From: Bacteroides sp.
GTDB taxonomy: Bacteria > Bacteroidota > Bacteroidia > Bacteroidales > Muribaculaceae
DNA: 64,000 nucleotides
Reading direction: 5' to 3'
Assembly (NCBI GenBank): GCA_014802335.1
Contig: JAAVCL010000026.1
Span: 1-64,000 of the forward strand
Shown here piece by piece: positions 1 to 64,000 of this stretch. The notes beneath the pieces are model-generated. The model was not told the DNA's origin. It ran no database searches and saw only the letters and a program-made list of their open reading frames with translations. The stretch's first letter is position 1. Each line of letters opens with the position of its first letter. The position numbers were made by a program, and so were the translations under genes.

Positions 1-84
1 ACCTCTTCCCATTCCGAACAGAGAAGTTAAACCTTATAACGCCGATGGTACTGCGAAAGCGGAAGAGTAGGTAATCGCCACCTT
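1..84 (+). rRNA. rrf: 5S ribosomal RNA, 3' part (cut by window start)
   Basis: The sequence matches the conserved 5S core: the CCATTCCGAACAGAGAAGTTAA loop region, GCCGATGGTACTGC, and the closing GAGTAGGT...CGCCACCTT. About 25-30 nt of the 5' end lie outside the window. The 3' end is placed near 84 by analogy with other Bacteroidetes 5S genes. A terminator follows at once, so this is the last gene of an rRNA operon on the plus strand. Confidence 0.93.
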
Positions 85-86
85 GA

Positions 87-120
87 AGAGTCGACTCCCA
101 CGGAGCCGACTCTTTTTTTG
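87..120 (+). terminator. Terminator of the rRNA operon
   Basis: The arms AGAGTCG-ACTCC and GGAGC-CGACTCT form a stem around a CAC loop, with one mismatch, followed by seven T. It lies directly behind the 5S gene and is a typical rho-independent terminator. Confidence 0.85.
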
Positions 121-150
121 CCCTCTCCCATGGGCGCCTCCGGGCCCCCC

Positions 151-222
151 TTGGGAATCTTGGGAATCTTGGGAATCTTGGGAATCTTGGGAGACTTGGG
201 AGGCTTGGGATTATTGGGAGGT
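151..222 (+). repeat. Eight tandem 9-nt units with GGG runs
   Basis: The region holds eight consecutive 9-mers that all begin TTGGGA. The first four are identical (TTGGGAATC); the next four diverge in the last three bases. Regular GGG runs every 9 nt make a G-quadruplex on the plus strand possible. The stretch behind it (to about 390) stays strongly G-biased and holds a GGGGC-TGT-GCCCC hairpin at 245-257. Open frames cross the repeat in both directions, but their low-complexity Leu/Gly or Pro content looks like a by-product of the repeat, so I call no gene here. Confidence 0.8.
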
Positions 223-439
223 ATGAGAAGGCTTAGGGGCGGTGGGGGCTGTGCCCCGAGCGGCGCGAAGGGGGTGCGTAGTGTAAGGCTGGGTGCATGG
301 CAATGGGCGTGGCTGTGGGTGTGGGTTTGCTGTGGGCGTGGGGAGGATTCGGGCTGATGGGTCTTGTGTTGGGATTCGGGTTGGTTCATTGTGGGCTTCT
401 TTTTTGCTGATTTATCATTCCTTTTTTATCTCTTATTTC

Positions 440-470
440 TTTGATTATTTTATTTATTGCATTAACTTTG
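440..470 (+). promoter_or_regulatory. Bacteroidales promoter for the secreted protein at 496
   Basis: TTTG at 440-443 and TAACTTTG at 463-470 are separated by 19 nt, matching the Bacteroidetes -33/-7 consensus. The predicted transcript start is about 474, giving a leader of roughly 20 nt before the ATG at 496. Confidence 0.75.
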
Positions 471-495
471 CAGCGTAATTTAACCTTAAACGTTT

Positions 496-2691
496 ATGAA
501 AAAATTTTTACTTTCGTTGTCCGTTTTGTTAGGTGCGGCTTCTGCTTCAGTTTATGCTGATAATGTTGCTGACTTTAACACTTTCAATAACGGCTCTGCA
601 GCTACTTCTTACGGAACTTATACTACTTCTTCCGGTTGGGAGGCTGTTAACAGTGCTATTGTTAAGTTAGATGATGGAACCTTGGCTCCTACTTTGAACG
701 GTAAGATTTCTGCTGTAGGTACTCTTTCATCTCCCGAGTTATCAGATGGTATCGGTTCTCTCAGTTTTAAGTATCAGAATACTTATAAGGAGAATAATGG
801 AGCGCATCTGAAAATTGAGATTATCCAGAATGAAGAGGTAGTTAAATCAGCTGAGCTTGAAAATACCTCAATGGATCAAAAAACAGAGTATAGTTATACT
901 TCTCCTGATTTTGATGTTGAGGGGGCTTTCCAGATTGTTATTACAAATCTTTCTCCTTCTAATTCCACCAGTAATAAAGACCGTGTGTCTATCTATGATT
1001 TGACATGGACTAATTATTCTGCCGGAGAGGGCCCGAAGGTTCTTACTCCCACTTTTGAAATGGTGAAAGGTGACAACGGGTATGTCGTGAAGATTAATTG
1101 CGAGTCGGAGGGTGCTTCGATATATTATACCTCAGGCGCAGAAGCTCCGGATGCTCCTTCGAAGTCATCGACTCTTTACTCAGCCCCTGTGTCAGTTAGC
1201 GGTCAGACTTATTTCAAGGCAATAGCATACGTAGGTGAAAATGCATCTAATGTTGCATCTTTTACAGCTAATCCTCCTATGGTGGTTAATAATTTTGCTG
1301 CTCTTGACGGTCTGACAGAAGACACAGACGTTGATGTGATGGCAACTCTCTATGGAGTTTATCAGAACGGTGACAATACATACGTTTACGACAGCAATAA
1401 CAACGGTATGTTAATTTACGGTTCTAATCCTCCTGCCGTTTCAAACGGGTCGACAATCGACGGTCTTTCCGGTGTCTTCACAATCTATAATGGCCAGACT
1501 GAAATTAAGAATTTCTCTTTTGGTGAAATTACAGAAGGTACTTCCAAGATTGAGCCTACTGTAATTACAGTTAGCCAGATTGAAGGCATGCAGCTTAATA
1601 AATATGTTAAGCTTTCAGGCGTAACAATTCAGAACACCAGTGGTGCGAAATATGAAATTTCGGATGCTTCCGGCAATACTGCAGTTATGTACAATAAGTT
1701 TACCAACAGCAGTAAGTTTGATGTAGTTGAGGTTCCTGAAGGAGAGAACTTCACTATCATCGGTTTCATTGCCAAAAATTACGACACTATGCAGCTTTGT
1801 CCGATCTCTATAGAAGGTGGCGAAGTAATGGAACAGGTTGAAACTCCGGTTATCGAACCCGGAAGTGGTCAACTTGAAGCCAACACAGAAATTACAATCA
1901 CTTGCGCCACTGAAGGTGCTACTATCTATTACACCGTTGACTCTTCCGAACCAACTGCCGAGTCGCTTGAATATACAGCTCCGATCAAGTTTACCGAGGC
2001 TATGACTCTTAAGGCTGTGGCTGTAAAAGAAGGTATGCTTAATTCAGGCGTTGCAGAAGCTGTCTATACTCTTTTAGATCCGAATGCTCCCGAACTGCAG
2101 ACAGTTACTTTTGACTTCACAGATCCTTCTCTTTATGGTATTGAAGTTCCTTCAGCAGGGAGCGGTACAGACCTTTGTGAAAAAGGTGGCAGCGTAGATT
2201 TCACTGAAGGCGATGTTACACTCACTTTCGCTGCCAGCGAAGATGCCTCGAACCTTCCTCGTATATGGGGTAAGAAATCAGGTGATTCAGTTCTTTATGA
2301 CGTTCGCGTATATGCAGGTGCAACTGTAACATTTACTGCAACCAAGGAAAATGAAAAAATTCAGAAAATTGAATTTATTCAGAATACCGGTTCAACCGAT
2401 TGGTCGGCAAACAACACTTACGTACCTGACACATTCAACCGCGATAATAAGAGCTGGAATGCTGAAGAAGTTGATGCTCCCGCTGCAACATTTGAAATGG
2501 TTCCTGCCGCAAAGTCTTTCTTTGCTAAAGCTATCGTAACATTAGCTACTTCTTCTGAAATTTCAACTATTGAAAGCGACGAAAATGCAGAAGCAGTTTA
2601 CTACAATCTTCAGGGTGTGCGTGTTGCCAATCCGTCGAACGGTCTCTATATCGTAGTAAAAGGCAACAAGAGCAGCAAGGTAATTTTCTAA
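496..2691 (+). CDS. Secreted multi-domain protein with sorting-type C-terminal tail
   Basis: The 731-residue protein begins with a clear signal peptide (1-21, MKKFLLSLSV... ending SVYA). Two chitobiase C-terminal-like (CHB_HEX_C) modules are visible at about residues 182-256 and 449-525, each with an ATIYYT-type strand and a KA(I/V)AV strand. Between them (about 257-442) lies a region resembling the OB-fold-like domains of Bacteroidetes surface proteins. A beta-rich domain (535-690) leads into the tail at 697-731 with YYNLQGVRV and GLYIVVKG. The same tail ends the protein at 3205 and resembles type IX secretion sorting domains, so export to the cell surface is inferred. No catalytic motif was recognised, so the substrate is unknown. 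The gene is monocistronic, with its own promoter and terminator. Confidence 0.85.
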   Translation: MKKFLLSLSVLLGAASASVYADNVADFNTFNNGSAATSYGTYTTSSGWEAVNSAIVKLDDGTLAPTLNGKISAVGTLSSPELSDGIGSLSFKYQNTYKENNGAHLKIEIIQNEEVVKSAELENTSMDQKTEYSYTSPDFDVEGAFQIVITNLSPSNSTSNKDRVSIYDLTWTNYSAGEGPKVLTPTFEMVKGDNGYVVKINCESEGASIYYTSGAEAPDAPSKSSTLYSAPVSVSGQTYFKAIAYVGENASNVASFTANPPMVVNNFAALDGLTEDTDVDVMATLYGVYQNGDNTYVYDSNNNGMLIYGSNPPAVSNGSTIDGLSGVFTIYNGQTEIKNFSFGEITEGTSKIEPTVITVSQIEGMQLNKYVKLSGVTIQNTSGAKYEISDASGNTAVMYNKFTNSSKFDVVEVPEGENFTIIGFIAKNYDTMQLCPISIEGGEVMEQVETPVIEPGSGQLEANTEITITCATEGATIYYTVDSSEPTAESLEYTAPIKFTEAMTLKAVAVKEGMLNSGVAEAVYTLLDPNAPELQTVTFDFTDPSLYGIEVPSAGSGTDLCEKGGSVDFTEGDVTLTFAASEDASNLPRIWGKKSGDSVLYDVRVYAGATVTFTATKENEKIQKIEFIQNTGSTDWSANNTYVPDTFNRDNKSWNAEEVDAPAATFEMVPAAKSFFAKAIVTLATSSEISTIESDENAEAVYYNLQGVRVANPSNGLYIVVKGNKSSKVIF

Positions 2692-2729
2692 GAAGGTTTT
2701 CTTCCGAAACGAAGATATAATCTGATATA

Positions 2730-2772
2730 ATCGGGAATGAAACGAGGCCAAACCTCTTCATTCCCGATTTTT
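2730..2772 (+). terminator. Terminator after the 731-residue secreted protein
   Basis: ATCGGGAATGAA...GAGG pairs with CCTC-TTCATTCCCGAT around a short loop and is followed by TTTTTAT. Confidence 0.85.
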
Positions 2773-2807
2773 ATATCTTTAGCTCTATAAAAAATAAACG
2801 CGAATAG

Positions 2808-2837
2808 CTGCAAAATAAAAATTATTAATTAATTTTG
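2808..2837 (+). promoter_or_regulatory. Possible promoter for the secreted protein at 3205
   Basis: TAATTTTG at 2830-2837 matches the -7 consensus. The -33 element 19 nt upstream reads CTG rather than TTG, so this is only a candidate. If used, it gives a leader of about 360 nt that contains a hairpin (AGAACGA 2908-2914 with TCGTTCT 2921-2927) and the long-inverted-repeat element at 2934-3126. Confidence 0.4.
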
Positions 2838-2933
2838 TAAAACTTTAAGGGAACCGGGCTTTGCGTTCGTTCAGAACCTCTGGTAATTCCCAAAGTAAAC
2901 TGAGAAAAGAACGAATCTGATCGTTCTGAATTT

Positions 2934-3126
2934 GAAGTCGTTTAAACTTTTTTCAAGGATAAGATTTATTAAGATTTTGAGCGAATTTTGATTCTTGAAG
3001 AAGGAGCATAGCGGGCTATGCGACAGATGAAAGAATCGAAAGGCGCCAAAATATTAATAAATATTAGCCTTGAAGAAAACAAATTTAAACATTTCTTGGG
3101 TTTTCGTAAAAAGGTTAAACGACTTC
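2934..3126. repeat. Long-inverted-repeat element, copy 1 (193 nt)
   Basis: The ends are a perfect 12-bp inverted repeat: GAAGTCGTTTAA at 2934-2945 and TTAAACGACTTC at 3115-3126. Inside, 2953-2983 pairs with 3044-3073 with few mismatches, GATTCTT 2990-2996 pairs with AAGAATC 3031-3037, and the apex is GCATAGC-GG-GCTATGC at 3006-3021. The whole element therefore folds into one nested long hairpin. It ends 78 nt before the start codon at 3205. A second copy lies at 4680-4873. No protein is encoded. It resembles a MITE or REP-type dispersed element; the class is inference. Confidence 0.85.
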
Positions 3127-3204
3127 ATAATTAAGCCCTATTACCTTGATAGATTTATAATAGCAAAAGATTAAAAACAAACATAATATCTTAAAATCAA
3201 ACGT

Positions 3205-4350
3205 ATGAAAAAATTTTTACTTTCAACACTTGCTGTTGCATGTGCAGCAACCATGAGCGCAGCAAGCTACACAGTTTTTGACATTTCTAATCCTTCCAAC
3301 TGGACCGGAGGTGCAAATGGTTATGAGACCAGCGTAACAGTTAACGGCAAATCCTTCACACTGAAAACAATGAAGGACGTATCCACAACCGACCTTATCT
3401 CGCCGGTTGCTAACACTTACGCATGGCGTGTGTATAAAGGTTCAAAACTTTCAATTGAATCTTCTGCCGTTTCCATGAAGCAGATCGTAATCACTTACGA
3501 TACTTTCAATGATGGCCAGTATGTTGGCGAAGGCGTTCTTTCATCAGGTTGGTCAGGCACTGTAAACACAGACGAGGCTTCTTATACATGTGTAAGCTCA
3601 GGTCTCAATTCATTTGAAATGCAAGCTCAGGCCAAACAGCTCCGCATCACTACTATCGTAGTTTCTGATGAAGAAGGCGAAGATCCCGGTCAGGGTGGTG
3701 GCGATGATCCCGTGCTTCCCGACGGTGTGATTTATGAAAATGCTTTCGACAGCAATCTTGACGGTTGGGTAAAGATCAACGATGAGTCTCTTTCTGATTT
3801 CAGCGGTTGGAAGATCAATCAAAACAATCCCAAGTGTGCTATCTGTAACTCATACTATGGCGGTGAGAACCACGCTGCGAATGCAAAGATGGAATATACA
3901 TTCGATCTCAAAGACTATACCGACTGCAAACTTAGCGTTGAGCAGGCATTCGGTTATGATTTCCCCACTTCGCAGGTAGATAACTATCGTCTGTATGTTA
4001 AGAGTGGAAATGCAACCGACTATCTTACATTTGCAGTCTTCCCCGAAGTTCCCGAAAGTGGCAACTGGAGCAAGAGCTTCGCTCTTAACGAATTTGACCT
4101 CAGCGAATACGATGGTTCAACAATCACTATCGGTTTCGAATATGCAACCGACGGTTCAAAATCTCGTGCATGGGAGCTTAAGAATTTCAAACTCGAAGGC
4201 ACCAAAGCCGGTGTAGGCGTTGCTGAAGTTGCAACAGACAGCAATGTTGAGGCAGTTTATTACAACCTCCAGGGCGTACGCGTGGAAAATCCCGCTAACG
4301 GTCTCTACATCGTAGTGAAAGGCTCAAAAGTTTCAAAGGTGATTTTCTAA
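3205..4350 (+). CDS. Secreted choice-of-anchor-like protein with sorting-type tail
   Basis: The 381-residue protein has a signal peptide (MKKFLLSTLAVACAATMSA) whose first six residues and DNA closely match the protein at 496. Residues 21-150 form a beta-rich domain. A Gly/Asp/Pro linker (about 152-169) leads to a jelly-roll-like domain at 175-335 with the FDSNLDGW opening of choice-of-anchor J type domains. The tail at 347-381 (YYNLQGVRV, GLYIVVKG) is nearly identical to that of the upstream gene, also at DNA level, so the two probably share an export route or a duplicated module. No enzymatic motif was seen. A surface or secreted role is inferred and the ligand is unknown. Confidence 0.82.
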   Translation: MKKFLLSTLAVACAATMSAASYTVFDISNPSNWTGGANGYETSVTVNGKSFTLKTMKDVSTTDLISPVANTYAWRVYKGSKLSIESSAVSMKQIVITYDTFNDGQYVGEGVLSSGWSGTVNTDEASYTCVSSGLNSFEMQAQAKQLRITTIVVSDEEGEDPGQGGGDDPVLPDGVIYENAFDSNLDGWVKINDESLSDFSGWKINQNNPKCAICNSYYGGENHAANAKMEYTFDLKDYTDCKLSVEQAFGYDFPTSQVDNYRLYVKSGNATDYLTFAVFPEVPESGNWSKSFALNEFDLSEYDGSTITIGFEYATDGSKSRAWELKNFKLEGTKAGVGVAEVATDSNVEAVYYNLQGVRVENPANGLYIVVKGSKVSKVIF

Positions 4351-4404
4351 TGAAATTACATCATTATAATTGAAACAAACAAGATTATTTATAATCTTCA
4401 GATA

Positions 4405-4438
4405 AAAAATGCTCCGGAGAAACTGGAGCATTTTTTTA
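4405..4438 (+). terminator. Terminator after the 381-residue secreted protein
   Basis: AAAAAATGCTCC and GGAGCATTTTTT enclose a nine-base loop and run into a T tract. Confidence 0.85.
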
Positions 4439-4440
4439 TA

Positions 4441-4464
4441 ATGAAGCCGTTTAAACGACTTCAT
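4441..4464. repeat. 24-bp palindrome matching the ends of the long-inverted-repeat element
   Basis: ATGAAGCCGTTT and AAACGACTTCAT form an almost perfect palindrome (one mismatched pair) around GTTTAAAC. The reverse complement carries GAAGTCGTTTAAAC, identical to the left end of copy 1 at 2934. It may be two element ends joined after loss of the interior, or a target-site relic. It follows the terminator at once. Confidence 0.65.
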
Positions 4465-4607
4465 TTGTGTACTGCTTTACATCCCTTCCTATGATACGGC
4501 ATAATAAGTTAAGAAATAAATGAAATATAATGCACGCGGCTAACTATCTGAAATATAATATATTAGAGTTTATTAATATCTTTTTGTCATAATAAGCATT
4601 GATATAA

Positions 4608-4638
4608 GTTGGTATTTTAAGAAATTTTTGTATATTTG
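4608..4638 (+). promoter_or_regulatory. Promoter for the asparaginase gene
   Basis: TTG at 4609-4611, 19 nt spacing, and TATATTTG at 4631-4638 match the Bacteroidales consensus. The transcript would start near 4642 and carry about 300 nt of leader, including the whole of repeat copy 2. Confidence 0.7.
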
Positions 4639-4679
4639 CAACTGAAAAATCTAAACCACACTGTTTCAATCATATTTAC

Positions 4680-4873
4680 GAAGTCTTTTAACCTTTTTTC
4701 AGGGTTAAGATTCATTAAGATTTTGAGCGGATTTTGATTTTTGAAGAGGGAGCATTGCCAACCTGTGCAACTGATGAAAGAATCGAAAGACGCTAAAATA
4801 TTAATAAATATTAGCCTTCAGGAAGACAGTTTTAAACACATCTTGGATAGTCATAAAAAGGTTGGAAGGCTTC
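4680..4873. repeat. Long-inverted-repeat element, copy 2 (194 nt)
   Basis: This copy aligns with 2934-3126 over its full length. The outer arms, GAAGTCTTTTAACCTTTTT at 4680-4698 and AAAAAGGTTGGAAGGCTTC at 4855-4873, pair completely if G-U pairs are allowed in plus-strand RNA. The apex hairpin has changed sequence (TTGC 4755-4758 with GCAA 4767-4770) but still pairs. It ends 66 nt before the start codon at 4940. Confidence 0.85.
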
Positions 4874-4939
4874 TACATTGGCATTGAGACAAAAACACAT
4901 GAAACAAGAACATAATTTATCTGTCAAAAATTTATTTAT

Positions 4940-6085
4940 ATGGGCGTAGAGACTAAGCATATAGATATATATCCGAAACAAGATTCGTTTCCACGTGAGC
5001 TAATGGGGCAGCGCATAAAGTCAGTGACAGTCTCAGAACCCAAGGATGATTCAGAAAGAAGGCCTAAGTTACTGATAATATATACCGGAGGCACCATAGG
5101 GATGATAGAGAATCCTGAAACTGGAGCCCTTGAGCCATTCGATTTTGAAAACCTTATTGACAATGTTCCCCGCATCCGGCGGCTTGATTACGATATCGAC
5201 AGTTTTCAATTCGATGAGCCCTTGGATTCCTCGGCCATGAATCCCTCTCATTGGCAAGACATAGCATACGTCATAGATTGTTTTTACGATGACTATGATG
5301 GTTTCGTTGTGCTTCATGGCACCGACACAATGGCCTATACGGCATCGGCTCTTTCGTTCATGCTCGAGAACTTGAGAAAACCTGTCGTTATCACAGGGAG
5401 CCAGTTGCCCATTCAGGAAGTTCGCACCGACGGTGAGGAAAATCTTATCACATCACTTCAGGTGGCCGCTGCGCGTCAGGATGATGGTTCGCCGGTGCTG
5501 GAAGAAGTTGCAATTTTGTTTGAGAACTACCTGTGGCGAGGCAATCGAGCAACAAAATACAGTGCGGATAACTTCAATGCGTTCAAGAGCAGTAATTTCC
5601 CACGGCTGGCCAAAATCGGACTTGGAATTACATTCCGTGATGATGTGTTATGGCGCCCCAGAGGTAACGAGCCGTTAAAGGTGCATTATGGCATGGACAA
5701 CAATGTGATGTATCTAAGCCTCTTTCCCGGCATTACCGATACGATGATACGCCATGCACTCAACACTCCGGGTCTGAGAGGCGTGGTAATGAAAACGTAT
5801 GGTGCCGGTAACGGTCCGAGTGATCCCAATTTCCTTGAGGCAGTGAGAGAAGCAATTGAGCGAGGCTTGGTTATTGTCAACACTTCTCAATGCGACAACG
5901 GCATGGTTGATCCTCATCGCTATAAAACCGGTTCGGCGCTATATGGTGCGGGGGTCATTTCCGGACACGATCTTACCTCCGAAGCCGCGATAACCAAGCT
6001 CATGTTCCTCTTCGGACAGAATTATCCGGTCAACAAGGTGAAGGAAATGATGGAAACACCATTGGTAGGGGAGATGCATCACTGA
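4940..6085 (+). CDS. ansA: L-asparaginase, type I
   Basis: The enzyme hydrolyses L-asparagine to aspartate and ammonia. The two signature Thr motifs are present: YTGGTIG with Thr52 and HGTDTMAYTASAL at 126-138, followed by TGSQLPI. The protein has no signal peptide, in line with the cytoplasmic type I enzyme. Its 381 residues exceed the usual 335-350 because about 44 residues precede the first beta strand (KLLIIYTGG). A later start at Met22 is possible, but neither has a convincing ribosome-binding site. A MATE transporter follows after 30 nt without a terminator, so co-transcription is likely. The long structured leader suggests post-transcriptional control. Confidence 0.9.
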   Translation: MGVETKHIDIYPKQDSFPRELMGQRIKSVTVSEPKDDSERRPKLLIIYTGGTIGMIENPETGALEPFDFENLIDNVPRIRRLDYDIDSFQFDEPLDSSAMNPSHWQDIAYVIDCFYDDYDGFVVLHGTDTMAYTASALSFMLENLRKPVVITGSQLPIQEVRTDGEENLITSLQVAAARQDDGSPVLEEVAILFENYLWRGNRATKYSADNFNAFKSSNFPRLAKIGLGITFRDDVLWRPRGNEPLKVHYGMDNNVMYLSLFPGITDTMIRHALNTPGLRGVVMKTYGAGNGPSDPNFLEAVREAIERGLVIVNTSQCDNGMVDPHRYKTGSALYGAGVISGHDLTSEAAITKLMFLFGQNYPVNKVKEMMETPLVGEMHH

Positions 6086-6115
6086 GATCACATCCCGTTC
6101 TGAAAACGACTTCAG

Positions 6116-7489
6116 ATGATCAGATTGTCATCCATCAACAGACAAATACTCAAATTGGCGGTGCCTGCGATATTCAATAATATCACGGTGCCGCTTCTGG
6201 GTTTATCGGATACAGCCATTACGGGGCATTTGGGCAGTGATGTCTATCTCGCGGCAATGGCCGTCGGTGCCACGATTTTTAATGTTATCTTCATGCTGTG
6301 CGGATTCCTGCGCATGGGTACTACCGGTCTGGCTGCACGCGCAAACGGTGCATCCGACCATTTGATGGCACGAAACGTACTGTCGAAGGCATTGTCAATC
6401 TCTTTGCTTATTTCCGTTATTGTTCTTCTTTTCCGCAAGTATATTTCATCGTTGCTTATTTCATTGATCGGCGCCACTCCCGTTATTTCAGCGGTGGCCG
6501 CGGAATATTTCGGAATCGTGGTATGGTCTGTGCCTGCTCAATTGGCAGTGATGGCTATAAGCGGTTGGTTCATCGGGCGCCAAAACACTGTGACCCCAAT
6601 GATTGTCTCGGTCGGGGTGAACGTGGTGAATATTCTGGCAAGCGTAACTTTGGTTTTCGGGGTTGGCCTGGGCTTTAAGGGAGTTGCCTTCGGCACGCTT
6701 ACAGCCAATTGGGTAGGTCTGATCGCAATGCTCGTATTCCTTCAATTAGAAAAGAAGAAAATTGAAAACATTATCCAACCCGACAGAAAAAGAAAAGAAA
6801 TAACATCGGTTCAAAATGGCAAAGCGGAAACGGAAAAAAGTAAAATTAAATGGACCACCTTTTTCAAGGTTAATACCAATCTCTTCTTTCGCTCGGCCTG
6901 CATAATGGGCGTTTCGCTCGCCATGACAGCTTATGGTGCAAAGATCGGTGAAGTGACTTTGGCCGCCAACAGTGTCATGCTTCAGTTTTTCCTTTTCTTC
7001 TCCTACTTTATGGACGGATTTGCATTTGCCGGGGAGGCCCTTGTAGGGAACACATCGGGAGCGCACGACCTTAAAGGCCTGAAAAAGACAGTTGCCAATC
7101 TTATAAAGTGGGGTTGCTTCCTGTCGGCGTTCTTTGCAATTGTGTATCTGACAGCCGGGAATGACATAGTCGCCTTGTTGTCGGATTCCGAGAACGTTAG
7201 GCAAGAAATAAAGACAATGCATGTGTGGCTTGTGGTATTACCGGTCGTGACAGTCTGGGCTTTTATATTCGACGGAGTTTTCATCGGGCTTGCCCGCACC
7301 GGGCCGCTGCTGGTCGTGACGCTTATCGGGGCCGTGTTTTTCTTTGGAGTGGCTGAACTTGGACTAAACTTCAGTGAGTATGCGCAGAATTCAATATTGT
7401 GGTTGGCTTTTGAGATATATTTGTTGCTGAGAGGTGTTTTATTAGCCCTCGAATACTTGATATTACAAAGGAAATCGTTAATTTTGTGA
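6116..7489 (+). CDS. MATE family efflux transporter (DinF-like)
   Basis: The 457-residue membrane protein has about 12 hydrophobic segments in two similar halves, the MATE architecture. The N-terminal half shows the family features: PAIFNNITVPLLGLSDTAITG near the start and the GFLRMGTTGLAARANGA loop. Such pumps export cationic drugs or metabolites using a Na+ or H+ gradient; the substrate cannot be read from sequence. The DinF/NorM-like group is suggested by the SDTAITGHLG motif. A charged insert at about residues 211-245 separates the halves. The gene sits between ansA and the DUF3822 gene (one-base gap), consistent with an operon. Confidence 0.9.
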   Translation: MIRLSSINRQILKLAVPAIFNNITVPLLGLSDTAITGHLGSDVYLAAMAVGATIFNVIFMLCGFLRMGTTGLAARANGASDHLMARNVLSKALSISLLISVIVLLFRKYISSLLISLIGATPVISAVAAEYFGIVVWSVPAQLAVMAISGWFIGRQNTVTPMIVSVGVNVVNILASVTLVFGVGLGFKGVAFGTLTANWVGLIAMLVFLQLEKKKIENIIQPDRKRKEITSVQNGKAETEKSKIKWTTFFKVNTNLFFRSACIMGVSLAMTAYGAKIGEVTLAANSVMLQFFLFFSYFMDGFAFAGEALVGNTSGAHDLKGLKKTVANLIKWGCFLSAFFAIVYLTAGNDIVALLSDSENVRQEIKTMHVWLVVLPVVTVWAFIFDGVFIGLARTGPLLVVTLIGAVFFFGVAELGLNFSEYAQNSILWLAFEIYLLLRGVLLALEYLILQRKSLIL

Positions 7490-7490
7490 T

Positions 7491-8297
7491 ATGAATGACC
7501 CTAAAACATATCAAGCGGCCCGCATAGGTGACACGGCAGACTGGAGGCTGATTTGTGTGATTTCAGAGAAAGGCATGAGTGCATTTTTGAAACATACCAA
7601 TCCCACCGAAGATATAGTAACTCTATTTACCGACAAATGGTTGGCCGGAAATGAAGGCCTTCTTGAGAATATAGAAAACTCGGTTTACGACCACCCTCAG
7701 GTGCTTGATGATTTTACGGCCGATATTATTTTGGTTGCTCCCAAGAGTCTTTGGATTCCCACGGCGCTGATAACGGAAGATGAAGACGAGGCATGCCGGT
7801 TCTATACCCAGATTTACAAGGCGGAGTATGAAGATATCATGATAGAAACCGTGGATGAAGCCACCTGTGTTTTCTCGCTTGTTCCGGGTCTGACGTCATT
7901 TCTTCAACGCACATTTCCGGGAGCTCGTGTCCATTCGCATCTTGCAATTATGGCTCGCAGATTCAGGGAAAGAAGTGCCGATATGCCGCGTGTGTACTTA
8001 GACATTCACGACAACATGGTTGATTTCATATCGTTCGACAGGCGTAAACTCCTTATGGCCACTACTCATTTTTGGCGCGAGTTGACCGATATTCAGTATC
8101 ATTTGTTTAACATAATGAACGTATATGGTCTTGATCCGAAAGAAGCTCAGGTTTCTATATCCGGCCCGCGCGAAATAAAAACAGAGTTGATGCGTGAATT
8201 AAGAAAAAACATAGAATTTGTGATGTTTACAATGATGCCCGGTATCGGGGCTAAGGCCGGAATGCCGTTGCCCGCAGCATTAATGATCAGACAGTAA
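7491..8297 (+). CDS. DUF3822 family protein
   Basis: The 268-residue soluble protein belongs by overall pattern and context to DUF3822, a Bacteroidetes family of unknown function normally found just upstream of rsmD, as here. It has an acidic N-terminal half. The segment YLDIHDNMVDFISFDRRKLL (about residues 166-185) looks like a strand-turn-strand of an actin/ASKHA-like fold; that resemblance is inference only. No signal peptide or membrane segment is present. It starts one base after the MATE stop codon, indicating translational linkage. Confidence 0.72.
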   Translation: MNDPKTYQAARIGDTADWRLICVISEKGMSAFLKHTNPTEDIVTLFTDKWLAGNEGLLENIENSVYDHPQVLDDFTADIILVAPKSLWIPTALITEDEDEACRFYTQIYKAEYEDIMIETVDEATCVFSLVPGLTSFLQRTFPGARVHSHLAIMARRFRERSADMPRVYLDIHDNMVDFISFDRRKLLMATTHFWRELTDIQYHLFNIMNVYGLDPKEAQVSISGPREIKTELMRELRKNIEFVMFTMMPGIGAKAGMPLPAALMIRQ

Positions 8298-8326
8298 CTC
8301 CCCCGGGAGAATAGATATTTGTAAAG

Positions 8327-8376
8327 CACGTCTTACGGAAAATAAGAATAACACGTCTTACGGATAATGAGAATAA
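8327..8376 (+). repeat. Tandem duplication of 25 nt over the rsmD start
   Basis: CACGTCTTACGG plus 13 nt (8327-8351) is repeated at 8352-8376 with two substitutions. The rsmD start codon (8367) lies in the second copy, where one substitution gives ATG; the first copy has ATA at that place. Confidence 0.8.
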
Positions 8377-8903
8377 TAAGAGGAAAATATGGGCGTCGTC
8401 GATTTGATGTTCCCAAAAATATAACAGCGCGCCCCACCACCGACTTTGCACGCGAGAATCTTTTCAACATACTTGAACTGCAGGAAGGAATAGAAGATAA
8501 ACGCGTGTGCGACCTTTTTGCCGGAACCGGAGCCATAAGTTGGGAGTTTGTTTCGCGTGGGGCTGCCCTTGTCACGGCAGTTGAGCAGGCTGCCGTTCAA
8601 TCGGCTTTTATTCGTTCTGTAAAGGAAAAATTAGGTGATACGACCCTTAAATTAATTAAAGGGGATGTGTTTAAGTTTATAGAAAAGGCTCACGATTCTT
8701 ACGACATCGTGTTTGCTGACCCCCCATATAATCATCCCCGTTTTGCTGAAATTCCTGAGCTGATTCTTAATTCGGAACTTGTAAAAGAGGGTTCGCTCGT
8801 TGTTGTTGAGCACAGCAAGACTTATACATTCAACGAACTTCCCGGGTTTATAAGACATCTTGTATATGGTTCGGTGAATTTTAGCTTATTTAGAGTTAAG
8901 TAA
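8367..8903 (+). CDS. rsmD: 16S rRNA (guanine966-N2)-methyltransferase RsmD
   Basis: The 178-residue protein uses S-adenosylmethionine to methylate G966 of 16S rRNA in the assembling 30S subunit. It opens with the family start MRIIRGKYGRRR and TTDFARENLFNIL, then shows the SAM-binding motif VCDLFAGTGAISWE at about 47-60 and the catalytic motif FADPPYNHP (DPPY variant of N/DPPY) at about 116-124. Length is normal for the family. It lies between the DUF3822 gene and ribBA; the 32-nt gap to ribBA has no terminator. Confidence 0.93.
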   Translation: MRIIRGKYGRRRFDVPKNITARPTTDFARENLFNILELQEGIEDKRVCDLFAGTGAISWEFVSRGAALVTAVEQAAVQSAFIRSVKEKLGDTTLKLIKGDVFKFIEKAHDSYDIVFADPPYNHPRFAEIPELILNSELVKEGSLVVVEHSKTYTFNELPGFIRHLVYGSVNFSLFRVK

Positions 8904-8935
8904 CTATCAATTAATTGATTAATAAAAAAAGAATA

Positions 8936-10141
8936 ATGATAAAATTAGATAGCATAGAGGAGGCTCTTGAGGACTTCCGTAATGGTAAATTTGTGGTTGT
9001 TGTAGACGACGAAGACCGCGAAAACGAGGGTGATCTCATTATTGCGGCAGAAAAAATCACCCCCGAGGATGTGAATTTCATGCTCAAGAATGCGCGCGGA
9101 GTGCTCTGTGCCCCCATCACTCTCGAGAGATGCCGTCAGCTTGATCTGCCGCGTCAGGTGGATGACAACACTTCTGTGCTTGGCACTCCCTTTACAGTTA
9201 CGGTAGACAAACTTGAAGGTTGTTCCACCGGTGTATCTATTCAAGACCGTGCCGCCACAATACGCGCACTTGCCGACCCTGAGTCTACCCCAGAAACCTT
9301 CGGTCGCCCCGGGCATATCAATCCGCTTTATGCCCAGGACAGAGGGGTGCTTCAGCGTGCAGGTCATACGGAAGCTGCCGTTGATCTTGCCCGACTGGCC
9401 GGACTTCAACCCGCGGCTGCACTCATGGAGATAATGAGTGATGATGGCTCTATGGCACGTTTGCCCGAACTTCGCCGTCGTGCCGATGAATGGGGATTGA
9501 AGTTGATTAGTATTCGCGATCTTATTGCTTATCGTCTGAATCACGATTCGCTCGTGGAACGTGGTGAAGAAGTTGACATGCCCACTGCATACGGCCACTT
9601 CAGACTTATCCCTTTCCGCCAGAAAGACACCGGTCTCGAACATGTAGCTCTTATAAAGGGTGATGTGGAAAGCGACGAGCCGATCTTGGTGCGGGTTCAC
9701 TCTTCATGCGTCACAGGCGATATTTTTGCATCACGCCGTTGTGAATGTGGCGAGCAGCTTCATTTGGCGATGCAGCAGATTGAGAAAGAGGGGAGAGGTG
9801 CTGTGATATATCTTAATCAGGAAGGACGTGGAATCGGCCTGATGGATAAAATCAAGGCATACAAACTTCAGGAAAACGGCCTGGATACGGTGGATGCCAA
9901 TCTGCATCTGGGTCATCGTGCCGACGAACGTGATTATGGTGTGGGTGCAAATATCCTCCACTCGCTTGGAATTAAAAATATGAGACTAATGACCAATAAC
10001 CCGATAAAACGCGTTGGCTTGGAGGGATATGGGGTTAAGATCTCGGAGATTGTTCCGCTGGAAGTTGAACCCAATCCATATAATGAAAAATATATGGAAA
10101 CAAAGAAGATCAGAATGGGGCATAACCTTCATAAAGTGTGA
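8936..10141 (+). CDS. ribBA: Bifunctional RibBA: DHBP synthase / GTP cyclohydrolase II
   Basis: The 401-residue protein carries out two entry steps of riboflavin synthesis. The N-terminal half (1-200) is 3,4-dihydroxy-2-butanone-4-phosphate synthase, with [14 protein letters not shown] and the GRPGHINPL...[11 protein letters not shown] active-site region. The C-terminal half is GTP cyclohydrolase II, with the zinc ligands in [18 protein letters not shown] and the catalytic QEGRGIGL. The ATG at 8936 is chosen because it opens the conserved [11 protein letters not shown]. An upstream in-frame TTG (8915) would add seven poorly conserved residues. Confidence 0.95.
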
Positions 10142-10189
10142 TTGCTTTAAGAAAGTGCAATTGCTTTAGATTCTTTAAACTCAGACAAC

Positions 10190-12979
10190 ATGAAAAATCT
10201 GCATAAAGGAGTAGCAACAGCCCTAGTCTCGCTGTTGGTGGGCACAGGTTTTATTTCGGCTCAGAAAAAAGTGCTTTCGCACGATGATTTTGATAGTTGG
10301 AAATCTGTAAGAAACATGGCTGTGAGTCGTGACGGATCATGGACAGCCTTTGCCGTAAATCCACAGGAGGGTGACGGTATTTTAACTTTCTATAATACTA
10401 AAACACGTAAAAAAGTAGAGATTCCCCGCGGTTATGAAGCTCGTATTTCGGCAGATTCGCGCTGGGGTATAGCTCTTATAAAACCCCTTTTTGCAGATAC
10501 CCGCAAAGCAAAAATTGACAAAAAGAAAGATGCCGATATGCCGAAAGATTCGTTGGCTATCGTAAATCTCCGCACTCTGGATGTCATCAAGGTTGGGGAT
10601 GTTCTGAGTTATAAGATTTCAAAAGACGGCAGTGATTGGCTGGCTTTCTCATCGTGCGATACGACTTTGATTAAAAAGAAATTTTTATCAGACAAGGAAG
10701 CCGGTCGCCCGCTGGTGCTTTTCAATCCCTCCACAAAAGCGCGCAAAGTGACCAACTGGGTAAAAGATTATGTCTTTTCTAACGATGGTAACCGACTGGC
10801 CGTAAATGTCAAGAAACCGGAAAAAGATTCGGTAGCCACCGACGGAATCGGACTCTATATTCTGCCCGACACTGCCTATACAATCATAGACAGAGACAAG
10901 AAATTTTATGGCACCCCGGTCTTTAGTGAAGACGGCATGCAATTGGCTTATACAGCATCAAACGATTCGGTTAAATCCGGTACAAAAAGAGTCAGTGTCT
11001 TTTTAAGTCGTCCCGATCAGGACCTTAAGTCACCCAAAGAATTTAATCTGAATTTTAAGGATGCTTCCGGAGCTGAACTTGTTCCCAACCAATATACACA
11101 GTTAAAATTCTCGCATAACGGCAAACGACTTATAGCAGGCGTTGCCCCGGTGATTGCTCCCGACGATACCACCATTGTGGATTTTGAACAAGGCAAGCTT
11201 GATATATGGGTATGGGACAAGGCATATAACCCTCCGATGGAGCAAAATCTGCTTGATAAAATCAAGAAAAAGAACATGCCGGTTGCAATTAATCCGTCCA
11301 CCGGTAAAAGCGTTTTGCTCTGTGACAATTCATTGGCAGAAGTCGATGCGCCCGTCAGATGGGATGGTGACTATGCACTTGTAAAGGATCCGTCGGAAAG
11401 TATTGTCTCATTCCAATGGGATTACTTCGCTCCAATCAAATTCGGAGTTGTAAACGTAAATACCGGAGAATACACCGAAGCGGGGGAATGTCAACGAAGT
11501 TTCGAAGCCAAGCTTTCTCCCGCCGATAAGTTTATAGTATGGTTTAAAGACAGGCAATACCACACATACGAGATTTCCACCGGGAAAACCCGATGCATCA
11601 GCGAGAAAGTTCCTTATCCCCTCTGGGATATTGACGACCGTCATCCTTCTCCGGCAGATAATTATGGCATAGCCGGCTGGAGTGAAAATGACGATGCAAT
11701 CCTGGTTTACGACAAATTCGATATATGGAAGCTTGACCCTCGTGGCGAGAAAGACCCCGAGTGTATCACATTAGGTGAAGGTAGAAAAAAAGATCTCAGA
11801 TACAGATATGTGAACACCGACCCCGAACACCGATTCCTGAAATCGGGAGATTTTATGCTCCTCAAGGTCTTTTCATACACGGATAAGTATAACGGACTCG
11901 GATATACTGCCTATGGGAAACCGAAAGTGCCTGTAATACCCGTCCTCGATAAATTTGATTACACACAGTTGCTGAAGGCAAGGGATGCGCAAGTCTACAC
12001 ATGGCAGCGGGCTAATTTCTCTACTTCACCCGATATTTGGGAATGTTCAGGCACGGATTATGCAAAGGCTCTGAAATTAACCGATGCCAATCCGCAGATG
12101 AAGGATTACAATTGGGGAACCGCGCAGCTTGAACGTTGGTATGCTTACGACGGCAGTCAATCGGAAGGTGTGCTTTACGTTCCCGAGAATATGGATCCCT
12201 CAAAAAAATACCCGATGTTGTGTGTGTTCTATGAAACGGGATCGGAAGACCTTTACCGACATTACACAATGGAACCTTCATGGAGTTGGGTGAACTATCC
12301 TTTCTATGTAAGCCGGGGCTATGTGGTGTTTGTTCCCGACATTCATTATAATTCCGGCCGACCCGGTGAGGATGCATATAATTATGTGTGTTCCGGTGCT
12401 GAGGAAATGTGCCGTCGCTATCCATGGATTGATAAGGAACGGATAGGTATTGACGGCCAGAGCTGGGGCGGTTATCAAACTGCATATCTCGTTACGCGCA
12501 CAAATATGTTCGCCTGTGCAGGTTCCGGCGCTCCGGTTGCTAATATGACCTCGGCCTACGGAGGTATCCGCTGGGAGTCGGGCGATTCCCGACAGGCTCA
12601 ATACGAACAGGGCCAGAGCCGCATCGGGGGTACACTCTGGGAGAAGACATATCAATATATGGCTAATTCCCCCGTGTTCTTTGCCGACCGCGTGCAAACC
12701 CCGTTGCTGATCATGCATAACGATAATGACGGCGCAGTGCCCTGGTATCAGGGAATTGAGATGTTCATGGCTTTGAGACGTTTACACAAGCCGGTATGGA
12801 TGCTTCAATACAACGGTGAGGCACACAACATCCGTGCCCGTAAGAACAGAAAAGACATAACGCGCAGATTACAGCAATTTTTCGATCACTACCTGAAGGA
12901 TGCCCCCATGCCTCGCTGGATGAAACAAGGCGTTCCCATGATTCGTAAAGGACAGGAGTGGGGATTTGAAACCGAGTGA
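10190..12979 (+). CDS. Secreted S9 family (prolyl oligopeptidase-like) serine peptidase
   Basis: The 929-residue protein has a signal peptide (1-24, ending GFISA) and an N-terminal half with repeated strand patterns suggesting a beta-propeller. The C-terminal alpha/beta-hydrolase domain contains the S9 catalytic triad: Ser758 in GQSWGG, Asp847 in NDNDGAVPW and His879 in GEAHNIRA. Family members cleave short peptides, often after proline, in the periplasm or at the surface. The length is larger than DPP4-type enzymes but common in Bacteroidetes. It lies between ribBA and ispE with 48-nt and 27-nt gaps. No metabolic link to these neighbours is evident. Confidence 0.9.
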   Translation: MKNLHKGVATALVSLLVGTGFISAQKKVLSHDDFDSWKSVRNMAVSRDGSWTAFAVNPQEGDGILTFYNTKTRKKVEIPRGYEARISADSRWGIALIKPLFADTRKAKIDKKKDADMPKDSLAIVNLRTLDVIKVGDVLSYKISKDGSDWLAFSSCDTTLIKKKFLSDKEAGRPLVLFNPSTKARKVTNWVKDYVFSNDGNRLAVNVKKPEKDSVATDGIGLYILPDTAYTIIDRDKKFYGTPVFSEDGMQLAYTASNDSVKSGTKRVSVFLSRPDQDLKSPKEFNLNFKDASGAELVPNQYTQLKFSHNGKRLIAGVAPVIAPDDTTIVDFEQGKLDIWVWDKAYNPPMEQNLLDKIKKKNMPVAINPSTGKSVLLCDNSLAEVDAPVRWDGDYALVKDPSESIVSFQWDYFAPIKFGVVNVNTGEYTEAGECQRSFEAKLSPADKFIVWFKDRQYHTYEISTGKTRCISEKVPYPLWDIDDRHPSPADNYGIAGWSENDDAILVYDKFDIWKLDPRGEKDPECITLGEGRKKDLRYRYVNTDPEHRFLKSGDFMLLKVFSYTDKYNGLGYTAYGKPKVPVIPVLDKFDYTQLLKARDAQVYTWQRANFSTSPDIWECSGTDYAKALKLTDANPQMKDYNWGTAQLERWYAYDGSQSEGVLYVPENMDPSKKYPMLCVFYETGSEDLYRHYTMEPSWSWVNYPFYVSRGYVVFVPDIHYNSGRPGEDAYNYVCSGAEEMCRRYPWIDKERIGIDGQSWGGYQTAYLVTRTNMFACAGSGAPVANMTSAYGGIRWESGDSRQAQYEQGQSRIGGTLWEKTYQYMANSPVFFADRVQTPLLIMHNDNDGAVPWYQGIEMFMALRRLHKPVWMLQYNGEAHNIRARKNRKDITRRLQQFFDHYLKDAPMPRWMKQGVPMIRKGQEWGFETE

Positions 12980-13006
12980 ACTTAGCTGTTAATTTAAACA
13001 TTGCTT

Positions 13007-13912
13007 ATGATTAAATTTGTAAATGCAAAAATTAATATAGGTCTGCAGATTGTGAGCCGTCGTTCCGACGGCTATCACAATCTGCAAACTGTTTTTTATC
13101 CCGTTGGTCTGTATGCGGGAACACCGGAGAATCCGGTTGAATTCTGTGATGTGCTCGAGATTATAACTGTGGAGCAGGATGAGCAGATCACTCTTGAATT
13201 AACCGGCAATAAAGTTGATTGTCCGATAGAAAAAAATCTTGTGTGGAAGGCGGCGCAATTATTCTTTGAGGCCGGTGCTCCCGAAGGGTTTAAAGTCAAG
13301 ATCTCTCTCGACAAACACTTGCCCGATGGGGCGGGTCTTGGCGGAGGAAGTGCAGACGCGTCATTCACATTATTAATGCTTGTTGAGCTTGCAGAACGCT
13401 ATGCTCGGGAAAAAGGATTGCAGTGGAAGGCTCCGGAAAAGAAACAACTGTTGGATATGGCCTTTTCTTTAGGAGCCGATTGCCCCTTCTTTATTTACAA
13501 CTCGCCGGCTTATGGTGAAGGAGCGGGCGAAAAGCTCACTCCCGTAAATCTTGATCTGGCCGGCCACTGGCTGTTGATTGCCAAACCTTTTGCTTCAGTT
13601 TCAACTAAGGAGGCTTTCGCAGGCATTGCAGTATGCCCCGATGTGCCTGATTTGCGTAAAATTGTGAATGAATCGCCGGGCAAATGGGGCGAAACAGTGA
13701 AGAATGATTTTGAGAACACAATCTTTGCCAAACATCCCGAAATCGGAGAAATAAAAGATAAAATGTATGGTCTGGGGGCCTTATATGCTTCTCTTACGGG
13801 AAGCGGTGCCTGTGTGTACGGGATATTTAAAGACCGCGGCACTGCGCAAAAAGCTCAAATGGAAATGCAACACAATCCAACTATCAAGGCACTTAGTTTG
13901 TTAAAATTATAA
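13007..13912 (+). CDS. ispE: 4-diphosphocytidyl-2-C-methyl-D-erythritol kinase
   Basis: The 301-residue GHMP kinase phosphorylates CDP-methylerythritol with ATP in the MEP pathway of isoprenoid precursor synthesis. It shows the N-terminal NAKINIGL motif, the glycine-rich ATP loop PDGAGLGGGSADASF (about 106-120), the GADCPFF motif and the C-terminal SLTGSGACVYG motif. The ATG at 13007 is chosen over an in-frame TTG at 13001, because MIKFVNAKINIGL matches the usual family start. Confidence 0.94.
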   Translation: MIKFVNAKINIGLQIVSRRSDGYHNLQTVFYPVGLYAGTPENPVEFCDVLEIITVEQDEQITLELTGNKVDCPIEKNLVWKAAQLFFEAGAPEGFKVKISLDKHLPDGAGLGGGSADASFTLLMLVELAERYAREKGLQWKAPEKKQLLDMAFSLGADCPFFIYNSPAYGEGAGEKLTPVNLDLAGHWLLIAKPFASVSTKEAFAGIAVCPDVPDLRKIVNESPGKWGETVKNDFENTIFAKHPEIGEIKDKMYGLGALYASLTGSGACVYGIFKDRGTAQKAQMEMQHNPTIKALSLLKL

Positions 13913-14043
13913 ATAACGGGTAAATGAGATTGCTGATTGCCATATCAAATGGAATCCGAAGAATTTATGGCTCGTTTTTAACATTTATTGGCACAAAATT
14001 TGCAACGAATGTGAGAGATTACATTCATAAAGAAATCACACAG

Positions 14044-14658
14044 ATGAAAGACATGAATAATAATGAATTTGACAACCGTGAAAACACAGTTGAGCCCGAA
14101 GAAGTAGTTGTGGATGATGTGAATTCAACTCCGGCTGCTGAAGAAATTGCAGAAGGCGAGACCGCGCAGGTTGCCGATGATGCACTGAGCGAGGAAGAAA
14201 AACTTGCTAAGGAAAATGAAAGTTTGAAAGATTCTCTTGAAAAAGAGAAGAAAGAATATATGTTCCTGATGGCTGAATTTGACAACTTCAGGAAGCGCAC
14301 TCTTCGTGAAAAGTCAGAATTGATAAAGAATGCGGCCGAATCGGTTTTCAAAGGACTGCTTCCGGTGGTCGACGATATGGAGCGTGCTCTTAAAGCTTCT
14401 GAAAATAGCGAGGATGCCAACTCGATACGTGAAGGCATGGAGCTTATCTACAAGAAACTCGTTAAGTTTATGGATCAGAATGGCGTGAAGGCAATGGATC
14501 CGGAAGATAAAGAATTCAATGCCGATATTCATGAAGCCATTACGGCCGTCCCTGTGCCCGATGAAGCTCAGAAAGGTAAGATAATAGACACCGTAGAAAA
14601 GGGATATACTATTAACGGTAAGGTTCTTCGTCACGCCAAAGTGGTGGTAGGGCAGTAA
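14044..14658 (+). CDS. grpE: Nucleotide exchange factor GrpE
   Basis: GrpE releases ADP from DnaK during the chaperone cycle. The protein (204 residues from this start) has an acidic low-complexity N-terminus, a long coiled-coil helix (about 65-110) with FDNFRKRTLREK, and the C-terminal beta domain with the family signature DIHEAITAVPVPD...GKIIDTVEKGYTINGKVLRHAKVVV. The open frame extends to 13924, but the extra 40 residues are hydrophobic and basic, unlike GrpE, so the start is placed at MKDMNNNEF. A start at 14053 is equally possible. dnaJ follows after 21 nt; dnaK is not in the window. Confidence 0.92.
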   Translation: MKDMNNNEFDNRENTVEPEEVVVDDVNSTPAAEEIAEGETAQVADDALSEEEKLAKENESLKDSLEKEKKEYMFLMAEFDNFRKRTLREKSELIKNAAESVFKGLLPVVDDMERALKASENSEDANSIREGMELIYKKLVKFMDQNGVKAMDPEDKEFNADIHEAITAVPVPDEAQKGKIIDTVEKGYTINGKVLRHAKVVVGQ

Positions 14659-14679
14659 TTCATAAGAAAGGGACTTACA

Positions 14680-15888
14680 ATGGCAGATAAAAGAGATTAC
14701 TATGAGGTGCTGGGTGTTGATAAAAATGCCACAGCCGATGAAATAAAAAAGGCCTACCGAAAGAAGGCCATACAGTATCATCCCGATAAAAATCCGGGTG
14801 ATAAGGAAGCCGAAGAAAAATTCAAGGAGGCTGCCGAAGCATACGATGTGCTCAGCGACAGTGATAAAAGAGCCAAATATGATAAGTTCGGCCATTCGAT
14901 GGGTCCGCAAGGTTTCGGCGGTGGCGGTGGCTACAGCAGTTACGGTGGCTTTGGTGGCGGAATGTCGATGGAAGATATTTTCGCTCACTTCGGAGATATT
15001 TTCGGTGGCTCATTCGGTGGCGATGATAGATTCTCCGGTTTCGGCGGGTCATCCTCAGGCCGCACACGCAAGCATGTGAATAAAGGTACTGATCTTCGAA
15101 TCACTGTAAAGGTGACTTTGAAAGACATAATGTATGGTGTCGACAAGAAGCTGAAGATTCCAAAACTCGTAGCTTGCGAGCACTGCAAAGGAACCGGAGC
15201 CAAAGACGGCACGGCTTTCCACACATGCGAACGTTGTCACGGCACAGGCTATGTCACCACTGTTCAACAGACCTTTATGGGCCCCATGCAGAGTCAGTCG
15301 GTTTGCCCCGAATGTAACGGTGAAGGAAAAGTCATCACTGAAAAATGCTCTTATTGCAACGGAACAGGCGTTGAAAAGAAAGAGGAAATCGTTAGTTTCC
15401 ACATTCCGGCCGGGGTTGAGAACGACATGGTGCTTACACTGAGAGGTCAGGGCAACGCGCCGAGAAACGGCGGTGTGAACGGCGATCTTTTAATAAAGAT
15501 TCAAGAAGAAAAAGACCCCGATCTTATCAGAGATGGCAATGATCTGATTTATAACCTGATGTTAGACTTCCCCACTGCGGCTTTAGGCGGAACAGCCGAA
15601 ATTCCTACAATAGACGGCCGTGCCCGTGTGAAGATAGCAGCCGGAACACAGCCCGGTAAAGTGCTGCGTCTGCGTGGAAAAGGTCTTCCTCAGATGAACA
15701 GTTCGGCCAAGGGTGACCTCCTTGTGAACGTTATGGTATATGTGCCGGAAAACTTGTCGGATACTGAAAAAGCAGCAATTGAAAGTCTGAAGGACCAACC
15801 GAATATTGTTCCTGACAAAGCAACATCCAAACGAATCTTCTCACGCCTTCGCCACATCTTCCAAAAGGAAAATGAAGGAGTAGAGTAA
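14680..15888 (+). CDS. dnaJ: Chaperone protein DnaJ
   Basis: This is the J-domain co-chaperone that delivers substrates to DnaK and stimulates its ATPase. The J-domain (1-70) has the HPD motif in [12 protein letters not shown] Gly/Phe-rich linker follows (about 73-125). The zinc-binding centre has four CxxCxGxG modules: [24 protein letters not shown] and CSYCNGTG. Two C-terminal substrate-binding beta domains complete the protein. At 402 residues it is slightly long because of the extended G/F linker. It forms a two-gene operon with grpE and is followed by a strong terminator. Confidence 0.96.
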
Positions 15889-15929
15889 GACCCGTATTCA
15901 AAAACATACTTTGGAAAACAGTTGTTTCC

Positions 15930-15983
15930 GGGTTCTAAAAAAGTCGGCTTGAGAATTAAATCAAGTCGGCTTTTTTAGAACCC
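15930..15983. terminator. Bidirectional terminator between dnaJ and the barrel protein
   Basis: A 23-nt arm (GGGTTCTAAAAAAGTCGG...) at 15930-15952 pairs with 15961-15983 around an 8-nt loop, with two G-U pairs and A/T tracts on both sides. A further copy of the right flank (CTTTTTTT-AGAACCCTT) follows at 15984-16001, as if the end had been duplicated. Confidence 0.85.
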
Positions 15984-16036
15984 TTCTTTTTTTAGAACCC
16001 TTATGGTATCTTCATGTATGTGTTGTGATTACCACA

Positions 16037-16711
16037 TTACCATTCGTAGGAGATGTTGAGACCGAGGCCATTGATTGTGGCGTTATACTGCCAGTTGCTC
16101 CAATAGTTGGAGGTCATCAGACGATAATGCAGACCCACATCTATAGCCTGCCGGGGCTTTGTGGAATTAATTGGAATTCTAACTCCCACGGCGGGTTGAA
16201 AATAGAAATATTGACGGTCCGAGAGATACCCGTCGCGAACCTTTACATAACTATCCGAGCAGAGGAAGGCTGCGCCGAGACGACAGTTAATAAAAAATGA
16301 GGTTGAGGTTTGCTCCCCTAAGATAAATCTAAAATCGGTAAAGACGGGAATCATTACTGCCGAACTGGTATACTCGTGAGTATCCCAAACCGGATTGAAC
16401 TGTTCGATATTATTACCCCATCCTTTATTTACTGTCGACCATAGAAAATCCACACCGATTCCCGCACCCATGTAGAACCAGTTATTCAGCTGATAGCCTT
16501 GAGATGTGGCAACTGTAACGAAATTGGTGCGATAATTCCCAACGCCTCCGGTAAAGTCGGCCTCCAGATATCCCTTATAGCCCGCGCCCTGAGTAATGGC
16601 CGGCAATGCAACATTGGTCAGACCGTTTACTATTTCTCCTATCTGGGCATTGGCCGGCACGAGGCTTCCGGCAGCTAAAATGCAACTGAGGATATATTTA
16701 TAAGGTTTCAT
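16037..16711 (-). CDS. Outer-membrane beta-barrel protein, function unknown
   Basis: The 224-residue protein has a signal peptide (MKPYKYILSCILAAGSLVPANA) and alternating aromatic/polar strands throughout (for example NNWFYMGAGIGVDF and FYINCRLGAAFL-like segments), ending in an aromatic residue two positions from the end (SYEW), as many barrel proteins do. This fits a small 8-10 strand outer-membrane barrel; family membership beyond that is not clear. It is transcribed towards dnaJ and shares its terminator. There is no partner gene on its strand. Confidence 0.75.
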   Translation of the reverse strand: MKPYKYILSCILAAGSLVPANAQIGEIVNGLTNVALPAITQGAGYKGYLEADFTGGVGNYRTNFVTVATSQGYQLNNWFYMGAGIGVDFLWSTVNKGWGNNIEQFNPVWDTHEYTSSAVMIPVFTDFRFILGEQTSTSFFINCRLGAAFLCSDSYVKVRDGYLSDRQYFYFQPAVGVRIPINSTKPRQAIDVGLHYRLMTSNYWSNWQYNATINGLGLNISYEW

Positions 16712-17030
16712 AATAAAACAGGGTTAAGTGTGTTTTTCAAGTCTGTTGAAATTGCGAGCAAATATTTTTCTGAAATGCAATAAAAATTGTAACACAAATT
16801 CAAACAGGTGCCAAATCCCTTGACTGAGATTTCTTTCATAGTATATTATTATAACAATTGTGATAAATCAGAGTTGGGTGATGTGTTAAATTTAGTTATA
16901 AACTTTTCTTAAAATTCAGTGTCATGGAAAAAAATATTAACTTTGAATTCATTTAGTTTTCGACTAAAAAATGCCGGAAAGGGGAGTTTGCAATTCCTCC
17001 GGTTTGCAACCCAAAAATAAATGGACAAAA
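16712..17030. other. Divergent intergenic region (barrel gene / sigma factor)
   Basis: This AT-rich region of 319 nt holds the promoters of two divergent genes. A good -7 element for the sigma factor, TAACTTTG, lies at 16938-16945, but no TTTG is found at the right distance upstream. An open frame upstream of the sigma factor ATG (from 16971) looks like leader sequence. No hairpin or RNA gene stands out. Confidence 0.5.
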
Positions 17031-17597
17031 ATGGCCTATAAAACACCAATCGATGAAAAGCAACTTGTGGCAGATCTTCAGAATCCTGCCACGGCTCGCA
17101 AGGCATTTGATTTGCTGATACGCGAGTATGGTGAGCAGGTCTATTGGCAAATCCGCAAAATGGTCGTATCTCATGACGATGCGAACGACTTGTTGCAGAA
17201 CTGTTTTATAAAAGCCTGGAAAAATATTAATAATTTCCGTGGCGATGCGCGTCTTTCCACCTGGCTGTATAAGATTGCAATAAATGAAAGTATCAATTTC
17301 CTGAATAAGGAAAGGCAACGGTTAGGACTCACCGCCGAGGAAGCAGACGACTCTTTCCTGTTGCAGAACATCGAAAGCGATCCATATTTTGACGGGGATT
17401 CCCTCCAGGTGCAGCTTCAGGAAGCCATTATGCAATTGCCTGAAAAGCAGAGGCTCGTTTTCAATATGCGATATTACGACGACATGAAATATGAAGACAT
17501 TTCTGAAGTTCTCGGAACGTCTGTTGGTGCCCTTAAAGCTTCCTATCATCACGCGGTCAAAAAGATTACGGCGGCAATAAAAGATTCTGAGATATAA
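17031..17597 (+). CDS. ECF-type RNA polymerase sigma factor
   Basis: The 188-residue protein has the two sigma-70 domains of the extracytoplasmic-function group. Region 2 contains VVSHDDANDLLQNCFIKAWKNINNFRGDARLSTWLYKIAINE (here split over about 43-85). Region 4 is a helix-turn-helix with MKYEDISEVLGTSVGALKASYHHAV near the C-terminus. The ATG at 17031 gives a normal N-terminus (MAYKTPIDEKQL); the 20 residues that could precede it are atypical. It is followed by genes for a single-pass membrane protein, a Spy-like protein and an alpha-2-macroglobulin-like protein, so control by an envelope signal is inferred. A terminator-like hairpin behind it may separate it from these genes or attenuate transcription. 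Confidence 0.92.
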   Translation: MAYKTPIDEKQLVADLQNPATARKAFDLLIREYGEQVYWQIRKMVVSHDDANDLLQNCFIKAWKNINNFRGDARLSTWLYKIAINESINFLNKERQRLGLTAEEADDSFLLQNIESDPYFDGDSLQVQLQEAIMQLPEKQRLVFNMRYYDDMKYEDISEVLGTSVGALKASYHHAVKKITAAIKDSEI

Positions 17598-17637
17598 GAC
17601 TGAGGCCACCAAAAATGTAAATAAAACAAAAAAATAA

Positions 17638-17684
17638 ATAAAACAAAAACGATATGAACCATTTCATATCGTTTTTGTTTTATA
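17638..17684 (+). terminator. Terminator behind the sigma factor
   Basis: ATAAAACAAAAACGATATGAA pairs almost perfectly with TTCATATCGTTTTTGTTTTAT around a CCA loop, with T-rich sequence on the 3' side. Confidence 0.75.
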
Positions 17685-17744
17685 GGTATAAGAATCGTTT
17701 CATGATGTTAGGTTAGTTCGAAAATTAATTATGGAAAACACAAC

Positions 17745-17774
17745 GATGCGACTGATTGTGAAATCAGTCGCATC
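17745..17774 (+). other. Perfect 13-bp hairpin in the sigma factor/anti-sigma gap
   Basis: GATGCGACTGATT at 17745-17757 pairs perfectly with AATCAGTCGCATC at 17762-17774 over a 4-nt loop and is followed by TATTTTTAG. It could be a second terminator or a leader structure for the membrane protein at 17911. The rest of the 313-nt gap is AT-rich with nothing else evident. Confidence 0.6.
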
Positions 17775-17910
17775 TATTTTTAGTATAATGGTGAGAACAT
17801 AGATGAAATTAATAAATTTGAGTTGATGCCTTACACTTCAATAAAAAAATTTTTATTCCAATTAAACCAAATTAAAGGATTATAGTCCATAGAATATAAT
17901 AGGAATTATA

Positions 17911-18351
17911 ATGAAGGAAGAAGAGAAAATAATCGGCCGTTACGGACGTAAGGGGCCATGGAAAGTCCCGGAGGGCTATTTCGAATCTCTCTCTGTTGAC
18001 ATAATCGAGAAGTTGCCGGCACATCCCGAAAAACAGCAGCCTGTTAAACTGTCGGCTTGGCAGCGGGTTAAGCCTTACGTTTATCTCGCGGCAATGTTTG
18101 CGGGGATATGGTGCATGATGCAGATGTTTCATAATGTTTCCGGCATGGGTTCTTTAAATATCGACAATCCTCCTGAACATATTGCCTCGCTTATGAGCGA
18201 ATCTGCTATGGACGATATGTATTTAATGCCGCTGTCTGACTCTGATTATGAACTCATTGATGAAATGAGCTCAAAATACTCTTCAATCGAGGAATTTGAG
18301 AAAGATTTCGGGGTAACAATTGAGCCTCAATTTGATAATGCCGATAAATGA
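17911..18351 (+). CDS. Single-pass membrane protein, possible anti-sigma factor
   Basis: The 146-residue protein has a soluble N-terminus with GPWKVPEGYFESL, a pattern common in small Bacteroidetes proteins encoded next to ECF sigma factors. One membrane segment follows at about residues 52-68 (VYLAAMFAGIWCMMQMF), and the outer C-terminal half is acidic. The topology fits an anti-sigma factor: sigma-binding in the cytoplasm, sensing outside. It lacks a ZAS zinc motif, so the role is inferred from context. It overlaps the next gene by four bases, showing translational coupling. Confidence 0.65.
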   Translation: MKEEEKIIGRYGRKGPWKVPEGYFESLSVDIIEKLPAHPEKQQPVKLSAWQRVKPYVYLAAMFAGIWCMMQMFHNVSGMGSLNIDNPPEHIASLMSESAMDDMYLMPLSDSDYELIDEMSSKYSSIEEFEKDFGVTIEPQFDNADK

Positions 18352-18815
18352 TGAAAAAATTAGTTTTACTTTTTACTGTTATATTGCTTAGCTGTGTTTC
18401 TCTCTCAGCTCAAAAACGATCTGCTGATAAAGAGAAGGATCATGCCGAAATGAGAAAGGAAATCACTGATTTTAAAATAAAATTCCTTGCTCAGGAAATG
18501 GAGCTGACCGATGAGCAGCAAAAGAAGTTCGCTCCCATTTATCGTCAGATGTCTGAGGAGAAAGGTCCTATATATCACGAGATCTTCTCCATGAAGAGAA
18601 AACTTAACAATAAGTCTTCCGAAGCCGAATATGAATCTTTCGGTAAGGCTGTGGAGAACACTAAAGATAAAATGGCGGCGATAGATAAAAAATATAATGC
18701 TCAATTATCGAAATTCCTGTCGGCCAAGCAGATATATAAAATGAAGACTGCTGAAGAAACTTTTCATCACAAAATGCGTGAAATGAGAGATAAGAAAAAG
18801 AACAAAAAGCATTAA
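18348..18815 (+). CDS. Periplasmic Spy/CpxP-like helical protein
   Basis: The 155-residue protein has a signal peptide (MMKKLVLLFTVILLSCVSLSA) and a fully helical, strongly charged mature part. The segment MELTDEQQKKFAPIYRQM resembles the LTxxQ motif of the Spy/CpxP family of periplasmic chaperones and sensors. The cysteine in the signal region does not form a good lipobox. It is coupled by overlap to the preceding membrane protein and followed after 11 nt by the alpha-2-macroglobulin-like gene, so it is probably part of an envelope-quality-control operon. The exact role is inferred. Confidence 0.68.
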   Translation: MMKKLVLLFTVILLSCVSLSAQKRSADKEKDHAEMRKEITDFKIKFLAQEMELTDEQQKKFAPIYRQMSEEKGPIYHEIFSMKRKLNNKSSEAEYESFGKAVENTKDKMAAIDKKYNAQLSKFLSAKQIYKMKTAEETFHHKMREMRDKKKNKKH

Positions 18816-18826
18816 TTTGAGTCGAT

Positions 18827-21800
18827 ATGATGAAAATTCAATATTTAATAAGGAGGTTGACGACCTCCTTATTGTGTTTTATTACGCTTGCCGGGTTGGC
18901 ATCCTATTCAGTTTCAGCCGCCCCTGTGCAGTCAGTTTCAAAATCTAAAGTTATTAAAACCGCTAAATCAGGAAAAGTGAATAACACAGCTACAAGCACA
19001 TTTGAATCTCCCGATTTTGCTTTTCCAAAAACCGTTGAAGCAGATGCTGAATCTCACTTCAGTCGGGCTCTTGAAGCGCGTGACGGTGTGAGTGCGCTGC
19101 GAGCGGCAATTCAGCTAAACGTTGCTGAAACTTTGGTGTCGGCCGATTCCTTCCCGCTCTCTATGGCCCGATATGACACGATTGCCGGTACTTTTCCTTC
19201 TCCTTGGTGTGACCTGGCTATGATTCTAAAGGCCCGGTTATATAGAGATATTTTCGCAAGCAAAAGCTATATATTCCGTAACAGGCAGCTTCCTTCCGAA
19301 CCACTCCCCGCGGATGTGATGGAATGGAGCGAGCCTATGTTTGCATCCACGGTAAATAAATTGCTGAAAAATGTAATGGGCGGTCGCGATGAATTAGCCA
19401 AGATAAAGCTAATTGAAATATCACCGCTACTTGAGGATGCTGCAGATGCTGAAAAAGCGGGATTTACGGTTTTTGATTTCTGCGTTTTGCAGGCCTCAGA
19501 CATCTTGCGCACGTTCAAAAATAATGATGTTGATGATATTCTTCCCCTTGTAGTAAACAATACGCCTGCTGTATCCAAAGGAAAAGACAAGGCAGCACTT
19601 ACAGCACTCAGCTGCATTGATGAAGCAATTGCGTTAAGTGAAGTTGAGGATAATCTGCAAAAGCACTCTTTCTGGGCGTTAAGAAAATTAGATGAACTAA
19701 GTGGTGACAAACGTTCCGAATATCTCGAACAATGCATAGATAAATTCACCGCAACCCCATATTGTGCCCCCTTTATAACAGCCTATTGCTCAACTCTGCC
19801 AAGTGATAATGACGGCCGCAGAAACAAGCTGCGCCTGTTAGACGATTATGTGTCGAGATTCCCGGATGCTCCGGGTATCAATTCGGTTAAAAACATGGCC
19901 TTGGGTTTAAAAAAGAAAAGTGCGCGGGTTTCATTTTCATCTCAGATGCTTCCTGAAAGAGAGCAAACAGTGGATTTAGAAGGAGAAAATTTATATAAAT
20001 ACTATCTTCTCATTGTAGAGCTTCCTGTCGGTAACGCAAAGGAAAACTACACATACGCTGATTTAAAATCGGGTAGCGTTGTAAATGTCGTGCCTGTGAT
20101 GGTGCCCGGTTCGGTGCCTGATGCTTATTCAGAAAAGATAAACATCCCATCTTTAAGCCCCGGACTGTATGCGATAGTTCCTTCACGTTCCAAGAGTATT
20201 TCGGGAGTGTTGGAAAAATCTTCAAATGTCGGTCTTAACACTGTCAACGTGTCATCTTTATCTGTATTCACAGTGTCGGCCGGAGCTGATAAAGGTTTGC
20301 TGTATGTGGCTTCGGCAGATAACATGATGCCTTTGCCCGGTGCTGAAGTCGTTCTGTTCAAGAGAGACCGCGGTGTAAAATCGAAAATTGGAAAATTCAT
20401 TACCGACAAAGAGGGAAAAATTGAATACTCCACTATTGGCACCGGAAGATATGATTATGAGGTGAAGTGGAATAATAACCGCCTTTCCGGTATATTATAT
20501 AAGCAATATCCTCAAACTGAAAATAACGACTCATTCAGAGAGGGGTCGGTTCTTACTGATCTGGCGCTTTATCGCCCGGGGGATGAAGTTGAGTTTTCTG
20601 CAATTTTATATAATCGTAGACAACATGAATTATCCTTTGCAAAAGATAAGAAGATAAATGTTGTTCTGCGCGATGCCAACTGGCAAAATGTAGATACACT
20701 CAATTTGATTACCGACAGGTATGGCCGTGCAGATGGAAAGTTCAATATTCCAAAAAGGGCTTTGAATGGGAATTGGGGTATATTTATTGAAGAAAAGGGC
20801 TCGCAAATAGGTTCGTGCTCGTTTACGGTTGCCGACTACAAAGCACCATCTTTTATAGTAAAGACAGAGTCGAAAAATGGTGCATCGGCTGTTGCGGGCG
20901 ATTCTATTATCTTCCGCGGGCAAGCCACGACTTATACGGGGATGCCTGTGGCTGGTGCTAAAGTGAGCTATACGATTTCCTATCAACCCGGGTGGTGGAG
21001 GAATTCAGGAGGCAATGCTTCTTTCGGAGGCGAGACTGTAACCGGCAGTGACGGCAGTTTCGAAATATCTGTCGGCACTGAAGGATTAAAAGGCACTCCT
21101 TACGAAAGGGGTATGTTTACTTTGAACGGAGATGTTACAGACCGTTCGGGAGAGAGCGTACCATTCGACCCGCTAAGGTTTTCGCTTGGAAAGCTTTACA
21201 GAATTTCACCGGAGTTGTCGCCTGTTGTCAAAGTGAGTGAGCAGGAGCAAACTTTCAAAGTGAATGTCAATGACTTCACCGGTATTCCGACACCTATGCA
21301 GGTTCACTATCAAATCGTGTCGTCCGATAAGGTTGTAGAATCAGGGTCTTTTAAATCTCCGGTATTCAAACCCGCTTTAACAGCGTTGGCTTCAGGACGC
21401 TATGCCTTTAAATTCGCACTTGATAAGGATGCATTTAATCTTGCTGACAACGGTGAGGTGGTGACAGATTCTATAATTCTATGGAGGCAATCGGACATTC
21501 ATCCTCCCGTGGAAACCGCATTGTGGTGCCCGGAATCAAGATATGTTGTTGAGGAGGGCAAAAAGAGTGTGGATGTAAGAATCGGATCCTCATTGACCCC
21601 CGGATATGTACTTGCCGTAATATCGGACTCTAAGAAATATCTTGAAAGCAGGTGGATAAAAATAGATAATGAGAATATTGAGTTCAAATTTGAAATGCCC
21701 TCCTCGTCCCAGAGATATTACATAGATTTTATAGCCCAATCGAATCTTTCCAACTCAACCAAGCGAGTTGAAATTGTTCCTGCCGGTCAGCTGTCGGAAT

Positions 21801-24607
21801 TAAAGGTTATCGCTGAATCCTTTAGGGATAAAATCGAACCGGGTACAAAAGAAAAATGGACTTTCTCTTTCACAATGAATGGCACATCGATGTCAGGTAT
21901 TCCGGCCTTAGCCGTGATGACCGACAAGTCTCTTAATGCTATTGTCCCATTCCGCTGGAGATTCAACCCCTATTCAACACTATCTTGGTATTCTCCCGTT
22001 TCAATCGAAATCGGTTATAAATTCCCGGCAACCAACAGATATAATGAGAAAATAACGTATTATAAGAGTAATGAAAGTTTCTCTGTTCCGTCATTCAATA
22101 CTTACGGATATTCGTTATATGGCTCTAATTCATTTGGCTCTGATTACATAAGAATCAGAGGTGGTCGGAATATGATGTATAAAATGTCGGCCGCGGGTGC
22201 CGATACAGTAAATATAAATGACGTTACTGATGAATGTGCCGCGGAAGAGGGAATGGTATTAATGGAACCGGCCGTAATGAATATGGCTGCAAAAACAGAG
22301 GGTCAGGATGCAGGACCAGGCGGAAACATGCAGCCCGACAACTTAAATATACGTAACGCCGAGATGCCTGTAGCATTTTTCATGCCGTCACTGCTTTCTG
22401 ACAGTTCGGGGAGAGTTGATGTTGCATTTACCGCCCCCGATTTTATCGGAACCTGGCAATTTCAGATTGCCGGATATACGCCCGAAATGCGAGGCGCAAC
22501 TTTAGTGTTAGATGCTGTTTCTGCAAAATCAGTTATGGCTAAGTTAAATTCACCCCGGTTTGTACGCACCGGTGATGACGTGGTGTTCTCAGCGATGATT
22601 TATAATAATACTGAAAAGACATCATCGGTTGCCGCAAGGATAGATGTTATCAATGCCTTGTCGGGAGAAGTTTTGTATTCAGCTCAGAAAGATAAGTTGA
22701 CAATCGAACCGTCCGGTTCGACACCGTTTTCTGCATCTTTCAGAATTCCGGAGAATGTAGAGGCAATTACATTGCGTGTTGTGGCAACCTCGGATTCTCA
22801 TTCCGATGGAGAGCAGACGATAATTCCTGTTCTTCCCGCAACATCCGTTATCAATGAATCAACAACTTTCTATATGGGCGTCGGAGTCGATAGCAAATCG
22901 TTGACACTCCCTGAATATAAAAAGGATGCTTCCATAACACTCACTTACACCGGCAATCCGGTATGGGAATGTCTGACTGCTCTTCCCTCCATTGTCGAAT
23001 CAAAATCCGAGAGTATCTTATCGCGCACAGATGCCCTTTTTGCAAATGCAGTTGGTGCCGGGCTTGTAAACAAGTATCCGGTTTTGGCTTCAGCAATTCG
23101 TGCCATGTCTGCTCCAGAGAACGAAAAGGATTCATTGCTGGTTTCTCCCCTTGAGAAGAATTCAGAGCTTAAGAGTCTTTTGCTGTCGGAAACTCCCTGG
23201 GTTAATGATGCGGTGAGCGAAACACTGCGGATGAAGTCGCTTTTGCGGTTTGTTGTCGGCGATGAGGCAAAAGAAGCAATCGATAGCGATGTCAAATTGA
23301 TTGCCGACCGTCAGAATAGAGATGGCGGATGGGGGTGGTGTCCTGATATGAATTCTTCTCCATTCATGACCCGTTCCGTTCTTACCCAACTCGGATCGCT
23401 TAAAAACCTCGGCTTCTTCCCATCTTCACTCAGAGAAAATGTGAGTAAGGCAGTCCGTTATCTGGATTCATATTATGTTGAACTTCGTGAGAAATTAGGC
23501 TCAGATTCTTACAGTGTTACTGATATGATTAATTATCTGTATGCCCGTAATTCTTTTGATAATTTGAATGTATCATCCAAATTCTCGCGGTTACAATCTG
23601 AAATCATAAAGAAGGCTGATAAAGAATGGAAGAATTTCGATATTTATAATAAAGCCACTGCAGCTATCGTGCTTTATCGGAACGGTCGCGAGCAAACGGC
23701 AAGTCAAATTCTTGAATCTCTGCAGCAATATGCTGTCAAAACTCCCGAAAAGGGAATGTGGTTTGACAATGTAACTTCCGATGCAGGTCTTTATGGTCCG
23801 ATATTAACCAATGCAAGAGTCCTTGAGGCATATTCCGAAATTGCTCCGGCAAGTGATTGTGTGGATTTGCTCAGACAATGGCTTGTACTCTCCAAGCAGA
23901 CACAAGACTGGCATGGTTCGAATCAGGCTGCCCTTGTCGTGTCTACATTGCTGTCAACAGGCTCTGATTGGAATATTCCGGTTACAAAGCCTGAAATTAC
24001 TCTCGGAAATAAAATTATAAACATACCTAAAACCACTCTTCTTACAGGTTCTTTTTCTGTCGCACTCCCGGCTGAATTGGCTTCAGGGGCGCAACTCACG
24101 GTTGCACACAGCGAGAATGTTCCGGCCTGGGGTGGGGTAGTGGCACGTTATATTGCTCCAATTTCAGAAAGTCGTGCAGTGTCAATGCCCGAACTTTCAG
24201 TCTCCAAGTCATTGGTAACGATTACCCCCACTGCCGAGGGAGTGTCGGCATCGAATGGCGAGTTAAAGGTGGGAGATAAGGTAAATGTAACAATTACCAT
24301 TAAAAATGACAGAGATCTCGATTATGTTGCCGTAACCGACAACAGGGCGGCCTGTCTGGAGCCGGTGGAACAGGTTTCGGGATATGAAGGTAGTGACGGT
24401 GTCTGGTATTATAAGGAGGTGAGAAATACGGTTACGAATCTATTTATTCCGCATTTGCCCAAAGGAACTCATGTTTTAAAATATGATTGTTATGTGAGTC
24501 GCCCCGGCACTTATTCTCTGGGCATAACTTCGGCAATGTCTCAATATACTCCGCTCATCACCGCCTCATCGAAAGGGTCGGAAATTACGGTGATTCCAAT
24601 TAAATAA
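18827..24607 (+). CDS. Giant alpha-2-macroglobulin-like (MG2) secreted protein without thioester
   Basis: The 1926-residue protein has a signal peptide (ending about residue 32, SVSAAP). An alpha-helical N-terminal part (40-370) precedes macroglobulin domains; the MG2 motif ALYRPGDEVEFSA is at about 577-590. The A2M domain, with MPVAFFMPSLLSDSSGRV and FIGTWQFQIAGYTPEMRG, is at 1183-1232. The thioester-domain toroid is at about 1375-1690 with GGWGWCPD near 1500. The CxEQ thioester motif expected near 1380 is replaced by PVWECLTALPS with no following EQ, so covalent trapping of proteases is unlikely. Bacterial A2Ms guard the periplasm against proteases; this one may work by conformational trapping or have another structural role. 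It is last in the sigma/anti-sigma/Spy-like run. Confidence 0.85.
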   Translation: MMKIQYLIRRLTTSLLCFITLAGLASYSVSAAPVQSVSKSKVIKTAKSGKVNNTATSTFESPDFAFPKTVEADAESHFSRALEARDGVSALRAAIQLNVAETLVSADSFPLSMARYDTIAGTFPSPWCDLAMILKARLYRDIFASKSYIFRNRQLPSEPLPADVMEWSEPMFASTVNKLLKNVMGGRDELAKIKLIEISPLLEDAADAEKAGFTVFDFCVLQASDILRTFKNNDVDDILPLVVNNTPAVSKGKDKAALTALSCIDEAIALSEVEDNLQKHSFWALRKLDELSGDKRSEYLEQCIDKFTATPYCAPFITAYCSTLPSDNDGRRNKLRLLDDYVSRFPDAPGINSVKNMALGLKKKSARVSFSSQMLPEREQTVDLEGENLYKYYLLIVELPVGNAKENYTYADLKSGSVVNVVPVMVPGSVPDAYSEKINIPSLSPGLYAIVPSRSKSISGVLEKSSNVGLNTVNVSSLSVFTVSAGADKGLLYVASADNMMPLPGAEVVLFKRDRGVKSKIGKFITDKEGKIEYSTIGTGRYDYEVKWNNNRLSGILYKQYPQTENNDSFREGSVLTDLALYRPGDEVEFSAILYNRRQHELSFAKDKKINVVLRDANWQNVDTLNLITDRYGRADGKFNIPKRALNGNWGIFIEEKGSQIGSCSFTVADYKAPSFIVKTESKNGASAVAGDSIIFRGQATTYTGMPVAGAKVSYTISYQPGWWRNSGGNASFGGETVTGSDGSFEISVGTEGLKGTPYERGMFTLNGDVTDRSGESVPFDPLRFSLGKLYRISPELSPVVKVSEQEQTFKVNVNDFTGIPTPMQVHYQIVSSDKVVESGSFKSPVFKPALTALASGRYAFKFALDKDAFNLADNGEVVTDSIILWRQSDIHPPVETALWCPESRYVVEEGKKSVDVRIGSSLTPGYVLAVISDSKKYLESRWIKIDNENIEFKFEMPSSSQRYYIDFIAQSNLSNSTKRVEIVPAGQLSELKVIAESFRDKIEPGTKEKWTFSFTMNGTSMSGIPALAVMTDKSLNAIVPFRWRFNPYSTLSWYSPVSIEIGYKFPATNRYNEKITYYKSNESFSVPSFNTYGYSLYGSNSFGSDYIRIRGGRNMMYKMSAAGADTVNINDVTDECAAEEGMVLMEPAVMNMAAKTEGQDAGPGGNMQPDNLNIRNAEMPVAFFMPSLLSDSSGRVDVAFTAPDFIGTWQFQIAGYTPEMRGATLVLDAVSAKSVMAKLNSPRFVRTGDDVVFSAMIYNNTEKTSSVAARIDVINALSGEVLYSAQKDKLTIEPSGSTPFSASFRIPENVEAITLRVVATSDSHSDGEQTIIPVLPATSVINESTTFYMGVGVDSKSLTLPEYKKDASITLTYTGNPVWECLTALPSIVESKSESILSRTDALFANAVGAGLVNKYPVLASAIRAMSAPENEKDSLLVSPLEKNSELKSLLLSETPWVNDAVSETLRMKSLLRFVVGDEAKEAIDSDVKLIADRQNRDGGWGWCPDMNSSPFMTRSVLTQLGSLKNLGFFPSSLRENVSKAVRYLDSYYVELREKLGSDSYSVTDMINYLYARNSFDNLNVSSKFSRLQSEIIKKADKEWKNFDIYNKATAAIVLYRNGREQTASQILESLQQYAVKTPEKGMWFDNVTSDAGLYGPILTNARVLEAYSEIAPASDCVDLLRQWLVLSKQTQDWHGSNQAALVVSTLLSTGSDWNIPVTKPEITLGNKIINIPKTTLLTGSFSVALPAELASGAQLTVAHSENVPAWGGVVARYIAPISESRAVSMPELSVSKSLVTITPTAEGVSASNGELKVGDKVNVTITIKNDRDLDYVAVTDNRAACLEPVEQVSGYEGSDGVWYYKEVRNTVTNLFIPHLPKGTHVLKYDCYVSRPGTYSLGITSAMSQYTPLITASSKGSEITVIPIK

Positions 24608-24630
24608 GGCTCCAATCGCTAAAAAAGAAG

Positions 24631-24669
24631 CCGGATGTGTCGCATAATGAACGACACATCCGGTTTTTT
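24631..24669. terminator. Terminator shared by the A2M gene and the convergent lipoprotein gene
   Basis: CCGGATGTGTCG and CGACACATCCGG form a perfect 12-bp stem over a 9-nt loop, with TTTTTT behind and AAAAAA ahead, so it works in both directions. Confidence 0.9.
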
Positions 24670-24710
24670 ATGATATCAGTTTTTCTATGATCTAAACAGA
24701 AGAAATAGTT

Positions 24711-26762
24711 TTATTCTTCTTCAGGATTCCAGTTGGCTTCCACGAGTTCAAATTTACCTTTAGCCACGGCCTTGTAAATTACGTAAGCAGGCTTGGTTGA
24801 TGAACCGGTATAATAGTAGAAGTTGATGGTAACAGTAGGTTCGAAATCGCCAACGGGTGCCAGATCAGGATATAGCACCGAGAGTGTTCCGGGGCATACC
24901 TCATTCTCGAAACGAGACTTCATAAGATCTATGATTTCCTCATCGCTCATGCCGTCATAAGCCTCGCCGTTCTGGTTACGGGCGCTGCCGGCGCGGAGGT
25001 CAACATTTCCTTGGTAGGCCGAAGCTCCGGTGTAATAATCGTTGTTGCCGTAGCTTGTGACGTAGGCGGCACCGTCGGGCACATTATCTCTTACCCAATC
25101 CACACATGCCTGGAAGAACCATGTGCTTAAAGGTTGGTTGCGTCCGGCGGGAAGATTAAGCGTAACAGATGGGTCAAGTTTCCATACTCCGTCATTCTTC
25201 ACAAACTGATTGGTAACGGTGCGAACGCCATCCTGACTGATGGTGTCAATCCATTCCGAGCCGTTGAATGTGTATTGAGTGCAGGCGAATGTAGTGGTGT
25301 TGTTGGCGAAATATTTGTAAACAACATATTTTTCATCGTCTGCCTGAGCATAGGGGTAGTTGTGGGCAAGGTAGAGCGGGAGATATTCCGAAGCCTGTGT
25401 GCCCGAGAAATTACCGTACGAGAGACCCATAGATGCGTAATCCGAAGGATTGAGTGCAACGACATTGGAAGAAGCCTCAGCCCATTTTGAGCCGTTGTAA
25501 ACGTACACGGCATTTTCATTAACCGAAGGAACTGACACTGAACGGGTGGCTTTTCTGCGATTGCTCTTGGCGGCAGATTTAACAGCCGTAACAACGAAGT
25601 TACAGTTAGTGTAAGAACCCGATGTGGAAGTCTGGGTGAAATATCCCTCCAGCGTGTATGTCTCGCCATTGTTTAGTTGAGCTTTAATGGCATCGGTCAG
25701 ATTATAGAGTGAGCCGCGAACGTCCTCGCGATTTCCGAAATATACGTTATAATAGTTGCCCGAGATGTCAACACGGCCCGTCATTGTGCCATACACGGCA
25801 AGCACCGGGTCGGCATTGGCGCCGGCAGCCAGAAGAACTTCCGGAGTGAAATCAACCGGAGCCGGGTAAGTGTAAGACTGAGTTCCTACTTTTTCAAGAT
25901 TATCATCGTAGGGGAGTTGAAGACAATTCTTATAGGATGATGTGGTGCCGGTTGCTACCACTTGGTCTCCAATTTTGTAACTATCCGCGGGGAAACCGCT
26001 TGCATAGACAAGTATCGAGCCTGCCTGATCGGTCAGGATGATTCCGGCGTTGCATACAGCGGTCACAACTCCGTTCACCGTTATGTCTGTGCCGGTGGTA
26101 AGTTCGCTTGTCAGCACATTCGACAAGGTGAAATCACCTGTCGGAGGTTCGGGAGTCTGATTGAAAACCGGGTCAGTATCCGATGTATTATAGTTAACAA
26201 CTACATAATCGCCTTCCTCGGCATCATCAATAGCGGCAGCAAGCACTCGCGGCAGATTGCTCTTTGCCGAGTGAGAGGGGCTGAAAGATGCTGTGTAATC
26301 GTCAGAGCTTCCATATACTATCTGATAATCTTCATCAGTGACAATATATTCGCGGGCTCCGTTGAGCGATGCCATGAGTTCGGGAAGCTCACCGGCTTCG
26401 TTGTAGGTGAGGTTAATTGCCGACCCGTCAGAAAGGGCAAAGTATTTGAACAGTGAGTCTTTCAGCAGGTTCGGAATATACTGATCGGCCGGAATGGAAG
26501 AATTCAGATATTTTTGAGTTTTCACTGCAGCCAGTTCTGACGATACACCTTGTGCTGCAGCCAATGCCTTATTGAATCGGTTGTCGGCTATGCGGGCATA
26601 GTCATTATCGGTGAGAGTGTATTTAATGGTCTGGACATCTGTGGGAGTATAACCGCCCTCGAAATCTTTTAGATAAAGATCGTTCCAGCTGTTTTCCGAG
26701 CATGATGCCAGAGCAAGCAGAGCGCCGCAGGCAAATATTAAATGCTTATTGTTGGATTTCAT
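24711..26762 (-). CDS. Surface lipoprotein with tandem OB-like domains, partner of TonB receptor
   Basis: The 683-residue protein has a lipoprotein signal with lipobox LASC (Cys21), so it is lipid-anchored and may be exported to the surface. The N-terminal part (25-195) is helical. At about 205-400 there are two consecutive regions that resemble OB-fold-like (DUF6359/DUF5689-type) domains: ITVNGVVTAVCNAGIILTDQAG and VYGTMTGRVDISGNYYNVYF. A linker rich in basic residues follows, then a C-terminal half with many aromatic residues. It starts 11 nt downstream of the TonB receptor stop, so the two form a transporter pair analogous to SusC/SusD; the ligand is unknown. It is not SusD itself, since no SusD/RagB helical motif is present. 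Confidence 0.72.
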   Translation of the reverse strand: MKSNNKHLIFACGALLALASCSENSWNDLYLKDFEGGYTPTDVQTIKYTLTDNDYARIADNRFNKALAAAQGVSSELAAVKTQKYLNSSIPADQYIPNLLKDSLFKYFALSDGSAINLTYNEAGELPELMASLNGAREYIVTDEDYQIVYGSSDDYTASFSPSHSAKSNLPRVLAAAIDDAEEGDYVVVNYNTSDTDPVFNQTPEPPTGDFTLSNVLTSELTTGTDITVNGVVTAVCNAGIILTDQAGSILVYASGFPADSYKIGDQVVATGTTSSYKNCLQLPYDDNLEKVGTQSYTYPAPVDFTPEVLLAAGANADPVLAVYGTMTGRVDISGNYYNVYFGNREDVRGSLYNLTDAIKAQLNNGETYTLEGYFTQTSTSGSYTNCNFVVTAVKSAAKSNRRKATRSVSVPSVNENAVYVYNGSKWAEASSNVVALNPSDYASMGLSYGNFSGTQASEYLPLYLAHNYPYAQADDEKYVVYKYFANNTTTFACTQYTFNGSEWIDTISQDGVRTVTNQFVKNDGVWKLDPSVTLNLPAGRNQPLSTWFFQACVDWVRDNVPDGAAYVTSYGNNDYYTGASAYQGNVDLRAGSARNQNGEAYDGMSDEEIIDLMKSRFENEVCPGTLSVLYPDLAPVGDFEPTVTINFYYYTGSSTKPAYVIYKAVAKGKFELVEANWNPEEE

Positions 26763-26773
26763 CGATTTTCTGC

Positions 26774-29515
26774 TTAGAAGTTGATTTTGAGTTTAATCGA
26801 GAAAGTACGTCCGTAGCTGTAGAACACGCGGAAAGCATTATCCCATGCTCCGGCAGTGTCTGAAAGTGTGTAGGCGTCTTTCACATAATAGTTATTGCAG
26901 AGGTTATTGACATTACCATAGATAGTGGCGTTTACACCTCCGATTTTGAAACGGTAGCTGACGTTGAGGTCAAGTTCGTTGCCGAACGGTATTTTCCATG
27001 GGTCGGCAACATTAATATCGGCACCGTTCTCATAGCTTGATGATGACACTTCATAGTCGGAATAGTTGCGTGCCGAGCAGGTCCAGTCAGCACCTATTCT
27101 GAAGCCTTTGAAGGGACGGAATGTCACGCCAAGGAATGCAGTGGTCTGTGCTGAGCCTCCGATTTTACGTCCCTTTTGGTTAAGAGTGGCGCGCATGTGG
27201 TCGGGCGAAAGAATTCCGGTTGCAAGTGTTCCTTTAAGGTCGGCCAGGGGTTGACCGTCGTTGGTATAGAAGTAACCGGTGGGATTCGAATCCCAGGTCC
27301 AGTCTCCGATAGAGAACATACCGTCAAATTCCATCCAGCTTGTGGCTATGTATTTGGCATTGACTTCGATACCCATATGGCGTGCGTTCACACCCGAAAG
27401 GCTGATGTAGTAATACTGGCCGGTGAGCGGACCGGTGCGTATTTCGCCCGAGCGAGTGGTGGTTTTGTCGCTCTTGTCAAGCCATTTTGTATAGTAGAGG
27501 TTGGCGTTTGCCGAGAATTTGGGTGAGTGGTATCCGTAACCTATTTCTACCGAACCGATTTTTGAGTTCTTAGCCTCCGGGTTGATAATATTACTTGAAG
27601 CCGAGCTGAGGAAAACGCCATAGCTGAAGAAGGGGGCGCGAGAGATGTAACCTCCGTTAATATACACGTTGTTATGACGGTTGATGTTATAGTTCACCCC
27701 TCCTTTTATCGTACCTCCAAGGAAGCTTTTGGTTTCGGAACGTTCATGTTCCTTGTCGTAGAAGAACATGTCGCGACGCCAATAGCTCGTAACATTTAAT
27801 GACCCTGCAAGAATAGTGGTCAGCTTGTTGTCAAGTGCCGTATATTCAGCTTGAGCGTATGCGCCTTCCTGAGCCACATATCCCTTGTAGTTGCGATATA
27901 CGATATCTCCAACTCCGAGTTTCTCGAATTTCCAGTCAGGATTCAACGCTGCTGAGTTATTATATGGTTTTACATCCTTACGGGTCTCGTAGTTCATATA
28001 ATAATCACCTTCATAAAGGTCAACTATCTTGTTGTAGTGGTGGCCGATGTAGTAGCGCACGTCAATACCGCCGGTGAAGGTAAGTTTCTTGGGGATAAAT
28101 TCGTTTTTATATGTTGAAACAAGGCCATACCATTGGTGATCATTATTGCTTGTGGTCATCACCATGTTCGAACCCGCTTCCGATTCCATATTCATGCGTT
28201 GGATAGCTGCATAATCGAATGTGCCGTCGGGGCAGCGGAACAAGGTGTTGAGTTTCCCTTGGCTTGCTCCATACCAGCTGGCATAGCTCAGAGATGTGCC
28301 GTTATATGTGCCATGTCCCTGTCCGCTATAGCCGCCTCCCGTTGAAAACGAACCGTAGATAGTGGTTGAGAGAGAAGATTTATGGTCGATTTGCCAGATA
28401 TGACCTAACGAAATCTGAGGCTTATGGTAGAAATTATAGCCCGAACTTTTACGTTCGCCATGAATGCCATATCCGAAAGTGGGATTATAGCGATAACGAC
28501 TCTCATCGCCCATGTAATTCTGAACTTCCTGCCAGCCTTCGATTGTAAGACCGTCGTTGCGGTCGCGTTTATAGTGGGTCTGGGGAGCTCCGAAAGCTGT
28601 CAATGCTATCTGATGATTATCGCCGATTCTTTTCGAAACGTTCACAAAATAGTTGTAGGAATTGAAGTTTGTGCCTTGAATGTAGCCGTCACCCCATTTC
28701 CGTGAACCAAGCACGGTAATGGCCCAGCCGTTTTTCATAAGACCGGTAGATACCATCATGCCGAAATTGTTCATCAGGTCATTTCCCATGCCATACCATG
28801 CCGAACCTCCACGTTTTGCATCAGTTGAGCGTGTGGTGATATTGATAGTTCCTCCGATTGAGGGCGATGATATGATTGCGGCTCCAAGACCACGCTGTGT
28901 CTGCATATTGCTGGTTACATCGCTTAGTCCGGCCCAGTTGCTCCAATAAACGCCTCCCCATTCCATGTCGTTGACAGGAAGACCGTTGATAAGCATCGCT
29001 ATATTCTCTGACTTGAAACCACGCATGTTGATTTTCGCATCTCCGAATCCACCTCCGTCGGGGGTGGCCCATACACCCGGAGTGGTCTTGAGTACTTCAG
29101 GGAATTCTTGTCCTCCTAACTTTGCCTCGATTTCCGGTGCTGAGATCTGGGATAGTGCAACAGGAGTCTGGCGTGTTTTTGCAACCGATTGAGTCACCAC
29201 GACGTCTTGCAGCATCTTTGAATCCGGATCCATCTTTACTTCACCAAGATTGCTTTTGGGGGCCAGTGAAACGGCCTTGTAGCCCACATACGTAATCTGC
29301 AAATGCTTTGTGTTGTCGGGAACTGAAATGCGGAAGTTTCCGTCAATGTCAGTGTTGGTGCCTATTTTTGTGCCTGGCACCATTACGACAGCACCAATCA
29401 GGGGTTCTCCCTGTTCGTCAATTACCTGGCCGCGACACACCACATCCGCCCATGCTCCTACGGAGAAGGCAGTGGTGGCAACTATCGTCGCACCCGAGAG
29501 AATTAGTCTCTTCAT
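26774..29515 (-). CDS. TonB-dependent receptor with carboxypeptidase-like N-terminal domain
   Basis: The 913-residue outer-membrane transporter has a signal peptide (1-23), a CarboxypepD_reg-like beta domain (about 25-105; GQVIDEQGEPLIGAVV, ITYVGYKAVSL), a TonB-box-like DVVVT, and a plug domain (about 115-235) with VLKTTPGVW, INMRGFKSENIAMLINGLPVND and GGTINITT. The remainder is a 22-strand barrel ending in the terminal Phe (LKINF). The VNDMEWGGVYWSNWAGL segment places it in a subgroup different from classic SusC. Partner lipoprotein follows directly. Substrate cannot be deduced. Confidence 0.9.
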   Translation of the reverse strand: MKRLILSGATIVATTAFSVGAWADVVCRGQVIDEQGEPLIGAVVMVPGTKIGTNTDIDGNFRISVPDNTKHLQITYVGYKAVSLAPKSNLGEVKMDPDSKMLQDVVVTQSVAKTRQTPVALSQISAPEIEAKLGGQEFPEVLKTTPGVWATPDGGGFGDAKINMRGFKSENIAMLINGLPVNDMEWGGVYWSNWAGLSDVTSNMQTQRGLGAAIISSPSIGGTINITTRSTDAKRGGSAWYGMGNDLMNNFGMMVSTGLMKNGWAITVLGSRKWGDGYIQGTNFNSYNYFVNVSKRIGDNHQIALTAFGAPQTHYKRDRNDGLTIEGWQEVQNYMGDESRYRYNPTFGYGIHGERKSSGYNFYHKPQISLGHIWQIDHKSSLSTTIYGSFSTGGGYSGQGHGTYNGTSLSYASWYGASQGKLNTLFRCPDGTFDYAAIQRMNMESEAGSNMVMTTSNNDHQWYGLVSTYKNEFIPKKLTFTGGIDVRYYIGHHYNKIVDLYEGDYYMNYETRKDVKPYNNSAALNPDWKFEKLGVGDIVYRNYKGYVAQEGAYAQAEYTALDNKLTTILAGSLNVTSYWRRDMFFYDKEHERSETKSFLGGTIKGGVNYNINRHNNVYINGGYISRAPFFSYGVFLSSASSNIINPEAKNSKIGSVEIGYGYHSPKFSANANLYYTKWLDKSDKTTTRSGEIRTGPLTGQYYYISLSGVNARHMGIEVNAKYIATSWMEFDGMFSIGDWTWDSNPTGYFYTNDGQPLADLKGTLATGILSPDHMRATLNQKGRKIGGSAQTTAFLGVTFRPFKGFRIGADWTCSARNYSDYEVSSSSYENGADINVADPWKIPFGNELDLNVSYRFKIGGVNATIYGNVNNLCNNYYVKDAYTLSDTAGAWDNAFRVFYSYGRTFSIKLKINF

Positions 29516-29631
29516 AAGGTCTGATTTAAGTGATTGTTGTTTAGGTTAGTATGTTGTCTTAATTATAAATCTTCTGCGCGTCAATTTTTCCCGCGTCTGT
29601 GTTTTCGGGATGATCTTTAGTATATACGGTG

Positions 29632-29664
29632 CAAATTTAATATTTTTAATTCTTTTTTTACAAT
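29632..29664 (-). promoter_or_regulatory. Promoter for the TonB receptor/lipoprotein operon
   Basis: On the minus strand TAAATTTG (29639-29632) matches the -7 consensus. ATTG lies 21 nt upstream (29664-29661), slightly wider than the usual 19-20. The leader would be about 110 nt. Confidence 0.6.
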
Positions 29665-29722
29665 AAATATAATATATAGGGGCGCGAATTTTAAAAAATG
29701 TTAAACGAAATGAATCCATAAA

Positions 29723-29770
29723 GCTCCCGACCCGGTTGTTAAATATTAAGTTTAAAACCGGGTCGGGAGC
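29723..29770 (-). terminator. Terminator after ribonuclease Z
   Basis: GCTCCCGACCCGGTT (29723-29737) and AACCGGGTCGGGAGC (29756-29770) form a perfect 15-bp stem over an AT-rich loop. It lies 12 nt behind the rnz stop codon; the T tract behind it is short. Confidence 0.75.
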
Positions 29771-29782
29771 CTTGGTTTATGT

Positions 29783-30697
29783 TCAATCAAGATTGAGGAT
29801 TAGTCCTTCTCGATTAAGCACCACATAGGGGAAAACTGATTGCGCTTCTTCTAAAAACAGATTGTCATTTTTATATCGTGATGAATAATGACCTGTGAGA
29901 AGGGTTTTGGCTCCCGCATCGCGGGCGATGGCTGCTGCTTGTCGGGCTGTGGAATGAAATCGGTTTTTAGCTTCGGCACTGTGTTCTTCAAGGTAGGTTG
30001 TTTCATGATAAAGAACATCTACCGGACCGATCTTGGGAGCAATTTCAGGCATGTAGATTGTGTCGCCGATATGAGCGTAACTCAGCGAAGGGTCGGCCGC
30101 GGTTGTGAGTCGTTCGTTCGGTACGATCTGGCCGTTGTCGGTTATATAGTCGTCACCCTCCTTAATTCCTCTTATCTTAGCGACCGGAATGTTGTAAAAA
30201 TCAATCATTTCCCGATTTATGTGCCGTAACTTCGCCTTTTCTTCAAAGATATACCCGACGCAGGGCACACGATGATGCAGTTTTACTGTGCGCACTCTGA
30301 GACCGGCTGTTTCAAATATTGTTGCATCAACAGGCTTTATAATATTGAATTTCAAGTCGAATGTAAGGTCTTTCGCAAAAAAATCAAGAATAGTGCGGAG
30401 AATTTTCTCGCCCTCTTCAAAAGTATGAATTGTAATCGTGCCTCCATAGTTCCCGAGTGCCATTGATGAAATGAGGCCGGGAAGTCCAAGAACGTGATCG
30501 CCATGCAAGTGAGTCAGGAAAATGTGCCGAAGACGTGAAAACTTCAATCCTGCCTTCTGAAACGATCTTTGGGCTCCTTCGCCACAATCTATCATATATA
30601 ATGTGCCGCGGTGATCCACCACTGTGCACGAAGGCAGATGTTTCACAGTTGGCTTTGCCGAACCGCAACCTAATGTGTGTATACTGAATGTTGACAT
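29783..30697 (-). CDS. rnz: Ribonuclease Z
   Basis: This 304-residue metallo-beta-lactamase-fold endonuclease processes the 3' end of tRNA precursors. The zinc motif THLHGDHVLGLPG gives His63, His65, Asp67 and His68. Further ligands appear as the SYAHIGDT region, the YHETTY motif and GHYSSRY near the C-terminus. The N-terminus MSTFSIHTLGCGSAKPT is typical of the family, supporting this start. Length is normal. It is a single gene, divergent from the TonB receptor at 30755. Confidence 0.94.
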   Translation of the reverse strand: MSTFSIHTLGCGSAKPTVKHLPSCTVVDHRGTLYMIDCGEGAQRSFQKAGLKFSRLRHIFLTHLHGDHVLGLPGLISSMALGNYGGTITIHTFEEGEKILRTILDFFAKDLTFDLKFNIIKPVDATIFETAGLRVRTVKLHHRVPCVGYIFEEKAKLRHINREMIDFYNIPVAKIRGIKEGDDYITDNGQIVPNERLTTAADPSLSYAHIGDTIYMPEIAPKIGPVDVLYHETTYLEEHSAEAKNRFHSTARQAAAIARDAGAKTLLTGHYSSRYKNDNLFLEEAQSVFPYVVLNREGLILNLD

Positions 30698-30712
30698 ATT
30701 TTTCTTATCTTA

Positions 30713-30744
30713 TTTGGCAAGATATAAAATTAGATGTAATTTTG
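30713..30744 (+). promoter_or_regulatory. Promoter for the second TonB receptor (near-leaderless)
   Basis: TTTG at 30713-30716, 20 nt spacing, TAATTTTG at 30737-30744. The expected transcript start is about 30748-30751, only a few bases before the ATG at 30755. Confidence 0.7.
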
Positions 30745-30754
30745 CTATGTGAAA

Positions 30755-33025
30755 ATGGAATATTTTAAAATAACGCGAGCATGCGTCATAATATTGGCAT
30801 TGTGGTGTATTGAGCCTGCCTTTGGAGCGGGTGGAAGTACTCCATTGGAAATCGGGCCTCAATTGCGCGATTCCGTTAATGAGTTGCAGGAATTAAATGT
30901 TGTTGCAATAAAACAGGCTGATGCGCTCCGCGATGATGCCGTTTCATCTACAGTGCTGGGTCTCTCTGAGCTTGATAAACTTAATGTGGTGGCACTAAAA
31001 GGTATATCAGATGTAGTGCCTAATTTTTATATACCCGATTATGGATCGCGCATTACCTCTACGATGTATGTCAGAGGTATCGGGGCGCGAATGGATCAGC
31101 CGGCTGTGGGACTTAATATCGACAATGTTCCATTTCTGAATAAGAACGCCTATGATTTTGATTTGGCTGATATTGAGTCGGTCGAAATGTTGCGCGGACC
31201 CCAATCCACTCTTTACGGCCGGAACACGATCGGAGGCCTTATCAATATCACCACATTGTCGCCGATGAGGTTTCAGGGTTGGCGACTCATGGCCCAGGGA
31301 GCCAACGGCAATGACTGGAAGGCTTCGGTGGGGTGGTATCACAAATTCAAAGATAATAAGGCGACTGCAATAATAGGTTCGTTCTCTTACTTAGGTGGTT
31401 TTTTTACCAACCTTTATAACGGTAAGAAGCTCGATAAAGAAATGAGCGGAGCTCTGAGATGGAAATTCGAATGGCGCCCGTCGTCCACACTTTCATTGCG
31501 AAATGCTGCCTCGGCTTCGATTCTGAGACAAGGCGGGTATCCCTATGAATTTGTGGATAAGGGTGAAATAAATTATAACGACACATGCTTTTACAGACGT
31601 TTTATATTTAATGACGGTCTCACATTGTCATGGCGTCATGACAAGTTCACCATGTCTTCAATTACAAGTGTGCAATATCTTGACGACAATATGACTCTTG
31701 ACCAGGATTTCCTGCCACTCCCATATTTCACACTCACACAGAAGCAGAAGGAGATTGCCGTGACAGAAGACATTGTATTCCGTGGCAGTCTTGAAAATGG
31801 ATATTCCTGGACAGCCGGCGGTTTCGGCTTTTTCAAGAATATGAAAATGGAGGCTCCGGTAACATTCAAGGATGCCGGGATTGCCAGTCTTATCGAGCAA
31901 CATCGCAACGAGGCGAATCCGGATTATCCCATCAGTTGGTTCACACGTGAGTTTCCGTTGAATAGCGACTTCCGGATACCCACAGGCGGGGCCGCCATCT
32001 ATCACGAATCGACTTACGAGAACAGTCATTGGAAATTTACAGTCGGAATCCGTCTTGACTGGGAGCATGCCGAACTGGACTATCATTCCGAAAGTCACAC
32101 CGGATATAATAAATATCAGCTTATGCCCGACGGTTCGTATGCACCTTACGGAGTGGTAAATCTTGATATTGATGATCGGGGTCGCCTTAAAAGAAGCTAT
32201 CTGAATTGGCTTCCAAAATTAAGTGTGGTATATAAACTCCCGTTGGAAGGGGAGAACAACGTATATGCCAACGTGGCCAAGGGGTATAAAGTAGGTGGCT
32301 TTAATACCCAGATGTTTTCCGATGTGTTGCAGCAGCGCCTCATGGGTGAAATGGGATTCGGTGCAAAATATGATGTTAATGAAGTGGTGGGTTACAGACC
32401 CGAGTACTCATGGAATTATGAGATAGGTTCGCATCTGTCTTTCCCTTCAATTAAACTGGATGTGGATCTTTCGGCTTTCTATATTGATTGCCGTGATCAA
32501 CAACTCACAATGTTCCCGGCGGGCACAACTACCGGCCGAATTATGACAAATGCCGGGCGCACCCGCAGTGTCGGTATGGAATTTGCTTTTAAATGGATAC
32601 CTGTCTCTTCACTTGAATTAGCAGCCAGCTATGGTTACACCAATGCAAAGTTTGTAAGGTTCTTTAACGGTATAAGCGATTTTAAAGGGAAATATCTGCC
32701 GTATGCTCCTCAAAACACTTTTTTTGCGCAGGCTCAATACACATTCAGTTTAAAAAATTCGTTTTTAAAGACCATAGCGGTTGAAGCCGATGTGCGTGGC
32801 ACCGGTAAAATCTATTGGAATGAAGAAAACTCGTTGGCTCAATCATTTTACCCCCTTCTTGGAGCATCTGTTTCTTTCGATTCAGAAAAGTGGGGTGTTC
32901 AGATATGGGGAAAGAATCTTACTGATACCGATTACCACACTTTCTACTTCATGTCAATGGGAAATGAATTTTTGCAACGGGGGAGACCTCTGCAAATTGG
33001 TGCGACTCTCAGAGTGTTCCTATAA
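30755..33025 (+). CDS. TonB-dependent receptor (siderophore/vitamin type)
   Basis: The 756-residue protein has a signal peptide (about 1-24, ending EPAFG) and no carboxypeptidase-like domain, unlike the receptor at 26774. Its TonB-box region is followed by a plug (about 75-170) with STMYVRGIGARMDQPAVGL, DIESVEMLRGPQSTLYGRNTIGGLINITT-type motifs, and a barrel ending GATLRVFL. This is closer to the iron-siderophore receptor group than to SusC. The start is the ATG at 30755; a GTG two codons earlier is also in frame, and an ATG at 30746 runs straight into a stop. No dedicated partner lipoprotein is coupled to it. Confidence 0.9.
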   Translation: MEYFKITRACVIILALWCIEPAFGAGGSTPLEIGPQLRDSVNELQELNVVAIKQADALRDDAVSSTVLGLSELDKLNVVALKGISDVVPNFYIPDYGSRITSTMYVRGIGARMDQPAVGLNIDNVPFLNKNAYDFDLADIESVEMLRGPQSTLYGRNTIGGLINITTLSPMRFQGWRLMAQGANGNDWKASVGWYHKFKDNKATAIIGSFSYLGGFFTNLYNGKKLDKEMSGALRWKFEWRPSSTLSLRNAASASILRQGGYPYEFVDKGEINYNDTCFYRRFIFNDGLTLSWRHDKFTMSSITSVQYLDDNMTLDQDFLPLPYFTLTQKQKEIAVTEDIVFRGSLENGYSWTAGGFGFFKNMKMEAPVTFKDAGIASLIEQHRNEANPDYPISWFTREFPLNSDFRIPTGGAAIYHESTYENSHWKFTVGIRLDWEHAELDYHSESHTGYNKYQLMPDGSYAPYGVVNLDIDDRGRLKRSYLNWLPKLSVVYKLPLEGENNVYANVAKGYKVGGFNTQMFSDVLQQRLMGEMGFGAKYDVNEVVGYRPEYSWNYEIGSHLSFPSIKLDVDLSAFYIDCRDQQLTMFPAGTTTGRIMTNAGRTRSVGMEFAFKWIPVSSLELAASYGYTNAKFVRFFNGISDFKGKYLPYAPQNTFFAQAQYTFSLKNSFLKTIAVEADVRGTGKIYWNEENSLAQSFYPLLGASVSFDSEKWGVQIWGKNLTDTDYHTFYFMSMGNEFLQRGRPLQIGATLRVFL

Positions 33026-33245
33026 TTTCAGTGTGTCCATATAATAAGTCTTATCCTCGAAGTTATTTTTTAAATTTTAGTGGTTGAAGGTAGCTGCATG
33101 CAGGCGCGGTTACAATATGTTAACTTACACAATCGTTAATAGATAACTAATAAGACCGATTTCTTTCAAAAAGTTGATTGTTTTGAACGAAGCTGTATTA
33201 TACACGGTCTCGGGTTCTGTAAGAATGTGGTTATAAATTTCTGTT

Positions 33246-33341
33246 GCTCTATAAGAATACGATTAAACGGTTTTAGAGCTAAATTTACTTCCGTTGTTAC
33301 GGAAGTGTAACTGAAAATAGTGGAGAACTGTCTTATAGAGC
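33246..33341 (+). ncRNA. Candidate structured leader element of unknown class
   Basis: GCTCTATAAGA (33246-33256) pairs perfectly with TCTTATAGAGC (33331-33341). Within it a perfect 8-bp hairpin, ACTTCCGT-TGTT-ACGGAAGT, lies at 33287-33306. It sits in the 413-nt gap between the TonB receptor and the lipoprotein at 33439. I see none of the conserved motifs of cobalamin, TPP or SAM riboswitches. The strand is assigned from the downstream gene. The remainder of the gap is AT-rich with no convincing promoter. Confidence 0.45.
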
Positions 33342-33438
33342 GATAACAAATAGTTAAATTTAAGTTAAGACGCATCCTTCCTCGTAAACTTGTAAGTTTA
33401 ACCGGCTTTAATGTCGAAAATAATAAATACAGAAAATA

Positions 33439-34359
33439 ATGAGAAACTATTTACTTTTAGGGGCTCTCCTTGCGTGTGGAATGGCTCTCACTGCATGTAG
33501 TGATAATGCTTCAGATCCATCAAGTGAAACAACAAATCCGATTCCCACATACAATCTTTTTACGGATGCCACAGGTTCGTCGGCTCCATTTGTCGGTACC
33601 GGAATTTACAGATACACCATGACCTTCCCGGCCAACACAGTGTCGGTAAGTGTTTCATCCATGCCTGTGCCCGGCGGTGCAACATTAAATTTTGCTACTG
33701 ATCCCGTTAAGTTTACTGCATCTTACCTGAGTATGCCCGACGGGAAACGTGCGGAGGTTATAAAATTTGGTAATGTGGTGGCTAACACTCCTGCAGTTTC
33801 AAATTTAAATTGTGTTTTGACTCAGGCAGCTTATGCACCCGAAAATGTAACTATCCCGGGGATTGAAAAACGTTACCTCCCCAGTGAACTTCAACACTTC
33901 ACTGTAATGCAGTATGATTACAATCATTGGAAAGTTCGCACCTTCTGGCCCGACATGACTTTTCATGGAACAACCAATACATCGGGTGCGACAATGGCTG
34001 AACCATTCTCGACCACCATTACCTCCTACAGAATTGTAATGCATATCAACGATGATAAATCTATCGGAAACAAAGCCGATATTATAATTTATAACAGCGC
34101 GTTTGCTGCAAATATGCCCTCTCTGAATATTGTGGTTAAAGATTTGGATCTCACTTTCAGCAATGCAGGTTATGAAGTGTCCGGTTCAGATGTAGTGCCC
34201 TACATGATAGAGGCAGGAGAATTGCAACCCACGCCGAGATTTATTTTCAACAATATTCGTTTCTCTGTTACCGGAGATCTCACTGATGTCAATGCAGACT
34301 TCCAGGTTGCCCAGATATTCAACGGTTCTTTCACCGGATCTTCAATCTTGTCTGAATAA
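33439..34359 (+). CDS. Lipoprotein of unknown function
   Basis: The 306-residue protein has a lipoprotein signal with lipobox LTAC (Cys20). The mature part is beta-rich, with two similar-looking sections, RYTMTFPANTVSVSVSSMPV and (later) SYRIVMHINDDKSIGNKADI, suggesting two immunoglobulin-like or lipocalin-like domains. No enzyme motif was recognised. It is separated from the upstream receptor by a structured 413-nt gap and ends at a terminator, so it is probably transcribed alone. Confidence 0.75.
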   Translation: MRNYLLLGALLACGMALTACSDNASDPSSETTNPIPTYNLFTDATGSSAPFVGTGIYRYTMTFPANTVSVSVSSMPVPGGATLNFATDPVKFTASYLSMPDGKRAEVIKFGNVVANTPAVSNLNCVLTQAAYAPENVTIPGIEKRYLPSELQHFTVMQYDYNHWKVRTFWPDMTFHGTTNTSGATMAEPFSTTITSYRIVMHINDDKSIGNKADIIIYNSAFAANMPSLNIVVKDLDLTFSNAGYEVSGSDVVPYMIEAGELQPTPRFIFNNIRFSVTGDLTDVNADFQVAQIFNGSFTGSSILSE

Positions 34360-34380
34360 GAAAACTTAATTATATAAATA

Positions 34381-34420
34381 GAGGTCGTACCGTAATTCAC
34401 GTTGCCGGTGCGACCTCTTA
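34381..34420 (+). terminator. Terminator before the nuo/atp operon
   Basis: GAGGTCGTACCG and CGGTGCGACCTC pair (one T-G pair) over a 13-nt loop, followed by TTATATTTT. Confidence 0.8.
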
Positions 34421-34501
34421 TATTTTGGCCTGATTCTGGAAAATGTTTATTCAAGTTCATTGGAATGGCATAGAATTCAAACAAAATTATGGCAAATTTT
34501 A

Positions 34502-34533
34502 TTTGTCGTTTTAGGAAAAATTACCTAATTTTG
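34502..34533 (+). promoter_or_regulatory. Promoter of the nuo/atp operon
   Basis: TTTG at 34502-34505, 20 nt spacing, TAATTTTG at 34526-34533. The transcript would begin near 34537, with a leader of about 68 nt before nuoA. It is the only consensus promoter I see in the 18-kb energy block. Confidence 0.75.
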
Positions 34534-34604
34534 TGCAACACATAGCATCGTGTTTTCAGGATGTATTGCTAATGAAATGCTAATTAATTAAATAAAAGCA
34601 AGAT

Positions 34605-34976
34605 ATGAATTTATTGTGCGAAATAGGCAATGGCGCATTATCCATCACCGCGACCCTAACCGGAATCGGGCTCGTATTTGCCGCCCTGCTTATAGCAAAA
34701 TTGATTTCACCGAAATCGTATTCAGTAAAGAAAGCCGAGCCGTATGAATGTGGTATTCCAACCCGTGGTGAATCCATGATTCAGTTCAAGGCCGGCTATT
34801 ATATTTTTGCGATTCTGTTCCTCCTCTTTGATGTGGAAGTTGTGTTCCTTTATCCTTGGGCAACCGTTATGCGTAGTCTTGGAGCACAAGGCATCCTTTG
34901 CATCGCGATCTTTATGTTTGTACTTATTATGGGCCTTGCTTACGCATGGCGGAAAGGAGCGCTTAAATGGGATTAG
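34605..34976 (+). CDS. nuoA: NADH-quinone oxidoreductase subunit A
   Basis: This small membrane subunit of complex I (123 residues) has three transmembrane helices. The conserved loop is [25 protein letters not shown] (about 45-69), with the family's Cys in YECG, and the second helix carries [15 protein letters not shown]. It sits at the junction of membrane and peripheral arms near the quinone site. It is first in the operon and overlaps nuoB by 10 nt. Confidence 0.94.
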
Positions 34977-35581
34977 ACAATATTAAAAGCATGTCCCGCG
35001 AGGACTTCAAGAATAACGATTATATTGATAAGCTCGTTGAGGAACTCAATGCTACCGGTGCGAATGTAATGGTAGGTAAGTTCGACGATCTCATTAACTG
35101 GGGTGTTGCCAACTCGTTGTGGCCCTTGACCTTCGGAACAAGTTGCTGTGCAATCGAATTTATGAGTCTTGGAGCTGCACGTTATGACATGGCTCGCTTC
35201 GGATTTGAAGTTGCGCGTAACTCTCCCCGTCAGGCAGACTATGTGATGGTTCAAGGCACAATCGTTCATCGTATGGCCCCTGTGATGCGGCGTTTATACG
35301 AGCAGCTTGCCGAACCGAAATATGTGATCGCTTGCGGTGGCTGCGCTGTTTCCGGCGGCCCGTTCAAAAATTCATATTGTGTTGTGCCGGGTGTGGATCA
35401 GATTCTTCCCGTCGATGTCTTTATTCCGGGTTGTCCGCCCCGTCCCGAAGCTATGTTCTATGGCTTGATGCAGCTGCAAAGAAAAATTAAGGTTCAGAAA
35501 TTCTTTGGTGGCGTGAATCGTAAAGAAAAAATTGAAGAATTTTTTGCCGAGCATCCTGAAGAAAAAGGCCAGATCGGTTAA
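34967..35581 (+). CDS. nuoB: NADH-quinone oxidoreductase subunit B
   Basis: NuoB holds the terminal iron-sulfur cluster N2, which passes electrons to quinone. The four cysteine ligands are visible: tandem Cys60-Cys61 in [11 protein letters not shown], Cys126 in GGCAVSGG and Cys156 in [10 protein letters not shown]. The 204-residue length is normal. Translation starts inside the end of nuoA, so the two are coupled. The C-terminal 20 residues are charged and variable. Confidence 0.95.
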
Positions 35582-35614
35582 TTCTGTAACCAAACCTAAC
35601 ATCCCGTTATTGAA

Positions 35615-37240
35615 ATGAGTGATATTCAAAATAAAATCTTAAAGATATATCCCGCTGCCACGTTTGAAGAGGGAGACACCTTGCTGGTGAATGTGGCTGA
35701 AAAAGACTGGTTCAAGGTTGCTACCGCTCTCAAGAATGAACTTGGCTTTGATGTGCTTACCGCTCTGGTCGGTATGGACTGGAAAGACTCCATTGGTGTA
35801 GTTTATTATCTTACTGCAACATCAAGAAATTGGGAAGTGGTGGCTTTCAAGGTTCTTGCTGAAAATCGCGAAAACCCATATATTCATTCGGTCGCTGCTC
35901 TTTGGAAAGTTGCCAACTTCCAGGAGAGAGAGGTTTACGACATGTTCGGTATCAAATTTATAGATCATCCCGACATGCGCCGTTTCTTCTTACGCAACGA
36001 CTGGGTTGGCCACCCGCTCCGCAAGGACTACGACTCTAATCCGGAGTTGAATCCTATTCGTCTTGAAGACGAGTTAAATGAAGATGACACTCGTAGCTAC
36101 AAACTCGATGAGAAAGGCAATGTAGTCGAGGTTCCCGGAAAGGTGTTTGAAGAAAACGAATATGTTGTGAACATCGGGCCTCAGCATCCTTCCACTCATG
36201 GTGTGATGCGTTTTCGCGCTTCCGTCGATGGTGAGACCGTTAAAAAGGTTGATGTCGTTTCAGGATACATTCACCGTGGCATTGAAAAGTTATCTGAAGG
36301 TCTTACATATCCGCAGATTCTCCATTTTACAGATCGAATGGACTATATGTCGGCTCATCAGAACAGACACTGCCTTTGCATGTGTATAGAAAAGGCTCTT
36401 GGTGTGGAGGTTCCCCGTCGTGCTGAAGTTATTCGCACAATGATGGACGAACTTATGCGTATTTCCTCACATCTGCTCGCATTCGGATGTACGGCAATGG
36501 ACCTTGGCGCAACCACGGCTTTCTTCTATGGCTTCCGCGAACGCGAGATGGTGCTTGATATATTCGAGAAGACCTGCGGTGCCCGCATGTCAATGAACTA
36601 TAACGTGATTGGCGGTGTGATTGCTGATCTGCATCCCGATTTCCAAAAGGATGTCAAGGAGTTGATACGCATCATGCCCGATAGACTTAAAGAATATCAC
36701 ACTGTATTCTCGGGTAATATAATTGCTAAAAATCGTCTTAAAGGCGTGGGCATGCTCTCTAAGGAAGATGCAATCAATTATGCTATAACCGGCCCGAGCG
36801 GACGTGGATCAAACTGGTCGTGCGACTGTCGCAAAAAGCATCCTTATTCTGTGTATTCCGAGGTGGAATTTGATGAGGTGCTCGAGGATGGATGTGATTC
36901 CTACGCCCGTTACATGGTGAGAATGAAAGAAATCGAACAAAGCTGCCGTATTCTCGAACAGCTTGTCGACAACATTCCCGAAGGTGATATTCGTGCGCAG
37001 GTTCCCAAAATAATCAAACTTCCTGCAGGAAGATGGTATCAGCAGGTGGAAGCAAGCCGCGGAACATTCGGAGTTTACATTGAATCTGTGGGAGAAAAAA
37101 CACCATTCCGTGTTCATTTCCAGAGTCCTTGTTTCAATTTGGTTGGCGTAATGGATATTTGCTGCACAGGCTATATGATAGCCGACTTGATCACTATCGG
37201 CGCAGCACTTGATTTCGTTATCCCCGATATTGACCGTTAA
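35615..37240 (+). CDS. nuoCD: NADH-quinone oxidoreductase fused subunit C/D
   Basis: The 541-residue protein joins NuoC (about 1-150; WKVANFQEREVYDMFGIKF, HPDMRRFFL) to NuoD (about 175-541; GPQHPSTHGVMRF, RGIEKL, the quinone-pocket region DRMDYMSAHQNRHCL). The C/D fusion occurs in several phyla and is regular in Bacteroidetes. NuoD forms the quinone-binding cavity together with NuoB. The segment GPSGRGSNWSCDCRKKHPYSVY is conserved. nuoE, nuoF and nuoG do not follow, so the NADH-oxidising module is absent from this locus. Confidence 0.95.
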   Translation: MSDIQNKILKIYPAATFEEGDTLLVNVAEKDWFKVATALKNELGFDVLTALVGMDWKDSIGVVYYLTATSRNWEVVAFKVLAENRENPYIHSVAALWKVANFQEREVYDMFGIKFIDHPDMRRFFLRNDWVGHPLRKDYDSNPELNPIRLEDELNEDDTRSYKLDEKGNVVEVPGKVFEENEYVVNIGPQHPSTHGVMRFRASVDGETVKKVDVVSGYIHRGIEKLSEGLTYPQILHFTDRMDYMSAHQNRHCLCMCIEKALGVEVPRRAEVIRTMMDELMRISSHLLAFGCTAMDLGATTAFFYGFREREMVLDIFEKTCGARMSMNYNVIGGVIADLHPDFQKDVKELIRIMPDRLKEYHTVFSGNIIAKNRLKGVGMLSKEDAINYAITGPSGRGSNWSCDCRKKHPYSVYSEVEFDEVLEDGCDSYARYMVRMKEIEQSCRILEQLVDNIPEGDIRAQVPKIIKLPAGRWYQQVEASRGTFGVYIESVGEKTPFRVHFQSPCFNLVGVMDICCTGYMIADLITIGAALDFVIPDIDR

Positions 37241-37310
37241 ACTACGCTTGTCAGTAGATATCTCTCACTCATTTTCGAACTAAATTAAAATAAAGCATAC
37301 AAATAACATC

Positions 37311-38390
37311 ATGTTTAATTTCGGACAGTGGACTTCTGCGTTCAATAACTGGCTTCTCGGTATCGGTGTTGCCGATTGGCTCACAGTGCTTATCGAATGT
37401 ATCCTCATCGCCGTTGTGATTCTTGGCGTCTACACAGTGCTCGCACTTTTCTATATTCTCTACGAGCGTAAGCTTTGTGCTTGGTTTCAATGTCGACTCG
37501 GCCCTATGCGTGTCGGTAAATGGGGACTCCTTCAGGTCTTTGCCGATATGTTCAAAATCCTTATCAAAGAGCTTATTTCTCTTAAGGGTACAGACCGTTT
37601 TCTCTTCAAGCTCGCTCCTTATCTCGTGATTACCTCATCGGTTGTGATGCTCGCTTGCCTGCCGTGGGGTAACGGTTTGCAGATCATTGACTGGAACATA
37701 GGTATCTTCTTTATTCTCGCTGTGTCTTCAGTTGGAGTCTTAGGTATCTTGCTCGCCGGTTGGTCGTCGAATAACAAGTATACTCTTATCGGTGCGATGC
37801 GAAGCGGTGCGCAGATGGTGAGCTATGAAATTTCTTTAGGTCTTGCCATTATGACAATTGTGGTTCTTGCCGGCACTATGGATATTACTACTCTCGTTGC
37901 CGAGCAGGAAAATGCATGGTTCATTTTCTCCGGACACATACCGGCTTTGATAGCATTCATTATTTATGTTATCGCTGCAACTGCTGAAACAAATCGCGGA
38001 CCTTTCGACTTGCCGGAAGCTGAACACGAACTTACCGCCGGTTATCACACTGAATACTCGGGTATTCATTTCGGTTTCTTCTATCTGGCCGAATATCTGA
38101 ATCTGTTCATCGTTTCGGGTATTGCATCGTTGATGTTCCTCGGTGGTTGGATGCCTCTGCACGTTCCCGGTTGGGATGGCTTTAATATGGTGATGAATTG
38201 GATTCCGGGTCCTGTGTGGTTCTTGGGCAAAGCATTCTTCATCTCCTTTATCATCATTTGGTTTAAATGGACCTTCCCCCGCGTTCGTATCGACCAGATG
38301 CTTGCCTTTGAGTGGAAATATCTCATGCCTTTCGGCTTGGCCAATCTGCTTTTGATGACAGTGTGTGTGGCTCTCGGATGGCATTTCTAA
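37311..38390 (+). CDS. nuoH: NADH-quinone oxidoreductase subunit H
   Basis: This 359-residue membrane subunit (about 8 helices) forms much of the quinone chamber roof. Motifs include YILYERKLCAWFQCRLGPMRVGKWGLLQ (loop near 45-75), the ETNRGPFDLPEAEHELTAGYHTEYSG loop with conserved acidic residues, and the terminal RVRIDQMLAFEWKYLMPF. Length is normal. It is the last nuo gene before the ATP synthase block; the 126-nt gap to atpD has no terminator and no clear promoter. Confidence 0.95.
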   Translation: MFNFGQWTSAFNNWLLGIGVADWLTVLIECILIAVVILGVYTVLALFYILYERKLCAWFQCRLGPMRVGKWGLLQVFADMFKILIKELISLKGTDRFLFKLAPYLVITSSVVMLACLPWGNGLQIIDWNIGIFFILAVSSVGVLGILLAGWSSNNKYTLIGAMRSGAQMVSYEISLGLAIMTIVVLAGTMDITTLVAEQENAWFIFSGHIPALIAFIIYVIAATAETNRGPFDLPEAEHELTAGYHTEYSGIHFGFFYLAEYLNLFIVSGIASLMFLGGWMPLHVPGWDGFNMVMNWIPGPVWFLGKAFFISFIIIWFKWTFPRVRIDQMLAFEWKYLMPFGLANLLLMTVCVALGWHF

Positions 38391-38423
38391 TCAGATTTTT
38401 TGGAATTAATTTTAATAATATAG

Positions 38424-40019
<1,596 letters not shown>

Positions 40020-40042
40020 AACCAACGAAACTTAATTCTTCA

Positions 40043-40279
40043 ATGACTCTCGAAATTATTTCCGCTCACGAAGTTACCTTCTCCGGTGAAGTTACTGCCG
40101 TTACCCTCCCGGGTGAATTGGGAAGTTTTACAGTTCTTAAAGATCACGCGCCTCTCATTTCTGTGCTGGTCAAAGGCTCCGTTGTGTATACGGATGCCTC
40201 CGGCTCTAAAGGCTCTTTTGATATAGCCGGTGGTCTTGCCGATGTGAACGATAATGTGATTTCGGTGTGCGTCTATTGA
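40043..40279 (+). CDS. atpC: ATP synthase F1 subunit epsilon, short form
   Basis: At 78 residues the protein contains only the N-terminal beta-sandwich (LEIISAHEVTFSGEVTAVTLPGELGSFTVLKDHAPLIS) and lacks the C-terminal helical hairpin that inhibits ATP hydrolysis in E. coli-type enzymes. Short epsilons are typical of Bacteroidetes. It still couples the central stalk to the c-ring. It lies 23 nt behind atpD and 26 nt before atpB. Confidence 0.9.
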   Translation: MTLEIISAHEVTFSGEVTAVTLPGELGSFTVLKDHAPLISVLVKGSVVYTDASGSKGSFDIAGGLADVNDNVISVCVY

Positions 40280-40305
40280 AGCTGTCACCTTTTTTGACAC
40301 TTTGA

Positions 40306-41694
40306 ATGTCTATGATTAAAGAATTTTTATCAATAGTTGGAACCGCTCGCTGTCGGATGCGTATGGTTGGCCTGATGCTCGCTCTGCTTTTCATATTACC
40401 GGGCAGTGTCAGTGCAGCCGATCATGGCGACAAGGAGGAAGGTCTTGATGTGAAGGAGATAATCTTCGAGCATTTAGGTGACGGTTATGGATGGGAAGTG
40501 CCTTTCGCCCATGTGTATAGAATTCCTCTGCCCGTGATTGTGCGTGCGGAAGATGGCAAATGGTTTTGCTTCTCATCGTCAGATCTGACTGAAATTGAGA
40601 TAATCAGGAACGAGGAGACAGGCAAAGAGGAAAAGCATCTTGTGCCGGTCATCAAATCCATTGTTCGCGACGGAAAGCAATATAATTTCCTGATTGCTCA
40701 TGTAAGTACTCATAAAGACAAGGTGGTTCAGATTTTTGATCTGTCGGCTGATGATCAGAAAGAACTGAATGAAAAATTGAAGGACGTTGATAAAGCAGAT
40801 TCATCTGCTCCGGCAATTGTTGACGGCTATGTTTATTATAATGATAAATATTATCGTGAATACAGGACTCTGGATATTTCTATCACCAAGAATGTGGCCG
40901 CTCTCTTTATAGTTGTAATCCTGGTTACGGCAATGGTAATGGGTCTTGTGAACTATTATCGCAGAAGAGGGATGCGTGCACCCAGAAAAGGAATGGGCTT
41001 CTTTGAGATGCTCGTGGGCTTTATTTATTACGATACAATCAAAGCCACATTGGGAGAAAAGACCAAGAAATTCGCTCCCTATCTTCTCACAGTATTCTTC
41101 TTCATTCTGATTATGAACCTCGTGGGACTGATAGTAATTTTCCCCGGGGGTGCCAATCTGACCGGTAACATTGCTATAACTCTTGTTTTGGCCGTGTGCA
41201 CATTTATAATTACGAATATCACCGGAACAAAACATTATTGGAAAGAGATTTTCTGGCCCGAGGTTCCTCTGTTCTTGAAATTCCCGCTTCCTATTATGCA
41301 GGTTATCGAGGTGTTCGGAATCTTTACGAAACCGGCGGCTCTATGTGTGCGTCTCTTTGCCAACATGATGGGTGGACATATCATTGTAATTACTCTCACA
41401 CTTCTGATATTCATCTTTGCAAGCTTCGGAGCAGCCGTTGCAGGAACAGCCACTGTAGTGTCGGTGCTATTCTCGATATTCATGTTGCTCCTTGATGTCC
41501 TTGTAAGTTTCATTCAGGCTTACGTATTCACGCTTCTTTCAGCCTTGTTCATTTCAATGAGCCAGGTTCACGAAGAAGAGCATGCTGCGGAGAAAGATAA
41601 AGGAAACGCCAAACTTGAAGAAAAAGATATTGAATCGTTAAACGATTCAAAAAAACATCTTGAAGAGTTGGCCGCAAAAGTGGATTTAAAATAA
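40306..41694 (+). CDS. atpB: ATP synthase F0 subunit a, extended
   Basis: The membrane stator subunit forms the proton half-channels against the c-ring. The essential arginine is Arg349 in KPAALCVRLFANMMGGH. At 462 residues it is much longer than the E. coli form (271). It has a signal-like N-terminal helix ending in SVSAADHG, an extra periplasmic domain (about 40-190, with the VPFAHVYRIPLPVI segment seen in Bacteroidetes), and a charged Lys/Glu-rich cytoplasmic tail of about 45 residues. A perfect DNA palindrome lies inside the tail at 41630-41650. Confidence 0.92.
   Translation: MSMIKEFLSIVGTARCRMRMVGLMLALLFILPGSVSAADHGDKEEGLDVKEIIFEHLGDGYGWEVPFAHVYRIPLPVIVRAEDGKWFCFSSSDLTEIEIIRNEETGKEEKHLVPVIKSIVRDGKQYNFLIAHVSTHKDKVVQIFDLSADDQKELNEKLKDVDKADSSAPAIVDGYVYYNDKYYREYRTLDISITKNVAALFIVVILVTAMVMGLVNYYRRRGMRAPRKGMGFFEMLVGFIYYDTIKATLGEKTKKFAPYLLTVFFFILIMNLVGLIVIFPGGANLTGNIAITLVLAVCTFIITNITGTKHYWKEIFWPEVPLFLKFPLPIMQVIEVFGIFTKPAALCVRLFANMMGGHIIVITLTLLIFIFASFGAAVAGTATVVSVLFSIFMLLLDVLVSFIQAYVFTLLSALFISMSQVHEEEHAAEKDKGNAKLEEKDIESLNDSKKHLEELAAKVDLK
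41630..41650 (+). other. Perfect 21-nt palindrome at the 3' end of atpB
   Basis: TTGAATCGTT and AACGATTCAA flank a single central A, followed by AAAAAA. It lies 45 nt before the atpB stop, ahead of the 87-nt atpE leader. It may form an RNA hairpin marking a processing or stability boundary before atpE. Confidence 0.5.
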
Positions 41695-41778
41695 ACATCA
41701 ACGGATAATGGGGAACTGATCATTGAGTCAGGAATAAAAAGAATAAAAATAAATAATAATAAACTTAAAACACTCTGA

Positions 41779-42039
<261 letters not shown>

Positions 42040-42072
42040 AGAAGCATCTTTTAATTTAAAACACGTTAGATA

Positions 42073-42567
42073 ATGGAATTATTCACGCCCGATTTTGGCT
42101 TGGTGTTCTGGATGTTCATTGCGTTCATCATCCTTTTCCTTATACTTGCGAAATGGGGATGGCCTGTGATCATCAAAATGATGGACCAGCGTGCCGGCAC
42201 CATAGACCAGGGTGTGGAAGACGCCCGGAATGCGAAAGAACAGCTTGATAACGCCCGCGCGGAAGCACAGAAATATGTGAAAGAAGCGCAGGCGCGTCAA
42301 GCCGAAATGCTTCGCGAAGCCGCTAAAATGAAGTCTGACATCATTGAGGAAGCTCGCTCGGAAGCTAAAAAAGCTGCGCAGAAAGAAATGGATGCCGCCA
42401 AACTTGCAATCGATCAGGCTCGTAAAGAGGCCGAACTTCAGTTCAGAAACGAAGTTGGCAAGTTCTCGATTGATATTGCTGAAAAAATGGTGCGCTCTCA
42501 GCTCAGCAATGATAAGGCTCAGACCGAGTTGGTTAATAAATTGTTGGACGAAATAGAGAAAAACTGA
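42073..42567 (+). CDS. atpF: ATP synthase F0 subunit b
   Basis: This 164-residue peripheral-stalk subunit has one N-terminal membrane helix (about 9-30, FWMFIAFIILFLILAKWGW) and a long charged helix rich in Ala/Glu/Lys that forms a coiled coil to reach F1. Length is normal. It lies six bases before atpH. Confidence 0.93.
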   Translation: MELFTPDFGLVFWMFIAFIILFLILAKWGWPVIIKMMDQRAGTIDQGVEDARNAKEQLDNARAEAQKYVKEAQARQAEMLREAAKMKSDIIEEARSEAKKAAQKEMDAAKLAIDQARKEAELQFRNEVGKFSIDIAEKMVRSQLSNDKAQTELVNKLLDEIEKN

Positions 42568-42573
42568 TAGGCA

Positions 42574-43116
42574 ATGATTTCCGGACTGATTCCTCACCGT
42601 TACGCGCGAGCTCTATATAAGTTCGCCGGCGAATCAAATAACTGCAAAGCTGTGTATGATGTGATGAAAAGTGTTATTGAAGCTTTTCAGGCAAATCCGC
42701 AGCTCGAGAAAGTGCTGTCTAACCCGAATGTCGCTGCAGACGACAAACGGAAGTTGCTTATTGCAGCTGCGGGGAAGAAGCCCGGAGATGATTACATTCG
42801 CTTCGTCTCCTTGATTCTCGACCACAAACGCGAGGAGTTCGCTTATCTTATGGCGCTTGCTTACAGGGAAATTTACCGTAAGGAAAATAATATTTCCGAG
42901 GTAAGAATCACTACGGCTGTTCAACTCCCCGACAAGGAATTAAGCAAACTCAAGGCTGTCGTGGAAAATGCTTTTAAAAACACTACTTTCGAATACGAAT
43001 ATGTAGTGAACCCGGAGCTGATTGGCGGCTTTGTGATAGATGTGGATTCTGTCCGCATGGATGCTTCCCTGAGTAGCGAACTCGAACAATTACGTCAAAA
43101 TCTAAGTAGCAATTAA
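42574..43116 (+). CDS. atpH: ATP synthase F1 subunit delta
   Basis: This 180-residue protein joins the peripheral stalk to the top of F1. It shows the family start [15 protein letters not shown], a six-helix N-terminal domain, and the C-terminal signature [31 protein letters not shown]. It lies between atpF and atpA with gaps of six and four bases, so translation is probably coupled. Confidence 0.93.
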
Positions 43117-43120
43117 TAAG

Positions 43121-44701
43121 ATGCTCAATCCCAGCGAAATATCTGATGTTCTCAAGCAAGAGCTCGAAAATATCAACTCTAAGGTAAAATTTGAAGAGGT
43201 AGGCACGGTGCTTAGCGTCGGTGATGGCGTGGCTCATGTCTATGGCCTTGAAAATGTTAGAAGTAACGAACTCGTTGAGTTTGAAAACGGCGCGCATGGC
43301 GTGGCTCTCAACCTCGAAGAAAGCAATGTCGGAGTTGTGCTTCTCGACAAAGTTAATTCCGTAACGGAAAATATGTCGGTTAAGCGCACGGGTGAAGTGG
43401 CTTCCATTCCTGTGGGTGAGAGCATGCTTGGTCGTGTTGTCAATATGCTCGGTGAGCCTATTGACGGTCGCGGTCCAATCGAAGGCGATCGAATTCATCT
43501 CCCTCTGGAAAGAAAAGCCCCGGGTGTTATTTTCCGTTCACCCGTGAATCAACCTCTTCAAACAGGCCTTAAGGCTGTCGATGCAATGATACCTATCGGC
43601 CGTGGTCAGCGTGAGCTTATCATCGGTGACCGCCAGGTTGGTAAGACTGCTATTGCAATCGACACGATCATTAATCAAAAAGAAAATTATGATGCCGGAA
43701 AACCGGTTTACTGTATATATGTAGCCATAGGCCAGAAGGCTTCGACGGTTGCCTCGATTGTTCATACTCTCGAAAAGTATGGTGCGATGGATTATACTGT
43801 TGTGGTGGCTGCAAATGCTTCGGATTCCGCATCAATGAGATATTATGCTCCTTTTGCCGGCGTTGCAATTGGAGAGTACTTCCGCGACACCGGCCGCGAT
43901 GCCTTGATCGTATACGATGACCTTTCAAAGCAGGCCGTTGCATATCGTGAAATATCTCTTATCCTCAAACGTCCTTCAGGTCGTGAGGCTTACCCCGGTG
44001 ATATCTTCTATCTCCACTCACGTCTGCTTGAACGCGCAGCTAAGATTGTGGAAGACCAGAAGGTTGCGGAAGAGATGAACGACCTCCCCGCAGTGCTTAA
44101 ACCTATGGTTAAGGCCGGAGGCTCTTTGACTGCTCTCCCCATCATCGAAACGCAGGCCGGTGACGTGTCTGCTTATATCCCGACCAACGTTATTTCAATT
44201 ACCGACGGTCAGATCTTCCTCGAAACCGCTTTATTTAATCAAGGTATTCGTCCCGCAATCAACGTAGGTATCTCTGTGTCGCGTGTGGGTGGTAATGCTC
44301 AGATTAAGTGTATGAAGAAAGTGGCAGGTACACTCAAAATTGCACAGGCACAGTATCGTGAGCTTGAATCGTTCACCAAATTCGGTGGTGATATCGACCC
44401 GGTGACCGCAGCTGTAATTGACCGTGGTCGTAAGAATCAACAGTTGCTCGTTCAGCCGCAGTATCACCCATGGCCGGTTGAAAACGAAGTTGCCGTTATT
44501 TATTGCGGCGTTAACGGCCTGCTCGAAAATGTACCTATCGAAAAAGTAAAGGAATTTGAGCAGAATCTGATTCAGACTCTTAAACTTCGCGATCAGCAAG
44601 ATGTGCTTGATGTGCTTAAATCGGGTAAGCTTACTCCGGAAGTTGAAGAAAAACTAACTGCCACCGCACGCGAAGTGGCCGACGGTCTTAGAGCTCAGTA
44701 A
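43121..44701 (+). CDS. atpA: ATP synthase F1 subunit alpha
   Basis: This is the non-catalytic nucleotide-binding subunit (526 residues). It has the P-loop [13 protein letters not shown] (about 170-182), [16 protein letters not shown], the arginine-finger region [20 protein letters not shown], and a helical C-terminal domain. The ATG follows the atpH stop by four bases. Confidence 0.96.
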
Positions 44702-44767
44702 AGCATTTTGACCTTCTGCAATAACTGAATATCTCAGTTTCGACAACATCATAGATATTGACAAATA

Positions 44768-45655
44768 ATGGCAACTCTTAGAGAACTAAAAACCAGAATC
44801 GGATCTGTCGCTTCGACTGAAAAGATAACCGGTGCGATGAAAATGATTTCATCGGCCAAAGTGCATCAGAATGAGCAAGCACTTCGCCAGTTGCAACCGT
44901 TCAAAGAAAAAATCAAATCCATCATGGGCCACATCCTGGCCACTGATGTAACTTTTGATTCACCCTTGATTCGTAAGCGCGAGGTGAAAAAGGCTGCTGT
45001 TGTGGTGTTCGGTTCCGACGATGGCCTTTGCGGTGCTTACAATGTCAATATCTTCAAAGGATTTCTTGTAAGCATTGACAGATTGAGAAACCGTTATGGC
45101 GCCGATCTTAAAGTTGATGTTTATCCGGTGGGCAAGAAAATGGAGAAAGCCGTGCGTCGTCTGCACGACGGTGGTCTTAACATCATAACCATTGATGGAG
45201 TTGACTCTAAAATGAAGGGCGACAAAGTTAATTCTTTTACCCATTCACTCAGAGACGCTTTTATTAATGGCGATGTTGACTGTGTGGAAGTAATATATAT
45301 GAAATATATTTCCATGAGTCGTCAGAAACTTACAGAAGAAATTTTATTTCCGGTATCGGAAGATGCCTTGGCCGCTGAAACCGAAACCGGAAATGAAAAT
45401 CAGCTCTATATTTTCGAACCGGATCCGAACAGCATCTTCAATCAGGTGCTTCCGATGTTTGTCCTTTCAACAATGCAGCAAATCACGATCGAGAATAGAA
45501 GTTCCGAGCAGGCTGCACGAGTAATGGCAATGCAGAGTGCCAACGATAATGCCAAGAAACTCAACGAAGAATTGCAGTTGGAGTATAACAAACTCCGCCA
45601 GCAGGGAATCACAACCGAGCTTCTCGACATTCTCGGAGGCCAGGTGGAACGTTAA
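44768..45655 (+). CDS. atpG: ATP synthase F1 subunit gamma
   Basis: The 295-residue central rotor subunit has the N-terminal helix TLRELKTRIGSVASTEKITGAMKMISSAK and the C-terminal helix (MAMQSANDNAKKLNEELQLEYNKLRQQGITTELLDILGG region) that form the coiled coil in the alpha/beta hexamer, with the GSDDGLCGAYN Rossmann-like motif between. It is the last gene of the atp block; nuoI starts 42 nt later with no terminator between. Confidence 0.94.
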   Translation: MATLRELKTRIGSVASTEKITGAMKMISSAKVHQNEQALRQLQPFKEKIKSIMGHILATDVTFDSPLIRKREVKKAAVVVFGSDDGLCGAYNVNIFKGFLVSIDRLRNRYGADLKVDVYPVGKKMEKAVRRLHDGGLNIITIDGVDSKMKGDKVNSFTHSLRDAFINGDVDCVEVIYMKYISMSRQKLTEEILFPVSEDALAAETETGNENQLYIFEPDPNSIFNQVLPMFVLSTMQQITIENRSSEQAARVMAMQSANDNAKKLNEELQLEYNKLRQQGITTELLDILGGQVER

Positions 45656-45697
45656 TCTTGATAACATCATTCAGTAAAAATTTCTTAGAGTAATCTA

Positions 45698-46324
45698 ATG
45701 AGTAGTGTAAAAGAATATTTTCAATCTGTAGGACAGGGGATCAAAAGTCTCGTGCAGGGTATGACTGTGACCGGAAAGGAAATGGTCACTCCCAAAATCA
45801 CCGAACAATATCCGGAAAACAGAAAGACTCTCCAGATTGCAGATCGTTTCCGTGCGGAACTTACACTGAAATATGATGCGGAAGGACGCCATAAGTGTAT
45901 CGGCTGCATGATATGTCAGAATAATTGTCCGAACGGAACTATCCAGATTCAGACTAAAATGGTTGAACTTCCCGACGGGAAGAAAAAACGTAAACTCGAT
46001 AAGTATATGTACGACCTTGGCAGTTGCACATTCTGCATGCTTTGTGTCACTACATGTCCGCAAGACGCCTTGGAGTTTTCGAACGATTTCGAACAGGCCG
46101 TGTTTGAAAGAGACAAACTTATCAAACAACTTAATTACAGACCGGAACCGGAAGGGGAAGCAGCAGCTCCGGCCAAGCCGGCGATGGATCCGGAAAAACT
46201 TGCAGCAATCAAGGCTGAGGCATTGAAAAAAGCCGCTGCAATCAAGGTTCAGAAAGAGGCTGCCGCCAAAGCAGCTGCCAATCCTGCTCCGGACGCCAAA
46301 ACAACCGAAACTGCAAATGAGTAA
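45698..46324 (+). CDS. nuoI: NADH-quinone oxidoreductase subunit I with Ala/Lys tail
   Basis: This ferredoxin-like subunit carries two [4Fe-4S] clusters (N6a/N6b). The ligands are Cys67, 70, 73 and 77 (CIGCMICQNNCP) and Cys110, 113, 116 and 120 (CTFCMLCVTTCP). The core ends near residue 144. An unusual tail of about 64 residues, rich in Ala, Lys, Pro and Glu (AAIKAEALKKAAAIKVQKEAA-like), follows, with no family counterpart known to me. The start MSSVKEYFQSVGQGIKSL is typical. It resumes the nuo series right after atpG. Confidence 0.93.
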   Translation: MSSVKEYFQSVGQGIKSLVQGMTVTGKEMVTPKITEQYPENRKTLQIADRFRAELTLKYDAEGRHKCIGCMICQNNCPNGTIQIQTKMVELPDGKKKRKLDKYMYDLGSCTFCMLCVTTCPQDALEFSNDFEQAVFERDKLIKQLNYRPEPEGEAAAPAKPAMDPEKLAAIKAEALKKAAAIKVQKEAAAKAAANPAPDAKTTETANE

Positions 46325-46433
46325 AGTGCGAGGGGTTTTCATTCGGAAAACTCATGCACTCTCTTTCTCAATTTCTCCCTGCAACGGGATAAATTCAGAC
46401 CTAAACATCTAAAACAACAACTTCAACATAATA

Positions 46434-46961
46434 ATGGATTCAGTAGCGAATATTATTCTCTATTTTGTGGTGGCCATAATCATCGTCGCCTTTTCGGTGA
46501 TGACTGTGACCAGTCGCAAAATTCTTCGCGCCGCAACCTACCTTCTGTTTGTTCTGCTCGGAGTTGGAATTTTCTATTTCCAACTCGGATATCAGTTCCT
46601 TGGTGCGGTGCAGATCGCTGTCTATGCCGGCGGCATTATGGTGCTGTTTGTATTCTCGATTCTTCTTACTCGTCATCCCGACGAAAAAGTGGCGTTGCTA
46701 ACATCTCATCGTCGCGAAATTGGAATAACGGTTGCTGTTGTCAGCCTCGTTCTTCTTATTTTTGCCGTTTGCACAATGCCTCTTATCGACGGAATGTCGT
46801 TGACTCAATGTGTGAATTCAGGTGCAGACATTACTATGCATAAGATTGGTGAGTTATTTACAGGTTCTTCTAAATTCCAGTACTTACTCCCGTTTGAAGC
46901 AATCAGTATTCTTCTTCTCGCATGTATAATTGGCGGTGTAACAGTCGCCCGTAAAAGATAA
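46434..46961 (+). CDS. nuoJ: NADH-quinone oxidoreductase subunit J
   Basis: This 175-residue membrane subunit has five helices. The conserved segment QLGYQFLGAVQIAVYAGGIMVLFVFSILLT (about 50-80) includes the pi-bulge helix that takes part in coupling. The 109-nt gap behind nuoI holds a small imperfect hairpin (GGTTTTC with GAAAACT) but no terminator. Confidence 0.93.
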   Translation: MDSVANIILYFVVAIIIVAFSVMTVTSRKILRAATYLLFVLLGVGIFYFQLGYQFLGAVQIAVYAGGIMVLFVFSILLTRHPDEKVALLTSHRREIGITVAVVSLVLLIFAVCTMPLIDGMSLTQCVNSGADITMHKIGELFTGSSKFQYLLPFEAISILLLACIIGGVTVARKR

Positions 46962-46973
46962 AAGCCTTAGATT

Positions 46974-47285
46974 ATGGACTTGACTATGTTATGGTATCTC
47001 GTGCCGAGCATCATCATGTTCGCGGCCGGTGTCTACGGGTTCTGCACCCGCAAGAACATGATCGCGCTCTTGCTTTCGCTCGAGTTGATGTTGAACGCTG
47101 CCGATTTGAATTTCGTGGTGTTCAATCGTTTCTTATTCCCCGGAATGTTCGAGGGAATGGTTTTCACCCTGTTTGCCATTGCAATTGCAGCTGCTGAAAC
47201 TGCCATTGCCATTGCGATAATCATCAATATTTATCGTGAAATCGGCAACACTGATATTAACTCCGTAAAACAAATGAAATTCTGA
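46974..47285 (+). CDS. nuoK: NADH-quinone oxidoreductase subunit K
   Basis: This 103-residue, three-helix subunit has the two conserved membrane glutamates of the proton path, in ALLLSLELMLNAADLNFV (Glu36 region) and AIAAAETAIAIAI (Glu72 region). It starts 12 nt after nuoJ and ends one base before nuoL. Confidence 0.94.
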   Translation: MDLTMLWYLVPSIIMFAAGVYGFCTRKNMIALLLSLELMLNAADLNFVVFNRFLFPGMFEGMVFTLFAIAIAAAETAIAIAIIINIYREIGNTDINSVKQMKF

Positions 47286-47286
47286 T

Positions 47287-49272
47287 ATGGCCCCAACACT
47301 TCCCATTCTTATTTTAGCCATACCCTTCACAATGTTTCTCATTTTGGGTATCGGCGGTGTGAAGATGAGCCGCAAGCTTGCCGGTGTGCTTGGTATTTGT
47401 GCCAATGCAACTCTGGCCGTGCTCGCTTATATTGTGGCCTTCACATATTTCTTCTCCGGAGATCCGGCTTTCATTCTCGACGGTGTTCGTCAGCAGGTGC
47501 AGGTGTTTGATGTCACCTGGCTCGCTTTCACCGAGAGGATGGTGGTGAACATCGGTTTCTTGCTCGACCCGATTTGTGCCATGATGTTGATTGTGATTAC
47601 AACAATTTCATTTATGGTGCATCTTTACAGCTGGGGATACATGGAGCATGAACCCGGATTCCAGCGTTACTATGCTTTCCTTTCTCTCTTCACTTTCTCG
47701 ATGCTTGGTCTGGTTGTGGCAACCAATATCTTCCAGATGTACATCTTCTGGGAGCTCGTGGGTGTGTCTTCATTCCTGCTGATCGGGTTCTTCTACAAAC
47801 TCCCTTCTGCGGTGGCAGCATCGAAAAAAGCCTTTATTGTGACACGTTTTGCCGACCTTTTCATGTTGATCGGTATTCTGGTGCTTTCATACTACGTGTC
47901 GCACACTCCGGCCGACGGTCCGCTTGGCACTGCATCAGCATTCAACTTCCTTATGTTGAACGCTCAGCCCACAAACGTATTGGCTTCTACAATAGGAGCA
48001 ACCTTCATGGGCGGTTCAGTATTGACCTGGGCGATGATTCTGATTTTTGTGGGCGGTATGGGTAAATCTGCTATGATGCCTCTTCACATCTGGCTTCCCG
48101 ATGCAATGGAAGGCCCGACTCCTGTGTCTGCACTTATTCATGCCGCTACAATGGTTGTGGCAGGTGTTTACCTTGTTGCTCGTTTCTTCCCGCTTTTCTG
48201 CATCGTGCCCGATTCTCTTACATTTATCAGTATCGTAGGTGCGATCACGGCTTTCTATGCTGCGGTTGTGGCTTGTGCGCAGATCGATATCAAGCGTATC
48301 CTTGCGTTCTCAACCATCTCGCAGATTGCCTTTATGATGGTGTCGCTCGGATGTGCATATAACGAACCCATTGAAGGTGTGCATTATTCAGGTCTCGGTT
48401 ACATGGCCGGCATGTTCCACCTCTTCACTCATGCCATGTTCAAGGCATTGCTCTTCTTGGGTGCAGGTGCTTTGATTCATGCTGTTCATTCAAATAACTA
48501 CACGGCAATGGGTGGCTTGCGCAAATATATGCCCATCACCCACATTACATTCCTGATTGGCTGTCTTGCCATTGCAGGTATATGGCCTTTCGCCGGTTTC
48601 TTCTCAAAAGATGAAATGCTGACAGCCATGTTCAACCGTCACTGGTTCTATGGCGCATGGATGACAATGGTTGCAGGTCTCACTGCTTTCTATATGTTCC
48701 GTATGTATTTCCTCGTTTTCTGGTGGGAAGAAAATCCGGAATACAAGAAACCGGGTCATAAGCCCCACGATGCTCCTTGGCAGATGTCGGTGCCTCTGAT
48801 TATTCTGGCAGCTATCAGCTGTGTGGCCGGTTTTATTCCATTCGGAGAATTTGTGACATTTAACGGAGAACCCTATCATATTCACATTGAGCCGCAGGTT
48901 GCAGCCACATCACTCACCGTCGCTGTTATTGCAATCGCATTGGCATTTGTGATGTATAGAAAGAAAAACAATCTCCCCACAAAGGTCAAGAATATTTTCC
49001 CCGCCCTTTGGGAAGCTGCTCATCGCCGTTTCTATTGGGACGAAATATATCAATTTGTTACCCACAAGATTATTTTCGGTATTATATGCCGCAGCATCGC
49101 ATGGTTTGACCGTCATGTCATCGACGGTGCAATGGACGCAATGGCTAACATCACCCAGTGGGCTTCTGTTAAAATCAAAGGTATGCAGAGTGGCAGTGTT
49201 CAGAGCTACGTTGTTTGGTATTTCCTCGGAGCCGCACTGCTTGCAGCAATCACCTGGATCTGTATCTTATAA
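47287..49272 (+). CDS. nuoL: NADH-quinone oxidoreductase subunit L
   Basis: This is the largest antiporter-like proton-pumping subunit (661 residues, about 16 helices). The core shows FWELVGVSSFLLIGFF with the key Glu, GMGKSAMMPLHIWLPDAMEGPTPVSALIHAATMVVAGVYL, and DIKRILAFSTISQIAFMM. The C-terminal part holds the long lateral helix and final anchor helix. Length is normal. Confidence 0.95.
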   Translation: MAPTLPILILAIPFTMFLILGIGGVKMSRKLAGVLGICANATLAVLAYIVAFTYFFSGDPAFILDGVRQQVQVFDVTWLAFTERMVVNIGFLLDPICAMMLIVITTISFMVHLYSWGYMEHEPGFQRYYAFLSLFTFSMLGLVVATNIFQMYIFWELVGVSSFLLIGFFYKLPSAVAASKKAFIVTRFADLFMLIGILVLSYYVSHTPADGPLGTASAFNFLMLNAQPTNVLASTIGATFMGGSVLTWAMILIFVGGMGKSAMMPLHIWLPDAMEGPTPVSALIHAATMVVAGVYLVARFFPLFCIVPDSLTFISIVGAITAFYAAVVACAQIDIKRILAFSTISQIAFMMVSLGCAYNEPIEGVHYSGLGYMAGMFHLFTHAMFKALLFLGAGALIHAVHSNNYTAMGGLRKYMPITHITFLIGCLAIAGIWPFAGFFSKDEMLTAMFNRHWFYGAWMTMVAGLTAFYMFRMYFLVFWWEENPEYKKPGHKPHDAPWQMSVPLIILAAISCVAGFIPFGEFVTFNGEPYHIHIEPQVAATSLTVAVIAIALAFVMYRKKNNLPTKVKNIFPALWEAAHRRFYWDEIYQFVTHKIIFGIICRSIAWFDRHVIDGAMDAMANITQWASVKIKGMQSGSVQSYVVWYFLGAALLAAITWICIL

Positions 49273-49298
49273 CCTATTGTCGCAAAATATTAAAGATT

Positions 49299-50813
49299 AT
49301 GTTTTCAAATTTTTTGATCTGGTTTGTAATAGTACCTATCATCATGATGGCAGGTCTTGCATGTTGCGGCAATGACAACATGAAGGCAATTCGCACAGTG
49401 ATGGTGGTCTGCTCGACCGTTCTTCTCGCGATGGCTATTTGGCTTGTCGTAGAGTTTCTCGGGTTGCGTGCCGCCGGAGATACTTCCGAAATGCTCTTTA
49501 CAGGCAGCTGGATGTGGTATGCTCCTCTTAATATTCACCTTGCTGTCGGAGTTGACGGAATTTCGGTGCTGATGCTTCTTCTCTCTGCAATAATTGTTTT
49601 TGCAGGTACATTCGCATCATGGAAAATTAATCCGCTTCCCAAAAATTTCTTCCTTTGGTTTGCTCTTCTGTCAACCGGAGTATTCGGCTTCTTTATTTCT
49701 ATCGACATGTTCACTATGTTCATGTTCTATGAAGTAGCGCTTATCCCGATGTACCTCCTTATCGGAGTCTGGGGCACAGGCCGCAAGGAATACTCGGCAA
49801 TGAAGCTGACTCTTATGCTTATGGGTGGTTCGGCATTCCTTATGCTTGGTTTGCTCGGAATCTATTGGCATTCTGCTCCTGCCGGAGGCGAACATACATG
49901 GAATATCCTTCAAATCGCACACAACAATGCAATTGATCCTTCATGGCAGAACCTCCTTTTCTGCTTCACTTTCGTAGGATTCGGTGTTCTGGGTGCTATG
50001 TTCCCGTTCCACACTTGGAGTCCTGACGGTCACGCATGTGCGCCCACAGCCGTTTCAATGCTCCATGCCGGTGTGCTTATGAAGCTTGGTGGTTACGGTT
50101 GCTTCCGTATCGCTATCTATCTTCTTCCCTCGGCGGCTCAGGAACTCGCTTGGATTTTCATAATCCTTACAGGTGTCTCAATTGTGTATGGTGCTTTCTC
50201 TGCATGTGTTCAGACAGACCTCAAGTATATCAATGCATACTCATCGGTGTCTCACTGCGGTATGGTGCTCTTTGCAATCCTGATGCTCAATCAGACTGCA
50301 ATGACAGGTGGTATTCTTCAGATGCTCAGCCACGGTTTGATGACTGCACTCTTCTTCGCGCTCATCGGTATGATTTACGGTCGTACGCACACCCGTGACA
50401 TCCGCGAGATGGGTGGCCTCATGACAATTATGCCTTATCTCGGAGTTTGCTACATGATTGCAGGTTTCGCTTCTCTCGGTCTTCCCGGTCTTTCAGGCTT
50501 CGTGGCTGAAATGACAATCTTCTTCGGTGCGTTCGAAGACAGTGATCTTTTCCACCGCATATTCGTGATAGCCGCAACCTGTGCAATTGTTATTACTGCG
50601 GTTTATATCCTCCGCGTTGTCGGCAAACTGATTCTGGGTCCGGTAAAAGACGAACATCACCGTCAGCTCACTGATGCTTCATGGTGGGAACGTCTCTCAA
50701 CCGTAACACTCATTGTCTGCCTTGCAGGTATAGGTTTCTTCCCGAATTGGATTAACGAAACAATACAGCACAGCTTCATTCCTATCATCAATGCTCTGAA
50801 CGGAGCAATCTGA
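49299..50813 (+). CDS. nuoM: NADH-quinone oxidoreductase subunit M
   Basis: This is the second antiporter-like subunit (504 residues). It has MFMFYEVALIPMYLLIGVWG with the conserved Glu, FPFHTWSPDGHACAPTAVSMLHAGVLMKLGGYG, and DLKYINAYSSVSHCGMVL. The ATG at 49299 (MFSNFLIWFVIV) starts the first helix; the frame extends 28 codons upstream into nuoL, but that stretch is not NuoM-like. Confidence 0.94.
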   Translation: MFSNFLIWFVIVPIIMMAGLACCGNDNMKAIRTVMVVCSTVLLAMAIWLVVEFLGLRAAGDTSEMLFTGSWMWYAPLNIHLAVGVDGISVLMLLLSAIIVFAGTFASWKINPLPKNFFLWFALLSTGVFGFFISIDMFTMFMFYEVALIPMYLLIGVWGTGRKEYSAMKLTLMLMGGSAFLMLGLLGIYWHSAPAGGEHTWNILQIAHNNAIDPSWQNLLFCFTFVGFGVLGAMFPFHTWSPDGHACAPTAVSMLHAGVLMKLGGYGCFRIAIYLLPSAAQELAWIFIILTGVSIVYGAFSACVQTDLKYINAYSSVSHCGMVLFAILMLNQTAMTGGILQMLSHGLMTALFFALIGMIYGRTHTRDIREMGGLMTIMPYLGVCYMIAGFASLGLPGLSGFVAEMTIFFGAFEDSDLFHRIFVIAATCAIVITAVYILRVVGKLILGPVKDEHHRQLTDASWWERLSTVTLIVCLAGIGFFPNWINETIQHSFIPIINALNGAI

Positions 50814-50855
50814 TGAACTTTAACTAACATTTAGAAACATCAAGAACAACATACA

Positions 50856-52328
50856 ATGGATTATTCACAATTTGGGGCAATGGTGCCCGAACTCATAATT
50901 CTCGGACTGTTCTTCATCGTTTTCGTTCTCGACACTTTCTCAAACGACGGCGAAAAGAAGTTCTTAACTCCGGTGACTACTGTGCTGTTCGGCCTCGCAA
51001 CCATCGCTATATGGATTATCCCCGGTTGCAACGAAGCTGTATTTGGCGATATGTATGTCAATAATGCAGCCTGCAAAGCTATGAAGGCAATTCTCAACGT
51101 TGGTGTGTTTATTGTCTTCTTGCAGTCAGCCCATTGGGTGCAGTCGGACGAAGTCGCAATAAGAAAAGGTGAGTTCTACGAACTTATCCTCGTAACACTC
51201 TTCGGAATGTATCTGATGATCTCGGCCCGTCATTTCCTCTTGTTTATCATCGGACTTGAGTCAGCTTCTCTTCCCCTTGCAGCTCTTATCGCTTTCAATA
51301 AAAAGCACTATGAGAGTCATGAAGCCGCAATCAAATATATTCTGACTGCAGTCTTTTCTTCGGCAATATTGCTGATGGGTCTCTCTTTCGTTTACGCTTT
51401 CTCGGGCGGTTCATTATACTTTAACGATATAAGAGAAAGCATCGCCGTTGGTGAACACTCAGGCCTGTTGATTTGCGCCCTTGCTTTCATGATTGCAGGT
51501 ATAGGTTTCAAGCTTTCTCTTGTTCCTTTCCACCTCTGGACAGCAGATGTATATCAAGGTGCTCCCACAGCAATCACTGCATATCTTTCCGTAATTTCCA
51601 AAGGGTCCGCAGCATTTGCATTCTTCGTGATTTTCGTGCAGGCCTTCGGAACGGTTTACAGTGATCTTTGGGAATGGATGATGTATGCAGTGATCATTGC
51701 CACCATCACAGTCGGTAACCTATTTGCTATCCGCCAGAAGAACATGAAGAGATTGATGGCATTCTCTTCAATCTCTCAGGCCGGTTACATTATGCTCGGT
51801 GTGATGACAGAATCAGCCTTAGGATTAGGCTCGATGATGTTCTATATCTTCGTTTATATTGTCAGCAACCTCGCGGTATTCGGTGTGATTTCGGCAATAG
51901 AAAACAAGACCGGCAAAGTTGGCATGGACGACTACGACGGTCTTCACAAGACAAACCCCCGTCTGTCTTTTGCAATGACTCTTGCCATGTTCTCGCTTGC
52001 AGGTATTCCTCCTTTCGCTGGATTCTTCAGTAAGATATTGATATTTACATCAGTCACCGCATCAGACAATATGGCACTCTATATGCTTGTGCTGATAGCT
52101 TTGATCAATACGATCATTTCGCTCTACTATTATCTGCTTGTAGTGAAAGCCATCTGGATCAACCCCGGCGAAGCGAAAATCGAACGATTCAGCTCTGAGA
52201 AATGTGATAAGGTTGCAATGTGTCTCTGCGTATTAGGCATAGTATTCTTTGGCCTTGTTCCCTATATCTACGATTACTGTATCGAAGTCGCTCCGAGCGT
52301 AATCCCCACTTTAGCCTCAATCCTCTAA
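50856..52328 (+). CDS. nuoN: NADH-quinone oxidoreductase subunit N
   Basis: This is the third antiporter-like subunit (490 residues, about 14 helices). It shows GLESASLPLAALIAF, KLSLVPFHLWTADVYQGAPTAITAYLSVISKGSA and NMKRLMAFSSISQAGYIMLG. It is the last gene of the 18-kb energy block and is followed by the terminator at 52384. Confidence 0.95.
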   Translation: MDYSQFGAMVPELIILGLFFIVFVLDTFSNDGEKKFLTPVTTVLFGLATIAIWIIPGCNEAVFGDMYVNNAACKAMKAILNVGVFIVFLQSAHWVQSDEVAIRKGEFYELILVTLFGMYLMISARHFLLFIIGLESASLPLAALIAFNKKHYESHEAAIKYILTAVFSSAILLMGLSFVYAFSGGSLYFNDIRESIAVGEHSGLLICALAFMIAGIGFKLSLVPFHLWTADVYQGAPTAITAYLSVISKGSAAFAFFVIFVQAFGTVYSDLWEWMMYAVIIATITVGNLFAIRQKNMKRLMAFSSISQAGYIMLGVMTESALGLGSMMFYIFVYIVSNLAVFGVISAIENKTGKVGMDDYDGLHKTNPRLSFAMTLAMFSLAGIPPFAGFFSKILIFTSVTASDNMALYMLVLIALINTIISLYYYLLVVKAIWINPGEAKIERFSSEKCDKVAMCLCVLGIVFFGLVPYIYDYCIEVAPSVIPTLASIL

Positions 52329-52383
52329 AACAGGTAACTCTTAATTAGACGATAGAGTACTATTTAATATATAGTTTGAAGGT

Positions 52384-52424
52384 GTTGTGTCACAATCCTG
52401 CCGGGATTGTGACACAACTTTTTT
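52384..52424 (+). terminator. Terminator of the nuo/atp operon
   Basis: GTTGTGTCACAATCC and GGATTGTGACACAAC form a perfect 15-bp stem over a 5-nt loop, followed by TTTTTT. It is the strongest terminator in the window. Confidence 0.93.
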
Positions 52425-52479
52425 CAGAGCACCGTATAAGAGCCTTCAAATAATTATGGATAACAAATGAAATAAGTTA

Positions 52480-52529
52480 CCGTCCGAAAAAAAACGACAT
52501 GATTTTCTCAGTTCGGCTTTTTCGGACGG
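52480..52529. repeat. Perfect 12-bp inverted repeat in the gap after nuoN
   Basis: CCGTCCGAAAAA (52480-52491) and TTTTTCGGACGG (52518-52529) flank 26 nt. It lies in the 363-nt gap between the convergent nuoN and DUF4143 genes, and could help end minus-strand transcripts. The rest of this gap is AT-rich with nothing else recognised. Confidence 0.6.
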
Positions 52530-52691
52530 ATACGAAATGGTGTGTGTATAAATCCTTCTGCGGCTCCTATTAGTCCGGTATTTTCAGGAAATTCGATATT
52601 AAATTATTCTCCAAAAGATTTGAATTTTTGAGATCTAATTATAATAGAAGTACTTATTTCAGATTCGAGTTATTAGGACTTAAACAGAATA

Positions 52692-53990
52692 CTAATCTCT
52701 TAAACATCCGATGGGAATTATTTTCACTCCGTCCTCTCGAGTATATGCAATTTCTCCGCCGGTGAGGACAATCAGCAAATCCGGTTCGCGAAGTTTGGTT
52801 TGTTTCTCTGTCTTATTCTTCTCGGCAATGAGGCGTTTAATTTCAAGAAGATGTTTTGCGCCATCCTCTATCTCTCGGCTACCGAGTTTACATTCTATTA
52901 ACGCATATCGTCCGTCATTAAGGTGCAATACGGCATCAGCTTCAAGTCCAAGACGGTCATGGTAATATGACAAAGATCCTCCAAGTGCTTGCGAATATGC
53001 CCGGAGATCACGAAAACACAAACACTCGAATATAAATCCGAAGGTTTTCAAATCAAGTTCCAGTCTTTCCGGTGACGCTCCTAAAGCCGCCACCGCAATG
53101 GAGGGGTCAACAAAGCAACGTTTTTTCCCGGTTCGAATAACAGTCTTGGAACGGATAGCAGGGGACCATGCATCTATATCATCAATTACAAAGAGTTTCT
53201 CCAAAGCACATACATAATCATCAAATGTAGGCATAGATGTCCCTTCCATTTCCTCAGATATGTCAGCAAGCATAGAAGTCTTCTTTGCTAAAGTACATAT
53301 ATTTCGTGCGTATGAACGAAGAATAAGCCTTGCCAATGCAGGCTTTCTTCGCGTTTTATCAACTCTTGAAATGTCCTCATTACATATTACATCAACATAA
53401 TCTTTGGCAATCAACAACTGAGCTTTGGGGCTCATCTCATCAAGAGAAGCCGGCCACCCGCCACGACAGGCAGCAAAAATCAGTTGCTCAATAGATAATT
53501 GCGATATTTCACCGTCAATGTCGTAGTCCACGTCATTAAATAAGCGTCCCAATGAAATAGATCCATTAGATTCAAGAGACTCGAACAGGCTCATCGGATA
53601 CATTGCCATTTTGGTAATGCGCCCTGTTCCGGTGTGCATTATTTCATCACCGTCTATTACTGTCGATCCGGTCAGAATAAACTGACCTTTCTCTCTACGT
53701 TCATCAACAGCATGGCGAACGGCATCCCATATAACGGGAGCTACCTGCCATTCATCGATAAGCCGGGGAGTAGCACCCTTGAGCAGCAACGATGGCTTTG
53801 TCCTTGAAGTAGCAAGATAACCTTCCCGTCGGTCAGGATCTTGCATCTTTATGACGCTCTCTGCCCGTCGCTCTGCTGTTGTTGTTTTGCCACACCACTT
53901 TGGTCCGGTAATCTGCACCGCACCGAAAGCTTCAAGCCTCAAGTCAAGAGTCCTGTCAGCAATTCTACTTAGATATTTCTTCTCTTTCAT
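52692..53990 (-). CDS. DUF4143-type AAA ATPase
   Basis: The 432-residue protein belongs to the large family of prokaryotic P-loop ATPases with an N-terminal AAA domain and C-terminal DUF4143. It has ITGPKWCGKTTTAE (Walker A, about 27-40), RLIDEWQVAPVIWD (Walker B), and ILTGS with a sensor position. The C-terminal domain ends with a PD-(D/E)xK-like strand (ADAVLHLNDGRYALIECKLG) as in related nuclease-fold domains. The biological role of this family is not known. The start is the second ATG (53990), because the first (54002) lies inside the -7 promoter element. It is a single gene with long gaps on both sides. Confidence 0.85.
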   Translation of the reverse strand: MKEKKYLSRIADRTLDLRLEAFGAVQITGPKWCGKTTTAERRAESVIKMQDPDRREGYLATSRTKPSLLLKGATPRLIDEWQVAPVIWDAVRHAVDERREKGQFILTGSTVIDGDEIMHTGTGRITKMAMYPMSLFESLESNGSISLGRLFNDVDYDIDGEISQLSIEQLIFAACRGGWPASLDEMSPKAQLLIAKDYVDVICNEDISRVDKTRRKPALARLILRSYARNICTLAKKTSMLADISEEMEGTSMPTFDDYVCALEKLFVIDDIDAWSPAIRSKTVIRTGKKRCFVDPSIAVAALGASPERLELDLKTFGFIFECLCFRDLRAYSQALGGSLSYYHDRLGLEADAVLHLNDGRYALIECKLGSREIEDGAKHLLEIKRLIAEKNKTEKQTKLREPDLLIVLTGGEIAYTREDGVKIIPIGCLRD

Positions 53991-53999
53991 AATCAACTG

Positions 54000-54030
54000 C
54001 AAAATTAGCGATTAGATCTGATACTTCAAA
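54000..54030 (-). promoter_or_regulatory. Promoter of the DUF4143 ATPase gene (near-leaderless)
   Basis: On the minus strand TTTTG, 19 nt spacing and TAATTTTG (54007-54000) match the consensus fully. Only nine bases (CAGTTGATT) separate the -7 element from the ATG at 53990. Confidence 0.75.
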
Positions 54031-54459
54031 ACTATTTTATGCTTTTGAATGATATTACTTTATGTTTTTGAAATAATCAACTTTGTTAAATTGAGTTAAA
54101 TTTAATACTATCTCAATATTTTCCTGAATTATTTTTTGTACTAATACATACACAATAAAGATACAATCAATAATAGGCCATTTATTTAAAGATTGTAATC
54201 TAATCTATCTCTTTTTTAAGTATTTATAAATCAATTTAAATAAGAATACATGAAATCATCTCTTGACTTAAACATGTATCCGGCCGAAATAGGCCGAACG
54301 GCACGTTAGGTTGTGTGAGGGGTCGGAAAAACACGAAAGTAGGAGATAAACACCTATGATTAGTGTTTACCTCCTACTCGATATCAGCAGATTTTATAGC
54401 CTGGTCACTTATGTTCAAGGAGTTTATGAGTAGCTTTAATTTATGGTTTCCGGCGCGAG
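54003..54459. other. AT-rich gap with a 16-bp hairpin
   Basis: This 457-nt gap holds the DUF4143 promoter at its left edge, a long AT-rich stretch, a small GGCC-GAAATA-GGCC hairpin near 54282-54295, and a strong hairpin at 54338-54378 (AGTAGGAGATAAACAC with GTGTTTACCTCCTACT, one mismatch). The latter may terminate the minus-strand acetyltransferase transcript. No gene was found. Confidence 0.55.
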
Positions 54460-55017
54460 TTAGAGGTTTTTATGTGGGCGGCAGGGATTCCCGAAAGCAA
54501 CCGTGTTGGAAGGTATATCGTGAGTAACAACGCTTCCGGCGCCTATCACAACATTATCACCGATTGTGACACCCGGCAGCACGCATACTTGAGCACCAAT
54601 CCACACATCATTACCAATCGTAATTGGAAAGGCATATTCCAGCCCTTCGCGTCTTTCCACAACATCCAACGGATGTCCGGCCGTATAGAATCCGCAATTG
54701 GGAGCGATGAAAACATTGTCACCGAATGTGACAGGTGCACAGTCAAGAATTACAAGATTGTGGTTCGAATAGAAATTATTACCAACGCGGATGTTATAGC
54801 CATAATCGCAGTGGAACGGTTGTTCTATCAGAAGATTCCCCTTCACTTCACCAAGAATTTGCCTTAAAATCAGGTTTCTTTCCTCAGTCTGTGAGGGTCG
54901 CAGTTGATTATAATCGTGACACAATTCTTTACATTTACGACGATCCTCAATCAATGTCGGGTCTCCGTTCGCATCATATAATTCTCCGCGAAGCATCTTT
55001 TCTTTATCTGTCATCAT
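54460..55017 (-). CDS. Sugar O-acetyltransferase (maltose/galactoside type)
   Basis: The 185-residue acetyl-CoA-dependent enzyme acetylates a sugar hydroxyl. It has the N-terminal Mac domain (MLRGELYDANGDPTLIEDRRKCKELCHDYN) and a left-handed beta-helix of hexapeptide repeats: NFYSNHNLVILDCAPVTFGDNVFIAPNCG, the catalytic His in YTAGHPLD, IGNDVWIGAQVCVLPGVTIGDNVVIGAGSVV. Length is normal for Maa/LacA. It follows the esterase gene on the same strand with a 58-nt gap. Confidence 0.92.
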   Translation of the reverse strand: MMTDKEKMLRGELYDANGDPTLIEDRRKCKELCHDYNQLRPSQTEERNLILRQILGEVKGNLLIEQPFHCDYGYNIRVGNNFYSNHNLVILDCAPVTFGDNVFIAPNCGFYTAGHPLDVVERREGLEYAFPITIGNDVWIGAQVCVLPGVTIGDNVVIGAGSVVTHDIPSNTVAFGNPCRPHKNL

Positions 55018-55075
55018 AGTTCAAATCAGTAGCTCTTAGAAATTATTATGATTGCGTTGCATTGCGCTTTGAGCG

Positions 55076-56242
<1,167 letters not shown>

Positions 56243-56294
56243 TCATTGTTAGATTTATATCCTTATCTGTCTATTTATGGGAGGATAAAAGTGC

Positions 56295-56329
56295 AAAAAG
56301 CTTCCGTTTACAAGAAACGAAAGCTTTTT
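56295..56329 (-). terminator. Terminator of the alpha-glucan operon
   Basis: AAAAAGCTTCCGTTT and AAACGAAAGCTTTTT pair (one mismatch) over a 5-nt loop, with T tracts. It lies behind the GH57 gene on the minus strand and ahead of the esterase gene. Confidence 0.8.
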
Positions 56330-56388
56330 AATTTTATAAAAATGGTGAGAAATTCAGTCGTTGAACTGCCATAACGTGAAGCAAAAGA

Positions 56389-57822
56389 TTACTTAGCAGC
56401 TTTTTTCTTGGCAGGCTTAGGCTCCTTAGTTGCTTTGGTACTCTTTTCTGCTTTTACACTATTGCCTTTCGCGGGAGCTTTAACACTTTTCTTGGCAGGC
56501 TTTTCCTCAACAACCGTCAATTCTTCAATATTATTTGCTCTCAAGGTGCTGACTTCCTTATTGAGTGCGGATATTTCGGAAGCCTGATTGCGAATGGTGA
56601 GAAGCAATGAATTCAGTTCCTCGTTATCGATGCTCTCGGGATATTGTTCCTCCACCCGCACCAGAAAATCAGCAAGCACGTTCATATAGTTTGTAAACGC
56701 GGCAAAAGGGGAGTCGTATGGACTGAAGGCAGCGTGCGAAGCCCCGTCAGCCATATTCTTCGTGCTCATGTAATAGAAGTGGTCGGAGCTTTGCAGATAT
56801 TCCCAGTCTTGTTTCAGACGGCGATCGGTGCAAAGGCTCACGCGCTCGGCCACTCCATATAGTTTGGACAGAGCTTCACGTTGCAAGTCATTACCCTTCC
56901 ATGCCGAGACATCCCTTGCCTCGTCAATGTCAGAAATAGGATAGGGCACCGACAGTTCTCCAACGGCTTTCATTTTTGCAGTTACTTCAGAAGGAGTTGT
57001 AAACACGATATTCCTTTCCGCTGCAAATCGGGGCAAAGCGCGCATAAACTGGAAAATTCCGGTATTTGCAGGTAAGAACGATCCGAAAGTATCCATACTG
57101 AAATAAAGGTTCACCACTTGTTCCTCTTCCGGCAGGGCGGCAATCCAGTCCATGTAGGTATCTGCATTCAACGGATATTCGGGCCAAGCCGGATTGTTAA
57201 AATTGCGTGCTATGTCGTCGCTCAGTTTGTCGTTGGTAAGAAGCAGTTTAAGCGAAGGTGCTGTCGCAGCTTTATAAACATAATTTGGAGATTTCCAACC
57301 AAGCACGTGTTTTGCTCCGGCAGTCAGACAGCTCTTGAATCCCATTGAGCTGATGAGCATTGCAATATCATCATCATAGATCAGCTCTGTATTGGCAAAG
57401 GTCTTCGGTTTTATGCCCAGAGTGTTAGTGATAAGGTCGTTTTCCAACTTTACTTCTCTGATAAATTCCTCGGGGTCTTCCAGAGAGGCCAATGAATGAG
57501 AGAAAGTAGTTGAAAGAAACTCAACACAACCTGTTTGGGCGAGGGCTCTGAGTTTGTCAATACATTCAGGCACATACTGTTGCAATTGTTCAAGAGCGGT
57601 TCCCGAAACAGAAATCGAACATTTGAATGAGCCGTTAGACTCTTTTATCATTTCGAGAAGAGTATCGCACATTGGGAGATATGAAACTTCGGCCAGGCGC
57701 GAGATGATTTCATCGTCAGCAAAATCATCATAGTAGTAATGATCGTTCCCTATATCAAAGAAACGGTATCTTTTCAACCTGTAAGGTTGGTGAATTTTAA
57801 AATAGAAACAGACGTTCTTCAT
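56389..57822 (-). CDS. GH57 alpha-glucan hydrolase/transferase with Lys/Ala-rich tail
   Basis: This 477-residue glycoside hydrolase family 57 protein starts with the family hallmark VCFYFKIHQPYRLK. The nucleophile is Glu146 in KTFANTELIYDD and the acid/base Asp244 is in LYFSMDTFGSF; the fold is a (beta/alpha)7 barrel. No signal peptide is present, so it acts on cytoplasmic glycogen or maltodextrin. The last 40 or so residues are Lys/Ala/Pro-rich (KPAKKSVKAPAKG, PKPAKKKAAK), a disordered tail unusual for the enzyme. It is third in the operon after the debranching enzyme and glycosyltransferase. Confidence 0.9.
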   Translation of the reverse strand: MKNVCFYFKIHQPYRLKRYRFFDIGNDHYYYDDFADDEIISRLAEVSYLPMCDTLLEMIKESNGSFKCSISVSGTALEQLQQYVPECIDKLRALAQTGCVEFLSTTFSHSLASLEDPEEFIREVKLENDLITNTLGIKPKTFANTELIYDDDIAMLISSMGFKSCLTAGAKHVLGWKSPNYVYKAATAPSLKLLLTNDKLSDDIARNFNNPAWPEYPLNADTYMDWIAALPEEEQVVNLYFSMDTFGSFLPANTGIFQFMRALPRFAAERNIVFTTPSEVTAKMKAVGELSVPYPISDIDEARDVSAWKGNDLQREALSKLYGVAERVSLCTDRRLKQDWEYLQSSDHFYYMSTKNMADGASHAAFSPYDSPFAAFTNYMNVLADFLVRVEEQYPESIDNEELNSLLLTIRNQASEISALNKEVSTLRANNIEELTVVEEKPAKKSVKAPAKGNSVKAEKSTKATKEPKPAKKKAAK

Positions 57823-57883
57823 ATCTAAAGATATATTATTGACGGTTTTTACAATTTAAATAATATTGGGGATGACAGACAAT

Positions 57884-59149
57884 TTATTTTCTGTCGGCAA
57901 TCACCTTTTTGTAAATATCGATTACCTTTTTACCGGCTTTCTCCCAGGTAATACCATGAATTTCCTCAATGCCCCGGTCGCGTAATTCCTTATGCAGAGA
58001 GGGGTAGGAGGTGAGTGCATGCATGGCGTCGGCCATTGCATCAATATCCCAATAGTCGGTTTTGATTACATTGTCAAGAATTTCGGCACAACCGCTTTGC
58101 TTTGAGATAATGGAAGGCACGCCCATTTCCATTGCCTCCAGCGGAGAAATGCCAAAAGGTTCCGAGACGGAAGGCATCACATACACGTCGGAATCTGCCA
58201 GCATTTCATATACTTGATTTCCTCGCAGGAATCCTGTGAAATGGAATCGGTCGGCAATTCCGCGTTTGGCAACAAGACGAATCATGTCGTCCATCTTGTC
58301 ACCCGAACCGGCCATGACAAACCTCACATTTTTATTTTTCTGGAGCACCTTGGCGGCTGCTTCCACAAAGTATTCCGGGCCTTTCTGCATGGTGATTCGC
58401 CCCAGGAATGTGATTACCTTGTCTTTCTTTTCCCTTCGGGGAAGGTTAAGCAAGTCGTCACTCAAAGGTATCACCGCATTGTGGACTGTCGTTACCTTGT
58501 CGGGGGAAATGCCATACTTTTCAATCACAGTGCGTCGTGTCAGATTGGACACTGTGAGAATATGGTCGGCATTCTCCATGCCATCTTTTTCAATGGCGAA
58601 TACGGTGGGATTGACATTGCCGCGTGAACGGTCGAAATCAGTGGCATGGACATGTATCACCAGAGGCTTCCCGGTGATATTTTTTGCGTGTATTCCTGCC
58701 GGATACGTCAGCCAATCGTGCGAATGGATGATATCGCAGGGGATGGTGCGGGCAATCACCCCGGCAACGATTGAATAATTGTTGATTTCCTCAATAAGGT
58801 TATCGGGATAACGACCTGAAAACTCAATGCATCCCAAGTCGTTAAGTTTCATGTAATTAAAATCGGCATAGATGTGATCGCGCAGATCATAATACATCTG
58901 GGGGGTCATAACTTTCCCGATTCTGCTTTCAATATATTCGGGGCTTACGTCTCTCCAAGCCACCGGCGTGCAGTTGGCACCGATTATATGGGCAAACCCT
59001 TTTTCTTCATCACCCCAAGGCTTGGGGATGACAAAGGTTATGTCCATATCACCGTTATTGTGCATTCCCTTGGTCAAACCATAGCTGGCCGTGCCAAGAC
59101 CACCGAGAATATGGGGAGGAAACTCCCATCCAAACATTAGTGCTTTCAT
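57884..59149 (-). CDS. Glycosyltransferase (GT4/GT5-like, glycogen synthase type)
   Basis: The 421-residue GT-B fold enzyme begins KALMFGWEFPPHILGGLGTASYGLTKGM, with the GG loop of starch/glycogen synthases, and has the C-terminal donor-site motif SEPFGISPLEAMEMGVPSIIS with the E-x7-E pair. HSHDWLTY and ITFLGRITMQKGPEYF are further family segments. The operon context suggests elongation of alpha-1,4-glucan from a nucleotide sugar. It begins three bases behind the debranching enzyme. Confidence 0.88.
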   Translation of the reverse strand: MKALMFGWEFPPHILGGLGTASYGLTKGMHNNGDMDITFVIPKPWGDEEKGFAHIIGANCTPVAWRDVSPEYIESRIGKVMTPQMYYDLRDHIYADFNYMKLNDLGCIEFSGRYPDNLIEEINNYSIVAGVIARTIPCDIIHSHDWLTYPAGIHAKNITGKPLVIHVHATDFDRSRGNVNPTVFAIEKDGMENADHILTVSNLTRRTVIEKYGISPDKVTTVHNAVIPLSDDLLNLPRREKKDKVITFLGRITMQKGPEYFVEAAAKVLQKNKNVRFVMAGSGDKMDDMIRLVAKRGIADRFHFTGFLRGNQVYEMLADSDVYVMPSVSEPFGISPLEAMEMGVPSIISKQSGCAEILDNVIKTDYWDIDAMADAMHALTSYPSLHKELRDRGIEEIHGITWEKAGKKVIDIYKKVIADRK

Positions 59150-59152
59150 CTC

Positions 59153-61123
59153 TTATATGGTTTCTTCGGATTGCGTTAATAATTTGCTCATACGGTTTGC
59201 AGTGCGGATGGTGCTCAAGATCTCACCCACATTTTTTGCTGTGGATACGGCGCCTCGGCCCGTATAGGGGGGATTGCCGTCATACATCTCTGAAAGCGAG
59301 CCTATACAGCCCTCGGCCATCTCTTCTTCATAACCGATCAACATACGTTCGATAAACGAAAGTCCGCTCACCCCGAACACTTTGAAATATGCATCGGCAT
59401 AAAAGCCAAACAGCCAAGGACGTGCCGGACCCTGATGCACTGTATATTCGCGTTCAGTCGGATTTCCCACATAGACCGGACGATAATAATGGCTCTTGGG
59501 GCTCAGCGACCGCAGACCTTTGGGAGTCAGAAGCTCGCGGGTGCAGAAATCAAGAACTTTCTTACGTTGGCGGCGATCTAATGGTGAATATTCAAGCCCG
59601 ATAGCAATGGCCATGTTGGGCCTGACTTCAAGATCTGTATAGCTTCCGTTCACGTAATCATATAGATAGCCGAAATCGTTCAGGAATGTTTGTATAAATG
59701 ATTCGGCACATTTTTTTTCAAGCTCGTGCAGTGAGTCAAGATATTCCCCTGTTTCCTCTTTGCCTTCAAGCATAGAGATGAGGAAGCGCACCGCGTTATA
59801 CCAAAGTGCATTAAACTCCAGAATATAACCTGTGCGGGGGATAATCGGTTTCCCATTGATCGAAGCCGACAGCCACGAAACCGGAGTGTTTGTTCCCTCA
59901 GTGCTTACAAGGCCATTCTCATGAAGCTTAAGATTGCGGATACGATCATTGATGACAGCGTCAACAAGATATTTCACAGTCTCCAAATAGCGTTCGTTAC
60001 ACTTATTGAGGTCTGTGTGTCTGCGATACTGTTGTATTGCCCATACGGCCCACAACGGTATGTCGGGAAGATCGATTTCCTTTATGACACTGTCTGTTTC
60101 CCCCGTCTCTATATATTTTTTTAGGCTCGTCAGGAACGTGCCCAGTATTTCATGGTAATCTTTCTCGTGATCTATTGAAAGAGTGCATCCCGGCAAAGCT
60201 ATCAATTCGTCACGGCTTCTCACGTTATACCAGGGATAACCTGCCATAATATACATGCCTTCAGGAGTCTTCAGATAGAACTGTTTGGCGGCGTTCTTCA
60301 GGCAATTGTAGAAACTGGTGCGGCTTGTGCGGGTTTTCAGTTCGGCTTCATATACATCCGAATATGTGGTTGGATCTGTTTCAAACGTAGAAGCTGAAAA
60401 GATAATGGATTCCCCTTTTTTGATTGGGAGCTCAAAATATCCGGGCACCCACAGGTCTTCCTTATACGGTATTCCGCGGTCGCGATCTTTATAATATTCG
60501 ATTCCCTTATACCAATTGGCATCATCCACCCACGCGGCTTCCTTATTGAATTGCATAAACAATTCGGGATAACCGTCATAAAGGCATGTTGCGATTCCGT
60601 TGGGGATGGGGCGCACCGCCTTGTTGATGTTTTCATTCTCCATCACCAGTGCGTTCGCATCGCGGAATGCCAAAAATGGCCGGAAGCGGAGTGTAGTGGG
60701 AGAGTGGGCCTCCAAAAGAGTATAGCGGATAAGTATGCGGTTTTGATGGGAGATAAAGACTTTCTCTTTTGTCATTATCACGCCACCGACCCTAAATGTA
60801 ACCTTAGGTACAGTTTCACATGTAAATTCCCGTATATATTTATGACCATTGGGGCTGAAGACATCGTTGCCATATTGATGAAGACCAAGATTGAAGGATG
60901 CTCCATGCTGGATCACGGATTCGTCGAGAGAAGATAATAATACGTGTGCCTTATCATCCATCTCGGGTATCGGAATCACAAGCAACCCATGTTGCTTGCG
61001 AGTGTTACAGCCAACAATCGTGGTGCAATGATACGCTCCCGACATGTTGGTGCGAAGCATTTCCTTGGGTAACGATTGTTCCAGGTTGATCATAAGGTTC
61101 TTGTCAAACTTAAGATAACTCAT
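59153..61123 (-). CDS. Glycogen debranching enzyme (amylo-alpha-1,6-glucosidase type)
   Basis: The 656-residue protein has an N-terminal GDE_N-like beta domain (about 1-230; GAYHCTTIVGCNTRKQHGLLV) and a C-terminal alpha/alpha-toroid (GH133-like; LPDIPLWAVWAIQQYRR, ALWYNAVRFLISML, NMAIAIGLEYSPLD, YRPVYVGNPTEREYTVHQGPARPWLFGFY). It removes alpha-1,6 branches in glycogen breakdown. It is first in the operon gde-GT-GH57, an arrangement common in Bacteroides. Confidence 0.9.
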   Translation of the reverse strand: MSYLKFDKNLMINLEQSLPKEMLRTNMSGAYHCTTIVGCNTRKQHGLLVIPIPEMDDKAHVLLSSLDESVIQHGASFNLGLHQYGNDVFSPNGHKYIREFTCETVPKVTFRVGGVIMTKEKVFISHQNRILIRYTLLEAHSPTTLRFRPFLAFRDANALVMENENINKAVRPIPNGIATCLYDGYPELFMQFNKEAAWVDDANWYKGIEYYKDRDRGIPYKEDLWVPGYFELPIKKGESIIFSASTFETDPTTYSDVYEAELKTRTSRTSFYNCLKNAAKQFYLKTPEGMYIMAGYPWYNVRSRDELIALPGCTLSIDHEKDYHEILGTFLTSLKKYIETGETDSVIKEIDLPDIPLWAVWAIQQYRRHTDLNKCNERYLETVKYLVDAVINDRIRNLKLHENGLVSTEGTNTPVSWLSASINGKPIIPRTGYILEFNALWYNAVRFLISMLEGKEETGEYLDSLHELEKKCAESFIQTFLNDFGYLYDYVNGSYTDLEVRPNMAIAIGLEYSPLDRRQRKKVLDFCTRELLTPKGLRSLSPKSHYYRPVYVGNPTEREYTVHQGPARPWLFGFYADAYFKVFGVSGLSFIERMLIGYEEEMAEGCIGSLSEMYDGNPPYTGRGAVSTAKNVGEILSTIRTANRMSKLLTQSEETI

Positions 61124-61457
61124 GATAACTTAGATATATTGGTTTTTGAATGTTTATTTTGTTTTAGATTCCCTTTATAAGAATATAAAGCTTTACCCTT
61201 TGCAAGAGTCTGAAACTTTGATTGCCCGGCGCCCCGGGCGGCTTTTTAACTTCCTTATTTATATATCTGTGAATACAGATCAATCAGACATTGCAAATTA
61301 AGTAGTTTATTATACAAAAGTATAAAGAAATGAATTGTTCAACAATATGTTGTTAAACATATTCAAAATTAATTCTGTCACTTTTGTTGCAATGACTTGA
61401 ATGTTGTAGGTTTTGCAACAATTCTTATGGTCAATTCAATGGAATCCTTTTTAATGT
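61124..61457. other. Intergenic region upstream of the debranching enzyme
   Basis: This 334-nt AT-rich region has no convincing consensus promoter. It contains a perfect 9-bp inverted repeat, TTGTTGCAA (61384-61392) and TTGCAACAA (61413-61421), spaced by 20 nt, which could be an operator, and an AACAATATGTTGTT palindrome-like stretch near 61341-61354. No gene was found. Confidence 0.45.
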
Positions 61458-62873
61458 TTACATCAACGGGTCGGGCTGGGAAGAGGGCTCACTTTCTTTT
61501 AGCATCATTTCTTTAATGGCCTTCTCGGAAGGTAAGGGCAGGTCTTTCATCTTCAAAGCGGCAAAAGCACCGTATGCATTTGTACGGCAGGGCTCGATTT
61601 CGTCAAGAAATTGACTATACAATTTTTTGAAATATGAGATAAATAGAGTTACCCCCACGTTGTCGAAAGCCTTTAAAAAATCGGCAACTGTGAAATTTTC
61701 TGTCTCCACCGCAGGCGAAATGCCAATCATCCCTTCGCTGAGATTCACCTCGTAGATAAGTCTTGCTGTTTTTAATTTCTCGATGATACGCCCCACAATC
61801 CTGATTGGCAGATAATATTTCACTGCTATCTGTTGCTTTGTAAGGGGTTTAAGGTTGTTATGGAATCTTTGGACGGTTATTGCCATCACGATGGTGGCCA
61901 CATTGTGCCATCCTCGATTGGAAATGGCGCTTTCATCTCCCATCAGATTGAATGTGAACACATTCTGCATAGAATAAGCTATCATGCATCCGGTGAGAAG
62001 CACCAGCCATGAAAGTTGCAGCCATATCAACATGAGAGGCAGGAAAGCGAACGAACCATATATGGCGTTGTATTTCGATACATATATCTGACCGTTAAGG
62101 AACAGCATTTGAAGCACCTGGAATGAGATTGCGGCCAACACTCCCGCAATTGCGGCATACTTGAAATCGACCTTCGTATTTGGAATCAGATAATAGGAAA
62201 GAGTAAATGCCAGCCACGACAACACAAATGGTATGATTTCAAGCAGAGTGTTCACCACCGGTGTCAGGAACGGGAGGTTAAGGTCGGTCTGAGTAATTCC
62301 CGATATGAAAATACTAACTCCCGAGGAACATATCATCAGGACGGGAATCATCAGGCAAATCGCAATGTAATCGGTGATTTTCTGATAAAGTGTACGAGTG
62401 TTTATTACGCCCCATATTGAATTGAAGCTTTCTTCAATAGAGGACAGAAGCGAGATAACTGTCCAAAGCAGCACCACGATGCCAACTCCGACAAATACAC
62501 CCTGTGTGGCGGAATTAAGATATGAATCAACAAATTTGAGTGCGGTGGATATGCCTCTTCCTTGTGAAGGAAAAAATTCATAAAGTTGATTCTGGAGTGT
62601 CTCTTGCAGGCCGAATCCGCGGCCGATTGCCACGAGCAGGGCAAATGCGGGAACAATAGAGAGCACGGTCTGATAGGTGAGCGACATAGACTTATTCTGT
62701 AAGCTCGAATCGAGAAACGCGCTTACAGTGAGATTGCCGGTCTTGATAATCCTTGTCCCGATAGTGTTGCGCGGATCATTCCAAACGCCATCGGTAACGT
62801 AGGCATAAAGTTTTTTTGCTCCGTTAATCACTCTGTCCACCAATCCCGGTTTGTTGTTATCTTTATTCTTCAT
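61458..62873 (-). CDS. YihY/BrkB family inner-membrane protein
   Basis: The 471-residue protein has six to seven membrane helices in its first 320 residues. Family segments are SMSLTYQTVLSIVPAFALLVAIGRGFG, the FNSIWGV motif, and GSFAFLPLMLIWLQLSWLVLLTGCMIAY. The C-terminal 150 residues are soluble and include a winged-helix-like segment. Some members were once called RNase BN; that activity is not supported. Transport function is unknown. The gene starts 15 nt behind the RNase P RNA terminator and has no clear promoter of its own. Confidence 0.88.
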   Translation of the reverse strand: MKNKDNNKPGLVDRVINGAKKLYAYVTDGVWNDPRNTIGTRIIKTGNLTVSAFLDSSLQNKSMSLTYQTVLSIVPAFALLVAIGRGFGLQETLQNQLYEFFPSQGRGISTALKFVDSYLNSATQGVFVGVGIVVLLWTVISLLSSIEESFNSIWGVINTRTLYQKITDYIAICLMIPVLMICSSGVSIFISGITQTDLNLPFLTPVVNTLLEIIPFVLSWLAFTLSYYLIPNTKVDFKYAAIAGVLAAISFQVLQMLFLNGQIYVSKYNAIYGSFAFLPLMLIWLQLSWLVLLTGCMIAYSMQNVFTFNLMGDESAISNRGWHNVATIVMAITVQRFHNNLKPLTKQQIAVKYYLPIRIVGRIIEKLKTARLIYEVNLSEGMIGISPAVETENFTVADFLKAFDNVGVTLFISYFKKLYSQFLDEIEPCRTNAYGAFAALKMKDLPLPSEKAIKEMMLKESEPSSQPDPLM

Positions 62874-62887
62874 GAATTAATAACAAA

Positions 62888-62920
62888 AGGACGGGGCTTT
62901 TTGTTAAAAAGCCTCGCCCT
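62888..62920 (-). terminator. Terminator of the RNase P RNA
   Basis: Two 15-nt arms (62888-62902 and 62906-62920) pair with one mismatch and one G-U over a GTT loop, followed on the minus strand by TTTGTTATT. Confidence 0.75.
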
Positions 62921-62926
62921 GTTAAA

Positions 62927-63295
62927 AGCAGAGATGTTATAAGCCGGGTTATGTGCCCCGTAAAAACGGGGTGTCCGTCATTTATCTGTGCGGCCGTTTG
63001 CACGGCGCGCTATAGCAGTCTACCCCCCGACAATGAGCGAGCCACTCTTTGCTGCCGGTGTATTTGACCTTGCAACTCGCAGGTTGTGCGGCCCGGCATG
63101 TCGCCATGCCGACCGGTGGGCTCTTACCCCGCCTTTTCACCCTTACCTTCTTGCCTTACGACGTGAAGGCGGTTTTTTTCTGTCACATTAACCCCGACGT
63201 CACCGCCGGCTTTCCGTTAAAAAATGCGATGCTCTATGTTGCCCGGACTTTCCTCATTATGCCTCTTGCATAAAGCGACGGTCCGCATCTCTGCT
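62927..63295 (-). ncRNA. rnpB: RNase P RNA, bacterial class A-like
   Basis: On the minus strand the conserved core GAGGAAAGTCCGGGC (about 63256-63242), the GTGACAGAAA motif, and the 3' end ATAACCCGGCTTATA are present. The ends pair as P1: AGCAGAGATG with CATCTCTGCT. At 369 nt the length is normal. This catalytic RNA matures the 5' end of tRNAs. Open frames on the plus strand across it are artefacts. Confidence 0.95.
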
Positions 63296-63360
63296 GTTAT
63301 GCTTTTTCAAGTAACTGTTCCTGAAGTCTGCATGCCATGATAAATTCCCCTGTCCCTTCC

Positions 63361-63993
63361 TTAAAGACCAAGCATATCTTTTACAGTCTGAATTATGGTT
63401 TTATCGGCAATTTTTGAAGAGTCAAAACTAAGACTGTAATTATTGGCATGCCCCCAGCCATCTCTATTAGTGTAATAATTATAATAGGCCTGCCGGTCAT
63501 GATCGCGTTTGCGGGCAATCGCTACAGCCTCTTTTTCACTATCGGTTTCACCACGTCTGATTATCGCGGCAGCTCGATGTGCAATCGGGGCGTGAATGAA
63601 TAAGGAAACCATGCGCGGGTGGTCGCGCATCACATAATCGGCCGTTCGCCCCACTATGACACAAGACTCCCGGCTGCAGATATCGCGTATCACACGGCAT
63701 TGACTCTCGTATATCTTCTCGTCACTCATCGGAGTGGCATTGATGCTCGCTGTCGGTGCGCCGTAATTGAAAGATAGAAAAGAGCGGAAAAACGAAGGCC
63801 GTTTTTCATCTTTTTCTGCAAAAATGGATGTGGAATAGCCAAGATCACCGGCGGCTCGGCTCAGCAACTCCTTGTCGTAATAAGGCACGCCAAGCTCTTT
63901 GGCCAGCAATTTGCCCAAACGTCTGCCTCCACTGCCATATTCGCGCCCTATGACAACTAAAAATCCATTATTTCCTTCCTCGTGGCCATTCAT
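63361..63993 (-). CDS. Cytidylate-kinase-like family protein
   Basis: The 210-residue P-loop protein belongs to the cytidylate kinase-like family. It has VVIGREYGSGGRRLGKLLAKELGVPYYDKELL (about 13-44; the P-loop is GREYGSGGR), SRESCVIVGRTADYV in the NMP-binding region, and a C-terminal YSLSFDSSKIADKTIIQTVKDML. It differs from classic Cmk in length and spacing; the substrate is unproven. It ends 65 nt before the RNase P RNA. The start codon lies seven bases from the window edge, so an upstream start cannot be excluded. Confidence 0.85.
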   Translation of the reverse strand: MNGHEEGNNGFLVVIGREYGSGGRRLGKLLAKELGVPYYDKELLSRAAGDLGYSTSIFAEKDEKRPSFFRSFLSFNYGAPTASINATPMSDEKIYESQCRVIRDICSRESCVIVGRTADYVMRDHPRMVSLFIHAPIAHRAAAIIRRGETDSEKEAVAIARKRDHDRQAYYNYYTNRDGWGHANNYSLSFDSSKIADKTIIQTVKDMLGL

Positions 63994-64000
63994 TGATATT

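Follow-up and report, generated by a model that had tools for sequence, protein, structure and literature searches.

How did a complete F-type ATP synthase operon come to stand inside the gene cluster of complex I, and are the two expressed together? The question is raised by a locus of the window, i.e., the whole stretch of 64,000 nucleotides analyzed here, in which positions 34605-52328 of the + strand hold 18 intact, tightly packed genes in the order nuoA-B-CD-H, atpD-C-B-E-F-H-A-G, and nuoI-J-K-L-M-N (Table 1). Each gene was named by NCBIfam models, and the nesting of the atp block within the nuo cluster, proposed in the initial annotation of this DNA, was thus recovered with all 18 frames and their profile matches in that order. 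The coordinates also agree with the spacing given there, in which the largest gaps are those of nuoH/atpD, measuring 126 nt when atpD starts with the ATG of 38517 and 87 nt when it starts with the GTG of 38478 (TIGR01039 begins to match at about 38529), and nuoI/nuoJ (109 nt). Other gaps are atpB/atpE (87 nt), nuoCD/nuoH (70 nt), and atpG/nuoI (42 nt), and the remaining ones range from a 10-nt overlap up to 66 nt.

Table 1. Features of the nested nuo-atp locus, in window coordinates.
Feature	Positions	Strand	Basis and remarks
Bacteroidales-type promoter match TTTG-N20-TAATTTTG, 71 nt before nuoA	34502..34533	+	pattern search
nuoA	34605..34976	+	frame and NCBIfam model
nuoB	34967..35581	+	frame and NCBIfam model
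nuoCD (fused)	35615..37240	+	frame and NCBIfam model
nuoH, left side of insertion site	37311..38390	+	frame and NCBIfam model
nuoH/atpD junction, 126 nt	38391..38516	+	terminator and promoter pattern scans
atpD (F1 beta)	38517..40019	+	frame and NCBIfam model; longer frame from GTG 38478 possible
atpC (F1 epsilon), 78 aa	40043..40279	+	profile match, beta-sandwich domain only
atpB (Fo a)	40306..41694	+	profile match; Pfam residues 202-417, long N-terminal part
atpE (Fo c)	41782..42039	+	profile match
atpF (Fo b)	42073..42567	+	profile match
atpH (F1 delta)	42574..43116	+	profile match
atpA (F1 alpha)	43121..44701	+	profile match
atpG (F1 gamma)	44768..45655	+	profile match
atpG/nuoI junction, 42 nt, right side of insertion	45656..45697	+	terminator scan
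nuoI	45698..46324	+	profile match
nuoJ	46434..46961	+	profile match
nuoK	46974..47285	+	profile match
nuoL	47287..49272	+	profile match
nuoM	49299..50813	+	profile match; ATG start picked by eye inside frame from TTG 49215
nuoN	50856..52328	+	profile match
Intrinsic terminator, 16-pair stem then TTTTTT	52384..52418	+	terminator scan

The profile scores identify a standard-type F1Fo ATP synthase with all eight subunits. AtpD (beta) reaches 771 bits with TIGR01039 (cut-off 463), above the standard atpD threshold, and 541 with TIGR03305, the model of the alternate, N-type ATPase, below its cut-off of 752. AtpC (epsilon) passed Pfam PF02823 and stayed under the TIGR01216 cut-off (57.5 vs 67.25) because it has one domain only, the N-terminal beta-sandwich. 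Its C-terminal helical domain, which in other bacteria is an inhibitor of ATP hydrolysis, is absent. The 462-aa AtpB has about 200 N-terminal residues without a Pfam match, ahead of its a-subunit match.

The complex I encoded here is the 11-subunit form (NuoA, B, CD, and H-N, by profile matches). Neither open frames nor profile searches revealed nuoE, nuoF or nuoG in the operon, and PF01512 (NuoF-type) had no match in the whole genome, which is 83.6% complete. With NuoEFG missing, the complex is, as judged from its gene content, not an ordinary NADH dehydrogenase. A similar nuo operon without nuoEFG is described for Bacteroides fragilis in passages of PMC7002350, according to which the 11-subunit NUO does not use NADH and the operon is poorly expressed in rich medium. 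Both the subunit composition and that work lead us to expect that the electron donor is probably other than NADH. The earlier picture of complex I as a proton pump is therefore reasonable as regards pumping and incomplete as regards the form of the complex, which is the one without NuoEFG. NuoI carries a long alanine- and lysine-rich tail past its 4Fe-4S motifs.

The core of this finding is already known, because Ormerod et al. 2016 (PMC4936053) state, in the passages on this locus, that the F-type ATP synthase is integrated in the complex I locus of 26 'Ca. Homeothermaceae', one genome being without both complexes; this family name (S24-7) is an earlier name of Muribaculaceae (PMC6381624). 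The window shows the same Muribaculaceae-type locus, i.e., F-type ATP synthase genes within a complex I locus, in the same family and, as there, without NuoEFG. Consequently, the suggestion of novelty made in the initial annotation was abandoned: the arrangement has been in print for Muribaculaceae since 2016 (PMC4936053), and it proved to be a clade trait across several families. The same passages are silent on gene order, junctions, and origin, and on any extent past the family; extent and origin are added by this study. The main text of PMC6381624 holds none of the terms 'complex I', 'ATP synthase' or 'nuo'. Searches of the open-licence literature gave no account of the wider clade, of a single vertical origin or of the empty sites.

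In the Muribaculaceae sample, nuoH was found in 58 and atpD over the cut-off in 56 of the 59 genomes, and in 56 of the 59 atpD lies within about 220 bases after nuoH on the same contig and strand (coordinates were compared by eye, here and in the order sample). The exceptions are G039, with no nuoH match and the end of atpD only, as well as G045 and G047, in which nuoH is near a contig end and no atpD exceeds the cut-off. The nesting is real, conserved, and ordinary for Muribaculaceae. A comparison of gene order across Bacteroidales, the check advised at the outset, was then made with 149 genomes, nuoH being detected in 63 (E 1e-60), atpD in 129 (E 1e-100), and both in 58. Eleven of these 58 are nested, so the arrangement does not occur throughout the order; they belong to seven of the 119 family codes of the sample (f1, three genomes; f22 and f28, two each; f60, f68, f88, and f109, one each). 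The idea of a lineage marker therefore stands for a clade including several families; for that clade of gut Bacteroidales, the nesting is a clean gene-order marker.

All 13 full-length nested stretches that were fetched have the whole 18-gene order (L082, a shorter second piece of G085, ends within atpF), and in each of the separate nuo stretches that were fetched nuoI comes directly after nuoH. The separate atp operons of G163, G066, G077, and G190 match the window in their eight genes and in the order of these, D-C-B-E-F-H-A-G, but lie outside nuo. This block does not occur everywhere: only atp D-C fell within the fetched stretches of G148, G063, G078, and G080, and the order found in G060 was E-F-H-A-G-D-C. 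At the class level, where nuoH matches occurred in 82 of 119 genomes, nuoH is followed in the best 30 loci by nuoI (27 loci), nuoJ (one) or nothing recognised (two), and atpD follows it in none of these 30.

Titled loci extend this picture to named genera, with the restriction that they are the best 80 of 581 confirmed and that titles are depositors' labels, some of them plainly wrong. Among these 80, 20 are nested with both junctions, six are nested up to a contig end, 51 have contiguous nuoH-nuoI, and three are undecided. Nested loci include those titled Barnesiella sp. An22, Coprobacter secundus, and Ca. Caccoplasma, as well as every one of the ten under a Muribaculaceae or Paramuribaculum title, of which two are cut; Ca. 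Gallibacteroides is nested up to the contig end, and a close, complete relative of it is nested too. Separate without exception among these 80 are the loci titled Bacteroides, Phocaeicola, Parabacteroides, Tannerella, Alistipes, Butyricimonas, and Odoribacter. The expectation that Bacteroides is not nested was borne out, since unlike in the window nuoH is directly followed by nuoI in 18 of the 18 Bacteroides-titled loci among the best 80, and no atp genes were found near it within a flank of up to 10 kb in these 18.

The question of how the arrangement arose was approached with trees, all of them midpoint-rooted; the supports on the Nuo and ATP synthase trees come from quick searches without bootstrap. 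On the NuoB/CD/H tree (109 rows; the divergent G060 and G143 left out), 40 nested rows lie on one side of a branch with support 99, and the clade of 41 rows contains no separate row, its remaining member, L196, being cut and undecided. The window's four nearest rows on this tree are three f1 genomes and L184, a locus that groups among Muribaculaceae in spite of its title, and the window falls within a starred clade of 23 rows. Nine of the ten Muribaculaceae- or Paramuribaculum-titled loci (all except L158) belong to this clade, together with loci under Prevotellaceae, Porphyromonadaceae, Barnesiella, Ca. Limisoma, and Bacteroidales titles. The placement of the window identifies the host as a member of Muribaculaceae. 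The six-gene Nuo tree (29 rows; G063 and G143, with no nuoB in the fetched stretch, left out) needs one change between nested and separate, with support 100. On the RpoB tree (29 rows; G145 absent for lack of an RpoB match, G018 partial with 766 aa, and G170 on a very long branch), the 13 nested rows form one clade with support 100/99. One change is also enough on the AtpD tree (77 rows, support 93; three of the 26 named nested loci left out with AtpD pieces under 351 residues) and on the AtpD/A/G/H tree (23 rows, support 83), on both of which the support of the nested clade is moderate. Since the Nuo, AtpD, and RpoB trees each need a single change, the best reading of these sequences would be that the nesting was gained once and then inherited vertically.

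The nearest separate relative of the nested clade differs among trees, being G060 on RpoB (99/97), G163 on the ATP synthase trees, and a large group of separate genomes on NuoB/CD/H; G060 is distant from the clade on the six-gene Nuo and AtpD/A/G/H trees. Although a sister on RpoB, G060 (L076, L077) has divergent Nuo proteins and a deviating atp order, and its locus may have been replaced. The AtpD tree, which covers order-level genomes only, led us to reject a foreign origin of the synthase: the nested synthases sit where their hosts sit in the order, therefore the lineage's own operon would have moved, and import is unsupported.

The junctions bear on the site of entry. The median distance from nuoH to nuoI is 15 nt in separate loci (n=68); for the two new junctions, the medians in 34 nested loci are 42.5 and 66.5 nt, gene starts being estimated from tblastn matches throughout. 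Therefore, the block appears to have entered a short gap without the loss of any nuo gene, in line with the earlier idea of a recombination between nuoH and nuoI at what was once an uninterrupted junction, as it is in separate loci.

As to expression, the pattern TTTG-N20-TAATTTTG, which we take to be the Bacteroidales promoter consensus, matches before nuoA at the very position where a promoter had been proposed (34502), and the strong terminator noted at 52384 proved to be a 16-pair stem with a T run. On its own, the window match counts for little, because the whole window has four matches vs 1.8 expected, and at least four were reached in 8 of 100 shuffles. It gains weight because the relatives are enriched at the same place: the exact consensus occurs upstream of nuoA in 10 of the 34 nested loci (the window included; the loci are interrelated) and upstream of atpD, nuoI or nuoJ in none of the 34. 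With at least nine of ten consensus positions required, 17 of the 34 nested loci match upstream of nuoA vs 6.5% of shuffles, three upstream of atpD, which does not exceed the 10% reached by shuffles, and none upstream of nuoI and nuoJ. At nine of ten positions, 20 of 68 separate nuo loci match before nuoA vs 7.6% of shuffles, and three of nine separate atp loci before atpD vs 11%; these comparisons leave out loci outside all three classes, the shuffles are simple (two-base blocks), and the loci share kinship. In the window itself, the pattern search gave no Bacteroidales consensus promoter in the nuoH/atpD junction, and in neither of the two gaps that flank the atp block (nuoH/atpD, atpG/nuoI) did the terminator scan list a terminator-like site on the + strand. 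Spacing, strand, and both scans fit one transcript, and a single message of about 18 kb over nuo and atp, starting before nuoA and ending after nuoN, is probable on these sequence grounds. A sigma-70 promoter scan was uninformative (34 sites vs 32.9 in shuffles), and the Bacteroidales consensus was used instead. The terminator lies between nuoN and a convergent - strand neighbour, an ATPase gene with AAA_14 and DUF4143 domains (52692-54002).

Taken together, we regard the locus as, most likely, a composite bioenergetic operon that arose by one block move, was inherited vertically, and is probably read as a single transcript. A complete eight-gene F1Fo operon would have been relocated, in one event and in one piece, to the short nuoH/nuoI gap of an 11-subunit nuo cluster. 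This would have happened in an ancestor shared by Muribaculaceae and the lineages of the Barnesiella/Coprobacter type, and the nested locus would have been passed on vertically since. The gene order and the one change per tree are the observed part of this scheme, to which the direction of change, as deduced from outgroups, and a presumed single-block move are added. The promoter before nuoA and the terminator after nuoN would then yield the one long transcript from which pump and synthase are made together, possibly at the fixed expression ratio suggested in the initial annotation. The complex would pass electrons from a non-NADH donor to menaquinone and pump ions for use by the synthase, a step for which the work on B. 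fragilis and the absence of NuoEFG are the basis.

This reading has to be weighed against others, of which an assembly or binning artefact is the most easily dismissed: the window does come from an incomplete genome in 30 contigs, but an artefact is refuted by dozens of separate assemblies that show the same junctions, three of which (Barnesiella sp. An22, Coprobacter secundus 177, and Muribaculaceae bacterium Isolate-110) bear no MAG title. Very improbable, too, is a nesting ancestral to the order and undone several times. Parsimony alone leaves the direction of change unfixed on midpoint-rooted trees, but one gain is enough, and the 30 class-level loci, where nuoI as a rule and never atpD follows nuoH, speak for the separate state in the outgroups. 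A spread of the whole nested locus between families by horizontal transfer would equally give one clade in the locus's own gene trees; we give it scarcely any credence, because RpoB, encoded elsewhere in the genome, also unites the nested genomes, and because the family groupings on the Nuo and AtpD trees mostly agree, the exception being f109, which stands beside f22 or f1.

More serious, though still unlikely, is a neutral relic, in which the clusters share a neighbourhood, the atp genes keep a promoter of their own, and expression is uncoupled. No exact consensus was found before atpD or nuoI in the 34 nested loci, but since about two-thirds of them are without it even before nuoA, a differently built internal promoter might escape detection, and the missing internal consensus is weak evidence. 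Junctions wider than the nuoH/nuoI gap of separate loci suit such a relic as well; the window junctions free of + strand terminator-like sites and the nested clade devoid of any separate locus (L196 undecided) do not.

Were the composite operon also a selected coupling device, in which one transcript ties the amount of a pump not fed by NADH to that of the synthase, pump and synthase would be retained or lost jointly, because no separate locus was seen in a clade of at least seven family codes; we hold such selection to be doubtful. If it is true, nested and separate clades are a natural experiment on operon fusion and pump-to-synthase stoichiometry. Nested Muribaculaceae and Barnesiella, set beside separate Bacteroides, offer a paired comparison for the effect of pump-synthase co-transcription. 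Two large energy complexes have long been encoded together at this locus, which suggests that fused operons can be stable.

Several single loci deserve mention. In G163 (f106; L074 and L075, contig C8), nuo and atp lie about 11 kb apart on one contig, on opposite strands and convergent, which is possibly an earlier stage of approach or chance. In Bacteroidales bacterium SIG115, which is outside the nested clade, atp D-C-B-E start 282 nt after the nuoN frame on the same strand (L153:14403-21074) and run on to where the locus ends; nuo and atp have apparently been joined here a second time, independently. In G116 (L091), which the Nuo tree places with Bacteroides, complex I is present and F-type atpD is absent at E 1e-100. 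In the nuo cluster of L160, recognised nuo genes are separated in three places by 1252, 2266, and 876 bases, where the operon may harbour other genes or insertions. Finally, L150, L146, L147, and L184 (titled, e.g., Ruminococcus flavefaciens, Flavobacteriales, and Prevotellaceae) group among Bacteroidales on the Nuo tree, and their titles are probably wrong depositor labels.
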